From Rhabdophis nuchalis (taxonomy: Eukaryota; Chordata; Lepidosauria; Squamata; Natricidae), in NCBI GenBank assembly GCA_039707465.1, contig CM077644.1, positions 144,058,962 through 144,122,961 on the forward strand: 64,000 nucleotides of DNA. Reading direction: 5' to 3'. Below are positions 1 through 64,000 of this stretch, in pieces. A model generated the notes under the pieces. The model saw only the letters and a program-made list of their open reading frames with translations. It was not told the origin of the DNA and did not search any database. Made by a program: the position numbers and the translations under genes. Within the stretch, counting starts at the first letter, position 1. The number at the start of each line of letters is the position of its first letter.

Positions 1-880
1 TTTTATTATTCTTTTTTCCCCTCAGACCAACAAAGCTTCCCTCTACAACAGCATGGGTACATTAGGAAAAATGTTTAAAATTTATTATATTTCATTTTTT
101 CACAGGGAGCCAAGAGGTGCAGAAATTTGAGGTTCTTTCTGATCCATAGCAGCCAGGGATCAGATAACAGCAGAACACACATTTTGCATCTTCCTATGGG
201 ACTATAATAAGGACCACTGGCAAATTCATGATGATTTTGGATTTTCAAGCCACACTAAGTGGCGGGTTATTTGCAAACACCTTGGAGAATTGGGAAGTAA
301 TGGTGTGAAAATGACTGAAAATGCCTAAAATCTTCTGTGAACCCAGCCATGCAGATAAAACAAAGTATAACTATTTCTAAGCCTAGAAGAAAGCAGACAT
401 CAAATATGGAGCATTTCAATATTCCTATTTTCTGCCAATACAAATCTTCATTGAAGTTACTTTTTTGTCACTAATCCATTTGTGCATTTTGAAACCTGCA
501 AGGAAAAATTAGCAGGTGGCACAATGGTAAAGAAACTACCGTATTTTGCCTATTATTATTTCTGGAAACAAAACCTATTGGGGAGTATTTTAAAGTTTAC
601 TCTCTTGTATCTAATTGCTGCTACTGTCTTGTCTTGCTTTTTGATCTGAAGCAGCCCTATAGATGGAATATCCAGGGAGACTGGACACTTTGGATGGATA
701 GCTGTACAAAGAAAGACCAAACTCTCACAAATATCCCTTGGCCATCTTGGAACTAAAACAAATTCATGAGAATTTAGCAAATATATTCTTCTCATTTTGA
801 AGGACAGGAGAAGAATGAAGAACAATTTTAATTTGAAACCAACCAAATTAAACTGGCAAAAAACACTCTCGGGTTTATTT
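1..880. other. Intronic sequence without recognised features
   Basis: AT-rich unique-looking DNA. Short open frames here have no family motifs. No repeat end, promoter or exon with paired splice sites was recognised. Confidence 0.5.
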
Positions 881-1385
881 ATTTTTTATTTTATTTTAAT
901 CACATTTATATCCCGCCCTTCTCCACGAAGGACCCAGGGCGGCACACAGGAATTTAAAAACATACAAAACAATAAATACAGAATTTAAAAACATATTAAA
1001 TTACAATCCTATGCTAAAATCTAAATTAAAATCCCCAGTTTAAAACTATCTAAAATAGCCCCGACGGGAGGTTAGGCTAGGCCTCTTTGCTGAAAGAGAT
1101 GTGTCTTTAGACACTGGCGGAAGAGGCGGAGGTCCGAGATGGTACGCAATTCAGGGGGTAGGTCGTTCCAAAGGGCAGGGCCCGCCACAGAGAAGGCTCT
1201 TCCCCTAGGTGTCGCCAGTCGGCATTGCCCAGCCGACGGCACCCTGAGAAGGCCCTCTCTGTGGGAGCGGATCGGCCGAAGGGATGTATGGGGCAGGAGA
1301 CGGTCTCGCATATAACTAGGCCCCGAGCCATGGAGCGCTTTAAAGATGGTCGTCAGAACTCTAGATGTTTTGAACCAAAACCTCT
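881..1385 (-). mobile_element. L2-type LINE 3' fragment
   Basis: Minus-strand copy of the same LINE found at 41220-43376. The poly-T/ATTT run is the reversed tail, followed by the 3' UTR signature (reverse of GCCGCCCTGGGTCC) and an open frame whose product has VLTTIFKALHGSGPSYMRDR and AFSVAGPALWNDLPPELRT, nearly identical to the C-terminus of the long copy. It is 5'-truncated, which is usual for target-primed retrotransposition. High identity suggests recent insertion. Confidence 0.88.
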
Positions 1386-2098
1386 TCACAAAGAATATAC
1401 AATGACTAGTTGGAGGGTTATAATTTTAAATCAACACATTTGGTAATCCCCTAGGTAAGGAAAACTGTCTTAAAATTCCTCTACACAGCTCTAGTTAGAA
1501 AAAAATGAGTGGCCACTGTGAGCCATTTAGTGCACAGCTAGTCAATTTTCTTTTTCTTTTTTTGCAGAGATGGTGCAAAAATCCACAGCTAGAAATCCAG
1601 GAGACACCTGTGCAGATTAAGGGTTTTGCAATGAGTGAGTCACAGGAACCTAAAACATCTGAGGTTGCCATAAAGCTTGACATTACATGTTCAGACAAAA
1701 AACTAGTTACAAAAGGAGCTGGCACCTAAAGGTTCGCCTCAAGTACTTGCAGGATCCTGGGAAGGCCAATTCTCCTGCACTCCCAGGCTATTTCAAATAT
1801 AGTTCCTGAAAGAAAACTGCAATCAGAAGGCAACTGTATTATTTATGGTCAAAGCATAACATCCTTGCTTCTGTAAACAAGGCTGACCACACTGTTGGTA
1901 TCATGCAGATGATTATGAAACTGCTGGTTGCTGCCAAAGAATCTTGTCTTATGAGACCAAGAGTCTCATATATATTTTATATATTTATATAACCACTATC
2001 AGTTCTCTCTAAAGAATGCTACTTTCTAATATATGAATACAATATAAGAGCCTTAAGGTGGTTCTGCCTCCATTCCTCCCCCACCACACTTAGTCAAA
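1386..2098. other. Intronic sequence without recognised features
   Basis: Unique-looking AT-rich DNA with a short TATATATTTATATA stretch near 1970. The short open frames on both strands at about 1500-1730 mirror each other and have no family motif. Confidence 0.45.
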
Positions 2099-2100
2099 TA

Positions 2101-2458
2101 TAGGTAGTCCTCCACTTACAACTACAGCTGGGATCAGATGTTTCACTCCTAAACAAAATGGTTGCTATTTGCATCACACCCAATTTTTCTTCTTTTTTTT
2201 TTTGCCACAGCTATTAAGTAAAACATAACAGTTAGGTGGATTATGCGGTCATTAAGGAAATCTTATTTCCCTCGTTGTCTTTGCTTTGTTTGAAGCCATC
2301 TGAGAAGGTCGCAAATGGTGATCACATGGACAAATACATGTCGGTCGACAAATGCTCAAATTTTGATCATGTCAGGACCGGCTGTAAGACACCTTTTCAG
2401 TGCCATTGTGACATTGAACACTGACTAAATGAATGTTTGCAAATCAAAGAACACATGT
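2101..2458 (+). mobile_element. TA-flanked MITE, AGGTAGTCC family (decayed copy)
   Basis: Begins after TA with TAGGTAGTCCTCCACTTACA, the terminal sequence of the family whose intact ends are seen at 63155-63543. Internal phrases such as a variant of 'gtcattaag' and 'aatggtgatcacatg' are shared with the other copies. The right end is too mutated to place exactly. Confidence 0.65.
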
Positions 2459-2587
2459 ATTACCTTATTTAATCCAGATACACTAAAGTCAATTGTGGCT
2501 TTAGCAGGTTCTCTGTTAATTAAACTTGGGTGGAAATATAGTTCCAAAAAACCTATATACCAACTATAAGTGCTAATGCTTCACATT

Positions 2588-2800
2588 TCAATGAAGAATT
2601 AGTATACTGTAGTGGATAAGGTGCTGGACTAGTATGAAGACTCAATTTTTGTTCACCTTCAGCCATGGAAGCTCGCTGGATGAATTTGCACCAGTTATTC
2701 ACAAGTCAGTCCAACCAATCTTACAGATTTGCTGTTGCTATAAGGAAAATAGGAGGAAGCACTACAAATGTTGGCATTAAGCTCCTGAATGAAAGCCAAG
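2588..2800 (+). mobile_element. tRNA-derived SINE, decayed
   Basis: Contains GTAGTGGATAAGGTGCTGGA, a tRNA D-arm/A-box-like head, then CAGCCATGGAAGCTCGCTGG and GGAAAATAGGAGGAAG, blocks typical of a common squamate SINE. The B-box region is eroded. A second copy lies at 54115-54290. Confidence 0.5.
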
Positions 2801-3600
2801 ATAAAAATCAGACACTCAATTAAACAAACAAACAAAACAAACACTTGTTCCTAGTTGTGAAGACTATATCAAGTCTTGGGCGGCCTTAACCAGCCATAAA
2901 CTACAAGATTCCCAAATTCAGCCCTTGATGGAGGCACCTTCCTTTTCACAGACAAATTCCCCAATTTTCCTGGATGTGTGTTACACACCAAACCTGAAAA
3001 ACAGGAAGCCAGTCCTGTCTGGACAAGATCTATAGCAAGTATGTAGGATATAACCTGGAAGCAAATAAAGATTTCAGTTCAAATGTGGTTCCAGTTTGAA
3101 CTACTACATTGAAGGGAAAATCCCAGGATTATTACTAACATCAGAAGATAGTCTGGAGCTTCACTTTTTCAGTGTTGAGAACTAGTATGGTACAATACTT
3201 AGAAGAATAGTAAACTACAAATTCCTAGGCTAAATTTTTATCCAGTCTCAGATTCACTAGTTATTCAGAGGTAAAGTATGATTCCTTCTCCCTTACGCCA
3301 TTCTTATTTTAGAAATAATACTGACCATTTGATAAGGTTGACACAAGATTCCTTAAAAAAAAAGGTTTGTAATGTATTTTGTGCTCTCTAAAGTGAAATG
3401 TATTGGCAACGGACAAGGAGATTAAAACATCATCTTTTCTTGTATCTTGGTATTCATAACATAGATCTATACTACCAGTGCAACCAATGTGGTTTTTATA
3501 CAAAAACGTTGAAATAAACACATCAGTTCATCCAAATATTTAAGAAACTGAATCTTATTAAAAATATCAGTCAGAACAGTTTATCAAAGCTGTCACATAT
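2801..3600. other. Intronic sequence without recognised features
   Basis: Nothing recognised apart from a short AAAC-rich stretch near 2820. Confidence 0.45.
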
Positions 3601-3607
3601 TTTTATA

Positions 3608-3785
3608 ATTTTTTTATTTTTATTTTTTTTATTTTATTCGAATTTATACCCCGCCCTTCTCCTTGTTAGGACCCAGGGCGGCGCACAGGCATTATTAAAA
3701 CCACAGTAAAAAACAATATACATCATTAAAACATTATTAAATTGTTAAACCCATGCTAAAACCCATTTAAAACCCTGCCAAATTG
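3608..3785 (-). mobile_element. L2-type LINE 3' tail
   Basis: T-rich reversed tail, then the reversed 3' UTR block around CCCGCCCTTCTCC and ACCCAGGGCGGCGCACAGG. Only the untranslated end is present. Confidence 0.8.
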
Positions 3786-3789
3786 CAAT

Positions 3790-5090
3790 TTATGTGTAAA
3801 CAGTCAGCAAATTATTGTGAATTACCATATTACATGTTCCTCTAAAAACAAAATCATATGTAAACTTTGTTGACTTCCTTTCCACCTTATTATACACTTA
3901 AAAAAATACATTATTTAATTTGACTGTCTGAACCCTGTAAAAGCCATAAAAATTAGCAGGTTTTTTTTGCTACACTGGCATGGATTTAGATCCTTGTGCC
4001 CCAAATTATAAAGACAGGCTCCTTTAACATAAAGCCAAACAGTAAGAGGCTATTTAAAAGGGGGGAAATGGCAATTAAAAGGACGAGGCAGCCTTTTCAA
4101 GGACAAGAACAGTCCTGCAACAGAATGTAGTTACAAACAGGAAAGAAGAGGAGATATAACAAATTGCAGTGGAAAATTAATTACACAGATTAGCACAGAT
4201 AAGGTTGAGGCAGCATTCAACCAGGTCATGAAACTCATCTAGGCAGCATGTAGATGGGAGGAGATGATGAGCTATACAAAGGTCGGAACAGACAAAAAAG
4301 TGTTTGACACCCAGCTGCAATGTGAGAGGGGCCTCATTATGAATTCTAGACACCTCTGGGATCAAAATTTAATCCAAAATGCTTCCAGGTTTGCCTATCT
4401 CCTGAAATGTAATAACCTTTTACCTGCAGATCTTATGGAAATGAAGGACTGCAGCACTTCAGATAGCTGGGAAGGATTCCCTTTCCTGGAAGCTGATGGA
4501 GATTCCTCTGCTCGCAAACACAGAGATGAAATAAGTCCATCTGTCTGCTTTGTGAAGCACGCTGAGATGCTTACAAACATTTTTGGTGCTGTTCTCTGTA
4601 CTTCCGAAGAGAGGAACATTTGGGGAGAAGAGATATTCAAAGGCTTAGCCCTTAACAGATTCCCGAGATGTTTTGCTCACAGATTTTCTGCCACAAAACA
4701 TAATATTGTGTAATGGCTACTGAAGCCCAATCATATTTTAAGCATTTCATTAATAATAAATGTGGTAATTTTACATCTGGACTTTTAGCGAGAGGACTGT
4801 AATTCTTCCCTTTTCATGGATGTTCTATCTCCCTGAAGACTGAACAAAGATCCCATGACACAATCTAAGCTAATATCCCATTGTTGGCAGGGCTAGGGAA
4901 ATGCATTAGAAGACTTTTCAAAGCGCTATATCCATTAAACTTTGCACCCTCAGGGGAAAAACTAAAAGCAAATCTAGAATAAAGTAAAGAGCATAAATTT
5001 AGCAAGAATAGGATTGCTGAACACATTTAGAGAGCTAAAGCCCAAGGAGAATTTTTTTTTGGTCATCTTAACTAAAGATTAGCTGGCCAC
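3790..5090. other. Intronic sequence; one unassigned 150-codon open frame
   Basis: A plus-strand open frame at 4264-4713 (149 aa) has no recognisable domain, no paired splice sites and no start context I would defend. It is probably chance. No repeat family recognised. Confidence 0.4.
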
Positions 5091-5094
5091 AATA

Positions 5095-5245
5095 AGACAA
5101 ATGAAAAATCAGTTTTATTGTTCTGCCCCACTGCTCAAGCTATTAAATAATCTTAACAAGACCATTGCCTAAGTGCTGCTGTGACATAATTAAACAGCAG
5201 GCTGTCTAGCTATAGAGAAATCGATAGAGACATTAGCATCATTTT
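5095..5245. promoter_or_regulatory. Candidate conserved noncoding element
   Basis: Non-repetitive block with dense homeodomain-type cores (AGCTATTAAATAATC, ACATAATTAAACAGC) between ordinary intron. The style resembles deeply conserved enhancers; conservation was not tested. Confidence 0.22.
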
Positions 5246-5493
5246 TTCCTTTTCTACGTTGCTTTTATTCTTGCTTTGCGTACACAATTATGCTTTGAGT
5301 GAATATTCTCTTGCAAAATTTTATGCATTTAAATGTTACCACTTTTACTGAAATACAAAAAACACTTTTTGTATAACACTACTCTTATACAGCAGTCACA
5401 GACAACTGTTCTAAGCTTAACTGCATGAGAGAAGAAAGGGGAGGATAGACAGACAGATACATAGATACATACTGTAGACAGATTAATATACTG

Positions 5494-5572
<79 letters not shown>
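5494..5572 (+). repeat. (GATA)n microsatellite
   Basis: About 19 uninterrupted GATA units, preceded by imperfect GACA/GATA. GATA arrays are strikingly common in snakes. Confidence 0.97.
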
Positions 5573-7390
5573 GGTAATTTCCTCCTCCCATAAATTAGAA
5601 TTACACAGATACCTGCCCTAAAATGTGCTGTTGGGGTTCCTTCCAACATTACAACTTCAGATAAAGTGTATTGGGCATAAACAACTACTGAAAAAAGGTC
5701 TAGTTACAGCTTCTGATTTTGGCTTCATAGGAACTAAACACATTAAAAGTGATGACTATACTAGAGAAACTTTCACCAGTATCAAAATTCTATTTATAAC
5801 AACAGGATGGAAAGAAAACCCATGTATATTCTTCATTCCCTCCAAGAAATGTAATAAATAAGACCATTAAAAAGAGAGAAGCACAATACGTAATTATAAA
5901 GTGAAATGTCTGAAAATGCCATTTAAATGTATGACTCTCAAATAACACATACAATGAAGTGAATGTGATGTACAGATTTGTCTCCAAGTAAGCTCTAAAC
6001 TGTTCCACTGAAATAGTTTCTTTTCTTTTTCCATATAAAAATAACCATGATAAAGAATCTCAAAAACCAGCAGGTTGAAAAGATCTTGAGATCTTACGGC
6101 AATATTATATGTTTTGGAAATTAGTGTTTTATGTGTAGAATGATTTATATGCAGTCTAAGCCAGCAAATTTGCTCCAACTCACCTTTCCACTGTTATAAC
6201 CCTAAGGAATTTTAGAAATCTTCAAATAAGGAGCAAGAATGATGTACATAAGATTAAGGGATTGTCAAGAATATAAATCAGCCAAAAAGATATGCAGTAT
6301 CTGAAACTGCCTTTTGGCTTTATTTACTATTATCATGATAGACTATAGATGTAAATATTAATTCCATCCCTTAAAAAAAGCACCTTTAAATCCATCATGA
6401 TTCACTAACATTCTGAAGTGTTGCTCTTCCTTTACATGAATGAATGAATTCAGGTTTGCTTTAAATTTTTTTTACTGTTGATAAAAACAGGCCAGTGAGT
6501 TTGTATTGTGTTGTTCCCTCTTTTATTTAACGGGAAATTCCCTTTCAAGAAAACTGTAGAAGATGGCAAGACAGGTGTCTATATATAGTCAAATTTCTAT
6601 CTGTAAACATGGACCAGTTTGAGCTCCATTGTATCTTCACCACTTCTCCTTCCATTCACTTTGATCAAATATGAAAGATTAACTGAATAAATAGGTTTTC
6701 ATAAAATAGCACAGTTCTAAATTTAAAGCCAATGTTTTCTTTAGGTTGTTTAATATTCCTTTCTAATGATCCTGCAGTGTAGAACTGATTACACTGCCCT
6801 GAACGATGTTAATTAAAAAATGTGCTTAACAGAAGTTTCCCAGTTTTTGCATCTTAAGAAAAATTATTGTAGATATTGACAGGGCAGCTACGAGAGACCA
6901 CGGAATCTATTGAAAAGAACAACCTAACACATAAAAACAATATTTGCAAATCTAGAAATACCCTTATCAAGTTAGCTATTAAAACTGCAGAAAAAACAAA
7001 CATGTGCATGTAGAATTTTCAGGTTCAAGCATCCCTGCTTAAGGCAGTTGGAACAGCAACATAAAAACACAAAACCATTCAAATCCTTTAATTTTTAAAA
7101 TGAGCAATACCTATTGAATGAATAAAAATGGGTTTCTTTCTTTTCTTTTCTTTTTTTAATTTTTAGGGATCCCTGGAAATTGATCTGTTCCTAAGCGCTT
7201 ACCCTCTTGTAGCAACAGCAAAGGATCTCATTCTAGAAGGGCAGCTAATTCTATTTTAGTTTTCAAAACAGGGTAAGGTTGCTGGTGCTCTAGAGATGAT
7301 AAGGACCCAATTGAAATTTCTTTGCCATGTCTCGGTCAATAAATTTTTAACAAATCATTTGTTCTGGGGAGTTAGTGCTCAGGGGCACGA
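5573..7390. other. Intronic sequence without recognised features
   Basis: AT-rich and unique-looking. Open frames here lack family motifs. No transposon ends recognised. Confidence 0.4.
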
Positions 7391-7394
7391 CATT

Positions 7395-7720
7395 ATAAGC
7401 CCAGGATCTATGCCTGCCCTTTGGGGAATATGTGTACTTTTAATCTTTTAGTGGAAAGTGCAATCACTCATCAATTACCATGGATTTTTAGAAATGGTTA
7501 TGCCTTTACACCAAAGAGCCCTACAGCCCTGTTTATAAATCAGCTGCGCAGCCAACTTGCCTAAACCTCATAAAATGGCCACAAATTTACAGCTGTTGTC
7601 TTGTCTGACATGGTTGTTAATGGGCATCATGATTAGCAATGCATCTCTTATGGCTTTTCTTACATTGTGTTTATTATGAATTTCTTATTCAGAGTGATAA
7701 TTAACATTTGAAGAACAGAA
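7395..7720. promoter_or_regulatory. Candidate conserved noncoding element
   Basis: Unique block with clustered motifs such as CATAAAATGGCC, TTTATGAATTT-like AT cores, ACAGCTGTTG (E-box) and GATTAGCAATG. It lies about 1.5 kb from the SHB-like exon on its 3' side. The proposal rests on texture only. Confidence 0.25.
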
Positions 7721-7919
7721 GTTCAAGTCATTAAGTGTCATTATCTATAACGAATGAAAAGACTCTCTGCATTAGACTTTAAAAAAAAGTACCTTTTTGT
7801 GACCCCTTAAAAACAACACCAAGCAATTAAGACTGCATATATTCACACATACACCTTATAGCAAATGCAAAATAAAGACTCCTGAATGGAAGAAAATGAA
7901 AGTATTACTGAGAAACATA

Positions 7920-8697
7920 CCATATTTTTCGGCGTATAAGACGCACCTTTTTTCCTCTAAAAAGAAGCTGAAAATCTGTATACATCGAATACAGCATTTT
8001 TTGCCTCCTGAAAACCCGCCCCGTCACCAAAATGGACGCACGCATACCCTTATGGAGGCTTTCAGAGAGCTCCTGGGGGCTGGGGAGGGCAGAAATGAGC
8101 AAAAACAGGGTGTTTTTGCCCCCCCCCCAACTCCCAGCAGCACTCTATAAGCCTCCATAAGGCTATGCATGCTATTTTGTGACCAGAAAATGGGCTGTTT
8201 TCATGAACAAAATGGGCCATTTTTCCTCGTTTTGGGGCCCCCCACCCCCCAAGGAGCACTCTACAAGCCCCCCAAGGCTATTCATGCCTTTTATTTGAAA
8301 GAAACGGGCCCATTTTTGCAAAAAATGGGTCGTTTGGGGGAGGTTTGCACAGTGCAAAAAGGTTTTTTTCCCCCTTTTGGAAAGCTGTTTAGTGATTGAT
8401 GAGAATTACGTTGGTCAGGTACTGTGCCTGCAGAAACAAAGATTTGTTCCAAAGGTGGTCAGTGATTTCCTTCTCCAGCACATGGGTAAATACACCTGGA
8501 AACATCTACCTACCTACCTACTCTCTCTCTCTCTCCCTACCTATCTACTGTATCTCTCTCTTTCTCTCTCTTTCTCTCTGTATCCCTCTACCTACCTACC
8601 TATCTACACTCTCTCTCCCTACCTACCTACTGTATTTCTCTCTCTCCCCCCTCTAGCTACCTACCTACTCTCTCTCCTCCCCTACCTATCTACTGTA

Positions 8698-8734
<37 letters not shown>

Positions 8735-9056
8735 TTCTCTATCCCTCTCCCTAGTTATCTGTCTACACACACTCTTTGCCTACTTACCTACCTGCTGTAT
8801 TTCTCTCTCTCTTTCTCTCCCCCTATCCCTTTATCTATCTACCTACCTACCTAACTACACATTCTGTCTCCCTACCTACCTACTGTAGTTCTCTCTCTCT
8901 TCCCCCTACCTACCTACCCTCTCTCCCCCCCTACCTACTGTATTTCTCTCTCTTTCTCTCCCTCTCTATCTACCTACCTACTTTTTTTAAAAAAATTGCC
9001 TCTTCCAAACCTGGGTGTCTTATACTCCAGTGCGTCTTATACTCCGAAAAATACTG
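7920..9056 (+). mobile_element. TA-flanked MITE (GTATAAGACGCACC family), long copy
   Basis: Flanked by TA on both sides. The left end CCATATTTTTCGGCG and the reverse of the right end CAGTATTTTTCGGAG form terminal inverted repeats, continuing into GTATAAGACGCACC; part of that motif recurs just inside the end. No transposase frame. The 3' half is a CTAC/CTCT composite microsatellite. A TA duplication fits Tc1/mariner-type transposition. Copies at 23460-23828 and 29140-30013. Confidence 0.88.
8502..8985 (+). repeat. Composite (CTAC)n/(CT)n minisatellite inside the MITE
   Basis: Alternating blocks of CTACCTACC and CTCTCTCT, joined repeatedly by CTACTGTATTTCTCTC. The irregular 40-90 bp higher-order period is mirrored in the reversed MITE copy at 29217-29625. 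Confidence 0.9.
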
Positions 9057-9270
9057 TACATTGAATTTCTCCAGATTAATAAGAAAAGCAAAATGAGCAT
9101 TTTGATGTTTGAAAATAGTAATTTAATTCACATAAACACTAAACACAGAAGATGCATCAGCCTTAAATCCTGCTCTTACCTAACCCTACTAAAGGGTCAG
9201 TTGTAGGAAATAGGACTGATAGAAATGTGGCTTCTACAGCCCTATAAATACTCCTTGCGACCCGCCTTAC
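9057..9270. other. Intron flank next to the SHB-like exon donor
   Basis: Unique-looking sequence between the MITE and the exon; contains the donor GTAAGG on the minus strand. No other feature seen. Confidence 0.4.
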
Positions 9271-9388
9271 CTGTCATGATCCTCTGAGCTTCATATGGCT
9301 CCATATAGCCAGTGTTTTCTCCTTTGCCCATTTTATTGATTTCACTCTTGGCATCAAATGGATCAGAATAGTCATCAGCTATTAAAAC
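9271..9388 (-). CDS. SHB: Internal coding exon, probably of SHB (SH2-domain adaptor protein B)
   Basis: On the minus strand a 118-bp open segment is preceded by a polypyrimidine tract ending TTTCAG and followed by the donor GTAAGG. Read in phase 0 it encodes 39 residues plus one base. The peptide contains ADDYSDPFDAK, then KGENTGYMEPYEAQRIMT. From family knowledge, DPFDAK and the tyrosine motif YMEPYEAQ mark the SHB/SHD/SHE/SHF adaptors, which bind receptor tyrosine kinases and other signalling proteins. The RIMT ending fits SHB better than SHF, which has KMM there. The tyrosines are candidate phosphorylation sites. The SH2 domain lies in later exons, which should sit at lower coordinates on this strand. 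I see none before position 1, which fits the long introns of this gene. No in-frame stop or frameshift is present. SHF is the main alternative; that this is an adaptor-family exon is much surer than which paralogue. Confidence 0.8.
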
Positions 9389-9412
9389 CTGAAACAGAGG
9401 GAAAAAGGTAGA
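9389..9412 (-). promoter_or_regulatory. Splice acceptor and polypyrimidine tract of the SHB-like exon
   Basis: Reading leftward on the minus strand, a C/T-rich run ending CTCTGTTTCAG abuts the exon. Together with GTAAGG just past 9271 it defines the exon limits used here. Confidence 0.75.
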
Positions 9413-9669
9413 CTCTTAGCTTTGGGGACTATTTTTAAACAGCCCCTTTCAAGTTATTTAAATCACATCAAAGCATCACAGATTCAAACTCATACGTTCT
9501 TTTCCATGATGCAGCTGTCCGTTCCCTTTAAATAGTTCCCCAGAATGTTTAAGTGGTCCTACCGCACCTCCATTGGCATGTACTCCACTGGCAGACAGGA
9601 GACCAATTTCTTTGTAGAGTCATCAGTTGTGAAAAAGGGTTTTACTAGTGATGCTTCTAAGCTCTATAC

Positions 9670-9858
9670 CGGGACAACCTCCACCTTTTGGGCACCAGGG
9701 ACCAGTTCCACGTTTTTCAATGGACCAGGGTGGTTGTAGTTTTGTGCGCTGCTTGGATCCCGTGTGTGCATCAATGGCGCTTTGCTTGCTTGTGCGACCC
9801 AGTTACTGGCAGGTTATCGACTGGTACTGGTCCGCAGCCTGGGCATTGGGGTCCCCTG
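9670..9858 (-). mobile_element. Short hAT-type element (GGGGTCCCCAACC family)
   Basis: Ends with GGGGTCCCCTG, the reverse of the family's start, and is bounded by CTCTATAC and CTCTACAC, a 7/8 match to an 8-bp target duplication. Internal phrase ACTGGTACTGGTCCGC is typical. Non-coding. Relatives at 20473-20728 and 61345-61522. Confidence 0.8.
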
Positions 9859-9879
9859 CTCTACACTATGTTCCCAATA

Positions 9880-10493
9880 TGGGTTGTCCTAGAATTACAA
9901 CTCTTTCCTTAATGACCATTCACATTTATGATGCCCACAAAACCAGAATTTTATGGTAAGTGTACTCCCAGCTATGGTACATGATTGCACCCAATGGTCA
10001 TGTGACACATGTCAGGCACTTGGCAATAGGTTACATTGTGATCATGTGACTGTGATTCATGATCAGGTTTATGCTGGTTCCTAGCATTTTTTTGCCGGTT
10101 TCTGGTGAAAACAGCCCATTCAAATGAATAAATTTGCACATACAACTGCTACCATTTGCTTAATGACTGTCACACTTACTTAAGGCCCATAATATTTGCT
10201 TAATAACCACAGCAAAAAAAGGTCTTAAAAATCAATTCTGGTCTTTTTGTTGCAATTGTTAAGCAAATAATGCAGTTTTTAAATGAATCACTTCGTCATT
10301 AAGCAGATTTGGCTGATTTTCCCTTGTCAGAAGTCACAAATGGTAATCACCCAGAACTGTCAAAAATACACAATAGTGCTCAAATTTAGATCACATTGAC
10401 TATGGCGATGCCACAATGGTTATAGGTGCGAGAACTGGTTGCAAGTCACTCTTTTGAGCACTAAATGCATAGTTGTAAGTTGAGAGCTACCTG
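9880..10493 (+). mobile_element. TA-flanked MITE, GGTAGTCC family, expanded copy
   Basis: Starts after TA with TGGGTTGTCCTAGAATTACA and ends GTTGTAAGTTGAGAGCTACC then TG before TA, matching the family ends. At 614 bp it is longer than the 365-425 bp relatives and looks internally duplicated. Confidence 0.75.
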
Positions 10494-10982
10494 TACAGAA
10501 TTTAGAAGCATTTAAAATATTTTATGTGCTGGTTTGAGCTGTCTAAAGTAATTTACTAATTATGATGTAGGATCTGTTTACTTTTTTAATATGTTTATCC
10601 ATTTTTAGCAGCAAAGCCAGAAAGAAACCTTACTGAATTCTAATTATTATTGCTTCTTAAATATATTTAGATGGCCTCTAAAATATCATTTAACTGTACA
10701 TTAAAAGTTCTAATCAAGCTTAGTATTTTACTTAAATAATACATTTGAGCCCTGGAATTTTTCATATTATTGCCCATCGGGTATACTTACTATTTTTATG
10801 AATTGTCAATAAATTTGTTTATATGTTAATCTAAGATAACGATTTTTTTAACAGTGCTCTATAGTGAAGCTGGCAAAATAATTGAGAGATATGGCTTGCA
10901 AGCGATCTAAAATGGTTTTTAACTCTAAATTATTCTATAGTAGCAACAAAAAGACATTCCTCTTCATTTTTTTTCATTGTTT

Positions 10983-11127
10983 TAGCGCAGGTTTTTTGTC
11001 ATTTAATAGGTTTTTTAAATTTATATATTTGGTACTATTTTTGCATGTTGTTTTAAATTCCTGTGCGCCGCCCTGGGTCCTGTTGGAGAAGGGCGGGATA
11101 TAAATTGAATAAATAAATAAATAAATT
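10983..11127 (+). mobile_element. L2-type LINE 3' tail
   Basis: Plus-strand 3' UTR block TGTGCGCCGCCCTGGGTCC, then GGCGGGATATAAATTG and an AAAT-repeat tail. Untranslated end only. Confidence 0.88.
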
Positions 11128-11450
11128 GTTAAAAGCCTTGATCTCAGATATGAATTTGCATATTTAAGCCTTTCCAGTATCAGATTAATGGGATGCAACG
11201 TGATTTCACTTGCTTGTACTACTACTGTGCACCGAACTTTCCCAGGCCCTAGGCCTTAGTTTACATCAGATTTGAGGTACCAGGCTGGACGTTTGCCTAC
11301 ATTTCTTCTAGATAATTTCCTCTGAAGACCAGTAATTATAACAAAGCTCTGCAACTATCTGCTTTGTACCCATCACACAGCAAACCAAGTACACTATAAA
11401 ACAGGTCTACTGATGTTCCAAATGAGCTGTCTTGTAACGTACCCAGAATC
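11128..11450. other. Intronic sequence without recognised features
   Basis: No repeat or coding signal recognised. Confidence 0.4.
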
Positions 11451-11458
11451 CCCTATAG

Positions 11459-11871
11459 CAGAGATGGCAAACCTTTTTCGCCAAAAGTACACACGCTTGC
11501 GCTATTGTGCGCGCTCATGTGCCCACACCCATAATTTAATGCCTCCCATGCCGTGTCCCCCGAGCATGCACATGTGACACTGCCTGCTGCCCTGTGCATG
11601 TGCACACAGCTTTTTTGGAGCCTGGGGAGGGCAAAAAAAGGCCCAACATACAAACTGGAAGTTCAGGAATGGACTTTCAGGTTGCCCGTTGGGCCATTTT
11701 TCCCCCTCTGGAGGCTTCAGGGGAAGCAAAAACTGGCCAAAAATCAAGGCCAAAAATCAGCTGGCCAGCATGCTCATGTGTGTTGGAGCTGACAGGGCAA
11801 TGCCTTGTGTGCCCTCAGAAATGGCTTTGCGTGCCACCTGTGGCACCCATGCCATAGGTTCGCCATCATGA
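11459..11871 (+). mobile_element. Short hAT-type element with perfect 8-bp target duplication
   Basis: CCCTATAG occurs immediately before 11459 and immediately after 11871. Terminal inverted repeats: left GAGATGGCAAACCT, right end reversed ATGATGGCGAACCTATGG. GC-rich interior with CACATG repeats and no transposase. Open frames across it are incidental. Confidence 0.88.
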
Positions 11872-11879
11872 CCCTATAG

Positions 11880-12370
11880 TGTGCAATGGCATTGAAAAAG
11901 ATAAACTCGATCCCCTTAATAGACAGGGAGAGAATTCCTGAAAAAGAGAATTCTAGGAAAACACTGGCTATGGGAATCCAGCTCCGAAAGGACATTTCTT
12001 TCTTTCAGTAGCATGGCCAAGTGTCATATATGAAGGGGGAATGCAGATTAACAGGAAACAAGACATGAGTACAGCTGAGCTAGAGAGGCCTTTGTGTGAT
12101 TAAGCAAAGCAGCTCTTAACATCCTAATATTCTTCAGAGCCCCTGCCAACTCCTCCCTACTCTTACAGGATGACAATTTCCAGAGTAATTATTGTTTCAT
12201 CTTCAGGGTTGGGGTTTCTTGTTCTTTTTTTTTTGTTATTTTGGACCACTCAAGTGTAAGCCAACTCTGTCCCTCATTTGACATGTAATTTAAGCTGTAT
12301 TCAAGGGGTTCATTAAATGCAAATTGCTAAAGATGACAAGTGCAAAATGAGGGGGATGCCCCCTTCCTTC
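11880..12370. other. Intronic sequence; octamer-like site
   Basis: Unique-looking. ATGCAAAT near 12317 matches an Oct-factor octamer but is isolated. Confidence 0.35.
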
Positions 12371-12381
12371 TCTTTCCCCCC

Positions 12382-12383
<2 letters not shown>

Positions 12384-12413
<30 letters not shown>
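12384..12413 (+). repeat. (CT)n microsatellite
   Basis: Uninterrupted CT dinucleotides in a pyrimidine-rich stretch. Confidence 0.9.
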
Positions 12414-12416
<3 letters not shown>

Positions 12417-12429
12417 CCCACCTCCATCC

Positions 12430-12720
12430 CCCCACTAAGCATTTGTAATGACTGGCTGATTATTGCCACTTTAACAGTTCACTTAAAGAAAGACCGTCTG
12501 CTCTGCTCTCTCTATCTCCTGTCTACGTGGGTCCAAACTGTAATCAGCAGTGCTGTCAGAGCTGTGTCAAAGGCCGGGTGCTTAGCTCAAAGACAACAGT
12601 GTGCATCAGGCAAGAGTAATTTTCCCCCTTAACAACAGCAGGTTTTATCTGCAGAGGCCCTGCAGCTGAAAACACCATCCATTTACTTCCCTGATTGGCT
12701 GCTGATAGATAAGTATCTTG
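12430..12720. promoter_or_regulatory. Candidate conserved noncoding element
   Basis: Balanced-composition unique block with GTGTCAAAGG (TCF/LEF-like), TGATTGGCTG (reverse CCAAT), TGATAGATAAGTATCT (GATA-like) and several CAGCTG-type sites. It stands out from the AT-rich surroundings. No cross-species comparison was possible. Confidence 0.27.
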
Positions 12721-12923
12721 GGGGCTCGCCTGTGCGCCCCCCCCCCAGCACAAGGGTGAAACCATAATAGTTGCCTTTCTTGGGATGAGTAGGAAGTCTA
12801 AAATGAGGACTGCATTTTTTAAAAAAAAGATCATTCTTTTCATTTGCCAAAAAGGAAAAAAAAAAGACACTTATAAAAATAACCTGTCAAACAGGCTAGT
12901 GTTAAATGCTGGTTTTGTTTAAG

Positions 12924-13060
12924 GCAGTGTTTCTCAACCTTGGCAACTTGAAGATGTCTGGACTTCAACTCCCAGAATTCCCCAGCCAGCATTCGCTGGC
13001 TGGGGAATTCTGGGAGTTGAAGTCCGGACATCTTCAAGTTGCCACGGTTGAGAAACACTG
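12924..13060. mobile_element. Near-palindromic hAT-type MITE
   Basis: Begins CAGTGTTTCTCAACC and ends with its reverse complement; the whole element folds into one hairpin centred on the AGCCAGCATTCGCTGGCT region. Bounded by GTTTAAGG and CCTTAAGG, a 6/8 target-duplication match. Relatives at 25453, 31282 and 55619. Confidence 0.85.
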
Positions 13061-13878
13061 CCTTAAGGGCTTCTCAACCCGGGCAGCAACACATCACAGC
13101 TTTGTTCAATCTGGAGACAACCCCCCTCCCCTCCCCAGTAGGCATTGGAATGACAAAAGCCCACAATTCCTAGCCAGGAGAAGAATTGGAACTGGGTTGC
13201 AAGGGCTGAAATGCTGGAAAAGAAGGCAAGGCATCATATTTTGAAACACAGATGAAGAAAAGATGATGCTTGTTAGAGCTGTATTTTCCCTCTTTCCACC
13301 CATTCCTGTGAAGTAAGCCCTTGCCACTTACTACTTTTTCTCACCACTGTAACAGCGCACTAGTCATTTTATTGTCAATTTAGCAGTTCTTCTTCACATG
13401 CCTCAAACCTGTCTGCCTTTTTTAAATGTTCGGTAACATTTCCCAAATAAAACACCTTTGGATAGGGCAGAGGACAGAGTCTTCTCAACATGCAATTCTG
13501 AAGTGGCAGCTACGTCCTGCAGAGGGAATTGTTCGTTTTTCATTGTTTGACTACAGAAGCAAAATTCCACAAATAGAATCTTAGGTCATTGTAAAATAAT
13601 GAAATTCAATTGCGAATCAAGTAAACCCATTACTGCTAGATGATAATGTTTTCTGTAAATATAAAATGTGACGCAAAGTTCAAGAAACTAAACGATGCTT
13701 CCCATTTTAATGTGAGAAACCCAGACCCAGTGAAAGGGAAAGAAAGGCGAAAGTAGTTACACAGAGAGTTTAACAAATATTTGCATTTAGATATTCTGAG
13801 ACTAAATAATTGGTTGCTGAATTATATGTACCCTTGTGAATGGTAGAGAACAACATGTGTGATTTATATACAAATACT
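13061..13878. other. Intronic sequence without recognised features
   Basis: Nothing recognised. Confidence 0.4.
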
Positions 13879-14380
13879 AGCCGTTCCCGGCCATGTGTTG
13901 CTGTGGCCCAGTCTGGTTAAATGGCCAACCAATCTGTGTGTAGATCTACACCTGTACACACAAACACGTATACGCAACCACCATATAATCCCAACCTACC
14001 TACCTACTCCCTTTCTCTCTCCCTCCCTCTCCCTCCCTCCCTATTGTATTTCTCCCTCTCTCTATCCCTTTACCTACCTACTTACCTACCTACCTACTGT
14101 ATTTCTCTTTGAATCTTATGAACAGATTATTTTATGTCATCCTTTACGCCATAATACCTGTGGCCCACTGCTCTCTGTATCCATCTACCTACCTTTTTTA
14201 CATTTTTTACATTTCAGTTGCATGTACCTGGCACAGGTGTGACATCTACACAATCAATATATATCATTGGTGACGTACTTGAAAGGAACGTTGTGTGAAA
14301 ATTTGGAAGCGATCGGTGCAGTACTTTGGGAGATTAGCGGTTTTGAACAAACTCTTGTTACATTTTTATTTATATAGAAG
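13879..14380 (+). mobile_element. Unclassified dispersed element (GCCGTTCCCGGCC family)
   Basis: Starts near TAGCCGTTCCCGGCC, runs through a CTAC/CT-rich patch, and ends near GAACAAACTCTTGTTACA. A reversed copy at 37070-37865 shares both ends and the internal order, which defines the element. No coding capacity and no clear target duplication, so the class is undecided. Confidence 0.6.
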
Positions 14381-15485
14381 ATGCCCCCATCTACCTCTAA
14401 TATTGAATGAGGGGTAAAAAGGCTTCCTCCTTCCTTTTCTACCAGATAATAATATCAAGCAAGTGAAAAAGCCAAGCTGCTGTTTACAAGAGACTGTTCT
14501 TAAATTCACAGAATATTTGACCACTACTGAGTTGAGTCAAATAAAGGACTGTCAAGGAACTGGTGGATCCAAACCAAAGCAACACTCACAGAGATCCTGA
14601 GATTTATAGGAATTACTACTCAATGAACCGGCCTGATGAATAAGCAAATTCAATAAACTAAGACTGATGTTTTAACTATCATGGCCTGGTTTTAATCTGA
14701 GTAACAATTAGATAAGACTGGTGGATGCTTCTTAAAAACCTTTCATCAATTCAAAACTCCATATATTAAATTAATCAATGGATTAAGCTATTGCAAAAGG
14801 ATTAACACTGGGGAGAGGGGGAGAAAATCAGACAATCTGGATAAATTTGGTAAACCTGGTCTCTTTCTAAGGCAGCTACATATCTCCATTCTTATTAAAA
14901 TTAGATAAACAAACAGGAGCTGTCAAAAGATCTTCCAGCTGCCGAATTCTATTTCCGTTTAAATTACAATTTAGAATTTGTAGCTTGGATAAAGCAGATG
15001 GCCTGTGCCGACACATGGTTTATTTCATACGTGCCTACATTTTTTTTTTAAGTTTAAGTCAGGAGCATGGGGGACTAGGGTGGGAGAGACCAGAGAAAGG
15101 TCCCTTTGTTTGTATGGCTGAGTTTTAATAATACATTTTCAGTTGCAAGATTTTAAAGGCACATTACAGGTATAAAACCAGACAAGATGTACCTGGACAA
15201 GTATTCATTTCAAGCAAAAATTAACCTAATTCCTAAAGTCAATGAGAATGAATTGGTTTTCTCTAGTGTTGCTGATGCTGGAATAGAATAGATAGACAGA
15301 ATATGCAGAATATGTATCTTCATTGGTTACCGATTTGTGCCTGGTACATTTACATATGGATCCTAGATTTAAAACTTAAATAAAAAAATCCTTGTAAATC
15401 GTAACAATGATTGTGTAGCCTTCCATATATTCTGATTAATCCAAGAATTCTCGATGTTCCTCCCCCCACCCCCATGGGTAAACTG
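14381..15485. other. Intronic sequence without recognised features
   Basis: Nothing recognised. Confidence 0.4.
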
Positions 15486-15489
15486 AAGG

Positions 15490-15660
15490 TGAAATCCTGA
15501 ACTTGGTTGCTTGCTTGCAGATATTTCATTGCCCAAGCAGGTAACATCATCAGTGCTAGTGAGTGTGGAGTTTGCGCTCTCTTTATATACAGTTGCACTC
15601 CAAGTCTGTAAGCAAACAGCCAAGCTCAGAGAGCACCAAGGACTCATCACTTCAAGCCTG
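15490..15660 (-). mobile_element. Penelope-like element fragment (foldback)
   Basis: CTTGGTTGCTTGCTTGCAG near the left and GTAAGCAAACAGCCAAGCTC near the right are mutually complementary. The interior holds a minus-strand hammerhead core. Assignment to Penelope-like elements rests on the established presence of hammerheads in their terminal repeats; no reverse transcriptase is present here. Confidence 0.5.
15521..15556 (-). ncRNA. Hammerhead ribozyme-like core (Penelope-type)
   Basis: Minus strand: CTGATGA (plus 15547-15553), then TGTTACC, a loop and GGGCAAT as stem II with one A·C mismatch, then GAAA (15524-15527) followed by TATC. A short stem I can form between GCA before the core and TGC after TATC. 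Stem III is minimal, as in Penelope-like hammerheads, so a monomer may not cleave. Confidence 0.5.
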
Positions 15661-15848
15661 ATCTACATATATTCTCTTTTATTTAAACTGAATGTGGCAA
15701 GACACAGCATGAAATGCTTTCCCCAAAGAAACCAAGAGACATTCACCATAAGATTACTTTTCAAATGAGGGCTTTCATTAAAATCATTTTCAGTCAATTT
15801 AAGATTTTTTTTAGTCTGCATTCTTTTGTAAAGATTGTGGGAAGGATA

Positions 15849-16020
15849 CAGAGGTGGGTTCCGGCTGGTACACACCACTATGGGCATATTGGGGCCAGAA
15901 ATTTGCCACACTTTTGCGTACATGTTCCACGGCAGCATGGCCATGCCCCCGTTTGCAAGGTGTTTCTCAAAGAGAAGGAACCAAGGCGGGGTGTTTTCAG
16001 AGGACCTGAGGCAAGAGCAG
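15849..16020 (+). mobile_element. Possible hAT-type element, left end only
   Basis: CAGAGGTGGGTTCC matches the terminal sequence of the intact element at 24218-24431. No matching right end was found, so this is a truncated relic. Confidence 0.4.
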
Positions 16021-16249
16021 TGTTGAAGCCCTCTCTGAAGCAGCTGGAAAAGGTACATGTGGGTTGGAGGGGGGGGAGGAATTCAGAATTCATCCTTCCT
16101 GTGCAGTGCAGGGCTTTGGGCAAAGGCTGGAGGGAAGGGCCCTGGCTCGTTTAAGCCCCCTCCCTCCCTTGTGTAGTTTGATGTGGCCTTCAGTCAGTGA
16201 AGCTGGGTGTGCACACAGAAGGTGGATTGGATATCTCTCCCAATGGCTT

Positions 16250-16562
16250 GAAAGCAGCTCCTCTGCCATCCCCCCTTTCCCTGCTGCCTTCCCCAAACAC
16301 CTCCCCCATTGCAAATACAGCATGCTGTCCAGGTGGGCAATGTCTGGAACGCAATAAAGCCCACCCACTCACCTCCTGATGGCAGGCTGGGGTGAGAGGA
16401 GAGGCAGAGGAGCTGGAGGGGAGCTGATCGGAGCCTTCTGAAAGATTAGGGCTGAGAGAAAGTGTGTGTGTGCTACAGCATGCCCCTTTGCCTGGCTTCC
16501 CTCCCCCTGTGGTTTTCAAACCTGTAGTTAGTGAAGCTGGGCTGGATTTTTGTATACCTTTA

Positions 16563-16660
<98 letters not shown>

Positions 16661-17104
16661 TAATGGACGGAGGCCTGGGGAGAAAGTCATTTCCCCTCCC
16701 CCGACAGCTGGATAAAGCTATGCAAAAATCCAGCCTAGCTTCACTGACTACAGGTTTGAAAAGGCAATGTGGCTCCGCCTGCAATCAAATTAGACTGGGG
16801 AGGGAGAGAATGAGCGAGCACTGAGGAGGCAGGAAGCCAGGCAAAGGGGCATGCTGTAGCACACACACTTTCCCCCAGCCCCATTCTTTCGGAAGGCTCC
16901 AATCGGCTCCTCTCTGGCTTCTCTGCCTCTCCTCTCACCCCAGCTTGACAGCAGGAGATGAGTAAGTGGGCATTTCCCACCTGGACAGCATGCTGCATTT
17001 GCAATGGGGGAGGTGTTTGGGGAAGGCAGCAGAGGAAGGGAGGAATGGCAGAGGAGCTGGGAGTTGAAGTCCACAGGACTTAAAGTAGCCAAGGTTGAGA
17101 AACA
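16250..17104. repeat. Large foldback (inverted repeat) with microsatellite centre
   Basis: The left arm (about 16250-16566) and right arm (about 16703-17065) are inverted copies: CAGCATGCCCCTTTGCCTGG on the left is answered by CCAGGCAAAGGGGCATGCTG on the right, and other phrases reverse in the same order. The right end runs into GGAGTTGAAGTCCAC and GGTTGAGAAACA, the terminal sequence of the palindromic hAT family, so it may be a large relative whose left end was lost. Confidence 0.75.
16567..16655 (+). repeat. (TC)n(TG)n microsatellite
   Basis: About 29 TC units followed directly by about 14 TG units, in the loop of the foldback. Confidence 0.96.
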
Positions 17105-18990
17105 TAGATCTACACGGTCTTGTTCTTTTCACCCTCACCCAAATGACAAAAATGATGTTGCAGTTGAAGCTCTTCCTATTTTGAGTGTGTGTGATATCAC
17201 AGGGCATGTTAAAAAATAGTGGGGCTTTTATTGCAATACCATGCTGCTGCTTTCAGTACTTTGGCCCCCTTGTTCTCCCATAGACACCAATGAAATCAAT
17301 GCAAAAGAGCAATGTGCAAAAATGTTGGACTATGGACTCACAATTATTGAGGTCTGTTAGCTGTTGCCATTCTATCAAATTCCCATGCTGAATTGTGAAC
17401 TTTTCCCAGTTTGCATACCTTTACAAGACCTTTCAAAACAAAACCCATCACATTAAAAAAAAAAGATGTTGGCAGAGATTTTCTAGGGTATTATATACAT
17501 TGTGCGGTTTTACTGATCTGGCAAAGAGCCTTCCTTGGGCATGACCTCAAAAAGCAACCACAAATTCAATGCAGATGCCAGGGTGCTTCAAATTGCTTTT
17601 CTGCAATTCAAATATATCAGGATGGCAACTTCATTCACTCACAGGGAGGCTCCGAAGACCACCATGCCTTCTGATCAATAGAGCAAGGATCATCTTTACA
17701 TCGTGGCCTTGCGTACTCAGCAAGAAGAAAATTTATATTTCAGGTGTAAAACCCACTTCTAATCTGTTTAACTGCTTCAGAAACCAGAAGCAATTACACC
17801 TAATGGAAGTTACACGTCTCCATTAAGATTCATGTCAAGCAACTACGGATAGATTTTTCCTTCATAAAGCTCTAGCCCCTGGGAGCAGTAGCACAGGGGA
17901 CACCCAGGAGAGAGAGTGGAAGACACTCTAACAAAAACCATTCGTAAGCACCACCGAGAAATATTTCTTGGAGTAACAAAATCGCAGAGTTGGAAGGGTC
18001 TTATAGTTTAGATTGAATCTAAAGAAACTTCTCCATTGAAACATTAGAAATTAATGCAGCCAATTTATTTTTCACAGCTTAATTCTCCCACAATACTAAG
18101 ACCAAATGTACACCCTTTTATACTTTTATACATCCTGCTTCTTTCCCAAAAGCTCATAGCTCAATAAGTAGGGCTACCCCTCCTCCCTCTTATAACAACT
18201 TTGCACAGTGTCTTAAAGAAAGAAGGTCCTCCCTATAACATTTGCACAAGCACCTCTGAAGTACTACACAAAAGCTCTTTTGTTTCTTGAATTGCCTACT
18301 GCTGTTTTTACAATGAGGCCTTGTTAAGAAGCCACCATTCAGCTACCCAGTGTAAATTCTTGTATGACTTTTCCAGATATGTGCTGACCTACAAAACAAA
18401 CACCACTCTAGATTGGATGAGAAGCAGGAATATGGCAGATTCATCTCTTTCACATCCATCCAGTCTTAATCTGGTTTGAGCCTTCTTCCCGGCCAATTTT
18501 GATTAAAAAAAATATATATATAGTTTTTAGCAACAATAATAAAAATTCCTGGGAGAGTTTTTACTTCCCAACAAATTTGGCCAACAACATGAATTGCAAC
18601 AAGCCCCTCTGTAGGATCATCAGTTCTCCTGCTTTTGCACAGAGATTTCGGCAATTTGATTTGTCTTCTGTCTCTCGCAGTCTGTTATTATTTTGCTTTT
18701 TTCTGATCTAAAAGTTCAAAATTTCACCCACTGATACATATTGCCAGATCAGTAACATTTTCAAAACAGGTTCAAGAGTCTGACATCTATGAAGATCTTA
18801 AGGAAAAGTATTTGTTAACTCATTGAAGACCATGTCATCTGGAACATTCTCTACCCAGAAGTAAAAATATCCTTAATAGACTGTGGGAATTCAGTAGACA
18901 TAATATCCTTTGACATCTGTAAAATATTGGACTATGTATCTTATGATATGCCGATTGTCAAGGTAGTTAAATGTGGCTGGATAGCATGAC
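17105..18990. other. Intronic sequence without recognised features
   Basis: Unique-looking. Short AT runs near 18510 and 18996. No element ends recognised. Confidence 0.4.
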
Positions 18991-19243
18991 AGTTAAATAT
19001 ATATATATAGCTAGCCATACCCTTACTGGGATTTGAACATAACACACATATAACGTAACACACATATAAAAAAATTACACAACGGAACTCATGGCTTTCT
19101 GTCTAGATGGTCTCTGGTGATGAGCCGAAAGGCAGAAAAGGAAACAATATGTTTCCTCCCTTAATTGGGGCCCTAACAGGGTGTTGTGGAACAATTATAT
19201 ATACTTATCCTCCTGTCTCAGCTGAGCAGGAACAGAACCTGGC

Positions 19244-19298
19244 TGGCTTATCGGCTAAGGCTCTCGCCTGGCATGGAATACAGCCCCGGTTCGAATCC
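19244..19298 (+). promoter_or_regulatory. Internal pol III-type promoter (A and B boxes), unit 1
   Basis: TGGCTTATCGG at 19244 is A-box-like and GGTTCGAATCC at 19288 is a perfect B box. The same pair recurs at 19496/19540, 19824/19868 and 20158/20202, always 44 bp apart, the usual tRNA spacing. Later units have GGTTCAAATCC. Confidence 0.75.
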
Positions 19299-19310
19299 CA
19301 GTAAGGGTAT

Positions 19311-19357
19311 GGCTAGCTGATGAGAGCTAAAAAGCTCGAAATAGATCTATCCTAGTC
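19311..19357 (+). ncRNA. Hammerhead ribozyme, unit 1 (complete fold)
   Basis: Stem I GGCTAG pairs with CTAGTC (six pairs, one G·U). Core CTGATGA at 19317-19323; stem II GAGCT, loop AAAA, AGCTC (five pairs); GAAA at 19338-19341; stem III TAG, loop AT, CTA, plus the A-U core pair; cleavage triplet ATC with predicted cleavage after 19351. All invariant core bases of a type I hammerhead are present. The very short stem III suggests weak monomer and stronger dimer cleavage. Confidence 0.88.
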
Positions 19358-19558
19358 TCCCTGACTTATTTATTGATCAGCTCAAAAACGTAACACACAC
19401 ACACACACACACATATATATTAAGGGAGGAAGCATACTGCTCTCCTTTTCAGCCTTTTCTGCCTCCTGTCTCAGCTGATCAGGAAGAGAACCTGGTGGCC
19501 TAATTGGTAAGGCTCCTGCCTAGCATGCAATACAGCCCCGGTTCAAATCCCAGTAAGG

Positions 19559-19605
19559 GTATGGCTGATGAGAGCTAAAAAGCTCGAAATAGATCTATAC
19601 TAGTC
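19559..19605 (+). ncRNA. Hammerhead ribozyme, unit 2 (stem I damaged)
   Basis: Core CTGATGA at 19565-19571, perfect stem II GAGCT/AGCTC, GAAA, stem III and triplet ATA are intact. Four bases (CTAG) of the 5' side of stem I are deleted, so cleavage is probably impaired. Confidence 0.75.
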
Positions 19606-19890
19606 TCCCTGACTTATTTATTGATCAGCTAAAAAATGTAACACACATATAAAAAAATTACACAACGGAACTCATAGCTTTCTGTCTAGATGGTCTCTGG
19701 TGATGAGCCGAAAGGCAGAAAAGGAGAGCAGTATGCTTCCTCCCTTAATTGGGGCTTAACAGGGTGTTGTGACACAAGTATATACTTATCCTCCTGTCTC
19801 AGCTGATCAGGAAGAGAACCTGGTGGCCTAATTGGTAAGGCTCCTGCCTAGCATGAAATACAACCCCGGTTCAAATCCCAGTAAGGGTAT

Positions 19891-19937
19891 GGCTAGCTGA
19901 TGAGAGCTAAAAAGCTTGAAATAGATCTATACTAATC
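19891..19937 (+). ncRNA. Hammerhead ribozyme, unit 3
   Basis: Core CTGATGA at 19897-19903. Stem II GAGCT/AGCTT has a terminal G·U pair. Stem III is intact and the triplet is ATA, with predicted cleavage after 19931. Stem I has one A·C mismatch. Likely weaker than unit 1. Confidence 0.8.
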
Positions 19938-20224
19938 TCCCTGACTTATTTATTGATCAGCTCAAAAAGTAACACACATATTTAAAAAAAATGACACAAC
20001 GGAACTCATGGCTTTCTGTCTAGATGGTCTCTGGTGATGAGCCGAAAGGCAGAAAAGGAGAGCAGTATGCTTCCTCCCTTAATTGGGGCTTAACAGGGTG
20101 TTGTGACACAAGTATATACTTATCCTCCTGTCTCAGCTGATCAGGAAGAGAACCTGGTGGCCTAATTGGTAAGGCTCCTGCCTAGCATGAAATACAACCC
20201 CGGTTCAAATCCCAGTAAGGGTAT

Positions 20225-20271
20225 GGCTAGCTGATGAGAGCTAAAAAGCTTGAAATAGATCTATACTAATC
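20225..20271 (+). ncRNA. Hammerhead ribozyme, unit 4
   Basis: Same sequence as unit 3, exactly 334 bp further on; core at 20231-20237 and predicted cleavage after 20265. Cleavage at both sites would release a 334-nt monomer. Confidence 0.8.
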
Positions 20272-20472
20272 TCCCTGACTTATTTATTGATCAGCTCAAA
20301 AAGTAACACACATATTTAAAAAAAATGACACAACGGAACTCATGCCTTCTGTCTAGATGGTCTCTGGTGATGAGCCGAAAGGCAGTAAAGGAAACAGTAT
20401 GTCTCCTCCCTTAATTGGGGCACACACACATACATACATACATACATATTTGATTTGACAGTTGTATAAAAT

Positions 20473-20728
20473 AGGGGTCCCCAACCCCTGAGCCGTGGCC
20501 ACTACTGGGCCATGAGCCGTATGGAACCGGGCCATGGAAATGGGGGGCGAACACATGCACATGTGCATTCTCACTTGCACAAGCACACTCCATTTGTGTG
20601 AGCAACTTGCACACATGCTTGCTGCTCATGCAAATGGAGCTGCACACATGCACACTTGCCTCTGCTTGCACAGAACCATACTCCCCTTCCCTCTGGTCTG
20701 CAAAGCTGGAAACGATTGGCAACTCTAG
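20473..20728 (+). mobile_element. Short hAT-type element with perfect 8-bp target duplication
   Basis: TATAAAAT flanks both ends. Starts AGGGGTCCCCAACCCC; the right end GGCAACTCTAG is eroded. The interior is rich in CACATG/CATGCACA. Non-coding. Confidence 0.85.
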
Positions 20729-21023
20729 TATAAAATGAATGTCATTGTTCTTTTTTATTAAATTGGAAAGAGGTACCAACTGGGCTATAACAAGGATCAG
20801 TCCTAGAACTTCTATTTTTTGAATATTTTTATTAAAAATTCTGATAAATATGTAGAAGTATTGCTGATCAGAGTCAGATGATACAAGATCAAGTCGAGTG
20901 GTGTAGTTAACACTCTAGAAAAGGAGTATGTTCAACCTGTGCAATGTAACATTTTCCACAAGAAAAGTGGGAGCACTGTCAAAGTTTGCTCTGGGATTTG
21001 ACATTACCCCAAAGTAAGCAACT

Positions 21024-21098
21024 ATGATATTGCAACATATGCATTAATATTGCAACATATGCAACATATGCATTGATATTGCAACATATGCAACATAG
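21024..21098 (+). repeat. Short tandem repeat based on GCAACATAT
   Basis: Repeated TGCAACATAT and GCATT(A/G)ATAT blocks in irregular order over about 75 bp. Confidence 0.85.
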
Positions 21099-21119
21099 CG
21101 TGATGAGATATATTTATAT

Positions 21120-21430
21120 CTATTCTGGTCATACCTTGCCTTGAGTGCTGTGTCTACTGGTGCCACACTTGGAAAAGGATTCAGAAAAATATAGCAAATT
21201 CAGAGAAGCACAATGAATAAATACTAGAGGAGCTATATATATTTAGCTGAATATAAAAGGTAACAAACTAAGGGAGGGTATAATAGCACTCTTCATATAC
21301 TGTACTTGAAATGATGAATCTCATTCATTCTAAAGTATGGGACACAAAATGATTGATTTAAATTATATGAAGGCGAAATTTGATTGAGTGTTAACAAAAA
21401 TTTCCCAACAGGAACAGAACAGGTTTTGAG
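21120..21430 (+). mobile_element. Possible ancient CR1 ORF2 fragment
   Basis: The order of phrases resembles the C-terminal coding part of CR1 (a 'lgkgfrki' segment, then an RNL-like segment), but stops break every frame. Weak. Confidence 0.3.
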
Positions 21431-22640
21431 GAGAATGATGCCCTTCCCTTCATAATTTAATCTTTGGTCTATAAAATTATATTTTCAAGTATTGGAAATG
21501 ATGATTGGGTAGCTTGCTTAATGCTATTTATTTTTACTTCTGGGTGTTTGTGCAGCACGGAGTGAATTAACATTATCTTCTTAATTAGGAATATATGTAA
21601 TTTAACCCCATCTGTTTTTATTGAACAAGCACATGTTAGTATAGTTAGTGTATAGTGCTACCCAATCTTGCTCACTTTCCCACTACTAATTGTTTTTCCC
21701 CATATTCTGTAATGCAATACAATGGCATCTGGATTGCAAAACTCCCAGTAATCATTAGTTGGCAGTAAAGACTTAAGAAACTTAAGAAAGTGTGATTGTG
21801 CCTCAAAATGAGTGTTTGCTTGACTGCTGAGGAAGCAGAGTATAGATTTGGATGGACACCAAAATATAGTGAATTCTCAGCAACGCATATTTCTTCATTG
21901 TGAAGATAACATGTAGACTGACCTTGCTTGTAAAGATAATAAACAATATTTAGCACAAATTAAGAGACATGAAGGCAGATGGAAGAAATCAATGACAGTA
22001 AAGGAGGAACTCATACCCAGAAACAGACATTAGATGAGCATAATAAAATATCCCAACATAATATGTCAATTAAAATGTGCATTTCCATGTTATTCAATTG
22101 TCTGGTATACTAGCCCAGAGCATGAACATTTAATGGAGAAATTGATCCTTATCCAGTTTATCCATAAGCTAAATGACATTCTCATCTGGCAAAGAAAAGA
22201 ACATTAAGATTGTCAAAGAATATGGAATTTTATTTGAGAGGAAACACTACCATACCGATGTTCAGCTCTAGCAAATTGCTTGGGGATAATTCAAACTACT
22301 TAGATAAATAAAGAGACAATACTCCTATCTGATAGGTTTAAAAAAAAAGAGTATCTCATACTGGATAATTTTCTGGTGAAATGTTAACATTTGTCCCTTC
22401 TTCAGACTTTTCACAACCACGGTTAAACATTTTAGCACCTGGTAACTTGTTTTTTAATGTGCCAATAAGTATATTGAATCTGCATATTTGCTTATTTATA
22501 TCTATTTTTATAACTTTATAGTAAAAAAGACCCTGCACAGTAGGCTTTGAAAAATAGTCACTGGTATCATGAATGTGAAGTTATAAATGTGAAGGAATCT
22601 ATTAGTTAATATTGTCCCTTCCCTCCTTTTAGGAGGAAGA
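21431..22640. other. Intronic sequence without recognised features
   Basis: Nothing recognised. Confidence 0.4.
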
Positions 22641-22641
22641 A

Positions 22642-22895
22642 ACAATACAATACAATAGAAGAGTTGGAAGGGACCTTGGAGGTCTTCTAGTCCAACCCCA
22701 TGCTCAGTCAGGAAGCCCTATAACATTTCAGACAAATGGCTATCCAACATCTTCTTAAAGACTTCCAATGTTGGGGCATTCACAACTTCTGGAGGCAAGC
22801 GATTCCACTGATTAATTGTTCTAACTGTCAGGAAATTTCTCCTCAGAGTATTGCAAATCTTGATGAGGTTCAGATTGAATTGTGAAAAAGCCAAA
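22642..22895 (-). mobile_element. CR1 LINE 3' end
   Basis: Minus strand encodes FLTVRTINQWNRLPPEVVNA followed by a segment ending LDSHLSEML, the CR1 ORF2 C-terminus, then the 3' UTR (reverse of GGTTGGACTAGAAGACCTCC) and a TATTG-type tail. 5'-truncated; the upstream part is disturbed. Confidence 0.88.
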
Positions 22896-22899
22896 TGTT

Positions 22900-23066
22900 G
22901 TGCATGTGTTAATAGCAAGGACCTCCGGCATAAGCGCACCAGCGTGCCTAATGTCTCTGTGCTAGTGTCCCCATTTATTTGTACCCATTTCCTGTGTTCT
23001 TATTTATGTTTATTCTTACTCCTGTTACCTTGTACATGAGTGACAAATTAAATAAATAAATAAAAA
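22900..23066 (+). mobile_element. Possible retroposon tail with AAAT repeat
   Basis: A segment ending CTTGTACATGAGTGACAAAT and an AAAT tail looks like a LINE 3' end. Family not identified. Confidence 0.4.
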
Positions 23067-23176
23067 TACCTTAATACGAATGTATTTTCAATTTTGTTAA
23101 AATGTTTGTGAGCGGGTGAAAGAATAATACCTATGTTCATTACAGGGTATATCTAATTAAGAATAAAAGATAGATA

Positions 23177-23378
23177 CAGGGATGAAATGCAGCAGGTTCT
23201 AACAAGTTGTGGAAAACTGGTAGCGGAAATTTTGAGTAGTTCGGAGAACCGGCATGTACCATCTCTGACTGGCCTCAGAGTGGGGTGGGAATGGAGATTT
23301 TGCAGTATCCTTCCCCTGTCACACCCACCAAGCCACGCCCACAGAACCAATAGTAAATTTTTTGGAATTTCACCACTG
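23177..23378 (+). mobile_element. Short hAT-type element (GGGATGAAAT family), perfect target duplication
   Basis: GATAGATA flanks both ends. Starts CAGGGATGAAATGCAGCAGG and ends TTTCACCACTG. Contains CACACCCACCAAGCCACGCC. Sister copy at 63779-63970. Confidence 0.9.
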
Positions 23379-23459
23379 GATAGATAGCTTATGTCATAAA
23401 TACGAAGCAGTGCTTAGAATTACCTATAAAGCTCAACTTATATGAATACTAGTTAATTA

Positions 23460-23828
23460 CTGTATTTTTTGGCGTATAAGATGTACATTTTTTCCTCAAA
23501 AAAGAGGCTGGAAATCTGGGTGTGTCTTATACACTGAATACAGCATTTTTTTGCCTCTTGAAGCCCCGCCCCTTCACCAAAATGGCCATGCAAAGCCTTT
23601 AGGAGCCTTGCAGAGGGCAGAAAATAGCGAAAAACAGGATGTCCCCCTCCCCCCGGAGCACTCTACAAGCCTTCTAAAGGCTATTCATGCCCTTTTTTTG
23701 TGGAAAAAAACCAGGCCCATTTTCACGAAAAATGGGCCGTTTTTGGGAGGTCTGTAGAGTGCAAAAATCTTTTTTTTAAAATTTGCCTCTTTAAAACCTT
23801 GGTGCGTCTTATACTCCGAAAAATATGG
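23460..23828 (+). mobile_element. TA-flanked MITE (GTATAAGACGCACC family), short copy
   Basis: TA on both sides, with CTGTATTTTTTGGCG and the reverse CCATATTTTTCGGAG as ends. At 369 bp it lacks the CTAC/CT minisatellite of its two long relatives. Confidence 0.88.
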
Positions 23829-24217
23829 TATATACTGTAGTAGACATTTCCATTAACCTTTCCTTGTCTGGTTGTTTTTACCATCCCCAAATAAGCAAAT
23901 TCTTATCTGAAGGATTTTTGTCAACATCTTCCCAAGATATTAACACTGTCAGATACTTAAGATATCTAACTGTTATGCAAATATAAAATCAAATATTGAT
24001 GTCTTTGAAAATGCAGGTTTTTCTTCATTTTATTTTACAAAATGTCACTTTTACTGCATATTTGCACAGCTTTAAATATGTTTAACACTTAGATGCAACC
24101 TGGAAGGGCCTAAAGTCTACTGCATTTTTGTTTGTTTTTTAGTGTCTTCAGTGCAAATAGAAACGTCATTTTACCCCTTTCAGGAGACAAAACTAAACTG
24201 GATTCAGAACCAAGAAT

Positions 24218-24431
24218 CAGAGGTGGGTTCCTACTGGTTCGGCTGATAGATAGTAACTCAGCCGGCCACACCTCCAAACCAGTTCTATCGGCAGCGCAAT
24301 AGGTGCCGCCATCTTGTTTTTTGCTTTTGCGCAAGTGCAGAAGCATTTTTATAGTACTGCACATGTGTGCATAGTGTGCATTAAGCACCCACCCATAGTA
24401 CCCGCCTGCCCTGAGCCGGAACCCACCCCTG
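24218..24431 (+). mobile_element. Short hAT-type element with perfect 8-bp target duplication
   Basis: CCAAGAAT flanks both ends. Terminal inverted repeats CAGAGGTGGGTTCC and GGAACCCACCCCTG. GC-rich, non-coding. Confidence 0.9.
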
Positions 24432-24559
24432 CCAAGAATCCCCTTCAACTCCTAAGAGAACGGCTAAGATGTACATGCAAATAGACAAATCACTCCCACT
24501 TCTGAACAAAAAAGAACATCCATCCAGATTTCACAAACCTTACAAGTAGTGCTACAAAT

Positions 24560-25345
24560 AAAATCTCTTTTGGTTTTTGTTTTTGTAAAAAGTTTTACAT
24601 TTTTCCTTTCAAATTCATTCTTACATATATATTCTTTAATTGCTATTTAACATTTGTCAATTCATATTTTTTTTCTGCCTGTATATTTACATTTTCAGAT
24701 TTTCTTATTTCTCCTCCCCCTAATTTAATCATGTGTCATCTGAGATATTTATTTCATGTTTTGTTCCTTTTTCTGTAGTACACTGATTCCTCTTTGTCCT
24801 TTATTCTCAATGTCACCCTGTACATTTCTGCATAGTCTAATGTCTTCTTTATTACCTTCCCTTTTGATGGGATTTTGTCTGCTTTCCAATTTTGTGCAAA
24901 TACAATTCTAGCTGCTGTTACTATTTGTACAATCAAATATGAATCTTCTTTACTATATTTCTCTAGTAGAATACCCAATAAAAATACCCCTGGATTAAAC
25001 TCTACGGGTTGATGTATCATTTTCTCTAACCATGTTTGTATTTTAAACCAATAGCTTTTTGCATCCCTACACATCCACAACATATGATAATATGTTCCTG
25101 GCAATTGGTGACATTATTCAACATTTAGCTGATTTATCCATAAGCATTTTTGCTAATGTTTCAAGTGTCACGTGCCATCTAAAAACATTTTATATAAATT
25201 CTCTTTGTATGCTGTCTCCATTGTCAATTTATAGTTCCTTTCCCATAGTTGTTGCCATTTTTCTAGTTCTATTGTATATCCAAAGTTTTTGCCATTGTTT
25301 CTGTAATCTCTTTTTCTTCTAAATTTATTCTAAATAAAATCTCTC
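24560..25345 (-). mobile_element. L1 LINE 3' fragment
   Basis: Minus-strand remnant of L1 ORF2 with its short 3' UTR. Frameshifts and stops separate the upstream coding part (about 25105-25345) from the open C-terminal part. Confidence 0.8.
24754..25104 (-). pseudogene. L1 ORF2 C-terminal fragment
   Basis: 116 codons open on the minus strand, including GTYYHMLWMCRDAKSYWFKI, then FLLGILLEKYSKED and VTAARIVFAQNWK, which match the C-terminal region of L1 ORF2 including part of the cysteine-containing segment. A frameshift just upstream breaks the frame. The rest of ORF2 and all of ORF1 are absent, so it is not autonomous. Confidence 0.82.
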
Positions 25346-25452
25346 TCTTTTGTTGATTGCCACAAAAAGTTATATCTAGTGAAGGCAAATTTTTCCAAGT
25401 TTGATGTTTGGCAAGAATCTAAAACAGTCTAGAAAATAGTGATCCTCTAGAG

Positions 25453-25560
25453 CAGGAGTCTGCAAAGTTGGCTCTTTTAAGACTGGTGGACTTAGCTGGC
25501 TGGGGAACTCTGAGAGTTGTAGTCCACCAGTCTTAAAAGAGCCAACTTTGCAGACCCCTG
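25453..25560. mobile_element. Near-palindromic MITE with perfect 8-bp target duplication
   Basis: CTCTAGAG flanks both ends. CAGGAGTCTGCAAAG and its reverse form the ends; the interior CTTTTAAGACTGGTGGAC reverses on the other side. Folds into one long hairpin. Confidence 0.9.
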
Positions 25561-26332
25561 CTCTAGAGTGATTTGCAATAAGTAGCACCTACTAACCTAC
25601 TAAACTTAAACTGAGCAAAATACTTTGCATAAATCAAATTCAGGACAACTGTTTTAAAAACAAAACAGTTCAAATATAATACTTCCATCTGGACTGATAA
25701 CCCAGAACAGAACTACAAGTATATATTTCTGATTTATAAATAAATGAACATTACATTAATTTATAATATATTAATACATAATTTACCTTGTTTTGTTTTT
25801 TTATACTGCATCTAGGTCTTAGCTCCTGTCCTATCTCATTTCTAACTGACCAATATAAGTTTTATCTATTTAGATACAACCAAATTCATCATCTGTAATA
25901 CAGTAGAGACCTTGTTAGCTATCTGATCACGTGGCTTTGCCTTCATTTTCAACTAAGCACATTGCATTCTTAAACCTAGCAACTGGATTAATTTTGTGTT
26001 CTAACACAGTTGCTCTCCTAATCTTAGGGATTAGTCTGGATATAATCTTATCATGATTAATTACTGAATAGCAGGTGGATTAGGCGAGCTCATTACACAG
26101 AGGGCTTCACATTTAATCCACAATTCTGGCTGTCTACACCAGAAATGTACCAATTATAATATTTATGCTGCTCGATATTTTTCCTATGCAAATCCAACTC
26201 CATATGTATGCAGTCACTTGTTTTCAAATCTTTTTCAGAACCCTATCAAACAAACCTCATTTGTTCTGTCTGATGCCAACTAAATCCTGAGGTCAAAGCC
26301 ACTGCAGATTTTACTGTTTCAAAAGGGGGGAG
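25561..26332. other. Intronic sequence without recognised features
   Basis: Nothing recognised. Confidence 0.4.
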
Positions 26333-26336
26333 AAGG

Positions 26337-26465
26337 GGGAGGAGGAGGAGGAGGAGGAGGAGGAGGAGGAGGAGGAGAAGAAGAAGAAGAAGAAGAAGAA
26401 GAAGAAGAAGAAGAAGAAGAAGAAGAAGAAGAAGAAGAAGAAGAAGAAGAAGAAGAAGAAGAAGG
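26337..26465 (+). repeat. (GGA)n(GAA)n microsatellite
   Basis: About 13 GGA units followed by about 30 GAA units, a pure purine strand of roughly 130 bp. The long Leu/Ser open frames on the other strand are artefacts of it. Confidence 0.97.
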
Positions 26466-27035
26466 GAGTAAACCACCAGTTATTTTCCCATCAAGCTTTG
26501 ATTCATTAAAGAGTTTGTCAACACTGACTAGAGATCCAGTAAAAATTTCCTGTCTCAGCATTTCAGGTAAGAAAGACTATAAATTTTGCACAAAAACAAT
26601 TCTTAACTGTTCAGGCTAAGAATGGCATTTGCACTTGATCACTAGGTCTGATTTACAACTCCCTTGTGTAAGTGATGCATAGCACATGTCCAATCACATG
26701 TCCAATCCCAGTGAGCTACATGCCCATCTGGATTTTTTGACTCTTCTCTCTGATTTGTGAAGAACATTTTTAACAAATTTAATTTTGGGGTTTTGTGAGA
26801 ATTGCTCAGGCTGAATTCATATTATTAACCTACACTGATTTGACTTTGGCTCTCTGTGTTGTGTAAATCTAGCCTGTGATTTGCAACTGATAGCTGTAAT
26901 TTCCAGCTTAGTCTGCTATATAAAAGCCCAGTTTAGTCAATATATTATGATGAGAGAAAATGGCCAGCAGTTGAATTTATGGCCAAGGACAAAATGGTAA
27001 CTCTAGCAATTATGGTTTATTGAGCAAACCATGAT
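26466..27035. other. Intronic sequence without recognised features
   Basis: Nothing recognised. Confidence 0.4.
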
Positions 27036-27044
27036 TTAGTCTAT

Positions 27045-27520
27045 GTTCAAATCAAAAATTCAAATTCGGATTTATTAACCGCACCCTCTCCCCACAGGGA
27101 CCCGGGGCGGTGCACAGGAGAAACTAAAAACAATATAGAATAAATACAAAATACATACTTAAAACATAATTAAACAGTATTACCCGTGCTAAAACTGATT
27201 AAGAACCCATTAAAATACATTTGGAATCAATAGACAGAGAGAATTATTCAAGGCCGGCCAGTCGAAAGAAATAGGTCTTCAATTTCGTACGGAAGGAGCG
27301 GAGGTCGGTGGTCGTTCTGATATCAGGGGGAAGGTCGTTCCAGAGGGCCGGGCCCGCCACAGAGAGAGCCCTTCCCCTGGGCGTCGCCCGCTGACAAAGT
27401 CTAGTGGACGGCACCCGGAGAAGTCCCTCTCTGTGGGAGCGAATCGGTCATGAGGATGTATGGGGCAGGATCCGATCTCGCAGATAGCTAGGTCCCGAGC
27501 CATGGAGCGCTTTGAAGATG
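27045..27520 (-). mobile_element. L2-type LINE 3' fragment, older subfamily
   Basis: Reversed 3' UTR (ACCCGGGGCGGTGCACAGG) and a coding end matching the C-terminus of the 41-kb copy with substitutions and frame breaks. Contains reversed GCCGGCC near 27252, shared with the copies at 52083 and 57214, suggesting one subfamily. Confidence 0.85.
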
Positions 27521-29137
27521 AAGATGTTCATATATCAACTGGTTGTTTTTACCATTAATTGTTGAATAAGCTAGAATAGTTGTTTCACACAATATGATTC
27601 AACATTTATGAATGTAAAAATATTTTGTCTTGTAATATGAGGTCTCATGAGATTACCTACTGAAATCTGAAGGCTGACCTTGACAATTAAAAAAGACTCC
27701 ATATATTTTTACCCAGACTAATCAATTCATTATCTGACACTTATGAATGCTTATATTGAAGAAGACAGTAGCTGCTGCACTTCAAGTCCAGGAATGTCTC
27801 TAGGCCAAGATTCACTCTTTGATCACTAGGCTTCCATATCAGAACTGCCAAGAAAAATTAAAGGTATTTGATAGAAATATTAAAATTATTGATTTCTTAA
27901 TTTTCAGCTTGTTCTCAAAATAAAGTTGGGCCACTGCAACACAAAAAATACCCTGAAATCTGCACAGCTCACAATGCGTTGAACATGTTTGTGCACATGG
28001 ATGCACACACACAAAGCAAAATCAGCAGCCAAATCAAATACATTAGTCCCACATTTTATAATCATACAGTATACAGACCCCTAATCCTAGATTCTTGGCT
28101 TTCCAATTGATTAGAAGGACGCTGATCACACAAGTGTGTAAATGTGCATGTGTAGAAAAAACAAATTACTTTACATGAATACACATTTTAATAAATGCAA
28201 AGCTGGACAAAGCTTTGAGCTTTAGTTGCACAGTTGATATGAAGGAAATGTTCTTTTAAGCCTGAATGGTAGTTGTGCCAGTTTTCAGAGGACACTGCCC
28301 TGAGAATCACAGATTGGCTTCATCTACCACCTGAACATGCGGAATCATACCTACTAATGAGTAACAACAAGCTATATGATGGCATGAGAGCACCTAAGGG
28401 CCAGACAAGCTCAGGCATTTTACAGCAGAAAATAATTATTTATCTTCTGCCAGATTTCGAAAATTACCATGAAGTGGTTCCTCTGTGCAATTGGAATATT
28501 TCAAACCCAAGTAAGCACTAGCCACAACTGCCATGAATGGATTTTTTTTAAAGTTTCCAAATAAAGTTTCCAAATAAAAGAACAAGGTAGAGCTCCCCAA
28601 ACTTGTGCCTTCCAGATATGTAGGAATTAAAACAAGGTTTCCTTCAATTGAGCCAAACTCGATTCCTGGTGAATTCCTCACTTTGTGGCTTTTTAGCTAA
28701 GATCAAGTGTAGTGTGTATATTTACATGTGTAATTTCTGCTGATTTCATGGATATGCTCATGTAGTTGTCTTGACAGCAATACAGAACTGGTTTGCCTCT
28801 TCTAAGTTGTTCCCACTCAAGCTAACAACCCCTCCCTGGAGGCCTCCTCGCTAAATACTAACTAGATCCAATCCATCTTACCTTCTGAACACAGGCAAGG
28901 TCAGGCTAGGCTAGAGCTTCCCTAGCCAATCCTGAGGTTTTAGAAGGCTAAATAATGAATACTAAATCTAATATTCATACACTCAAACATTTAATATTAA
29001 TTTACATCTAGCACAAGTCCAAGTGTTCAGTCTGCTTCACATTTAAATTTTCACAAGGAACCTTTTTTAAAGCCCTGTAAACATACAAACAACAATAAAT
29101 AAGAAAGGGATTGTAGAGCATTAATTTCCTCTTGGTT
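27521..29137. other. Intronic sequence without recognised features
   Basis: Nothing recognised. Confidence 0.4.
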
Positions 29138-29139
29138 TA

Positions 29140-30013
29140 CCGTATTTTTCAGAGTATAAGACGCACCAGAGAATAAGACGCACCAAAGTTTTGAAGAGGC
29201 AATTTTTTATAAAAAAAAGTAGGTAGGTAGATAGAGAGAGAGAGAGGGAGAAAAAAACCGGAGTAGGTAAGGAGAGAGGGGGAGTAGTTAGGTAGGTAAG
29301 TAGGTAGATAAAGGGATACATATATAGAGAGAAATAGAGAGAGAGAGAAATGCAGTAGATAGGTAGGAAGAGAGAGTGTGTGTAGGTAGTTAGGTAGGTA
29401 GAGGGATAGAGAGAGAGAAATAGAAAGATAGAGAGAAATACAGTAGATAGGTAGGGAAAGAGAGAGAGTAGGTAGGTTGGTAGGTGGATGGATAGAGAGA
29501 GAGAGAGAAATAGAGAGAGAAATACAGTAGGTAGGTATGGAGAGAGAGAGTAGGTAGGTAGGTAGATAAAGGGATAAAGAGAGAGAGAAATAGAGAGATA
29601 AAGAATTACAGTGGGTAGGTAGTTGTTTCTGCTGGCACAGCACTTGATCAGTGTAATTCTCATCAAACAGTTAAAGAGCTTTCCAAAAGAAAAAAAAAGT
29701 TTTTGCACTCTGCAAACCTCCCCAAAACAGTCTGTTTTTCGCAAAAACGAAAAAAGTGCATGCATAGCCTTATGAATGCTTATATATGCGGCTGGAGGGC
29801 AAAAAACAACCTGTTTTTTGCACATTTCTGCCCTCCCCAGCCCCCAGGAGCGCTCTGCAAAGCCTCCATAAGGGTATGCGCGTGGCCATTTTGGTGAAGG
29901 GGTGGGGCTTCAGGAGGCAAAAAAAATGCTGTATTCGGTGTATAAGACGCACCCAGATTTTCAGCCTCTTTTTGAGGAAAAAAAAGGTGCATCTTATACT
30001 CCGAAAAATAGGG
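29140..30013 (-). mobile_element. TA-flanked MITE (GTATAAGACGCACC family), reversed copy
   Basis: TA on both sides. CCGTATTTTTCAGAG starts it and CCGAAAAATAGGG ends it. The internal order is the mirror of 7920-9056, including the minisatellite (29217-29625) and the linker around AATTCTCATCAAACAG. Confidence 0.88.
29217..29625 (-). repeat. Composite (GTAG)n/(GA)n minisatellite inside the MITE
   Basis: GGTAGGTAG blocks alternating with GAGAGAGA and AAATACAGTAG junctions, the reverse of the array at 8502-8985. It creates a spurious 234-codon open frame. Confidence 0.9.
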
Positions 30014-30367
30014 TATTTCAGCCAACCCCCCCTTATTCAATCCATTTATAACCCACCTTTTTCTTTCTATAAAATTTAGAATGGATTATCAAGCATTTCC
30101 AGTCTGATTCCCATTCAAATCATGTGGAGTGGGCATCATTTTGCTTAGCCATGTCACCTTCAGACCATCTTCAGGAAGGGACTGAAAATATGTATTATTA
30201 AATAAACTAACACCTCTACTGACATAATTTCCATAGAAACAAAGACAGTTCTGCTCTTATGTTCAAGTGCAATCTTACTTCTTTCTGAAGCTGACTTAGA
30301 GGGAGACTTTCTACTGCCTTGGACATTGGCCCTGATGGTGGGCCAGGGAGGCCAGCAAACTGATATA

Positions 30368-30732
30368 CAGGTAGTCCTTGACTTACAACCCCAATCTAGT
30401 CCAACATTTCTGCTGCTAAGCGAGACATTTAAGTGAATTTTGCCCCACCTTTCTTGCCACCGTTGTTAAGTGAATCATTGCAGTTGTTGAGTAGGTGAAA
30501 CAGTTGTTAAATGAATCTGGCTTCATGTCAGAAAATCACCAAGGGTGATTACATGATCCCATGTCATGGCAACTGTCATAGATAGGAGTCAGTTGCCAAG
30601 CGTGTTGAATTGTCATTTTGTGTCCATGAGGTGCTACAATGGTCGTAAGTGTGAAAAATGGTCATAAGTCAGGTTTTTTCACTGCCATTTGAACGGTCAT
30701 TAAATGAACTGTTGTAAGTCAAGGGCTACCTG
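30368..30732 (+). mobile_element. TA-flanked MITE (CAGGTAGTCC family)
   Basis: Ends CAGGTAGTCCTTGACTTACA and the reverse AAGTCAAGGGCTACCTG. TA precedes it; GA follows, a likely mutated TA. No coding capacity. Confidence 0.88.
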
Positions 30733-31273
30733 GATTTTCCAGCTTCTGCCAAATCCAAAGCCCTGTCAAACAAGAAGCCCAAATAAAGCCTAGATTTTCT
30801 TCAATCTTTGTAGAGGGGTGATGGTGGAGGAGGGAAGGAAACTCTTTTCCTATAGCTTTAGGCTCAGGGTGCATCAGGCTCAGTGGGGGTCAGCATTAAA
30901 AAAATAATGTTATTTCAAAAATGGCCGGAGCAAATAACCATGATTCCTCAATATGGAGGTTAAAAAAACAAATCAAAAAAACCTTTACTTGAGCAACTAT
31001 GTTGGCTTATCTTTAATAAGGCCACAAGGTCATGTAACTGAAGGCTAAGGAGGCTTCAAATGAGCAATGTGATGGTTTTGTCCTACACTTTTTCTGCACA
31101 ACTAGCAAATGCTTTAGTAACAGGCATTAATAAACATTTCTAAAATAAATCTGTGAAGTTCCACATGCCAGCTAATAATATAATGTTCAAAACATATGCA
31201 CAGGCGCTGAATTAAAGGTATTTTAAAACAAAACACTCTTGACAAATCTGAAGAATGTCTACAGTAATGAACC
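30733..31273. other. Intronic sequence without recognised features
   Basis: Nothing recognised. Confidence 0.4.
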
Positions 31274-31281
31274 ACTTATGG

Positions 31282-31416
31282 CAGGAGTGTCCAAACTTGG
31301 GAACTTTAAGACTTGTGGACTTCAACTCCCAGAATTCCCCAGCCAGCTATGCTGGCTGGGGAATTCTGGAAGTTGAAGTCCACAAGTCTTAAAGTTTCCA
31401 AGTTTGGACACTCCTG
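31282..31416. mobile_element. Near-palindromic MITE with perfect 8-bp target duplication
   Basis: ACTTATGG flanks both ends. CAGGAGTGTCCAAACTTGG at the left is mirrored at the right; the centre is CAGCTATGCTG-like. The two arms differ at only a few positions, so insertion is recent. Confidence 0.92.
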
Positions 31417-31424
31417 ACTTATGG

Positions 31425-32330
31425 AGACCCCAAACACGAATGGAAAAACTGCAACTACTCAAAGCATCACTATAATCTTGTTGTACAGCATTCTTTTCCA
31501 ACCCAATGCTCTCCAAATATGCTGGGGTTGCAACTCCCAGAATTCCTGTCTCCCCAGGCTGAGAAAAGCTGTCTGTTGATTCCCACAGAATGACAGTAAG
31601 ATCCAACTGGTCTGGCAAGCAGCCCATAAAATCTAGGTATGCAGCTTACAATATATTCTAAAGCCTTTGCAATGTGCTGATGTTCTTCAGCAAACAAGTT
31701 CCTACAAAAGATTCCCTGATGGTACAAAAGATTGAAAATCACTGTTCCACTCGGTTATCATTATTCTGTTGGAAAACTGGGTCAGGCCCAAATCACAACT
31801 GTTCATTAAGCTAATAGCACTTCTTTGACTGCTGCAAGAGATCCACAAAATCTTTCCACTTAAATAGTTTCCCCATGCATTAAATGAATGAGTGTCATGT
31901 TCCAGGAAACAGATGCCAAACCAATTCATTTTTTAAAATAAAAAGCCTGTATTACTTAAATTTCAGTGAAGCTCAAGATGGGACTTTAGAGTACGTACAT
32001 GTCCAAAAGTCTTATGCCTGTTCCAGATAAATGGGAGCTACAACATATATGATATAACCAGTCTTTGAAATTGCAAATAGAGAAAGATTACAGAAAATGA
32101 AATGTTTATTTTAGTGCATGAATTTCATTAGTTTACGGATGCCTCCGTTCTTTTATTCACTTGATATACTGCTGACAATGACATTAGAAAATTTCATTTT
32201 CCAGCATCCATGGAGATATTCCAAGCCTCATAATTATTCTTACTTACTGAAATGTCCAAAAAAGTATGACAAATCATAAAGATGGGGGTTGTTTTACCTC
32301 CTTGTCTTTCCCTTGTCTTCTTCAACCATT
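31425..32330. other. Intronic sequence without recognised features
   Basis: CAACTCCCAGAATTCCTG at 31531 echoes the palindromic MITE but has no other part of it. Otherwise nothing recognised. Confidence 0.4.
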
Positions 32331-32334
32331 TACT

Positions 32335-32790
32335 TTACTTTATTGTCATTGTACTTTTATATACAGTTTACACATACAATGAAATTCATATAACACCCAG
32401 AGACCACGCCCAACACCCATAACAATCCCCAAACACACCCCCACCCACCAAAAAATCCCCGCCCCTAAACCATCCAGACATCCACACAACAGACCAGGTA
32501 GCGCTGTCCAATAGCTCAATGATGGTGGCCCTTTAGTTCATTGTTGAGTGCAATGATAGCTCTTGGATGAAAGCCGTTCAGAAGACATGTGGTCCTAGTT
32601 TTAATTGTTCTGTATCTTCTGTCAGAAGGTAACAGTCTAAAAAGATTGTAAGCAGGATGGGAAGAGTCTCTGAGAATGTTATGCAACTTCCTCAAACAGT
32701 GAGATGTGAAGATGTTATCCAGGACTGGCAGCTGGAGTGAGGCCTGATATTCTGGGCAGTTTTAATGATTCTCTGTAGAGGTTTTTTCCC
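32335..32790 (-). pseudogene. LINE reverse-transcriptase polyprotein C-terminus
   Basis: The minus strand encodes HPAYNLFRLLPSDRRYRTIK followed by a TRTTCLLNGF segment and IALNNEL. This HP..NLF.LLPS.RRYR motif closes the ORF of several vertebrate LINEs of the Jockey group. Upstream, LQLPVLDNIFTSHCLRKL continues after a one-base frameshift. The part nearest 32335 is 3' UTR with a CATTGTAC-rich end. 5'-truncated and inactive; the exact clade is unresolved. Confidence 0.75.
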
Positions 32791-33009
32791 CCCTCCTCCC
32801 TCATGCTATTTCTTAAGACTTTTGTCCCATCTATTTCTTTCTTTTCCTATCTCTGCCTCTCATTTCCACTATCTGATCCTTAAATTTTTCTCAATACTTG
32901 TCAATTTTAGTTAATTCCTGTGGACGTTTATGGAGATTCTAAATGATCCAGGTCATGGTTGTCCCAAAGGTGCTTTTTCAAAAAGCAACTGGAGTTTGGT
33001 TTTTCTTGA

Positions 33010-33047
33010 AGACATTTCTTTTCTCATTCAAGAAGCTTCTTCAGTTC
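33010..33047 (-). ncRNA. Hammerhead ribozyme-like core, left arm
   Basis: Minus strand: CTGAAGA (plus 33038-33044), GAAA (plus 33015-33018), then TGTC and TTC. Stem II GCTTCT/AGAAAA has two mismatches relative to the right arm, so this copy is decaying. Confidence 0.5.
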
Positions 33048-33072
33048 TGACAGTTCTTCAGCAATTCAGTCA

Positions 33073-33110
33073 GAACTGAAGAAGCTTCTTGAATGAGAAG
33101 TGAAACATCT
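33073..33110 (+). ncRNA. Hammerhead ribozyme-like core, right arm
   Basis: CTGAAGA at 33076-33082 fits the core CTGANGA. Stem II GCTTCT/AGAAGT gives six pairs including one G·U. GAAA at 33102-33105 is followed by CATC as the minimal stem III and triplet. GAA before the core can pair with TTC after it. Confidence 0.62.
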
Positions 33111-33175
33111 TCAAGAAAAAAATAAACTCCAGTTGCCTTTTGAACCAGCACCTTTGGAATAATTCCCGTGGATAT

Positions 33176-36100
33176 GATAGCCATGGAAAAAAGCAGTGTC
33201 TTTGTCACACTAGCCATCAGTGATCTTTTTCCACCTCCTCACTTAACTCTGGTACTTGTAGATTAATCTGCATTGAAAACTGGTATTGGTCTAATGAATG
33301 ATGATGCCACAAAGCCATTTCCTCTTCCATTAAACTGGGAATTGGTCCTATTTTTCCAATTTAGCTCCTTCTTCTACTACAGCGTCCTTCCGATGTTAGA
33401 AGGGTATTCTAGTTGAAGAAGGAACTAAAGGACCCTTCGGTCCAATTCCCAGATTTTTCAGCAAAGGTCTCAGCTCCACTAGAAGACCACACCAGAAAAC
33501 CAATTCCAGAGGAAAGTTAAAACCTACTTTTATTGAGAGTTGCTACAAAAACAGAATCTTGCTGGATTGGTTGGATTGGGCTGCACCTCTTCCTGCTTCA
33601 TATAGTTCAGTGAATTGGAGAGTCTTCTATCTGAGTTGCTTCCAAATGTGACCCTGTTGTGGACTTACAGGCCCCTTTGCCTACTTAAGTTCCTTCATAT
33701 CTTCATTCAAGGTCAATTTCCTTACTTTCTACAAAAGGTAATGACAACTGAGGAATTCCAATGCTCAAGTCCAGCTATTTGGAAGATGCCCAAGTTGGGG
33801 AAAGCTGGCTTAGACCAGCTGAGGGGGGGGGCGGAAATTCCTAGTAAATAGTTGTAAATCATCCAATTACACACCATTTATCCCCCTCTCCTTTTTCTTC
33901 ACTGTTAAGAACAAGAAAGGTTATTTGCTGACTTAACAAAACAGAATTTTGGACATGTTGCACTTCATCAAGATACTTCAACAGCATTTCCTATTTGTCC
34001 ATAGTATAAGGCAAACCTGGGCATTTTGCAGCCCTCAGACTCCATTCAGCTCTTCAGATGTCCCTGTACAATCTATGGCGTCAGCGATGAGAAGTGGGGC
34101 ATTGATGGTGGTGGAGCAAGACTTTGGCAGGGGGAGTGCTGTGGAGGTCAGGGCGTTGATGGCCCTCCACAACAGTCTTGAAAGGTCCCTCCCAAATCTG
34201 TTTTTCTATGTAATAAAGATTTAATTGATTGACTGATATCTAATGGTTTTTTAATGTTCACATTGGTTTGTTTTTAAACAGTTGACTTTTTATTTGAGAA
34301 AAAATGTGCAATACTCAATATGTTAGCTTGGGGAGTGCTTGCCTTTGCTTATCAAATGAAGCTGAAAGCTGTCTTCAACCTAAACGAGTTCCTAGAGCCC
34401 AGGAAAAGCTTGGCTCTCTTAAGGGCCAGATAACAGACATAGCCAGGTTCCCCATAATGGAACCAAAGTGCCTATGCCTACTTATAATCTGAATACTACA
34501 CAAACTGTACCAGAAATTTTGGACTTTCTTATATGCTCACTGGCCATTCACTGCCTTCATTCCACTTGCCCACTGCAACACCTCTACCCCAAAGACATTT
34601 AAGTAGTTGTTAAGTGTTTACAATTGTTGTAAGTATAAATATAAAATAACCTCTTGCTCCGTGGTTACAGCTTTGTTAGCATTTTTCGATCATCTATTAT
34701 TTTTGTTCTAATTCTCAAAACCATGTATGATCTTTTTTGTTTGTTTCCTACAAAGTCAATAAGGGATTTCCAACCGTTACTAAATTTGGGCAGGTTCCAG
34801 TTTCTAATTAAAGCAACCAATTTCGGCAAGTTCCATCCCCCCTTTGTTTTTTTCTTGGGGACAGTGGGGGGACCAGGGTAAATCAACTCCTACAGAGGAT
34901 CTTTCTCCATTCCACCTGGGGAAAATCACTGCCATACAGGACAATGGACAGCTTTCGATTTGTATTGGTGACAATGAAAATATTAGTGTGAGCTAATCCA
35001 GATTAATGAAAGGAAATTAAAGAAAGGAAAACATTTGTAACAAACGTCACTACAGCTATTCCTTAGCATGTTTGAAATTAATGCCTTTTCTTTTTTTTCT
35101 ATAACTGGGAACATGATGAAGTGGAACACCTTTGGCCTAAAATAGAGGAGTTTAGTCTCTGTTATATGTGTTTGTCACAATCCAGAAGTGGGCTACCAGT
35201 GATTAAAGAGACAGATTGCAGAGCTGATGCTATTGTCTGTTTGGGGGCGGAGGGGGAGGTGTTGGGTCTTTTAAAAATTCTGTTTCTGTGAACCTTGGAA
35301 TCATAAAGAACCATTCTCTCTCTGCAGCTTGTTTGTTTGGACAGGCTCCCCAGGTACTTCTAAAGCATCAACTTTACATACAAGTTGCTACATTTGCAAG
35401 CATTTGGCCTTTAAATTGCAGCCTTCATGCTTTATTGAGGATTTGCTTACCCCTCCAATTTTACGAGGGGTTGTGAAGGGAATTAAAACGGTATTTAGTG
35501 AGGATGGAGACAGACTGGAGCTAAAACTCAACTAATCTGAACAGACAATGAAAGCAGGGGAGAAATGCATTTGAATGGATTTTGACAAGGTGTAGATGAC
35601 ACAGGAAGAAAAAGTGAGAATAAGCAGCGTAGCAAACTTGGGCAGGATGTTAGAAAATAACTCCAACCATGGGATGCTCTGGTGTGTTAGATGTGAGGAT
35701 GATGCTTGTGAACAGAGCATTTGGTACCTTTATTCCACCAATATGCCCTCGTAGGTTTACTTGATAATGGCAGCAATATTAAAAACCCAAAACCTATTAC
35801 AGGTTTTTTAAGCCAGTTTAAAAAATAAATGGAAGTAATTCCAAGTTGGATGCGATGGGCAGTCTCTTGCCTTCTCACTTGCAACATACTGAATATGGAA
35901 GCCAACCAAGTCAATGTTCTTCAACACTACCATTGGTAAAAAGCGAAGTGGTTAAACATCATTGAACAGAGAGACATACTGGCTCTTTGTGTAAGCTGAG
36001 AAAATGAGAAAGTACAATTTTCAAAATAGACATGTTGAAATTAGTAGAAAACTACACTACTAAATCAACAGACTTGGTCTTCTGAATCTAGATTTAAATC

Positions 36101-36310
36101 TGCATTTGAATCTAGATGTGAATCTAGAAGCAAATCTGTTGAAAAAAACGAAAAGAACAGTGACTGAGTTGGAATAAATTTTCATGACACACACTTAACA
36201 ATATCCAACTGCAGTATAAATATTTGGCAAAGCCTAAAATACCTCTGTTTATAGAGCAGCCGGTCTGTTTGAGCACAAAGTCAAGAGTGAGGCCTGTCTG
36301 TCCTCCGTTC
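33176..36310. other. Intronic sequence without firm features
   Basis: Mostly unique-looking. A possible retroposon tail ends near 34225 in AATAAAGATTTAATTGATTG. The region 35290-35480 has a unique, moderately rich composition. No exon with paired splice sites recognised. Confidence 0.35.
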
Positions 36311-36317
36311 TTAGCAA

Positions 36318-36322
36318 GATAT

Positions 36323-36373
<51 letters not shown>
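36318..36373 (+). repeat. (TA)n(TG)n microsatellite
   Basis: Continuous TA units followed by TG units. Confidence 0.93.
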
Positions 36374-36375
<2 letters not shown>

Positions 36376-36440
36376 GTTTTATGAGCTGATCAATAAATTA
36401 AATTAGAATGACACTAAGATATATATTAGATATATATATA

Positions 36441-36502
36441 TGAGAGATAATTATCACAGCTCCTGTTACGAGGTCCCTTTAAGGTGTGATAATTATCTCT
36501 CA
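36441..36502. repeat. Perfect 17-bp stem-loop
   Basis: TGAGAGATAATTATCAC at 36441-36457 and its exact reverse complement at 36486-36502, with a 28-nt loop. Lies just upstream of the hammerhead SINE. Confidence 0.9.
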
Positions 36503-36529
36503 TTTAAGAGTCCTGTAAATTGGCTGATA

Positions 36530-36690
36530 TATCAGGGATACTGGATAGCTCAAGGCATAGAGAAGCCTGTCTCATATGCTGGAAAGCACCAGTTCAAATC
36601 CCAGTAGAAGGAGTATGGCCAGCTGAAGAAGGCTAATAAGCCTGAAATGGATCCATCCTGGTCTCTTTATTTTCAGCCCTTAAAATTCTA
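36530..36690 (+). mobile_element. tRNA-derived hammerhead SINE, diverged single copy
   Basis: A-box-like TAGCTCAAGGC at 36546 and B-box-like AGTTCAAATCC at 36591, 45 bp apart, then a hammerhead and the tail CTTTATTTTCAGCCC. Clearly homologous to the 19-20 kb units but a different subfamily. Confidence 0.82.
36617..36663 (+). ncRNA. Hammerhead ribozyme, diverged copy (complete fold)
   Basis: Stem I GGCCAG with CTGGTC (six pairs); core CTGAAGA at 36623-36629; stem II AGGCT, loop AATA, AGCCT; GAAA at 36644-36647; stem III TGG, loop AT, CCA; triplet ATC with predicted cleavage after 36657. Compared with 19311-19357, four base pairs changed in a compensated way across all three stems, strong evidence that the fold was selected. 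Confidence 0.88.
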
Positions 36691-36699
36691 ACATATATA

Positions 36700-36812
36700 T
36701 TAAGTCCCAATTAAGGGAGGAAGCATACTGCTTTCCTTTTCTGCCTTTCGGCTCATCACCAGAGACCATCTAGTCTCCCTGATTTATTTATTGATCAGCT
36801 CAAAAACGTAAC
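36700..36812 (-). repeat. Reversed linker of the hammerhead repeat plus a forward tail
   Basis: AATTAAGGGAGGAAGCATAC to ACCATCTAG is the reverse of the array linker. From 36773, TCTCCCTGATTTATTTATTG to GTAAC is the forward tail that normally follows the ribozyme. The two are joined at CTAG. Confidence 0.8.
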
Positions 36813-36836
36813 ACATACACACACACACACATGCAT

Positions 36837-36970
<134 letters not shown>

Positions 36971-37388
36971 CATTTGTGCTGATGGTTTCCTGCCTGGAAG
37001 GCTCCTAGGGTGGAGTGAAAGGCAAAATGGGTAGCAGTATGCTTCCTCTCTCCCATATTTGGGTATACCAGGTGTAACAAGAGTTTGTTCAAAACCACTA
37101 ATCTCTGAAAGTACTGCACCGATCGCTTCAAAGGAACACAACGTTCCTTTGAAATACAACACCAATGATATATATAGATTGTGTAGATGTCATACCTGTG
37201 CCAGGTACACGCAACGGAAATGTAAAAAAATTGTAAAAAAGGTAGGTAGATGGATACAGAGAGAGCAGTGGGCCACAGGTATTATGTCATCCTTTATGAC
37301 ATACTCTGAGGGAGAAATACAGTAGGTAGGTAGGTTGGGGGTTATAAGGTGGTTGTGTGTACGTGTTTGTGCAGGTGTAGATCTACAC

Positions 37389-37778
37389 CAGTGGTGGGTT
37401 TCTGCAGGCTCGCACCTACTCGCGAGAACCGGTTGGTGAAATTTAGAGAACCGGTGAGAGGGGGTTCCACCGGCATACTTGGAAGTAAATCTGGCCCACC
37501 GCTGCCAGTGACCCAACGGGAAGGAAAGGAAAGGAAAGGAAAGGAAAGGAAAGGAAGGAAGGAAGGAAGGAAGGAAGGAAGGAAGGAAGGAAGGAAGAAA
37601 GAATTTATCATCACAATTGAGTCCAAATTTTTGGTTGCTAAGCAAGAGCGTTGTTAAATGAGTTTCACCACATTTTAAAAGGTGGCCATTCCCACCCTGT
37701 CACTGACTGCCAAGCCACGCCCACAAAATAGGCCACACCCACAGAGTAGGTTCTAAAAAATTTTGAAACCCACCACTG
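37389..37778 (+). mobile_element. Nested hAT-type element with perfect 8-bp target duplication
   Basis: ATCTACAC precedes and follows it. Ends CAGTGGTGGGTTTC and GAAACCCACCACTG. The 25 bp covering the right end and target site are duplicated (second copy 37779-37803, again followed by ATCTACAC). Contains the GGAAA/GGAA microsatellite and CAAGCCACGCCCAC, shared with the GGGATGAAAT family. Confidence 0.9.
37508..37597 (+). repeat. (GGAAA)n(GGAA)n microsatellite
   Basis: GGAAA units followed by GGAA units, lying inside the nested element. Confidence 0.93.
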
Positions 37779-37865
37779 ATCTACACACAGAAACCCACCA
37801 CTGATCTACACACAGAAGTATAACCAGACTGGGCCACAGCAACACGGGACGGGAACGGCTAATAT

Positions 37866-39931
37866 ATATATATATATATTTCAAGTGTTTCATGTGATAC
37901 AAGTTTCATGTGATACAAGGCCACCCTAACAGCTGACTTCATCCAAGTTTGGTGACTAATTAATTATCAACACTGATAAACAAAGGAAATGTATTCATTG
38001 CTATTTAGGATCCTTTACTTTGTTTAGAAAGTCTTATTAGCAGCTTTGTGTATATTAGATTGTGTTGAGATGAATGTTTGCTTACCCTAGATTTTTAAGT
38101 TTTAAATATTTAGCTTCTGGATTGCAAAAATTAATGAAAATAGAGTGTGCAGCATGACAAAAATATTTCCAAATATGTTGGGAAATGTGTTGAAACTTTT
38201 TCATCTGCTCTGATGGTTTTCTCCCTTTATTATTGATTTTTTTTTCATTTTTACTGATTGATGTTTCTCTAGATTCAACTTGCCCAGACAGTTAGAAACA
38301 GGAAAATAGAGTATAAATATCAAACTATGAAAGGAACTTTATGCTGGGAAGGAGGCAGGTCTAAGAGTACATTAGCACTTAGAATCTGTTACAATAAATA
38401 CATTCATACAATTCCATATGTTTTCTTAATGTTTACTGGATTCTTTCAGGATTACTTAAATGTAAGGTTTAGGCAGATACATTTCCCCATGCTATGTAAT
38501 CTCCTGATACAAAATAGGCTGTTCACCGTTTTTTGAGAATTCTTTTAGAAAATTCTCAATCAAAATGAAGGGTAGAGAAGGACTGTTCCCCCTTTTCCCT
38601 CTGATTCCTAGAAGTGCTACTAAAACAAACCTGATTTTTTTTTTGGGGGGGGGAGAAAGCTTACTGGTGTCAGTAAATATAAATGATGAGCCAATGCTCT
38701 AAGCGTTCTTTGTTCTGGAAGATATAACTTTCTCAGAAGATAGTTAAAGCAGCATGAAACATTCCTTTCTTCTCCTCTACAGGAGTTTAAGCCACTTCTA
38801 TCTCCGAATATAGACTTTGACATCTAGTAGACAAACAAGAGCATCACATTTTGAATTTCTCTTGTAGAAATATTTTATGTTGTAATTTGAAGCTTAAAAC
38901 ATCTTTTTTTTTTGCAAAATGTTCATCGTGGACCAATAAAAATACAATCAATGAAATAAACAACACAAAACAAGAACAACTCCTAACAAGAATTATTAGC
39001 AACCTTTTGTGGGAAAAGCTTACACATAATATGGCAAAATGTTGCTTTCTTTTAGCAAAATAAAGTTATGTTGATTATTTAACAGAAAGTACAGATAAAA
39101 GCTATCAGAGTGCCCTGTAAATTTAGATAAAAGAGGAGTAAATGTTAGCTGCTTATCACTTACTGTCTCATATTTTAATGGAAAATTATGCAAAATATAA
39201 CCTGAAATAAATAAGATTGTGAGGGCTCCAACTTAGCGGCACTACTTTACATGACTGCTTCAGTCATGTAATATTCATCCTGTCCCTTTCACGAAATCTG
39301 GAAAAAAAACTCTGTAAAGAAACACTGTTAAGCTATAACTGGATCCAGAAGAATAAGTATTTAAATGCACCAGAGTAGAGATTATTGTACCACCAAAATT
39401 AGTATGCATCTGTAAATCCACTCAATGAACATTAAGGCAATAATACAAACAAGGAAATTATGCTCTGTGGATTTGTAACTAAAGTAACATCAATGGTGCT
39501 TTAGTATACCAATCCCTAAAGGGAAAGTCAAGCTGAATAAGTATGTGGAGGATGTTTTTATCTTTGTGGAGACCGAGAATTTATGCATTTTGGAGTTGAG
39601 CTTATTACCCTATTTGCTTCATTTTATTTCCATTTGGTTCATGCTTTTGCATATAATAATGGAAAATGTGTAATTCATATATTATGTAGCAGATGGGGTG
39701 TTAAATCTGAATATAGAACTTCTACCTTTTATTCTACCCTTCCACAAAATTCATTTGAAAAGGCCTTAATGGTTTTATCTGTAACTGTAAACTTTTTTAT
39801 TATGTGAATAAAATGTTACTTCAGCTCCAATATACAAAATAAATGAATAAAACATTGATAAAGGACGTGATAACATAGCAAGTAATTTCTTTAGGTTTAC
39901 AATTTTCTGTCAACTACTTCACTTTAAACCA

Positions 39932-39965
<34 letters not shown>

Positions 39966-40190
39966 TCTTGACCTGTTTCATGTCAGAGAAATCCATCAAT
40001 AAAGTGACCTTGGTATTAAGAGGTTTCTTCTAATGCTTCACATAGGCCTTGTTCCTCTACTTAGGAACTGTAGACTGAATTAAAAAAAACCTATCTTTAA
40101 TTTACATTGATATAAGAGACATGCTGATAAAATCAATGTGTTTATATTTTAGATATGTCCCAAAAGTTAGCATATAAAATATTCCCAAGT
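37866..40190. other. Intronic sequence; one short (CT)n
   Basis: Unique-looking except for a TCTC run at about 39936-39963. No coding signal recognised. Confidence 0.4.
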
Positions 40191-40202
40191 TAATATATAC
40201 AA

Positions 40203-40336
40203 CAGGGACATCAAGCTCGCAGGCCATAGGCCAGATGCGTCATACACTAGCCACCCTCCCCCCAGTTTAGTGAAGGGGAAAAAAGTTATGATACATCATG
40301 TGACAACAATGTGACACCGTGAGTTTGACACCTTTG
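40203..40336 (+). mobile_element. Short hAT-type element
   Basis: Starts CAGGGACATCAAGCTCGCAGG and ends GAGTTTGACACCTTTG. Flanked by ATATACAA and GTATACAA, a 7/8 target duplication. Confidence 0.82.
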
Positions 40337-40375
40337 GTATACAATAATGTACAGTGAGTCAAGCACTGTTTGCTA

Positions 40376-41219
40376 ACGGTTCCAGGAACTGGGTATGTCT
40401 AGTTTAATGAAAAGAAGGACCAGGGGAGACATGATAGCAGTGTTGCAATATCTCAGGGGTTGCCACAAAGAAGAGGGAGTCAAACTATTCTCCAAGGCAC
40501 CTGAGGGCAGAACAAGAGAGCAGAGAAGAGCAACCAAGATGATTAGGGGACTGGAGGCTAAAACATATGAAGAACGGTTGCAGGAACTGGGTATGTCTAG
40601 TTTAATGAAAAGAAGGACCAGGGGAGACATGATAGCAGTGTTCCGATATCTCAGGGGTTGCCACAAAGAAGAGGGAGTCAAACTATTCTCTAAGGCACCT
40701 GGGGGAAGGACAAGAAGCAATGGGTGGAAACTAATCAAGGAGAGAAGCAACTTATTACTAAGGATAAATTTCCTGACAGTTAGAACAATTAATCAATGGA
40801 ACAGCTTGCTTCCAGAAGTTGTGAATGCCCCAACACTGCAAGTCTTTAAGATGTTGGATAGCCATTTGTCTGAAATGGTATAAGGTTCCTGCCTACACAG
40901 GGGGTTGGACTAGAAGACCTACAAGGTCCCTTCCAACTCTGCTATTGTATTATTGTAAGAAGCAATGGGGGGGGGGAACTAATCAAGGAGAGAAGCAACT
41001 TGGAACTAAGGAGAAATTTCCTAACAGTTAGAACAATTAACCTCTGGAACAGCTTGCCTCCAGAAGTTGTGAATGCCCCAACACTGGAAGTCTTTAAGAA
41101 GATGTTGGATAACCATTTGTCTGAAATGGTATAGGGTTTCCTGCCTAGGCAGGGGGTTGGACTAGAAGACCTGCAAGGTCCCTTCCAACTCTGGTATTGT
41201 GTTGTGTTGTGTTGTATTG
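40376..41219 (+). mobile_element. CR1 LINE 3' end, internally amplified
   Basis: ORF2 C-terminus (LGMSSLMKRRTRGDMIAV, then RTINQWNSLLPEVVNAPTLQ) and 3' UTR. The stretch from CAGGAACTGGGTATG repeats after 198 bp, and the final part with GAAGCAATGGG repeats again from about 40959, so segments are present two or three times in series. It ends in GTGTTGTGTTGTGTTG-type repeats at the junction with the L2-type LINE. Confidence 0.88.
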
Positions 41220-43178
41220 CTAGCCTTCTTAGTATGGTTCACCGAGGAGCTTAGGGAGATGAAGCGCCACAAGAGACGCCTAGAGAGCAGATGGAGATCC
41301 TCTCGCTCCGAAGCCGACCGAACACTAGTGAGAACCTACATTAGGACTTACCTGGTGGCGATAAGAGTGGCCAAACGTGAGTATTGTGCCACTCTTATTG
41401 CATCCGCAGATAACCGCCCTGCCGCCCTGTTTGGGGTGACCCGCTCCCTCCTTCAACAGAGGCCGCGGGAAGCCCCTCTACAGGGTCGAGCAGAGGAATT
41501 TGGGATTTATCTGCAGGAGAAAATCACTCGGATTCGGAGCGAGCTGCCCTCCATCGACAGTGGTCCAGCTGAGCGGTCCGAGGTTGCTCTTGAGACACCA
41601 TCTTGGGAGGAGTTTGATTTTGTTACTACCGAGGATATGGACAAGTTGTCAAAGAGACTTAGGGCTACCACATGTTTATTGGACCCGTGTCCCTCCTGGC
41701 TTGTACTGGCATCCTGGGAGACGACACGAGGCTGGCTCCAGGGCATTGTCAACGCATCTTTGAGTGAGGGGTCCTTGCCTGCCGTCTTGAAAGAGGCGGT
41801 AGTAAGGCCCCTCCTCAAGAAGCCGTCTCTGGATCCAGCATTACTAGAGAACTATCGTCCCGTCTCCAACCTTCACTTTTTAGTGAAGGTTGTTGAGAGT
41901 GTGGTGGCCCAACAGTTTCCGCGACACTTGGAGGAAGTTGATTATCTAGACCCGCGCCAGTTCGGCTTCCGACCCGGGCATAGCACCGAGACGGCATTGG
42001 TCGCGTTGGTTGATGATCTCTGGAGGGCGCGGGATAGAGGATATTCCTCTATCCTAGTCCTATTAGACCTCTCAGCGGCTTTTGATACCATCGACCATGG
42101 TATCCTATTACGCCGACTGGGGGGGTTGGGGCTGGGAGGCACCGTTCTACGGTGGTTCTCTTCCTACCTCTCTGGTCGGTCGCAATATGTGTTGGCAGGG
42201 GGGCAGAGGTCGGCCTCGAGGCCCCTCGTATGTGGGGTACCTCAAGGGTCGGTCCTCTCGCCCCTACTGTTCAACACATACATGAAGCCGCTGGGCGAGA
42301 TCATCCGTGGTTTTGGGGTGGGATATCATCTGTACGCTGATGATACTCAGTTGTACATATCCACCCCAGACCACCCCAACGATGCCGTCGAGGTCATGTC
42401 CCGGTGTTTGGAGGCCGTACGGATCTGGATGGGTAGTAACAAACTCAGGCTCAACCCGTCCAAGACTGAGTGGCTGTGGCTTCCGGCACCCCGGTTCAGC
42501 CAGATTATTCCAACTCTGGCCATTGGGGGCGAAACACCGGCCCCCGTGGAGAGGGCGCGCAATTTGGGTGTCCTCCTGGATTCCCGGCTGTCCATGGAGG
42601 ACCATGTGGCGGCCGTGGCCAGGGGGGCTTTCCATCAGGTACGCCTGATGCGCCAATTGCGGCCCTTACTGGACCGGGCTGCCCTTCGCACAGTCACTCA
42701 GGCCCTCGTGACCTCTCGACTCGACTGTAATGCTCTCTACATGGGGCTTCCCTTGAGGTGCACTCGAAAGCTGCAGTTAGTCCAGAATGCAGCCGCGCGG
42801 GTGATTACGGGAGCGCCTAGACACTCCCATATAACACCTATCCTGCGCGAGCTGCACTGGCTTCCTGTGGTCTTTCGGGTGCGCTTCAAGGTTCTGACGA
42901 CCATCTTTAAAGCGCTCCATGGCTCGGGGCCTAGTTATATGCGAGACCGCCTCCTGCCCCATACATCCCTCAGACCAATACGCTCCCACAGAGAGGGCCT
43001 CCTCAGGGTGCCGTCGGCCGGACAATGCCGACTGGCGACACCCAGGGGGAGAGCCTTCTCTGTGGCAGGTCCAGCCCTTTGGAACGACTTACCCCCTGAA
43101 CTTCGCACCATCTCTGACCTCCGCCTCTTCCGCAAGTGTCTTAAGACACATTTGTTCCATCTAGCCGGCCTAGCGTAG
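41199..43178 (+). CDS. LINE reverse transcriptase, partial ORF2 (no endonuclease)
   Basis: A 659-residue frame without stops. It copies LINE RNA into DNA in the intact family. The first seven or so codons come from the CR1 tail, so the ATG at 41199 is not the native start. Residues about 20-130 are the linker before the reverse transcriptase; the RT then shows KPSLDPALLENYRPVSN, the motif A acid D290 with AFD to D296, FGFRPGHSTETA, and the catalytic YADD at 379-382. The C-terminal part holds LHWLPVVFRVRFKVL and AFSVAGPALWNDLPPELRT. Without the apurinic-type endonuclease domain and ORF1 it cannot mobilise itself. The intact frame implies recent insertion. Codon use is GC-rich compared with its AT-rich flanks. 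Confidence 0.9.
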   Translation: MLCCVVLLAFLVWFTEELREMKRHKRRLESRWRSSRSEADRTLVRTYIRTYLVAIRVAKREYCATLIASADNRPAALFGVTRSLLQQRPREAPLQGRAEEFGIYLQEKITRIRSELPSIDSGPAERSEVALETPSWEEFDFVTTEDMDKLSKRLRATTCLLDPCPSWLVLASWETTRGWLQGIVNASLSEGSLPAVLKEAVVRPLLKKPSLDPALLENYRPVSNLHFLVKVVESVVAQQFPRHLEEVDYLDPRQFGFRPGHSTETALVALVDDLWRARDRGYSSILVLLDLSAAFDTIDHGILLRRLGGLGLGGTVLRWFSSYLSGRSQYVLAGGQRSASRPLVCGVPQGSVLSPLLFNTYMKPLGEIIRGFGVGYHLYADDTQLYISTPDHPNDAVEVMSRCLEAVRIWMGSNKLRLNPSKTEWLWLPAPRFSQIIPTLAIGGETPAPVERARNLGVLLDSRLSMEDHVAAVARGAFHQVRLMRQLRPLLDRAALRTVTQALVTSRLDCNALYMGLPLRCTRKLQLVQNAAARVITGAPRHSHITPILRELHWLPVVFRVRFKVLTTIFKALHGSGPSYMRDRLLPHTSLRPIRSHREGLLRVPSAGQCRLATPRGRAFSVAGPALWNDLPPELRTISDLRLFRKCLKTHLFHLAGLA

Positions 43179-43376
43179 CCTCCTATACTGACTTTTAGAT
43201 AGTTTTTAAATTTGGGGATTTTAATCTGGTTTTAGCACAGGTTCTATTGAATTAGTTTTTTAAATTTTATATGATGTTTTGTATGTATTTTAATTTTCCT
43301 GTGCGCCGCCCTGGGTCCGTTTGGAGAAGGGCGGGGTATAAATTGAATAAATAAATAAATAAATAAATAAATATAC
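41220..43376 (+). mobile_element. L2-type LINE, 5'-truncated, reading frame intact
   Basis: Begins abruptly in coding sequence next to the CR1 tail and runs through the reverse transcriptase to a 3' UTR with TGTGCGCCGCCCTGGGTCC and an AAAT-repeat tail (43342-43376). ORF1 and the endonuclease are missing. Homologous fragments lie at 881, 3608, 10983, 27045, 44588, 52083 and 57214. Clade call (L2 or close CR1-group relative) is by family resemblance. Confidence 0.9.
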
Positions 43377-44580
43377 TATAACAAGATTTTATTTTTAAAA
43401 GTTATGGTAAATCTACAGTAACCTTTTATCTTTGAAGTGGTTTTGTCCAAGAGGGGTAAAAAGAATCAACATTACAACTTAAGCAGGTTTTTGAAGATGA
43501 CAGGTGAGCCTGCTAATACTCCTTTTATGGTCTTCTGAAAACTCCTCTCAAACTTCAAGGCAGGTTTTAGGAGGCAGCTAATATACCAAGACAAACTTGA
43601 AAAGGATCTCTCTTCTCCCCCCCCCCCTTTACTTTCTTTCTTCCCAAAGCAAAAGCAGAGGCAGCATCAGCGGATGACATGCAGTGTCTTGGCAGAGAAA
43701 TTGTCTCAGCTGGATTTGTTGGTGTTAACTTCTAAGGAGACTGCTAAAGCTTTGCATGTCTTTGGCCACAGCCATGGAGCTGCCAGGTGCAGCAAATCCC
43801 CTTAGATGAGTTTCAGGCTTAAAGCTCCCTGCAAAGGGAGAGTCCGCATTTCGGAGAGATCTGATGTGGGAGATTTTTGGCTCAAATTGCAGACAGTCAG
43901 TTCAATGTGAATCTTAGCCAGCTCACTGCATTAACAGATGCTTTAAAAGGGAAATTGGGGGGAGGGAGAGGAGAAAGGTGAATTTCAGAAACTTTCACTG
44001 GCCATCTGCTTTCATTCAGTCCCCATTCATAGACGCTTTGAACCATGCAGAAACAAGATTGCGAAGAACATGCTAAAATACAGAGAATGAATAATTGTAA
44101 GCATAGTTTATGCATGGTCATTTACAACGATACAAGTGTTTGCATCCTGTTTATGTAGCTGAGATGGGATGGCTGGAAAGCACTGAGGTTAAGAGAGTTT
44201 ATGTAAGTCTGAAATGGATAAGAACCAAAATGAAAACAGCAACCATTACAACTTAATATAGCTCTATTGTGCTGATGCATTTGATCTCAGTTAAATCAGG
44301 CTGGGAAAGGTGTGGAAATGGACAACCAAAATGATCAGAGATTTGGCACTACTCTTCTAATCAGGAAATATTAAAGTGGTGTGACTTTGGAGGGTTATGC
44401 TAGTAGGAAACATGCAGGATAGGTAAGTACAAACCCAATGTATTACTACTAATGGAAGAAACTATAAAATACTAACAAAATCATAGAGAATAAATCTACC
44501 AGTGCTGCGAGCCATGCTAACTGAAAACAGAGGTTCCATATTCAAAGGCACTGTGCCTCATTTACCAAAGACTTGGTTCA
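43377..44580. other. Intronic sequence without firm features
   Basis: 43650-43930 is a non-repetitive, GC-balanced block that could be conserved noncoding DNA. Otherwise nothing recognised. Confidence 0.35.
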
Positions 44581-44587
44581 ATACTGG

Positions 44588-44653
44588 GTCCTTTGTGGAG
44601 AAGGGCGGGATATAAATGTGATTAAAATAAAAAATAAATAAAATAAATAAATA
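44588..44653 (+). mobile_element. L2-type LINE extreme 3' tail
   Basis: GGAGAAGGGCGGGATATAAA followed by an AAAT-rich tail. Only about 65 bp remain. Confidence 0.75.
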
Positions 44654-47180
44654 GGTCAATCACTTTCTTCTCCTTGTGAGTTTTCCAGAGATAATCTGAT
44701 ATAGGAGATGATATGCAGGCCATTGTGAATCCTTGTGCAAATTCAGGGCACAACTTTTGCATTTTGTGCAGGACTGGTGACCTGTGGCCACAGTCTGAGC
44801 ATAAGCAGGAGTACAGTACCCATTCACTATTTTAAAGGGTTATCCCTAAACTCACTGTGCCAGAAGCAGCAGTAAGAACCATTTCAACTTTATTGTTAAT
44901 TCCCATAGGAAGCCTTGTAATTGCCAAAGGTAGATGTGCTTCAGTAGTTAAACCAAGTTTCTTGTTGCTTTGTAGTTGCTAGTTTGTATCTGTTTTGCTT
45001 TGTTACTTGAAAATGCAAAATTGATGCAAATGAAGGTGTTGAGCATCTGGCAAGCCACAAGCAATTTCTGACGTATCCTAAGCTGTGGAGTCCCGTCTTA
45101 AACACACTGAGATGTCTTCCATGAAACTCTAGATTGCTGGCACAAGAGGCCTTTGTATACATCTATTGAAGACTTGCAGAAGCCTTTCCAAATTTGTTGC
45201 AAGAGGACAGCTCCCATTACCCCAACTGGCCTCCTGGCCCGTTAATGTCATACATGTAGGGAACCAACTCAGGATATTTAAGGCAAATACAAAGGGCATA
45301 GGAAGCATCCCTCTTGGCAGGCTGCAATCCCAGAGTGAACAAATCTTGATTCTTTTCATCTTTATCCCCCCTCCTCCCATATCAAAGGGAAAAAAAGGCT
45401 AATTCCCGTTGCTGTTCCTAATACACACAGCTCCAGGTTTTACACCAGCTGTAGAATAAGTTTTGGAAACAAAGGATTCTGAGGACACGTGCATCTAGAA
45501 AACTCATAAAGTCTCTAACCAGAACTGTGTGGCTATGATTGAGGCATTATTTAAAAGAGATAAAGTTGTCACCTATCATTTTCAGTATTATTTTTTTTAG
45601 ATCTATCGATGCAAAACATAGGCTTTATTTATTCTATGTCACAAGAAATATCCACATAAAACCAGTACTGGTGGGAACTTCCCCAATACCTAGTTTCCAG
45701 CCACAGCCAACCGTAGGAAATACAGATTTCTGGTATACGCAGCTCCAAGTACAGACATTTCAAAAGAGAAAGGGTGGCGCCTCTTTGATTTTCAAATAAA
45801 TTACATATTTCCTCCAGTTTTTGTTCTGGCAGCTCTGGCTATGTCATTTCATATCACACAAACTTAACTTTCCACATTCAGCAGTGGAAGGATTTTATTT
45901 ATTTCTTATATGTATTAACTTGTCATAGCCCAAGGGTCTCCTGAATAAACTTGGATGGTATATAAAGTTTGTAATAGCTTTTAAAGTTAAACTCTTCCTT
46001 GCATGTTTAGAAGACTTTGTTAGAAAGCAGAAGGGAGAAAAAAAATTAAAAGGAGAAGAACTCCTTGGAACCACTACTGCATTCTGAATTTTATTAGAAG
46101 TATTTATAATACAGAGCCTGCTGAATAGAAATGAGTTTTCTTTAATATAAATTTTTACAGTAAATCTACCTTTTATCATTCTTAATATTTACTACACAAA
46201 TACTGCCTACCAAAAATATAATTAATTTCTGAAATCCTGAAGAATTACTGTGTGCCCAAAGTCTACCAGTTTTACTTTTGGAAGGTTTTGATCACCATTT
46301 ACTGTATACCCAATTCTATATTAGTTTGTGGAGTTTAAGGCCACTATTTTAATGGACTTCAGCATCTCTAAATGTTGATGAACTGCAGCCTTAACTTACC
46401 TGACCTTGTTAGCATTTCTAAATTTTGGTAAAAAGTGCCAAGAAGAAATCTTTAATCTCAAAATGCTAAGCAGTTTAACAGAAAATGCATATGACTTGAT
46501 CAGCTTTTAAAAAATGTTCCCAGATAGAATAAGCCTTTATTTAATTGGCTCTGGAATTTGGAAACTTAACTGAAATCAGCTTTGAGCTGCTAGATTAGAG
46601 ATTCATGTTCACACAAAAGAGTGTACACATGTTTAGGATAAATGGGGCATTGGTTGTGTTTCTGGCATAGTGGCAAAAATGTGCCAAAAGTAATGGTACT
46701 TGCCTTACCATTAAGTAAGCACATGGCTTGGATTGTTACTAGGTCTTAGTAATTTAAGCTTATACCTTCTCTTAGTACAAGGAATTATTTGAAATTCTTG
46801 TCTGATTATGTGAATGAGCAGTAGAAGTCACTATCAATGGGGTCAGCTGGTGAGAAACCTAGATTGAATAGAATCTCTTTTTCTCTTTATCTTTAAGTTC
46901 TATGAGATACTATTTTTCACTCCTTTTGATTAACACTGAAAGAGAATAATATAATGGGTATGTGTGCAGATGTTATAACTACCGTAGCATTTCAAAAATA
47001 TTCTGCCAAAGAATAACTTTCCCTATATTAATTTGAAGGCAAGAGGCGATGTGGAAATCTATATGGAAATTTACTTTTAAGGACCCAGTTGCTAGCATCT
47101 TTTATTAGAGGTTAAACTCATTCTCTATGATCGGTATTATTCCATTTCTTTCTTTTTTTTAAGCCAAACTTCTTAGTAGA
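44654..47180. other. Intronic sequence without recognised features
   Basis: Unique-looking. No exon with paired splice sites recognised. Confidence 0.4.
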
Positions 47181-47185
47181 CTCTA

Positions 47186-47327
47186 AGGTTTGACAGGTGT
47201 CAAACTTGATCATGTCACATGCCGGATCGTGACGTATTGTGATGTTTTTTGCCTTTGCAGAGCCAGGGTGGGTATGGCTTGCGTGTGACGTATCTGGCCC
47301 ATGGGTTGCCGGTTTCACAGCCCTACA
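47186..47327 (+). mobile_element. Probable hAT-type fragment
   Basis: CAGGTGTCAAACTTGATCA at the left and GGTTTCACAGCCCTA at the right resemble the ends of the 40203 element. The interior has two CGTGACGTAT-like blocks. No clear target duplication. Confidence 0.5.
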
Positions 47328-47329
47328 TC

Positions 47330-49280
47330 TACAGGATGGAGGAAAGAAAAGAAACAGCAAGTGCTAGAAACAATTTCAGTAGACATTTATATGTGCAGAC
47401 AACTTCAGTACAAAAATTGTAAACACTGTAGCTATACATAGAAAAATCTACTTTTAAGAAAATAAATCGTGTGCCCTCCAAAAGGAGCATGAAATTGTGA
47501 TCGTTTATCCAAATTGACAGATAAAAATGCAAACCCATGAAGGAAATATAACACATTAGTAAAACAACAGCTGCCCAATTGTCATACTAGTGTTTCTGCC
47601 TATCTCACATTATAATTTCCAGAAATATTCAATAAACTCAGTTGCATAGTTTGAGGCTCAGTTCAGATACCTTACAAGTCATGGGTTTCTCATATGTATT
47701 TTGAATTCTAAAGACTACAAGAACAAATCATACCACTCATGTGCTCTCCTTGTGCGTTTGTTCATCACTACAATGCTATGCCTTCTAGATTCAGCTCTGA
47801 AAATGTTTGAAATAAAGACAGAATTCAGTGACATATAATAATACACATCCTCTTTGTATTGCAAGCTTCAACAGAGTTAAAATGGTTCAGTAACCAAAGA
47901 AGATGCAGGCCAAAAACTGAGTCACTGGAACTCATAGAATGAAAATGATTAAAATATCATTTAGATGCCTTTATGTGAATCTGTAGTGCAGTTGCAAATG
48001 GAATAAGTGCACAGTTCTGAATTGGTCCTTATCAACGTATGATCAAGAACTTAAAAGTACCTTCATTATTTTAAAGATATCCTTGAGTTTGCTCCACTCA
48101 AGTTCTATTATGTAGTTCTTTGGCGATGGATTGTTATTGTCCTTATCTAGAAAGTGTTTTCAATTTCCCAATGTAGCCTACAACCTGCCAATTTCCTGAT
48201 GGCCTCTAATCTGTAGATGAACCAGGTCAGATCCTGATAGCAGCTGCTATTACTGAATAAGGTAAATACTATCTCAAACTGAGTTTGTCTCTTGATTACT
48301 ACCTGGACACAACGATGTAGTTTTCCACCACTTTCTTCTGGATGGTTTTTTTGACTTCCCAATTCCCACCCCATAAGATTTGCTCGCAGTCTCTCATCCA
48401 AGAAAATGTAGTTCTATTTAGACTATTTTTACATCAGATAACTACAACACATAATCAGAGAGGCACAAATTATAAAAGATGTGGGAAAGGCAGGAAGTTT
48501 TCTTCCCTTAAATAATATAGTAATTTCAGGTTATCTAATAATAAATGATCTCAGCACTACTTGACCACTGTGAGCCACTCAGTGTGGCTCACAGTATAAA
48601 AAGCAAAGTTCAAATACAATATTGTATGTATTGTACAATAAATGTAACAATACAATTCAATAAATTCCAAAATATATGCAACATGTTAAATATGCTTGGG
48701 GTACCATTCACCCTACTTCAATGGATAGGGGAGGATGGTATCCTTTTCACCCTACCTTCCTTGGTTGGGAGATCCAGTTATTTTTCAAGACCTTCCAGAA
48801 GATCATGAGAGCTGGAACCATTTGGACCCCAGAAGGAAACCTCATTCCAAAAAGGCTGGCACCACAACAGAAAAGGTGTCCAGCACCTTGAATAACACTT
48901 GGAAGCATATTGGAAACATACTGGCAATTACGGGAGCTCATGAAATAGGGCTGTCATGTGGTAATGCCAAAGAATCCCACCTTTGCTCAATCCATTGACC
49001 TTTAGACCTGTTAAAGCTTCCAAGTACAGCACATTGCAGTTGTTAGTGACAAGGCATGAATGACAAGCTAGAGATCCACCTGATCCAGGAAGGGGCACAA
49101 TTGATGCATCAGATGGAACTGTGCAAAGGCCCTCTTGGCCATAGCTGCTACCTACTCTTTGAACAGGAATCCAAGATGACCACCAGATTTTGCATCATCC
49201 CTCAACAGGAAAGTGCAATCCAACAGCCAGGTGTTCCTGGCAAGAGATTCATACCAAACCAATAAGGAGAATATTTGTAG
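47330..49280. other. Intronic sequence; one small hairpin
   Basis: CTGTGAGCCAC at 48568 and its reverse at 48584 form an 11-bp hairpin. 48700-49260 reads like an old degenerate repeat but I cannot assign it. Confidence 0.35.
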
Positions 49281-49284
49281 CCCA

Positions 49285-49440
49285 GGGTTGAAACGAGGGG
49301 CCCTTTGTGCTCTTTGTGTTTGGTTGCTTTCTTGCCTGGTTTCATTATCCAAACTAGGTAACATTCTGATAACTAGCACTGATGATATAATGAAACATCT
49401 TCAACAAAACCACCAAGCTCAAAGAGCACCAAGCCCCCCC
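49285..49440. mobile_element. Penelope-like foldback, degenerate
   Basis: GTGCTCTTTGTGTTTGGTTG on the left answers CAAGCTCAAAGAGCACC on the right. The middle holds CTAGCACTGATGA. Same family as the 15.5-kb fragment. Confidence 0.5.
49376..49400 (+). ncRNA. Degenerate hammerhead-like core
   Basis: CTGATGA at 49379-49385 and GAAA at 49392-49395 are present, but only six bases separate them, so stem II is lost. Not expected to cleave. Confidence 0.4.
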
Positions 49441-52080
49441 TAATTCATACCAAGGAAGCAACAAAGATACTGTGAAAGAACTATGGAAGTCCTTACTATA
49501 AAATAAAGTATTGACCACTAGTTCGGAAAGCTTTTAAGAAGTATCAGTAATACTGATGGAGAATGTATCTGGTAGATAGTTCAACATTTCAGATTTGAAA
49601 GTGAAAAACTGTTTTGGAGCATATGGAAGTGTGCACAGAGTACTCTGTCTACAAAGCCCTCAATTGAACGTGTCCTTTCCTGGTATCATACAGCAGATGT
49701 TGATGGGAGCCATACAGTTAAATATGCATCAGATTTTTAAAGAAATTATAAAAAGGTGCTATGGGGTGCATCCCTATAACACAGTTTTGCTTTTCAGATG
49801 ACAATAGCTAATTGGCTATATAAGCTAAATGTACTACCATATGGGGAGGCAATACAGTATGCTTCAAGCTCTCTACAGGTTATCCAACCAAACATTGTTC
49901 AAAATAAAATCTTACTTTAGCTGAATCACCTTAGTTTGAATCAACAGATCCCTCTCTTAGAGGGTTTATTGTCTGACTTATAGATTCTTGTGAGGAAAGT
50001 ATACATTATTTCACAGATTGAAGCACCCTGTAATTAAAAGTGTGTAAGTTTCAGTAATCAAAATTCATAGATTTCCCCCCCCCCCCCAATGTAAAATCAA
50101 CACCACAAGAATTTTAGACCTTGAAGTTTTGTGTATAATGTAGTGCCATCATTGTCTCTCCATTCCCAGTGATTTTCACTGTGGCTTCCCATTACTCTGG
50201 GAATATTTCCTAACTATAGCGCAGGTGGCCAGATTCTGCACAGCAGCACTGGGGATTCATCACAAACACGTGCCTTCTCCACCATAGTGATGTTATATAA
50301 CAATTGTGGCAAACCTTTTGCACTCCTTAATCCTTTTCCCTTTTAGCGTTTATGGATTGCAACTATCGTATCGTTACATACACCATGTATAATTGACAGA
50401 CTGGATTTTATTATATCTTTTAGTTGTTTATTATTTTATACTAGAATTTTTAATTGTATATATGGTTTTATTTATTCTGGTTTCTGGTCTAAGACTGTAG
50501 TAATAAATTGATTGATTGCGTTGAAGGAGTTGATATTCCTCCTCTCATGCTATGAAAAGTTGAATGTTATCAGTAATTGTAAGGAAAGAAGTATTAATTT
50601 GCCCATCTACTGCAAACAAATATTACTTCTTAATTTGTTCAGCATCTTATGGAAAACTGAACAGATTTTCCCATGCAAGTGATAAAATAGTGGAGCCAGA
50701 TTAATGTATTTGACATATTGTGGTTTTGTATTTAAAGCAATTCCATTTCATAATTTAGGGCAAACAGATTATTTCAACTCTAGAAGGAACCATTTCAATA
50801 CTCTGCAATGGCCGAATTTATGGGAGAAGCCTAACCTGATTCGGTTGTTAGGTAATGAGATGGAATTTCGATAAGGTAGGATGTGCCTTGATTTGTCACC
50901 CTAATCACTACCTTTGGGTTATTAAATGCCTAGCAATCATCATGTGATTCATTAAGGTTCATTTTAATGAAAAGTTGTCTGGTCTCACAGAAGTCTGCAG
51001 CTTAATTAAAGTAGCCCCCAAAGTCAAATGAAGCAAAACTGTACCATCACAAATCCACAACCTTCATTCTAAATGTCAAAGTTGTAGGTTTTTTTAAAAT
51101 CAATATTGTACATTGCCTAGAGCTGATTTGGCAATGAAAGAGGATAATATATTCTCATCAACGTCATCACCATTTTCGTTGCTTTTGGTACTACAAATGA
51201 GTGCTAGAACCCATTGTAATCAATGGTTACAACTGTCCACTTCTGTGCTATATTAAAACTAGCAATACCACAAAAGAAGCCCAAACCAGTGGTATTACAA
51301 TAAGCAGAACCATTCTAGTATAAGCCAGTTTAAAATGTCTACATAATTTCCCTGGCTCTCAGAATAAAGGGGGAAGGAGCAAACGAAAACTGTAGAAAAA
51401 CAACCCTCTCTTAAATTCTCAGAAAAGAGTAAAAATCTTGTATACATAGGCCAACCTATTCATCGTTTGTTTTATCTATGGGCTCCATGGAAGTTAATTC
51501 TTCCATTATTTATTTATTTATTTATTTATTCAATTTATATCTTGGCAAAGAATGTGATAGGTAGTTTTAAACCCCTCCCCGCATTTGCTTCTTGTCATCC
51601 ATTAAGTGTGCTAGCTCATAGAAGCCTACCCATCTTTCCTTAACCCTCCCAAAAACCTTCCTCAATACAATTGATCAAAGAGATACTTGTCCAAAAGATC
51701 TACAAGTTCTTGAGTGCATGAAAAGTCCAAGGAACTGAATTTCATATGGCAAAGCTTGATCCTTGGAATCAAGGATCCTGGTTAACTGCAGGGAAATTTC
51801 TTAAGTTGCTTTCTTTATTCTATAAGCAATGTCTTCCACCATCTCAAAATCAGTGTCACGGAAGAGGGCAAGTGTGAATATCTCAGCCTTTTATGTGGTG
51901 GAAACTGAATACATAGCTGGCCACTTACAGTTACACCTAAAGCTCAGATAATCCACTTAAGGTCATATTATCTTTCTCCGCTGCTGTCAACAATATTTTT
52001 ATAATACAAAATCTCTCTTCCCAGAGGTCACTAAAAGACATTTTTAGTAAAGTTTGGGTCAGTTTATAAAGGGCATGCTT
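49441..52080. other. Intronic sequence; possible tails and one conserved-looking block
   Basis: A TGATTGATTG end near 50518 may be a retroposon tail, and an ATTT run at about 51508-51540 may be a reversed LINE tail. 50860-50970 (AATCATCATGTGATTCATTA and neighbours) looks like conserved noncoding DNA. All weak. Confidence 0.3.
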
Positions 52081-52082
52081 CA

Positions 52083-52350
52083 GTTGCCAATATCCTCCTC
52101 TGTTTTATTTATTTTATTTTTTTATTTTATTTAATTTATATATCGCCCTCTCTCCCGATTTGGGACTCAGGGCGGTGCACAGGGATAATAAAAAGATAAA
52201 ATACATATAAATACAATCAATTAAATAGATTTAAGATTAAATTAAATAAGTTTAACCCGTGCTAAAATAATTTAAGACCCTATTAAAACAATGATAAAAA
52301 CAAACTATGCCAGGCCGGCCGCATGAAAAAAGTAGGTCTTTTGTTGTAGC
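52083..52350 (-). mobile_element. L2-type LINE 3' tail
   Basis: Reversed tail, then GACTCAGGGCGGTGCACAGG and GCCAGGCCGGCCG. Only the UTR and the last few codons are present. Confidence 0.85.
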
Positions 52351-52420
52351 CCCCTTTTCTCCTATGCTTATTTTCATGGAAAAGAATTGCAGAGAGGCCT
52401 TGTATTTAAACATCTAGATC

Positions 52421-52700
52421 AGGGAAGTCAAAGTCAATTGCATTGAATGCCGTATCAGGGATGTGTTCAACCTCGGAGGGCTGAGGTGGGCATGGCCAGC
52501 TCGACGTCACTCATGATGGGGATGCCTGTGGTGGCTCAAGCGCTCTGCCAGCAAAAATGGGCTTCCAAACCCCATTTTTGACTGCGACGTCCTCCTGCAA
52601 CCTTGTGCAAGCAATAACGAAGCTCAGGAGGTCAGGTGCAGTTCTCCCGAGCTCCATTTTCGCTGACAGATGCATCATGGACCGGTTCTTTGCTGTTTCC
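52421..52700 (+). mobile_element. hAT-type element fragment
   Basis: CAGGGAAGTCAAAGTCAATTG resembles the 40203 and 47186 ends. The interior with CATGGCCAGCTCGACGTCAC and GCTCTGCCAGCAAAAATGGG is GC-rich against AT-rich flanks. The right end was not found. Confidence 0.5.
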
Positions 52701-54110
52701 CCACCACAAAAAAATCCTCCATTTTATTCTCTGAGCAAATCAAAACACCAATGTTTGTGTTTGAGCCTATACACCCTGAAGCCAACTTTTTCATGCAATA
52801 CAATGCTTTTCACATCTTAACTACACACCACCCTTCTCTGTCAGTTCCCTAAATATATGGATTTACATTTTTTGTCTTCTTAATAAAATGAGCTCATTTT
52901 CCCCATTCCAATTTCTTTGAACAAATGGAATGGTTTCATCTCTAGGTCTCAAATTGTTAGTATTTTGGCCTTCTATTGTGATTCCAGCTGTTTTTCAATC
53001 TTGCCGATTTTCTAATACATTCACTATGTCTTAAAATATATGAGGGCAATTATATACTTTTGCCATTCAATTCCCTGATCTGAACCCTCTCCTTTTCTTA
53101 TTTTGATCCTTATAATGGTTTCTAGATCATTATAAGGTATGCAAATGGATCCTCAATAATCAAGCATAGTGGCACACAGGTTAGCCCTAAGATATTTCAT
53201 ATTCTAGCTTGACTTTACAGTCAAAGTTCCTGCTGCAATAAAACAAAATGAAATAAACAAAATGATAAATCATTGTATTTCTCCATTGTCTACCCTATAT
53301 TAGCTGTCTTATTTCATGTTACTCCACCTTTAATGAAATATTTGCATTTATTTCGCATTTCTCTCTGAAAGGCTATATTCTTTGCAAGATCATACACAAA
53401 ATTTAGTTCAGCATTAGTAGTCTGGTGTGGTAATTTCCATGTTCTCCTTCATCTTCTTTGAGATATATGGATATACACACCAAACCTTTCTGATTCCTTG
53501 GCCATATAATATTGTACCATATTTATTAACAGAGGTGTTAGCACTTTAATGGTCTTTTCTTCACCAACTTTAAAGAGCTCGGGGCTATCCATCTAGCTAA
53601 TATTGATGTTGATAGACATTTTTTAGTTTATTTTAATAGATATGAACATTTATTGGGTTAGAGTTGAGAAGATACACTGATGTCCCTTTTGAACATCATT
53701 GTTGCTTCATTCTTTGGATGGAGTTATGTCCTGAATGATCATACAATCTTCTGATTTAATGTGGCTGATTCCAATACATTGATTACAATATAATCCCTTA
53801 TAGCTTCAATTGGCCATTTCATTACCTACAGATCTACTAATGAAGGCTTAGTGTTCTTCCTCAGTGATCCTTCCTGTCTGAGGAACCCAGCATCTGGCAT
53901 CTAAACTTGTTTAAGCATTTCAACTATGGCCAGTTTTTTTTCTGGGGGGTGGGCACAGCAATTCAGAACTGTTTGCTATTGTCTCCTGCCAAGGGGTGAT
54001 TATGAAGTTCCTTCTCCTAGGTTGGTTGGCTGGCTACTCATGCTTGTCTTTACAACAACTCTTAATTAAACTTAGTCTTCCTCTTCACTTTTGAATTTAT
54101 TAGGAACAGT
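52701..54110. other. Intronic sequence without recognised features
   Basis: Pyrimidine-rich in places. Nothing recognised. Confidence 0.35.
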
Positions 54111-54114
54111 GATC

Positions 54115-54290
54115 CCACCAGCATGGGGTCACTGAAGATTGTGAGTTCTATTTCTGCCTTAGGCATTAAAACCAGCTGGATGACTTTGGGCCAATCACTC
54201 TCTCTCAGCCCATACCAGGCTCAGGAGACAAGCTGGTCTGTCAGTTCCTGTCACAACCAATGAATCCCCCTGTTGATCTGGAAAAAAAAA
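54115..54290 (+). mobile_element. tRNA-derived SINE fragment
   Basis: Contains CTGCCTTAGGCATTAAAACC, GGATGACTTTGGGCCAATCA and CTCTCTCTCAGCCC, hallmark blocks of a common squamate SINE. The tRNA head is mostly lost. Confidence 0.6.
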
Positions 54291-55610
54291 GAAGACCGTG
54301 CACTTGTAGAGAAATGCTAGGAAGAACAAAGTTTATACTATTTTTAATAAAGACTAAGTTGTCAGAACTAATAAGGTAACCTGAAACCCCAGAGACAAGT
54401 TTTGAAGAAAACAAGTATACAGCCTAAAATTGAGGCTGATTTTAACTTCTCACATTATTATTTTTTACAAAGACTTTACAAAGAAATAAACTGAAACATC
54501 AATGGGGCACTGAGGATAAATGAACAGAGGTGCTCAATCCCTTCTTGATAGCCAACATTCTTCGCCCTCTGCTAAACAGGAGTTTCCCCCTCCGAACAAA
54601 ACACATATTAGCAATGACTGCTTCCCCAATTTATATCCAAAATGTACAAAGCTCCTATTAGTAAGGAAAGTGTCACACTCTTATTCACAAAATTACTCTT
54701 ACATGCACAACCTTCCACATTCATGTTAAGAAAACACACAGCAAATAATTATTTCATAATACCTTGCAACATCTTGGCCTGCAGGCACATGACACAATTA
54801 TACTTCTTGACCCTATATGCTCCTGTGTGAATGAAAGGATGCCAAGGAAGCATCTCTAAGTTATTCTGGGATATTAGAAAAACAAGCAAAAAAAGCCACA
54901 TCAACAAATACAAGGTTTTCTGTGTGTATTCAGTACAACTGAATGTCAAAAGCCTGGCATTTACTGGAAAAGACCAGTTAAGACCAGCCATCCCCAATCA
55001 GACCTTCCTCTGTCTATGCTGGAACCACATCCCATAGAATCTTTAGTTTAACAGCCAAAGACCAAAATTTGGTCAAAACAGGAGAAATATAATTCGTGCG
55101 GTTCAACCTAAATACTGTTCTGTTCTTATGTTTCTTTGGGAAGTTGCAGTATCAGCTTTAAGACCAAAAACATGATTTATTCTGAGACAGACACACAGAT
55201 GGACAATAGAAAGATGATAGATGATAGCTAGCTAGCAAGATAACTAGATAGATGATAAATAGATAATATCCACTTAAAGTTACAGATAATACCCCATTAA
55301 CTATTCAAAGCCAGCTCAACATCTATCCCACATTACCATTTTTTTCAAGAAAGGGTGATTGGGGCACTGAATCAGGTCAGTTGCTGACAATAGGGAGTCT
55401 AGTCACTCAATAGATCAATGAAAATAAACACATGTCACAAACCTTAAAGGCAGGGAGAAGAGTAGCCAGATTCTATAGTCAATAGGTTATAATAGTCAAA
55501 TGTGGAGACCCTCAAACAACAGCTGTTATTTAACAGCTTTATTTAGATTAATTTAGATTTGCCCAGTGCTCACCTATTAGTGGAATTATTTAGCAAGTAA
55601 AAAAGCATCC
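54291..55610. other. Intronic sequence without recognised features
   Basis: A loose GATA-rich patch near 55210-55265. Otherwise nothing recognised. Confidence 0.4.
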
Positions 55611-55618
55611 TTCTAACT

Positions 55619-55756
55619 CAGTGTTTCTCAACCATGTCAACTTGAAGATGTCTGGAAACTCCCAGAATTCTCCAGCCAGTGAATGCGAATGCTGGCTGGG
55701 GAATTCTGGGAGTTGAAGTCCAGACATCTTCAAGTTGACAAGGTTGAGAAACACTG
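55619..55756. mobile_element. Near-palindromic hAT-type MITE
   Basis: Starts CAGTGTTTCTCAACC and ends with its reverse. Flanked by TTCTAACT and TTCTAACC, a 7/8 target duplication. The left arm has a short deletion relative to 12924-13060. Confidence 0.88.
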
Positions 55757-55764
55757 TTCTAACC

Positions 55765-57205
55765 CATGGCACATTTAGACAATACCAAAGAAAGCAGACA
55801 AAGAATTTCCTTTAAACAGGTACCTTTTTTTGAAGAATCAAGCCTTTTGAGTTTAAGGTAAACAAAAAATTACAATATGCATATTTTAAAATTAGATACA
55901 TTTTACTCTGCTTCTAAATTCTGGTCATGGATTCTTATTTCTGTATATTCCATTAAACCAATCATGCCCTAATATATAGAGTAGCCTTCCACAATTTTAT
56001 TTTTTTCAAATTGGAACTCCCATCAGCTTTGGTCAGCATAATCATCGCTGGATGTGACTAGAAGATTTCATATATGACATTTGGATGGGGCAAGGTTGGA
56101 AAAGAAGAGAAATCAGCCCACCTGCATACACAGTATTCACGAAGGAAGAAAATTTGAATACCTTTGATCTGCATTTCAGAATAACTTCAGTTTAGCAGTA
56201 CAAGGAAAACAGGCCGAAATCCCAACTTGTTTGCATTGTTTCTAAGCTTTAAATTCTGTGTCCTTACGTAAATGAGAGAATGCACCTACAACTCTGAGGC
56301 TTATTGTAGGTTGTCTTTGCAGGAAGTAAATAGGGATTCCCCAGAGGGAACCAAATTTGAAGGCTCTCTTAGAAGATCTCTAAGACAAGTTGTCACCAGA
56401 TAAGGCAGCACTGAATTAGATTCAAGAACCAGTCTGCACATTACACTAAACCAAGCTCTGATTTAGCCATAGTTTGTGGAATAAGCAACGATGCCTATTT
56501 TCAACTCATTAAGTGAGAAATCATGGTCTACAGGCTACAATGGATGGGTTTTTATATCATACAAAATCAATTATATTAACCATATTATGGTCTAGGGTGA
56601 TTTCCATATTAACATGATTCAAAAGAACAACTAGTGAAGCCATTGCTGTTCTATTTACACTTTATATTTAGAGTTGGAAGACCAGTATTAGGATTGTGGA
56701 AAGTGAAAAGGAAGAGATTTGAAATGTCTTTTTGGATGACTCAGCTGAACTGACCTACTTATTCAAAAATAAAGGAACATAGTTCATAGGTTTGGATATA
56801 TTCCAAAAAACATACTCTCATTTGATCATATAGTGAATGTTTAGGAAATATGGGGCAATGAATAAAGTAACAGATTTAAAACTGGAGAAAAGTAGATTGA
56901 GCCCCTGCATCTATGATGCTCACAGAGTAACCTTAGGGTCAACTATTAATTCTCACATAAATTTATTCATCATAATTACTGATAAAGATAGAATGGGTAT
57001 AATTCCTCGAAGAGACAACAATGTTCAAATTAACATCATTTATTTGGAATTTATGAATGATTTTTACCACACAGAACTCACAATTATAGCCAAATTTGCA
57101 TTACAGAAATAATACAGTACATATAAAATATGAAAAGGTTGCTTTGCTTCCACACTCAAGTGAACTGCCCACAAAGCAACATTACACTATTGGCTACTAG
57201 GAGCA
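55765..57205. other. Intronic sequence without recognised features
   Basis: Nothing recognised. Confidence 0.4.
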
Positions 57206-57213
57206 AAGTGAAA

Positions 57214-57762
57214 CGGCCATATGCAGCCGTGCGAGCAATAATGGGAACCTCAAGGTTTACCCACATAACACCGCTCTTGCGCGAGCTGCACTGGCTACCT
57301 GTCGTCTTTCGGGTGCGCTTCAAGGTGTTAGTTATCATCTTTAAAGCGCTCCATGGCACGGGGCCTAGCTATCTGCGGGATCGGATTCTGCCTCATACAT
57401 CCCTGCGGCCGATTCGCTCCCACAGAGAGGGACTTCTCCGGGTGCCGTCCACTAGGCTATGCCAGCGGGCGACGCCCAGGGGAAGGGCCTTCTCTGTGGC
57501 GGGCCCAGCCCTCTGGAACGACCTTCCCCCCGAAATTAGAACAACTACGGACCTCTGCTCCTTCCGTCAAAAATTCAAAACACACTTTTTCTGCTTGGCC
57601 GGCCTAGGTTAGTCTCCCGTCTTTTATTAGGGTTTAGGGGATTTTAGTTAATTTTAATATTGGGGATTTTAGCGCAGGGATAATTATTGTTTAATTTGCC
57701 TTTTATTTAATCTATTTATGTATATTTATTGATATTTTTAATTTTTAATTTTTAATTTTTAA

Positions 57763-57765
<3 letters not shown>
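57214..57765 (+). mobile_element. L2-type LINE 3' fragment
   Basis: The open frame ending at 57612 shares HITPLLRELHWLPVVFRVRF and AFSVAGPALWNDLPPE with the 41-kb copy; the first part of that frame (57130 to about 57213) is host sequence. A different subfamily end (TTFF-like, GCCGGCCTAG) matches the copies at 27045 and 52083. 5'-truncated. Confidence 0.88.
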
Positions 57766-57830
<65 letters not shown>

Positions 57831-57855
57831 GTTATTATTATTATTATTATTATTG
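57764..57855 (+). repeat. (ATT)n microsatellite
   Basis: About 30 ATT units with one interruption, grown from the LINE tail. Confidence 0.95.
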
Positions 57856-57953
57856 GGACGGCTGGTGATGCGGCAGGGACACAAGATGGTAAGGGACATG
57901 GCAAGTAGCAGGTGAGTGGATGCCCACTAACAGGTGCTGCCGTGATGGCTCTG

Positions 57954-58025
57954 AACCTTCTAAGCAGCTTATAAATATAATATTAAAAGCTTTTAATATT
58001 ATATTTATAAGCTGCTTAGAAGGTT
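57954..58025. repeat. Perfect 72-bp palindrome without spacer
   Basis: AACCTTCTAAGCAGCTTATA on the left is exactly mirrored by the right half; centre at AAAAGCTTTT. 36 base pairs with no loop. Confidence 0.95.
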
Positions 58026-59480
58026 TCACTTTAATTTTTACTGCTTGCCCTTCCTCCTCACACTTAGAGCCTGGTGGTACAGATGCATTTCTCTTCAAAC
58101 AATCATACAATTTGTAGTGTACGCAGATTTGCAAAACAAAATCCGGAATATTCCTGAACTTTGTTTTATGATTTATCTCATGCTTACTGTGAAATTATGT
58201 GAATGCATCAATGCAGTGCATGTTATCTCAGCTCGCAGAGCTTGGATTCTTTGAATGAATTTACCAAAAATGTAAATATTGCAGAATATACAGCATCATG
58301 CTATATTTCGTGTTGAATAAACAAAATTATTAATGTATCTTAAATAGAAAACTATCTTTAGATTTTTACTCCAAAAGCATTTTATTAACATAAATTTGAT
58401 TTAAAAAAAATAATCAAATTTAAGTTAAAAAAAATCCAATTTAAAATTTAAAAAAAATCTGACTTTTTTATTATTTAAAAAAAACACTCTAGATTTTTAT
58501 GCACCCTGATTGAAATATTGTATTGTAGGACCTAAGGTTTAGTAACAAATTAACCCTGGAATATTCTATAAACAAAGTATTGTGTAAACTATTATATATC
58601 TTGCTCTGTCGCTTTACTCTTAATCCTAACTGACTAAGGAAGTACCAGGTTTGCACTTGACCTTTGTCAAATATTTCTAGAACATTTTATTACAATTTGC
58701 AAATTGGTATTAAATCTCAGGACTTTCCCACCTCTTTTATGCATTAGAAAATCCACAGAGATCTCTTTGCTGTAAAGGAGGAAACAGAAAATATTTGCAG
58801 GAATAATTTGTAGTTCTCCTTTGTGAATGCTAATACTCAGGAAGTTAACTCCCACGAAAGTTTGGAGGAATACCTCTCTAAACAGGAAAGTAAGGAAAGT
58901 TCCATTGTTAGTTCCATGTCTTTAAAGTTTAGAGAATTCTTGCTGCAGATAGAGGCTGTCAGCAGCAAATTTTGATTTATGGTTTTAAAATCCTCCATGT
59001 TTGACTTAAAGGCTTGTTTAATTAGCACAGCTGAATATCTATCACAATTTCAGTATTTTTTTAAAATAAAAATATTTTGGCCTTGGGCCATTCAAACTTC
59101 AAAACACCTAATTCATAAGAATTTTTTTTGTATTTACTCAATAAAATTTGAGCAAGGAGTAAACTATCCAACCAAATCAAGAGGATGGACAAAACATATT
59201 AACAATAAGTTCAACAGTAAAAGTAAAACATGCCTTACCTAAAGGCTAGTAATAATAGATACATTTAATAATAACAGATACATTCAAAACTGTTCATCAT
59301 TCAAGGGCCACCCAAAATTGCTTATAAAAGGATTATCAGCAAAACAAACATAGAAATTAACAATAACATTTTTATTAACAGAACCTAAGTGATAAATGTT
59401 CTAGAAAATTATTTTCTATATAGGAGGATTGTCATCATCATGTTAACAGTTATATTTACTTAAAAGTTTGCTGGGGCACT
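58026..59480. other. Intronic sequence without recognised features
   Basis: Very AT-rich, with several AAAAAAT runs near 58400-58490. Nothing recognised. Confidence 0.4.
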
Positions 59481-59484
59481 TTTT

Positions 59485-60200
59485 TTGAACTTGTTTAATG
59501 AAACCTGCAAATTCCTGATTTATTTAAGTAATAAAAAAACATATAAAGCCAGAACTGAGAAGATCATAACAGACAGCTTCTGCAAAGAAACTGAAGAAAC
59601 AGTAGCCTACTTGATAATCCGCTGCAAGAAGATCTCACAGACTGACTACAAAAAACTGCATGACAAAGTAACAACAATGGTCCATTGGAAAATCTGCAAG
59701 AAATATTATTTGTCTGTAAGCAAAAACTGGTAGACCATAAAAGAAATAGAATAGACAAAGAAATAAATGTTCTGGGACTTTAGAATTCAAACAGGAAGAA
59801 CCTGCCACATTAACACCCCAGACTTAACAACTGTTGATAAGACAAAAAAGTCTGGATAATACCTAGAGACAGCAGAATAGAAGAGAAAGAACTGGAGAAG
59901 GTAACAGAATACAAAGACTTGCAAAGAGAAATTGAACAACTGTGGCAAACGAAAGCAAAGGTAGTGACAACAGTAATAGGCACCTGGGTGTAATTCTGAA
60001 ACAACTGGAGCACAGCTTGAATGCCATTGGCATTGACAGAATCACCACCAGTCAATTGTAAAAGTCAGCTTTATTTGGAACAACTTACATCCAGCAACTA
60101 TACCTTTAACACCATCAAACATCAACATTTGTTTATCCCAGATTCTGGGAAGGATTGTATAGGTGGATAAAAATGCCAAGTCCTGCTTTAATATCTGGCT
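59485..60200 (+). pseudogene. LINE ORF C-terminus with restriction-like endonuclease remnant
   Basis: The frame opens with FCKETEETVAYLIIRCKKIS and then KLHDKVTTMVHWKICKKY, typical of the zinc-knuckle/linker region of LINEs that carry a C-terminal restriction-like endonuclease. After stops and frameshifts, FRIQTGRTCHINTPDLTTVD keeps the PD...D-type catalytic region, followed by coding-like EKELEKVTEYKDLQREIEQL in another frame. Broken in several places. Clade (NeSL/HERO-like) is inference. Confidence 0.6.
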
Positions 60201-61340
60201 GACAGTGCACACAACAACAATAAAAAAGAGGCAGACCTTCCTAGATCCTTACCTCACACCCCTCTCTACCCAACTTGCATGATAATATCTCAGACTATTT
60301 TTTTTTCAGAGTATTTAGTTTAAATTTTCAGGTGCAACACAGTTGGTTCAGAATCATGTGATGTTTGTGATATGCTCCAATTTTCTATATTTGGACTAAT
60401 AATTGGCAGTGATACTGTGACAATCCCAAATTTGATTTCAAAACAAATTTTAGACACTGAAGGAAAATTTCATAGGATAGGAAGATTCATCTCTTCAACT
60501 GTGTCAATGGTCCTCATCCTGAGATGATCCAGATTGCCATTATTCATGATTGGTATTAATGCTTTACAGCTCTGCACCATAATCAATGTGCTCTATTTTA
60601 AAGCACCAATAAAATCGACGTAGTTTTTTTTTTTAGCAAACCTGCTGAATTTTTCCAGCATAACCGCTCCCTTCCCTAAAAAGAATTGTTTCCAGTGGTT
60701 CAAAGGTGTATGACTAAGACAGCAATAAAATACTTTAGCATTAATTTTCTGTCTTGTTGGAAGGGTGAAATTTCATGTGGACAGGAAATAGTAAATTCAG
60801 AATTATCAGAGAACTACAGTATGTCATCATACAATTCAACTCTCTTATACGCCCTTGCATACCAAAATTTACTCCGTGTGTTGTGGGCAATACTCCTTCT
60901 GTACTCAGGTTAGAAAGATAAAGGCATGAAAGTATGTTCTTGTTTACTTCACATTCATTTCAGGGAAGATTACATTTGTCCTTCATTGCCCTTTGTGAGA
61001 GAAGTTTTTTCTCAACCTACTACTCCACCATCCTCAACAGGGGACCTTGGAGAGTGGTTAGTACATTTTGTTTCATTCTTTCAGATTATTACTCTCCTGC
61101 ACTGATCTTTACTTTTTGCTTTGGAATGATGAAAATCATAGCTCAACACATTTTAATGGGTGTAGGATTGAGTTGTACAGTAGCAGTCTTACTCCAAAGA
61201 AACTACTCTGAATTTTTGGGGAATTATAATCCATTACTAGATGAACATACTATGTAACATGAACAGGAACTCATGACCTGGTTTTAAAGGAGCTTCTTTC
61301 TCACAATCTGAACCTTCAATTTGTATTTCAGAAGAAATAA
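60201..61340. other. Intronic sequence without recognised features
   Basis: A plus-strand open frame at 60934-61257 is hydrophobic and unassigned; probably chance. Confidence 0.35.
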
Positions 61341-61344
61341 CAAT

Positions 61345-61522
61345 CAAGGGTCTCCAACCCCTGGGCCATGGACTGGTACCAGTGTGTGGCCTGTTAGGAA
61401 CCGGGACATACAATTGAATGTGAGTGGCAGAGGTGAGTGAGCAAAATTGAAACCATCTTCCTCAAAATTGTCTCCCACGAAACTGGTGCTCCTAGTGCCA
61501 AAAAAGTTGGGGACTGCTGCTG
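61345..61522 (+). mobile_element. Short hAT-type element (GGGGTCCCCAACC family)
   Basis: Starts AAGGGTCTCCAACCCCTGGG and ends AGTTGGGGACTGCTG. The target duplication is not recognisable. Confidence 0.75.
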
Positions 61523-61572
61523 AACAGCATTGTTGTAAGGATAAGTTAACATATATTCATAAATGACAATTA

Positions 61573-61997
61573 TGGGTAGTCTTTGACTTACGACCACAAT
61601 TGAGCTCAAAATTTATGTTGCTAAGTGAGACATTTGTGGCCACAATTGTTAAGTAAATCACTGGAACTCTTAAATTAGTAACACAGTTGTTAAGAGAATC
61701 TGGTTTCCCCGTTGACTTTGCTTGTTAAGAAGGTTGGAAAGTGGTCACATGACCCTGGGAGACTGCAGCTGACATAAATATGAGTTGGTTACCAATCTGG
61801 TTTCCCCATTGACTTTCCTTGTTAAGAAGCTTGCAAAGTGATCACATATGACCAAGTGACTGACAAGTGGATTTTTATCATATGACCATGAGGATGCCAC
61901 AAAGGTCATAAGTGTGAAAAACAGTCATGTCCTTTTTCACTGCTGTTGAAACTTTGCATGGTCACTAAATAAACTGTTGTAAGATGAGCATTACCTG
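61573..61997 (+). mobile_element. TA-flanked MITE (CAGGTAGTCC family), internal duplication
   Basis: TA on both sides. Starts TGGGTAGTCTTTGACTTACG and ends GCATTACCTG. The block beginning TCTGGTTTCCCCGTTGAC occurs twice (about 61690 and 61797). Confidence 0.82.
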
Positions 61998-62950
61998 TAT
62001 TGATGCTAATAGTGGTAGTAATATCATTATTATTACCCACTGCTTTTATCAATGAGTTACTTTTATCTACTAAATCAAGATTTGGATTAAATATGTTAGT
62101 TTAATTGTTTGCTGGCTTCTGAAGACCCAGCTAGAGATACTCATTATATGGTCCTATTTCAGTTTAGGATTTCAGCAAAATGGTGGAATCAATAAGAGTT
62201 TAGATGAAGGACCATATAAGAACTCCATGAGCCTGATTAGTACTTCTGACTTTCTCAGCAGCTTTTATCTGTAACAGGACTCTGGTACCCTCCCAGTTTG
62301 CCTGATTTTGGCACTGGAGTTCTACTTCTGTTGAGTGAGTCTAGAAGAAGGGCTGGGGAATACTGTTGATCTGAAGTGGCCCATCTTATAGAGTTCTATT
62401 TATGACTGTTAATTTTTTTGTATTTATGTGAATTCACTGAAAGTTATATGGTACTTAGCAGTGACGTTACAACATAAATGCTGTCATCATTTAACTCTAC
62501 TGCTGCATGTCACTAAATGCCAAGACACAGGCTATATAAAGGTGATCAAGCTGAAAATTGTCAGGCGCAAACAACCAGACCTACACTTGAAGAGTTCAAT
62601 TAGTTGTTTTATTGCTCAAGACTATAGAGAGGAACTTCTCAGACTAATGGTTTGCAACTGGGTAGGACTAAATGAGTTTCAATAGCATGGGGGTGTTTGG
62701 ACTTTGCCCCTTTGTGCCCACATAGAGATTCTAGACTAAATCCCCATTTGACTCCTCCCTCTGACTCTACCAGTCTCTCTCCTACTATATTCCTACAATA
62801 TGTCCACACAGCAGCACCATGCCCTCAACCCCTGCTGTCTCCAATCTATTTCAATTTTGTGAAATAGTAGATTTGCAGATTGGAATTAACCTGTTCTAGG
62901 AAGTATTGTTCCCTCTCTGCAGAAAATATAAATGTGCCATCTGCAAACAC
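61998..62950. other. Intronic sequence without recognised features
   Basis: Nothing recognised. Confidence 0.4.
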
Positions 62951-62959
62951 TTCTGCACT

Positions 62960-63152
62960 AAATTTCCAGTGGTAGCAAGAAGCACGTGTTTCGGTATCCC
63001 AGTTCAGCATTACTGAACATATGTAATCTGAAAACAATTTTCCGAACCTGGGCTAGACCACAACTAACCTACTGCAGTGTGTTCTATGTGAAGGCTACAT
63101 ATTCAGAAGCTTTGATAGAATATACAACCAAGCTGATAAGTGGTGCACGGCA
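62960..63152 (+). pseudogene. Possible LINE ORF fragment
   Basis: The plus strand encodes WARPQLTYCSVFYVKATYSE then a KLISGARHTG-like segment, resembling the region after the reverse transcriptase in some LINEs. It is cut off by the MITE starting at 63155. Weak. Confidence 0.35.
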
Positions 63153-63154
63153 TA

Positions 63155-63543
63155 CAGGTAGTCCTTGACTTATAACAATTTGTTTACTGATCATTCGAAG
63201 TTACAGTGGCACTGACAAAAGTGATATATGACTGTTTTTCACACACATCATCTTTGTGGCATCCCCATGGCTACGTGATAAAAATTCAGGTGCTTGGCAA
63301 CTGACTCACGACAGTTGCAATATTGCAGTTTCATGTGATCATCTTTGCAACCTTCTGATAAGCAAAGTCAATTGGCAAGCCAGATTCTCTTAACCACCAT
63401 GTTGCTAACTTAACAACTGCAGTGATTCACTTAACAATTGTGGCAAGAAAGGTCATGAAATGGAGCAAAACTCACTTAACACATGTCTCACTTAGCAACA
63501 GAAATTTTAGTCTCAATTGTGATTGTAAGTCAAGGACTACCTG
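63155..63543 (+). mobile_element. TA-flanked MITE (CAGGTAGTCC family), best-preserved ends
   Basis: TA on both sides. CAGGTAGTCCTTGACTTA and TAAGTCAAGGACTACCTG are perfect inverted repeats of 18 bp. Non-coding; 389 bp. Confidence 0.93.
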
Positions 63544-63778
63544 TACTTAAGAATATACAGCTATTTTCAATGTAGGAGTCAGAAAATGTAAGAAAGAATG
63601 TGCATTTATATAAAAACCCTCTTTTTCTGCCAACAGTCCCACATCCAAATACCATTTCCAGTGTTTAAAATACAAAAAATTTGCAGGATAAAGAATTTCT
63701 GAAATATACAGTCCTGATACATATGGTTAGGTAATCTGCTATGGAATTTACAGGATATCTGAGGCAAGCCAATGGAAA

Positions 63779-63970
63779 CAAGGGTGAAATCCAGCAGGTT
63801 CTCACGAACTGGTAGCAGAAATTTTGAGTAGTTTGGAGAACTGGCAAATACCACCTCCAGCTGGCCCCAGAGTGGAGTGGGAATGGAGATTTTGCAGAAT
63901 ACTTCCCCCTGCCACGCCCACCAAGCCACGCCCACGGCACTGGTAGTAAAAAAATTGAATTTCACCACTG
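63779..63970 (+). mobile_element. Short hAT-type element (GGGATGAAAT family), perfect target duplication
   Basis: AATGGAAA flanks both ends. Starts CAAGGGTGAAATCCAGCAGG and ends TTTCACCACTG. Contains GCCACGCCCACCAAGCCACG. Confidence 0.92.
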
Positions 63971-64000
63971 AATGGAAACCTCTATGAAAATAAAAAAGAG

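What the first reader, a model, noticed from the sequence alone, without database searches (positions are those of the whole stretch)
19009..20420. tRNA-promoter repeat carrying hammerhead ribozymes in a tandem array
Four successive units pair A-box/B-box sequences (44 bp apart) with a 47-nt hammerhead 12 nt downstream. All invariant core bases, three stems and an NUH triplet are visible in unit 1. Sm-alpha SINEs of schistosomes have this promoter-plus-ribozyme design, and newt satellite 2 and animal retrozymes have similar tandem 300-bp-class units. I know of no described squamate family of this kind, but absence from the literature was not checked. Transcripts could self-cleave to unit-length RNAs that may circularise.
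Basis: partly seen in the sequence, partly recalled or inferred. Interest (0 to 1): 0.95.

Follow-up and report, generated by a model that had tools for sequence, protein, structure and literature searches.

The report
Ribozyme-bearing short jumping element family
The repeat is one cluster of copies from a large family of short jumping elements that carry a tRNA-like promoter and an RNA that should cut itself, and the way the copies end suggests they are spread by a Penelope-like retrotransposon of the same genome.

Summary
Four hammerhead (HHR) cores (19317, 19565, 19897, 20231) each follow A/B boxes 45 nt apart; unit 1 (19311-19357) is a complete type I HHR. Rfam gives no gathering-level hit, but HH9 matches unit 1 at E=1.1e-5. 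The "array" is at least two nested insertions; only unit 1 is fully intact. Genome-wide, 20,965 sites match an intact-core pattern, reversed control 0. Stems covary. B boxes sit correctly in 88 of 104 copies, A plus B in 72. A young 346-bp subfamily forms 99-100% identical arrays. In 78 of 119 blocks the 3' end falls at two fixed sites; these abut microsatellites, and some copies are inverted tail to tail. Penelope-like elements (PLEs) here end alike, and 13 of 30 PLE loci carry the HHR pattern, about 1 expected. Best reading: a Pol III-type, HHR-bearing non-autonomous retroelement, designed like schistosome Sm-alpha, mobilised by PLEs from circular or multimeric RNA. Transcription, self-cleavage and circles are inferred. 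"Squamate" was not tested; an HH9 locus fits an amniote.

The parts
19009..19038 (-). Inverted 30-bp fragment of the tRNA-like 3' part and HHR start, at an (AT)n tract
   Evidence: 96.7-100% inverted matches to 19289-19318, 19869-19898 and 20203-20232
19068..19155 (+). Segment E of insertion 1; holds the covarying stem-loop at 19092-19145
   Evidence: Segment BLAST; model R2, 84.2 bits
19156..19235 (+). Segment A (head) of insertion 1; holds the second 3'-end site
19236..19307 (+). tRNA-like part, unit 1: A box from 19244, B box 19289-19297
   Evidence: no Rfam tRNA hit for this unit
19311..19357 (+). Unit 1 hammerhead, type I, complete; predicted cut between 19351 and 19352
   Evidence: HH9 E=1.1e-5; R1 79.1 bits (this sequence is one of the rows R1 was built from)
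19357..19421 (+). Tail of insertion 1 (to 19399), ending ...GTAACACACAC, then (AC)n(AT)n
19429..19457 (-). Inverted piece of segment E between the two insertions
19489..19559 (+). tRNA-like part, unit 2
   Evidence: RF00005 20.7 bits, E=0.29 over 4227 families
19559..19605 (+). Unit 2 hammerhead remnant, 4 nt of stem I deleted
   Evidence: R1 61.1 bits; alignments
19651..19739 (+). Segment E between units 2 and 3 (stem-loop 19675-19728)
19817..19887 (+). tRNA-like part, unit 3
   Evidence: RF00005 16 bits
19891..19937 (+). Unit 3 hammerhead: core intact, one stem I mismatch, AUA at the cut
   Evidence: R1 72.3 bits
20151..20221 (+). tRNA-like part, unit 4
   Evidence: RF00005 16 bits
20225..20271 (+). 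Unit 4 hammerhead, same sequence as unit 3
   Evidence: R1 72.3 bits
20315..20421 (+). Segment E (stem-loop 20342-20395) and first 16 nt of segment A; the array ends at an AC/ATAC microsatellite
36585..36832 (+). Second, divergent copy; complete hammerhead 36617-36663 with compensatory stem changes; part of segment E inverted (36720-36773)

Best explanation
The finding is a cluster of copies of a high-copy, non-autonomous retroelement. Its unit of about 330-346 nt consists of segment E (a conserved stem-loop), segment A (head), a tRNA-like part with A and B boxes, a type I hammerhead and an AC-rich tail. Proposed cycle: (1) Pol III starts at the A/B boxes and, with no T4 run in the sense strand of most units, reads through tandem units (inferred). 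(2) The hammerhead cuts the multimer into units, which host ligase may close to circles (inferred from the covarying ribozyme and from published animal retrozymes). (3) A PLE enzyme of the same genome primes reverse transcription on AT- or AC-rich target DNA at two internal sites of that circular or multimeric RNA, from both target strands, giving partial tandem copies, two fixed 3' ends, ragged 5' ends and tail-to-tail inversions. The pattern of copy ends is shown; the PLE as the agent is inferred.
For: HHR: in 65 distinct copies 23 cells have compensatory double changes (shuffled mean 3.6, 0 of 500 as high; 6 or fewer at every slide) in 6 pairs (2 of 500 as high). In 80 copies chosen by core bases and >=34/47 identity to one of two family sequences, 71 double-changed cells against a shuffled maximum of 31; stem Ib, four pairs, 34 against 22. 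In the first 100 genome pattern hits, three pairs left free by the pattern are paired in 95, 99 and 100 (shuffled maxima 91, 84, 83). Promoter: B box in 88 of 104 copies, A box too in 72; chance B-box rate 11 of 9125; no T4 run in 12 of 14 units, 1.19 runs expected. Mobility: 99-100% identical 346-bp units on many contigs. PLE link: 3' ends at two sites in 78 of 119 blocks; microsatellite beside 30 of 44 and 19 of 34 of these, 6 of 41 other 3' ends, 2 of 117 5' starts, 50 of 5000 window positions; PLE tails also end at two sites, with microsatellites at 16 of 25 and 14 of 20; 23 of 78 ends have an inverted partner within 150 nt. 13 of 30 PLE loci hold the pattern, 18 hits where 1.12 are expected; 18 of 30 have an R1 match at E<0.001. 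An anole PLE is reported to start reverse transcription at two adjacent internal sites, to prefer AT-rich DNA and to cut and extend both strands (PMC11167929).
Against: No RNA data. Rfam tRNA and HHR scores are below gathering, and in L048, L073 and L084 the young subfamily has no tRNA or HHR match at E<=1. Folding energies of two HHRs are not unusual (z -1.68 and +0.50). Copy ends do not cluster at the ribozyme cut, and for the anole PLE its own HHR was reported unnecessary for insertion in vitro, so copies give no direct trace of cleavage. The PLE bodies tested lack the element's stem-loop, and the HHR-like core I see by eye at the PLE ORF start has no Rfam HHR match at E<=10. Clustering could reflect a shared preference for microsatellites; no non-PLE control loci were fetched. 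The 41 element loci were picked by similarity to the window's unit, the 30 PLE loci by RT score, and two pairs of the latter overlap.
Confidence: 0.75

Rival explanations
1. Tandem satellite DNA with a fossil hammerhead, amplified by unequal crossing-over or DNA circles; no RNA step needed.
For: A block of 21 consecutive near-identical units (C2:147112829-147120189) looks satellite-like and could have grown by crossing-over after insertion.
Against: Copies on many contigs, two fixed 3' ends, ragged 5' ends and microsatellite junctions; stems covary.
Confidence: 0.1
2. The element is a tRNA-derived SINE mobilised by a LINE (such as CR1, L2 or BovB) through a shared 3' tail; PLE proximity is coincidence.
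For: tRNA-like heads and simple-repeat 3' ends are common in LINE-mobilised SINEs (general knowledge, no call).
Against: Two internal 3' ends, partial tandem copies and tail-to-tail inversions match PLE copies of this genome, and PLE loci are enriched for the element. LINE 3' ends and LINE loci were not examined.
Confidence: 0.1
3. The element is a piece (UTR or pseudo-LTR) of a PLE itself.
For: PLEs are reported to carry an HHR at the ORF start and to be tandem (PMC11167929); HHR copies lie within about 1.5 kb of the RT in 18 of 30 PLE loci.
Against: In 39 PLE loci the element's segments appear as separate blocks and many loci show none (that BLAST misses the diverged young subfamily). The stem-loop model hit no PLE body in the 14 PLE loci tried; its hits in L078, L080 and L082 fall in element copies.
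Confidence: 0.05

Closest known systems
Sm-alpha / Sj-alpha SINE-like elements of Schistosoma
   Same: tRNA-derived element with a type I HHR, copy number put above 10,000 (passages: PMC2770079; PMC8490949; PMC4918200 section 10)
   Different: Different host phylum; sequences were not compared. Here the copy ends and PLE co-location also point to a mobilising enzyme
Metazoan non-LTR retrozymes (cnidarian, mussel, axolotl, newt)
   Same: Type I HHR, tandem units of about 170-400 nt, in axolotl 330-353 with a short helix III, PLEs present; PLEs were proposed there as the likely mobilisers (PMC7229834 abstract, sections 15 and 17)
   Different: A 2020 review says they seem to lack promoters and show no motif naming their partner (PMC7761336 section 9); here A/B boxes and a PLE-like pattern of copy ends are seen
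Penelope-like elements with hammerheads (Poseidon PAc of Anolis)
   Same: Two internal reverse-transcription start sites, AT-rich targets, both strands extended, tandem copies, HHR (PMC11167929)
   Different: PLEs code RT and GIY-YIG; the element codes neither
Amniote intronic hammerhead HH9 (RF02275)
   Same: Type I HHR; HH9 hits the element at E=1.1e-5 and model R1 hits the genome's own HH9 locus at E=1.4e-5
   Different: Only one locus passed the HH9 cut-off among 58 candidates scored; the element is a high-copy repeat

Membership tests
Type I hammerhead ribozyme | CUGANGA...GAAA core, three stems, NUH, open stem I | tested here: met
   Unit 1 and 36617-36663; 49 of 100 full-length family rows complete in core, NUH and all 14 pairs
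Type I hammerhead ribozyme | Rfam gathering score | tested here: not met
   0 hits in the window; HH9 31.9 bits against 52
Type I hammerhead ribozyme | Self-cleavage | not testable with these tools
   Needs in vitro transcription
Metazoan retrozyme | Tandem non-coding units of 150-400 nt with type I HHR, dispersed at high copy | tested here: met
Metazoan retrozyme | Linear and circular unit-length RNA in tissue | not testable with these tools
   No RNA data
tRNA-derived SINE | A and B boxes at tRNA spacing | tested here: met
   72 of 104 copies have both, 44-46 nt apart
tRNA-derived SINE | Recognisable tRNA homology | tested here: inconclusive
   RF00005 20.7, 16 and 16 bits, gathering 29; no match at E<=1 in L048, L073, L084; ARAGORN none
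tRNA-derived SINE | Target-site duplications | not tested
   Junctions lie in microsatellites, where they cannot be told apart
Sm-alpha family | Sequence homology to Sm-alpha | not tested
   No Sm-alpha sequence was fetched; the likeness is of design only
Penelope-like element | RT plus GIY-YIG reading frame | tested here: not met
   A 330-346-nt unit cannot hold one. For comparison the PLE frame of L075 has RVT_1 E=1.8e-16 and GIY-YIG E=0.0017, 19 bits against a cut-off of 22.6
PLE-mobilised element | Same pattern of copy ends as the PLEs of the genome | tested here: met
   the enzymatic link itself is untested

The most novel reading that the evidence does not exclude
This is a PLE-dependent SINE, the first as far as the searches made here show: a Pol III-transcribed, self-cleaving RNA that a Penelope-like enzyme reverse-transcribes from circular RNA at two internal start sites, still or recently active in an amniote. 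It would name both the promoter and the partner that animal retrozymes have been said to lack.
Probability: 0.5. Interest if true: 0.85.

Novelty: new variant of a known kind. Interest (0 to 1): 0.72.

Why it matters
A 2020 review left two points about animal retrozymes open: how they are transcribed and which autonomous element moves them (PMC7761336 section 9); PLEs had been suggested on co-occurrence (PMC7229834 discussion). This family offers a candidate answer to both in one genome, with near-identical young units and PLEs with open frames on which each step can be tested. It also gives a high-copy relative of the HH9-type intronic hammerheads of amniotes, whose descent from retroelements has been proposed (PMC6155905 passages).

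Tried and rejected
A second hammerhead in segment E (GUGAUGA-GCC-GAAA-GGC-A-GAAA) was considered and dropped: its core bases are not kept in other subfamilies; what is kept is a covarying stem-loop. That stem-loop was sought in PLE bodies and not found. The GIY-YIG Pfam search scored 150 of 1267 candidates and returned one match, which I read by eye as an SLX1-like exon, so PLEs were found with an RT query. Clustering of copy ends at the ribozyme cut was looked for and not seen. ARAGORN found no tRNA in the window. MicroRNA family matches in five loci were set aside as inverted-repeat or simple-repeat matches. A random-region control was drawn up but never requested; the genome-wide pattern count served instead. 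Exact genome counts of two complete 47-nt variants were asked for and never answered. The H17 line printed read a wrong column; one search replaces it.

Full report
Observation. The four cores, A/B boxes and spacings are in the sequence as described, with small corrections: A and B boxes are 45 nt apart start to start, and unit 2 has lost four bases of stem I. The window-wide Rfam scan at gathering threshold finds nothing. At E<=10 over 18900-20500, HH9 hits unit 1 at 1.1e-5 and units 2-4 at 0.013-0.015; the tRNA model hits units 2-4 at 20.7, 16 and 16 bits and unit 1 not at all. A strict HHR descriptor finds two sites in the window, 19317 and 36623, and none in 60 Markov-simulated windows.

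Composition of the stretch. I split the unit into segments E, A (head), B (tRNA-like), C (HHR) and D (tail). Unit 1 belongs to one insertion ending in AACACACAC, (AC)n and (AT)n, followed by an inverted scrap of E; units 2-4 are a tandem run ending at position 16 of A in an AC/ATAC microsatellite. So it is a nest of at least two insertions, and only unit 1 has a complete ribozyme.

Family. The window lies in an unnamed 1.92-Gb assembly that can be searched. A 334-bp unit query gave 113 matches from 40 scored of 2592 candidates. An intact-core pattern matches 20,965 sites, 10,520 and 10,445 by strand, with 0 and 0 for the reversed control, about one per 91 kb. A subfamily with a 346-bp unit occurs as 99-100% identical copies on many contigs, including 21 consecutive units at C2:147112829-147120189 (173 matches, 40 of 412 candidates scored). 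An HH9 search, with 58 of 145,076 candidates scored, gave one match over the cut-off (88.7 bits) and one below it, 36.8 bits, which is a copy of the element. HH9-type hammerheads are reported as conserved in amniotes (PMC6155905 passages), so the host is probably an amniote; squamate was not tested.

Ribozyme. nhmmer found 124 HHR rows in 41 loci plus the window. After dropping the rows of L001 and L003, which repeat the window, 116 were left, 100 of them full length: 67 had an intact core, 49 were complete in core, NUH and all 14 pairs, and H17 was A 68, C 28, T 3, G 1. Of 66 distinct rows one could not be mapped back and was left out; with the 36617 copy, alignment A3 has 66 rows, 65 distinct. 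It gave 96.3% paired cells, 23 cells and 6 pairs with double changes (0 and 2 of 500 shuffles as high), and 6 or fewer cells at every slide. A second set, all core matches in the loci held (117, 89 distinct) that are at least 34/47 identical to one of two family sequences (80), gave 71 double-changed cells against a shuffled maximum of 31. Four pairs of an outer stem Ib, beyond a mostly constant UAU/U internal loop (UAU in 68 of 80), gave 34 against 22, 84.7% paired against a shuffled mean of 78.2%; a fifth candidate pair does not hold and was not counted. The first 100 genome hits, in contig order and including some tandem neighbours, are paired at the three free pairs in 95, 99 and 100 cases (shuffled means 84.9, 74.9, 75.5). 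Related copies share history, so shuffles overstate significance; repeated double changes across subfamilies are the stronger point. Folding energies are unremarkable for two HHRs (z -1.68, +0.50) and for the window monomer (z -0.49); the young monomer is more stable than most shuffles (z -1.90, 3 of 100 as stable). Loss of G12 in 20 of 100 rows and G-U at the base of stem II in 18 would fit decay of a CpG; that is inference.

Promoter. Of 104 family HHRs with an intact core and 110 nt upstream (identical copies not merged), 88 have a B box 24-31 nt before the core and 72 also have an A box 44-46 nt before that; the same B-box test hits 11 of 9125 window positions. Of 14 distinct units bounded by two intact cores, 12 have no T4 run on the sense strand (1.19 expected, mean chance of none 0.29) and 11 have three or more A4 runs. 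That would let Pol III read through several units. The tRNA of origin was not settled; the young subfamily keeps the boxes by eye but has no tRNA match at E<=1.

How copies end. Mapping blocks of the element in 39 loci and the window gives 3' ends mainly at two narrow sites, the AC-rich tail (about unit position 332) and the head near GACACAAGTATATA (about 138), while 5' starts are scattered (116 blocks, looser cut-off: 44 and 34 of 119). Microsatellites adjoin 30 of 44 and 19 of 34 of these ends, 6 of 41 other 3' ends and 2 of 117 starts; 50 of 5000 window positions qualify. At 23 of 78 such ends an oppositely oriented block (21 element, 2 PLE) lies within 150 nt; 55 have none. Blocks longer than one unit number 47 of 116, longer than two units 9, and ends do not pile up at the ribozyme cut. 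So the copied RNA was usually not a linear self-cut monomer; circles and uncut multimers both fit.

The PLE partner. An RT-motif query finds 150 PLE reverse transcriptases (150 scored of 2393 candidates), none of those listed with a stop inside the match, some in tandem: at C3 the period is 2972 bp with a 1011-codon frame, stop to stop. The frame read has RVT_1 (E=1.8e-16) and a sub-cut-off GIY-YIG match (E=0.0017). By eye a hammerhead-like core sits at its ORF start, as described for the anole PLE; Rfam gives no HHR match there at E<=10. PLE tails in this genome end mainly at two sites 33 nt apart, 22 and 17 of 71 blocks, again at AT/AC microsatellites in 16 of 25 and 14 of 20. The HHR pattern occurs 18 times in 30 PLE loci (102,150 bases, 1.12 expected), in 13 of 30 loci, and 6 times in nine larger PLE regions (0.74 expected, 4 of 9). 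The 30 loci are the best RT matches, not a random set; two pairs of them overlap, and two lie inside the nine larger regions. PLE-tail pieces occur in 8 of the 41 element loci and not in the window. A shared liking for microsatellites could produce such clustering, and no LINE control was fetched. A covarying stem-loop of segment E (20 rows kept of 33 representatives, 13 dropped by eye as truncated, shifted or unrelated; 15 double-changed cells against a mean of 5.2, 0 of 500; but pairs 28 of 500 and pair types 354 of 500) is not shared with the PLE bodies.

Literature. Seen: PMC7229834 (abstract, sections 15 and 17, passages), PMC7761336 (section 9, passages), PMC11167929 (passages and part 1 of 2 of section 3), PMC4918200 (section 10, passages); passages only of PMC6155905, PMC8490949, PMC2770079 and PMC6050309. 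PMC4209133, on HHRs in PLEs, is not held. Retrozyme with squamate gave 0 papers; hammerhead with lizard, retrotransposon and ribozyme gave one, the anole PLE. Most subscription papers, Repbase and Dfam were not available, so the family may be listed there under another name.

Verdict. Hammerhead-bearing, tRNA-promoter-type retroelement family: well supported by sequence. Mobilisation by PLEs: probable. Self-cleavage, Pol III use, circles: inferred. It is a new variant of the retrozyme/Sm-alpha kind, of interest mainly because it makes the promoter and partner questions testable.

Noticed in passing
window 32955-33160: Inverted repeat whose two arms both read CTGAAGAAGCTTCTTGAATGAGAA followed within a few bases by GAAA, another hammerhead-like core, apparently unrelated to the element.
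   Followed up: no
L043 1513-1565 (C1:378970325-378970406): A strong HH9 match, 88.7 bits, probably the genome's own amniote-type intronic hammerhead.
   Followed up: partly
L075 (C3:7433800-7443700): Head-to-tail PLE copies, period 2972 bp, 95.7% identity at that lag over the locus, with long open frames.
   Followed up: partly
segment E, e.g. window 19092-19145: A covarying stem-loop of unknown role in segment E, upstream of the head 3'-end site.
   Followed up: partly
window 36983-37035: Weak extra match to that stem-loop (19.8 bits, E=0.026), perhaps a relic of another copy.
   Followed up: no
window 8505-8950 and 29326-29622: Two minisatellites with similar units on opposite strands (TCTACCTACC-type and its complement).
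   Followed up: no
G000:C1:1458511-1459058: Five hammerhead cores in about 550 bases, largely alternating in orientation, with the same variants repeated 229 bases apart, suggesting a locally duplicated inverted pair (listing).
   Followed up: no
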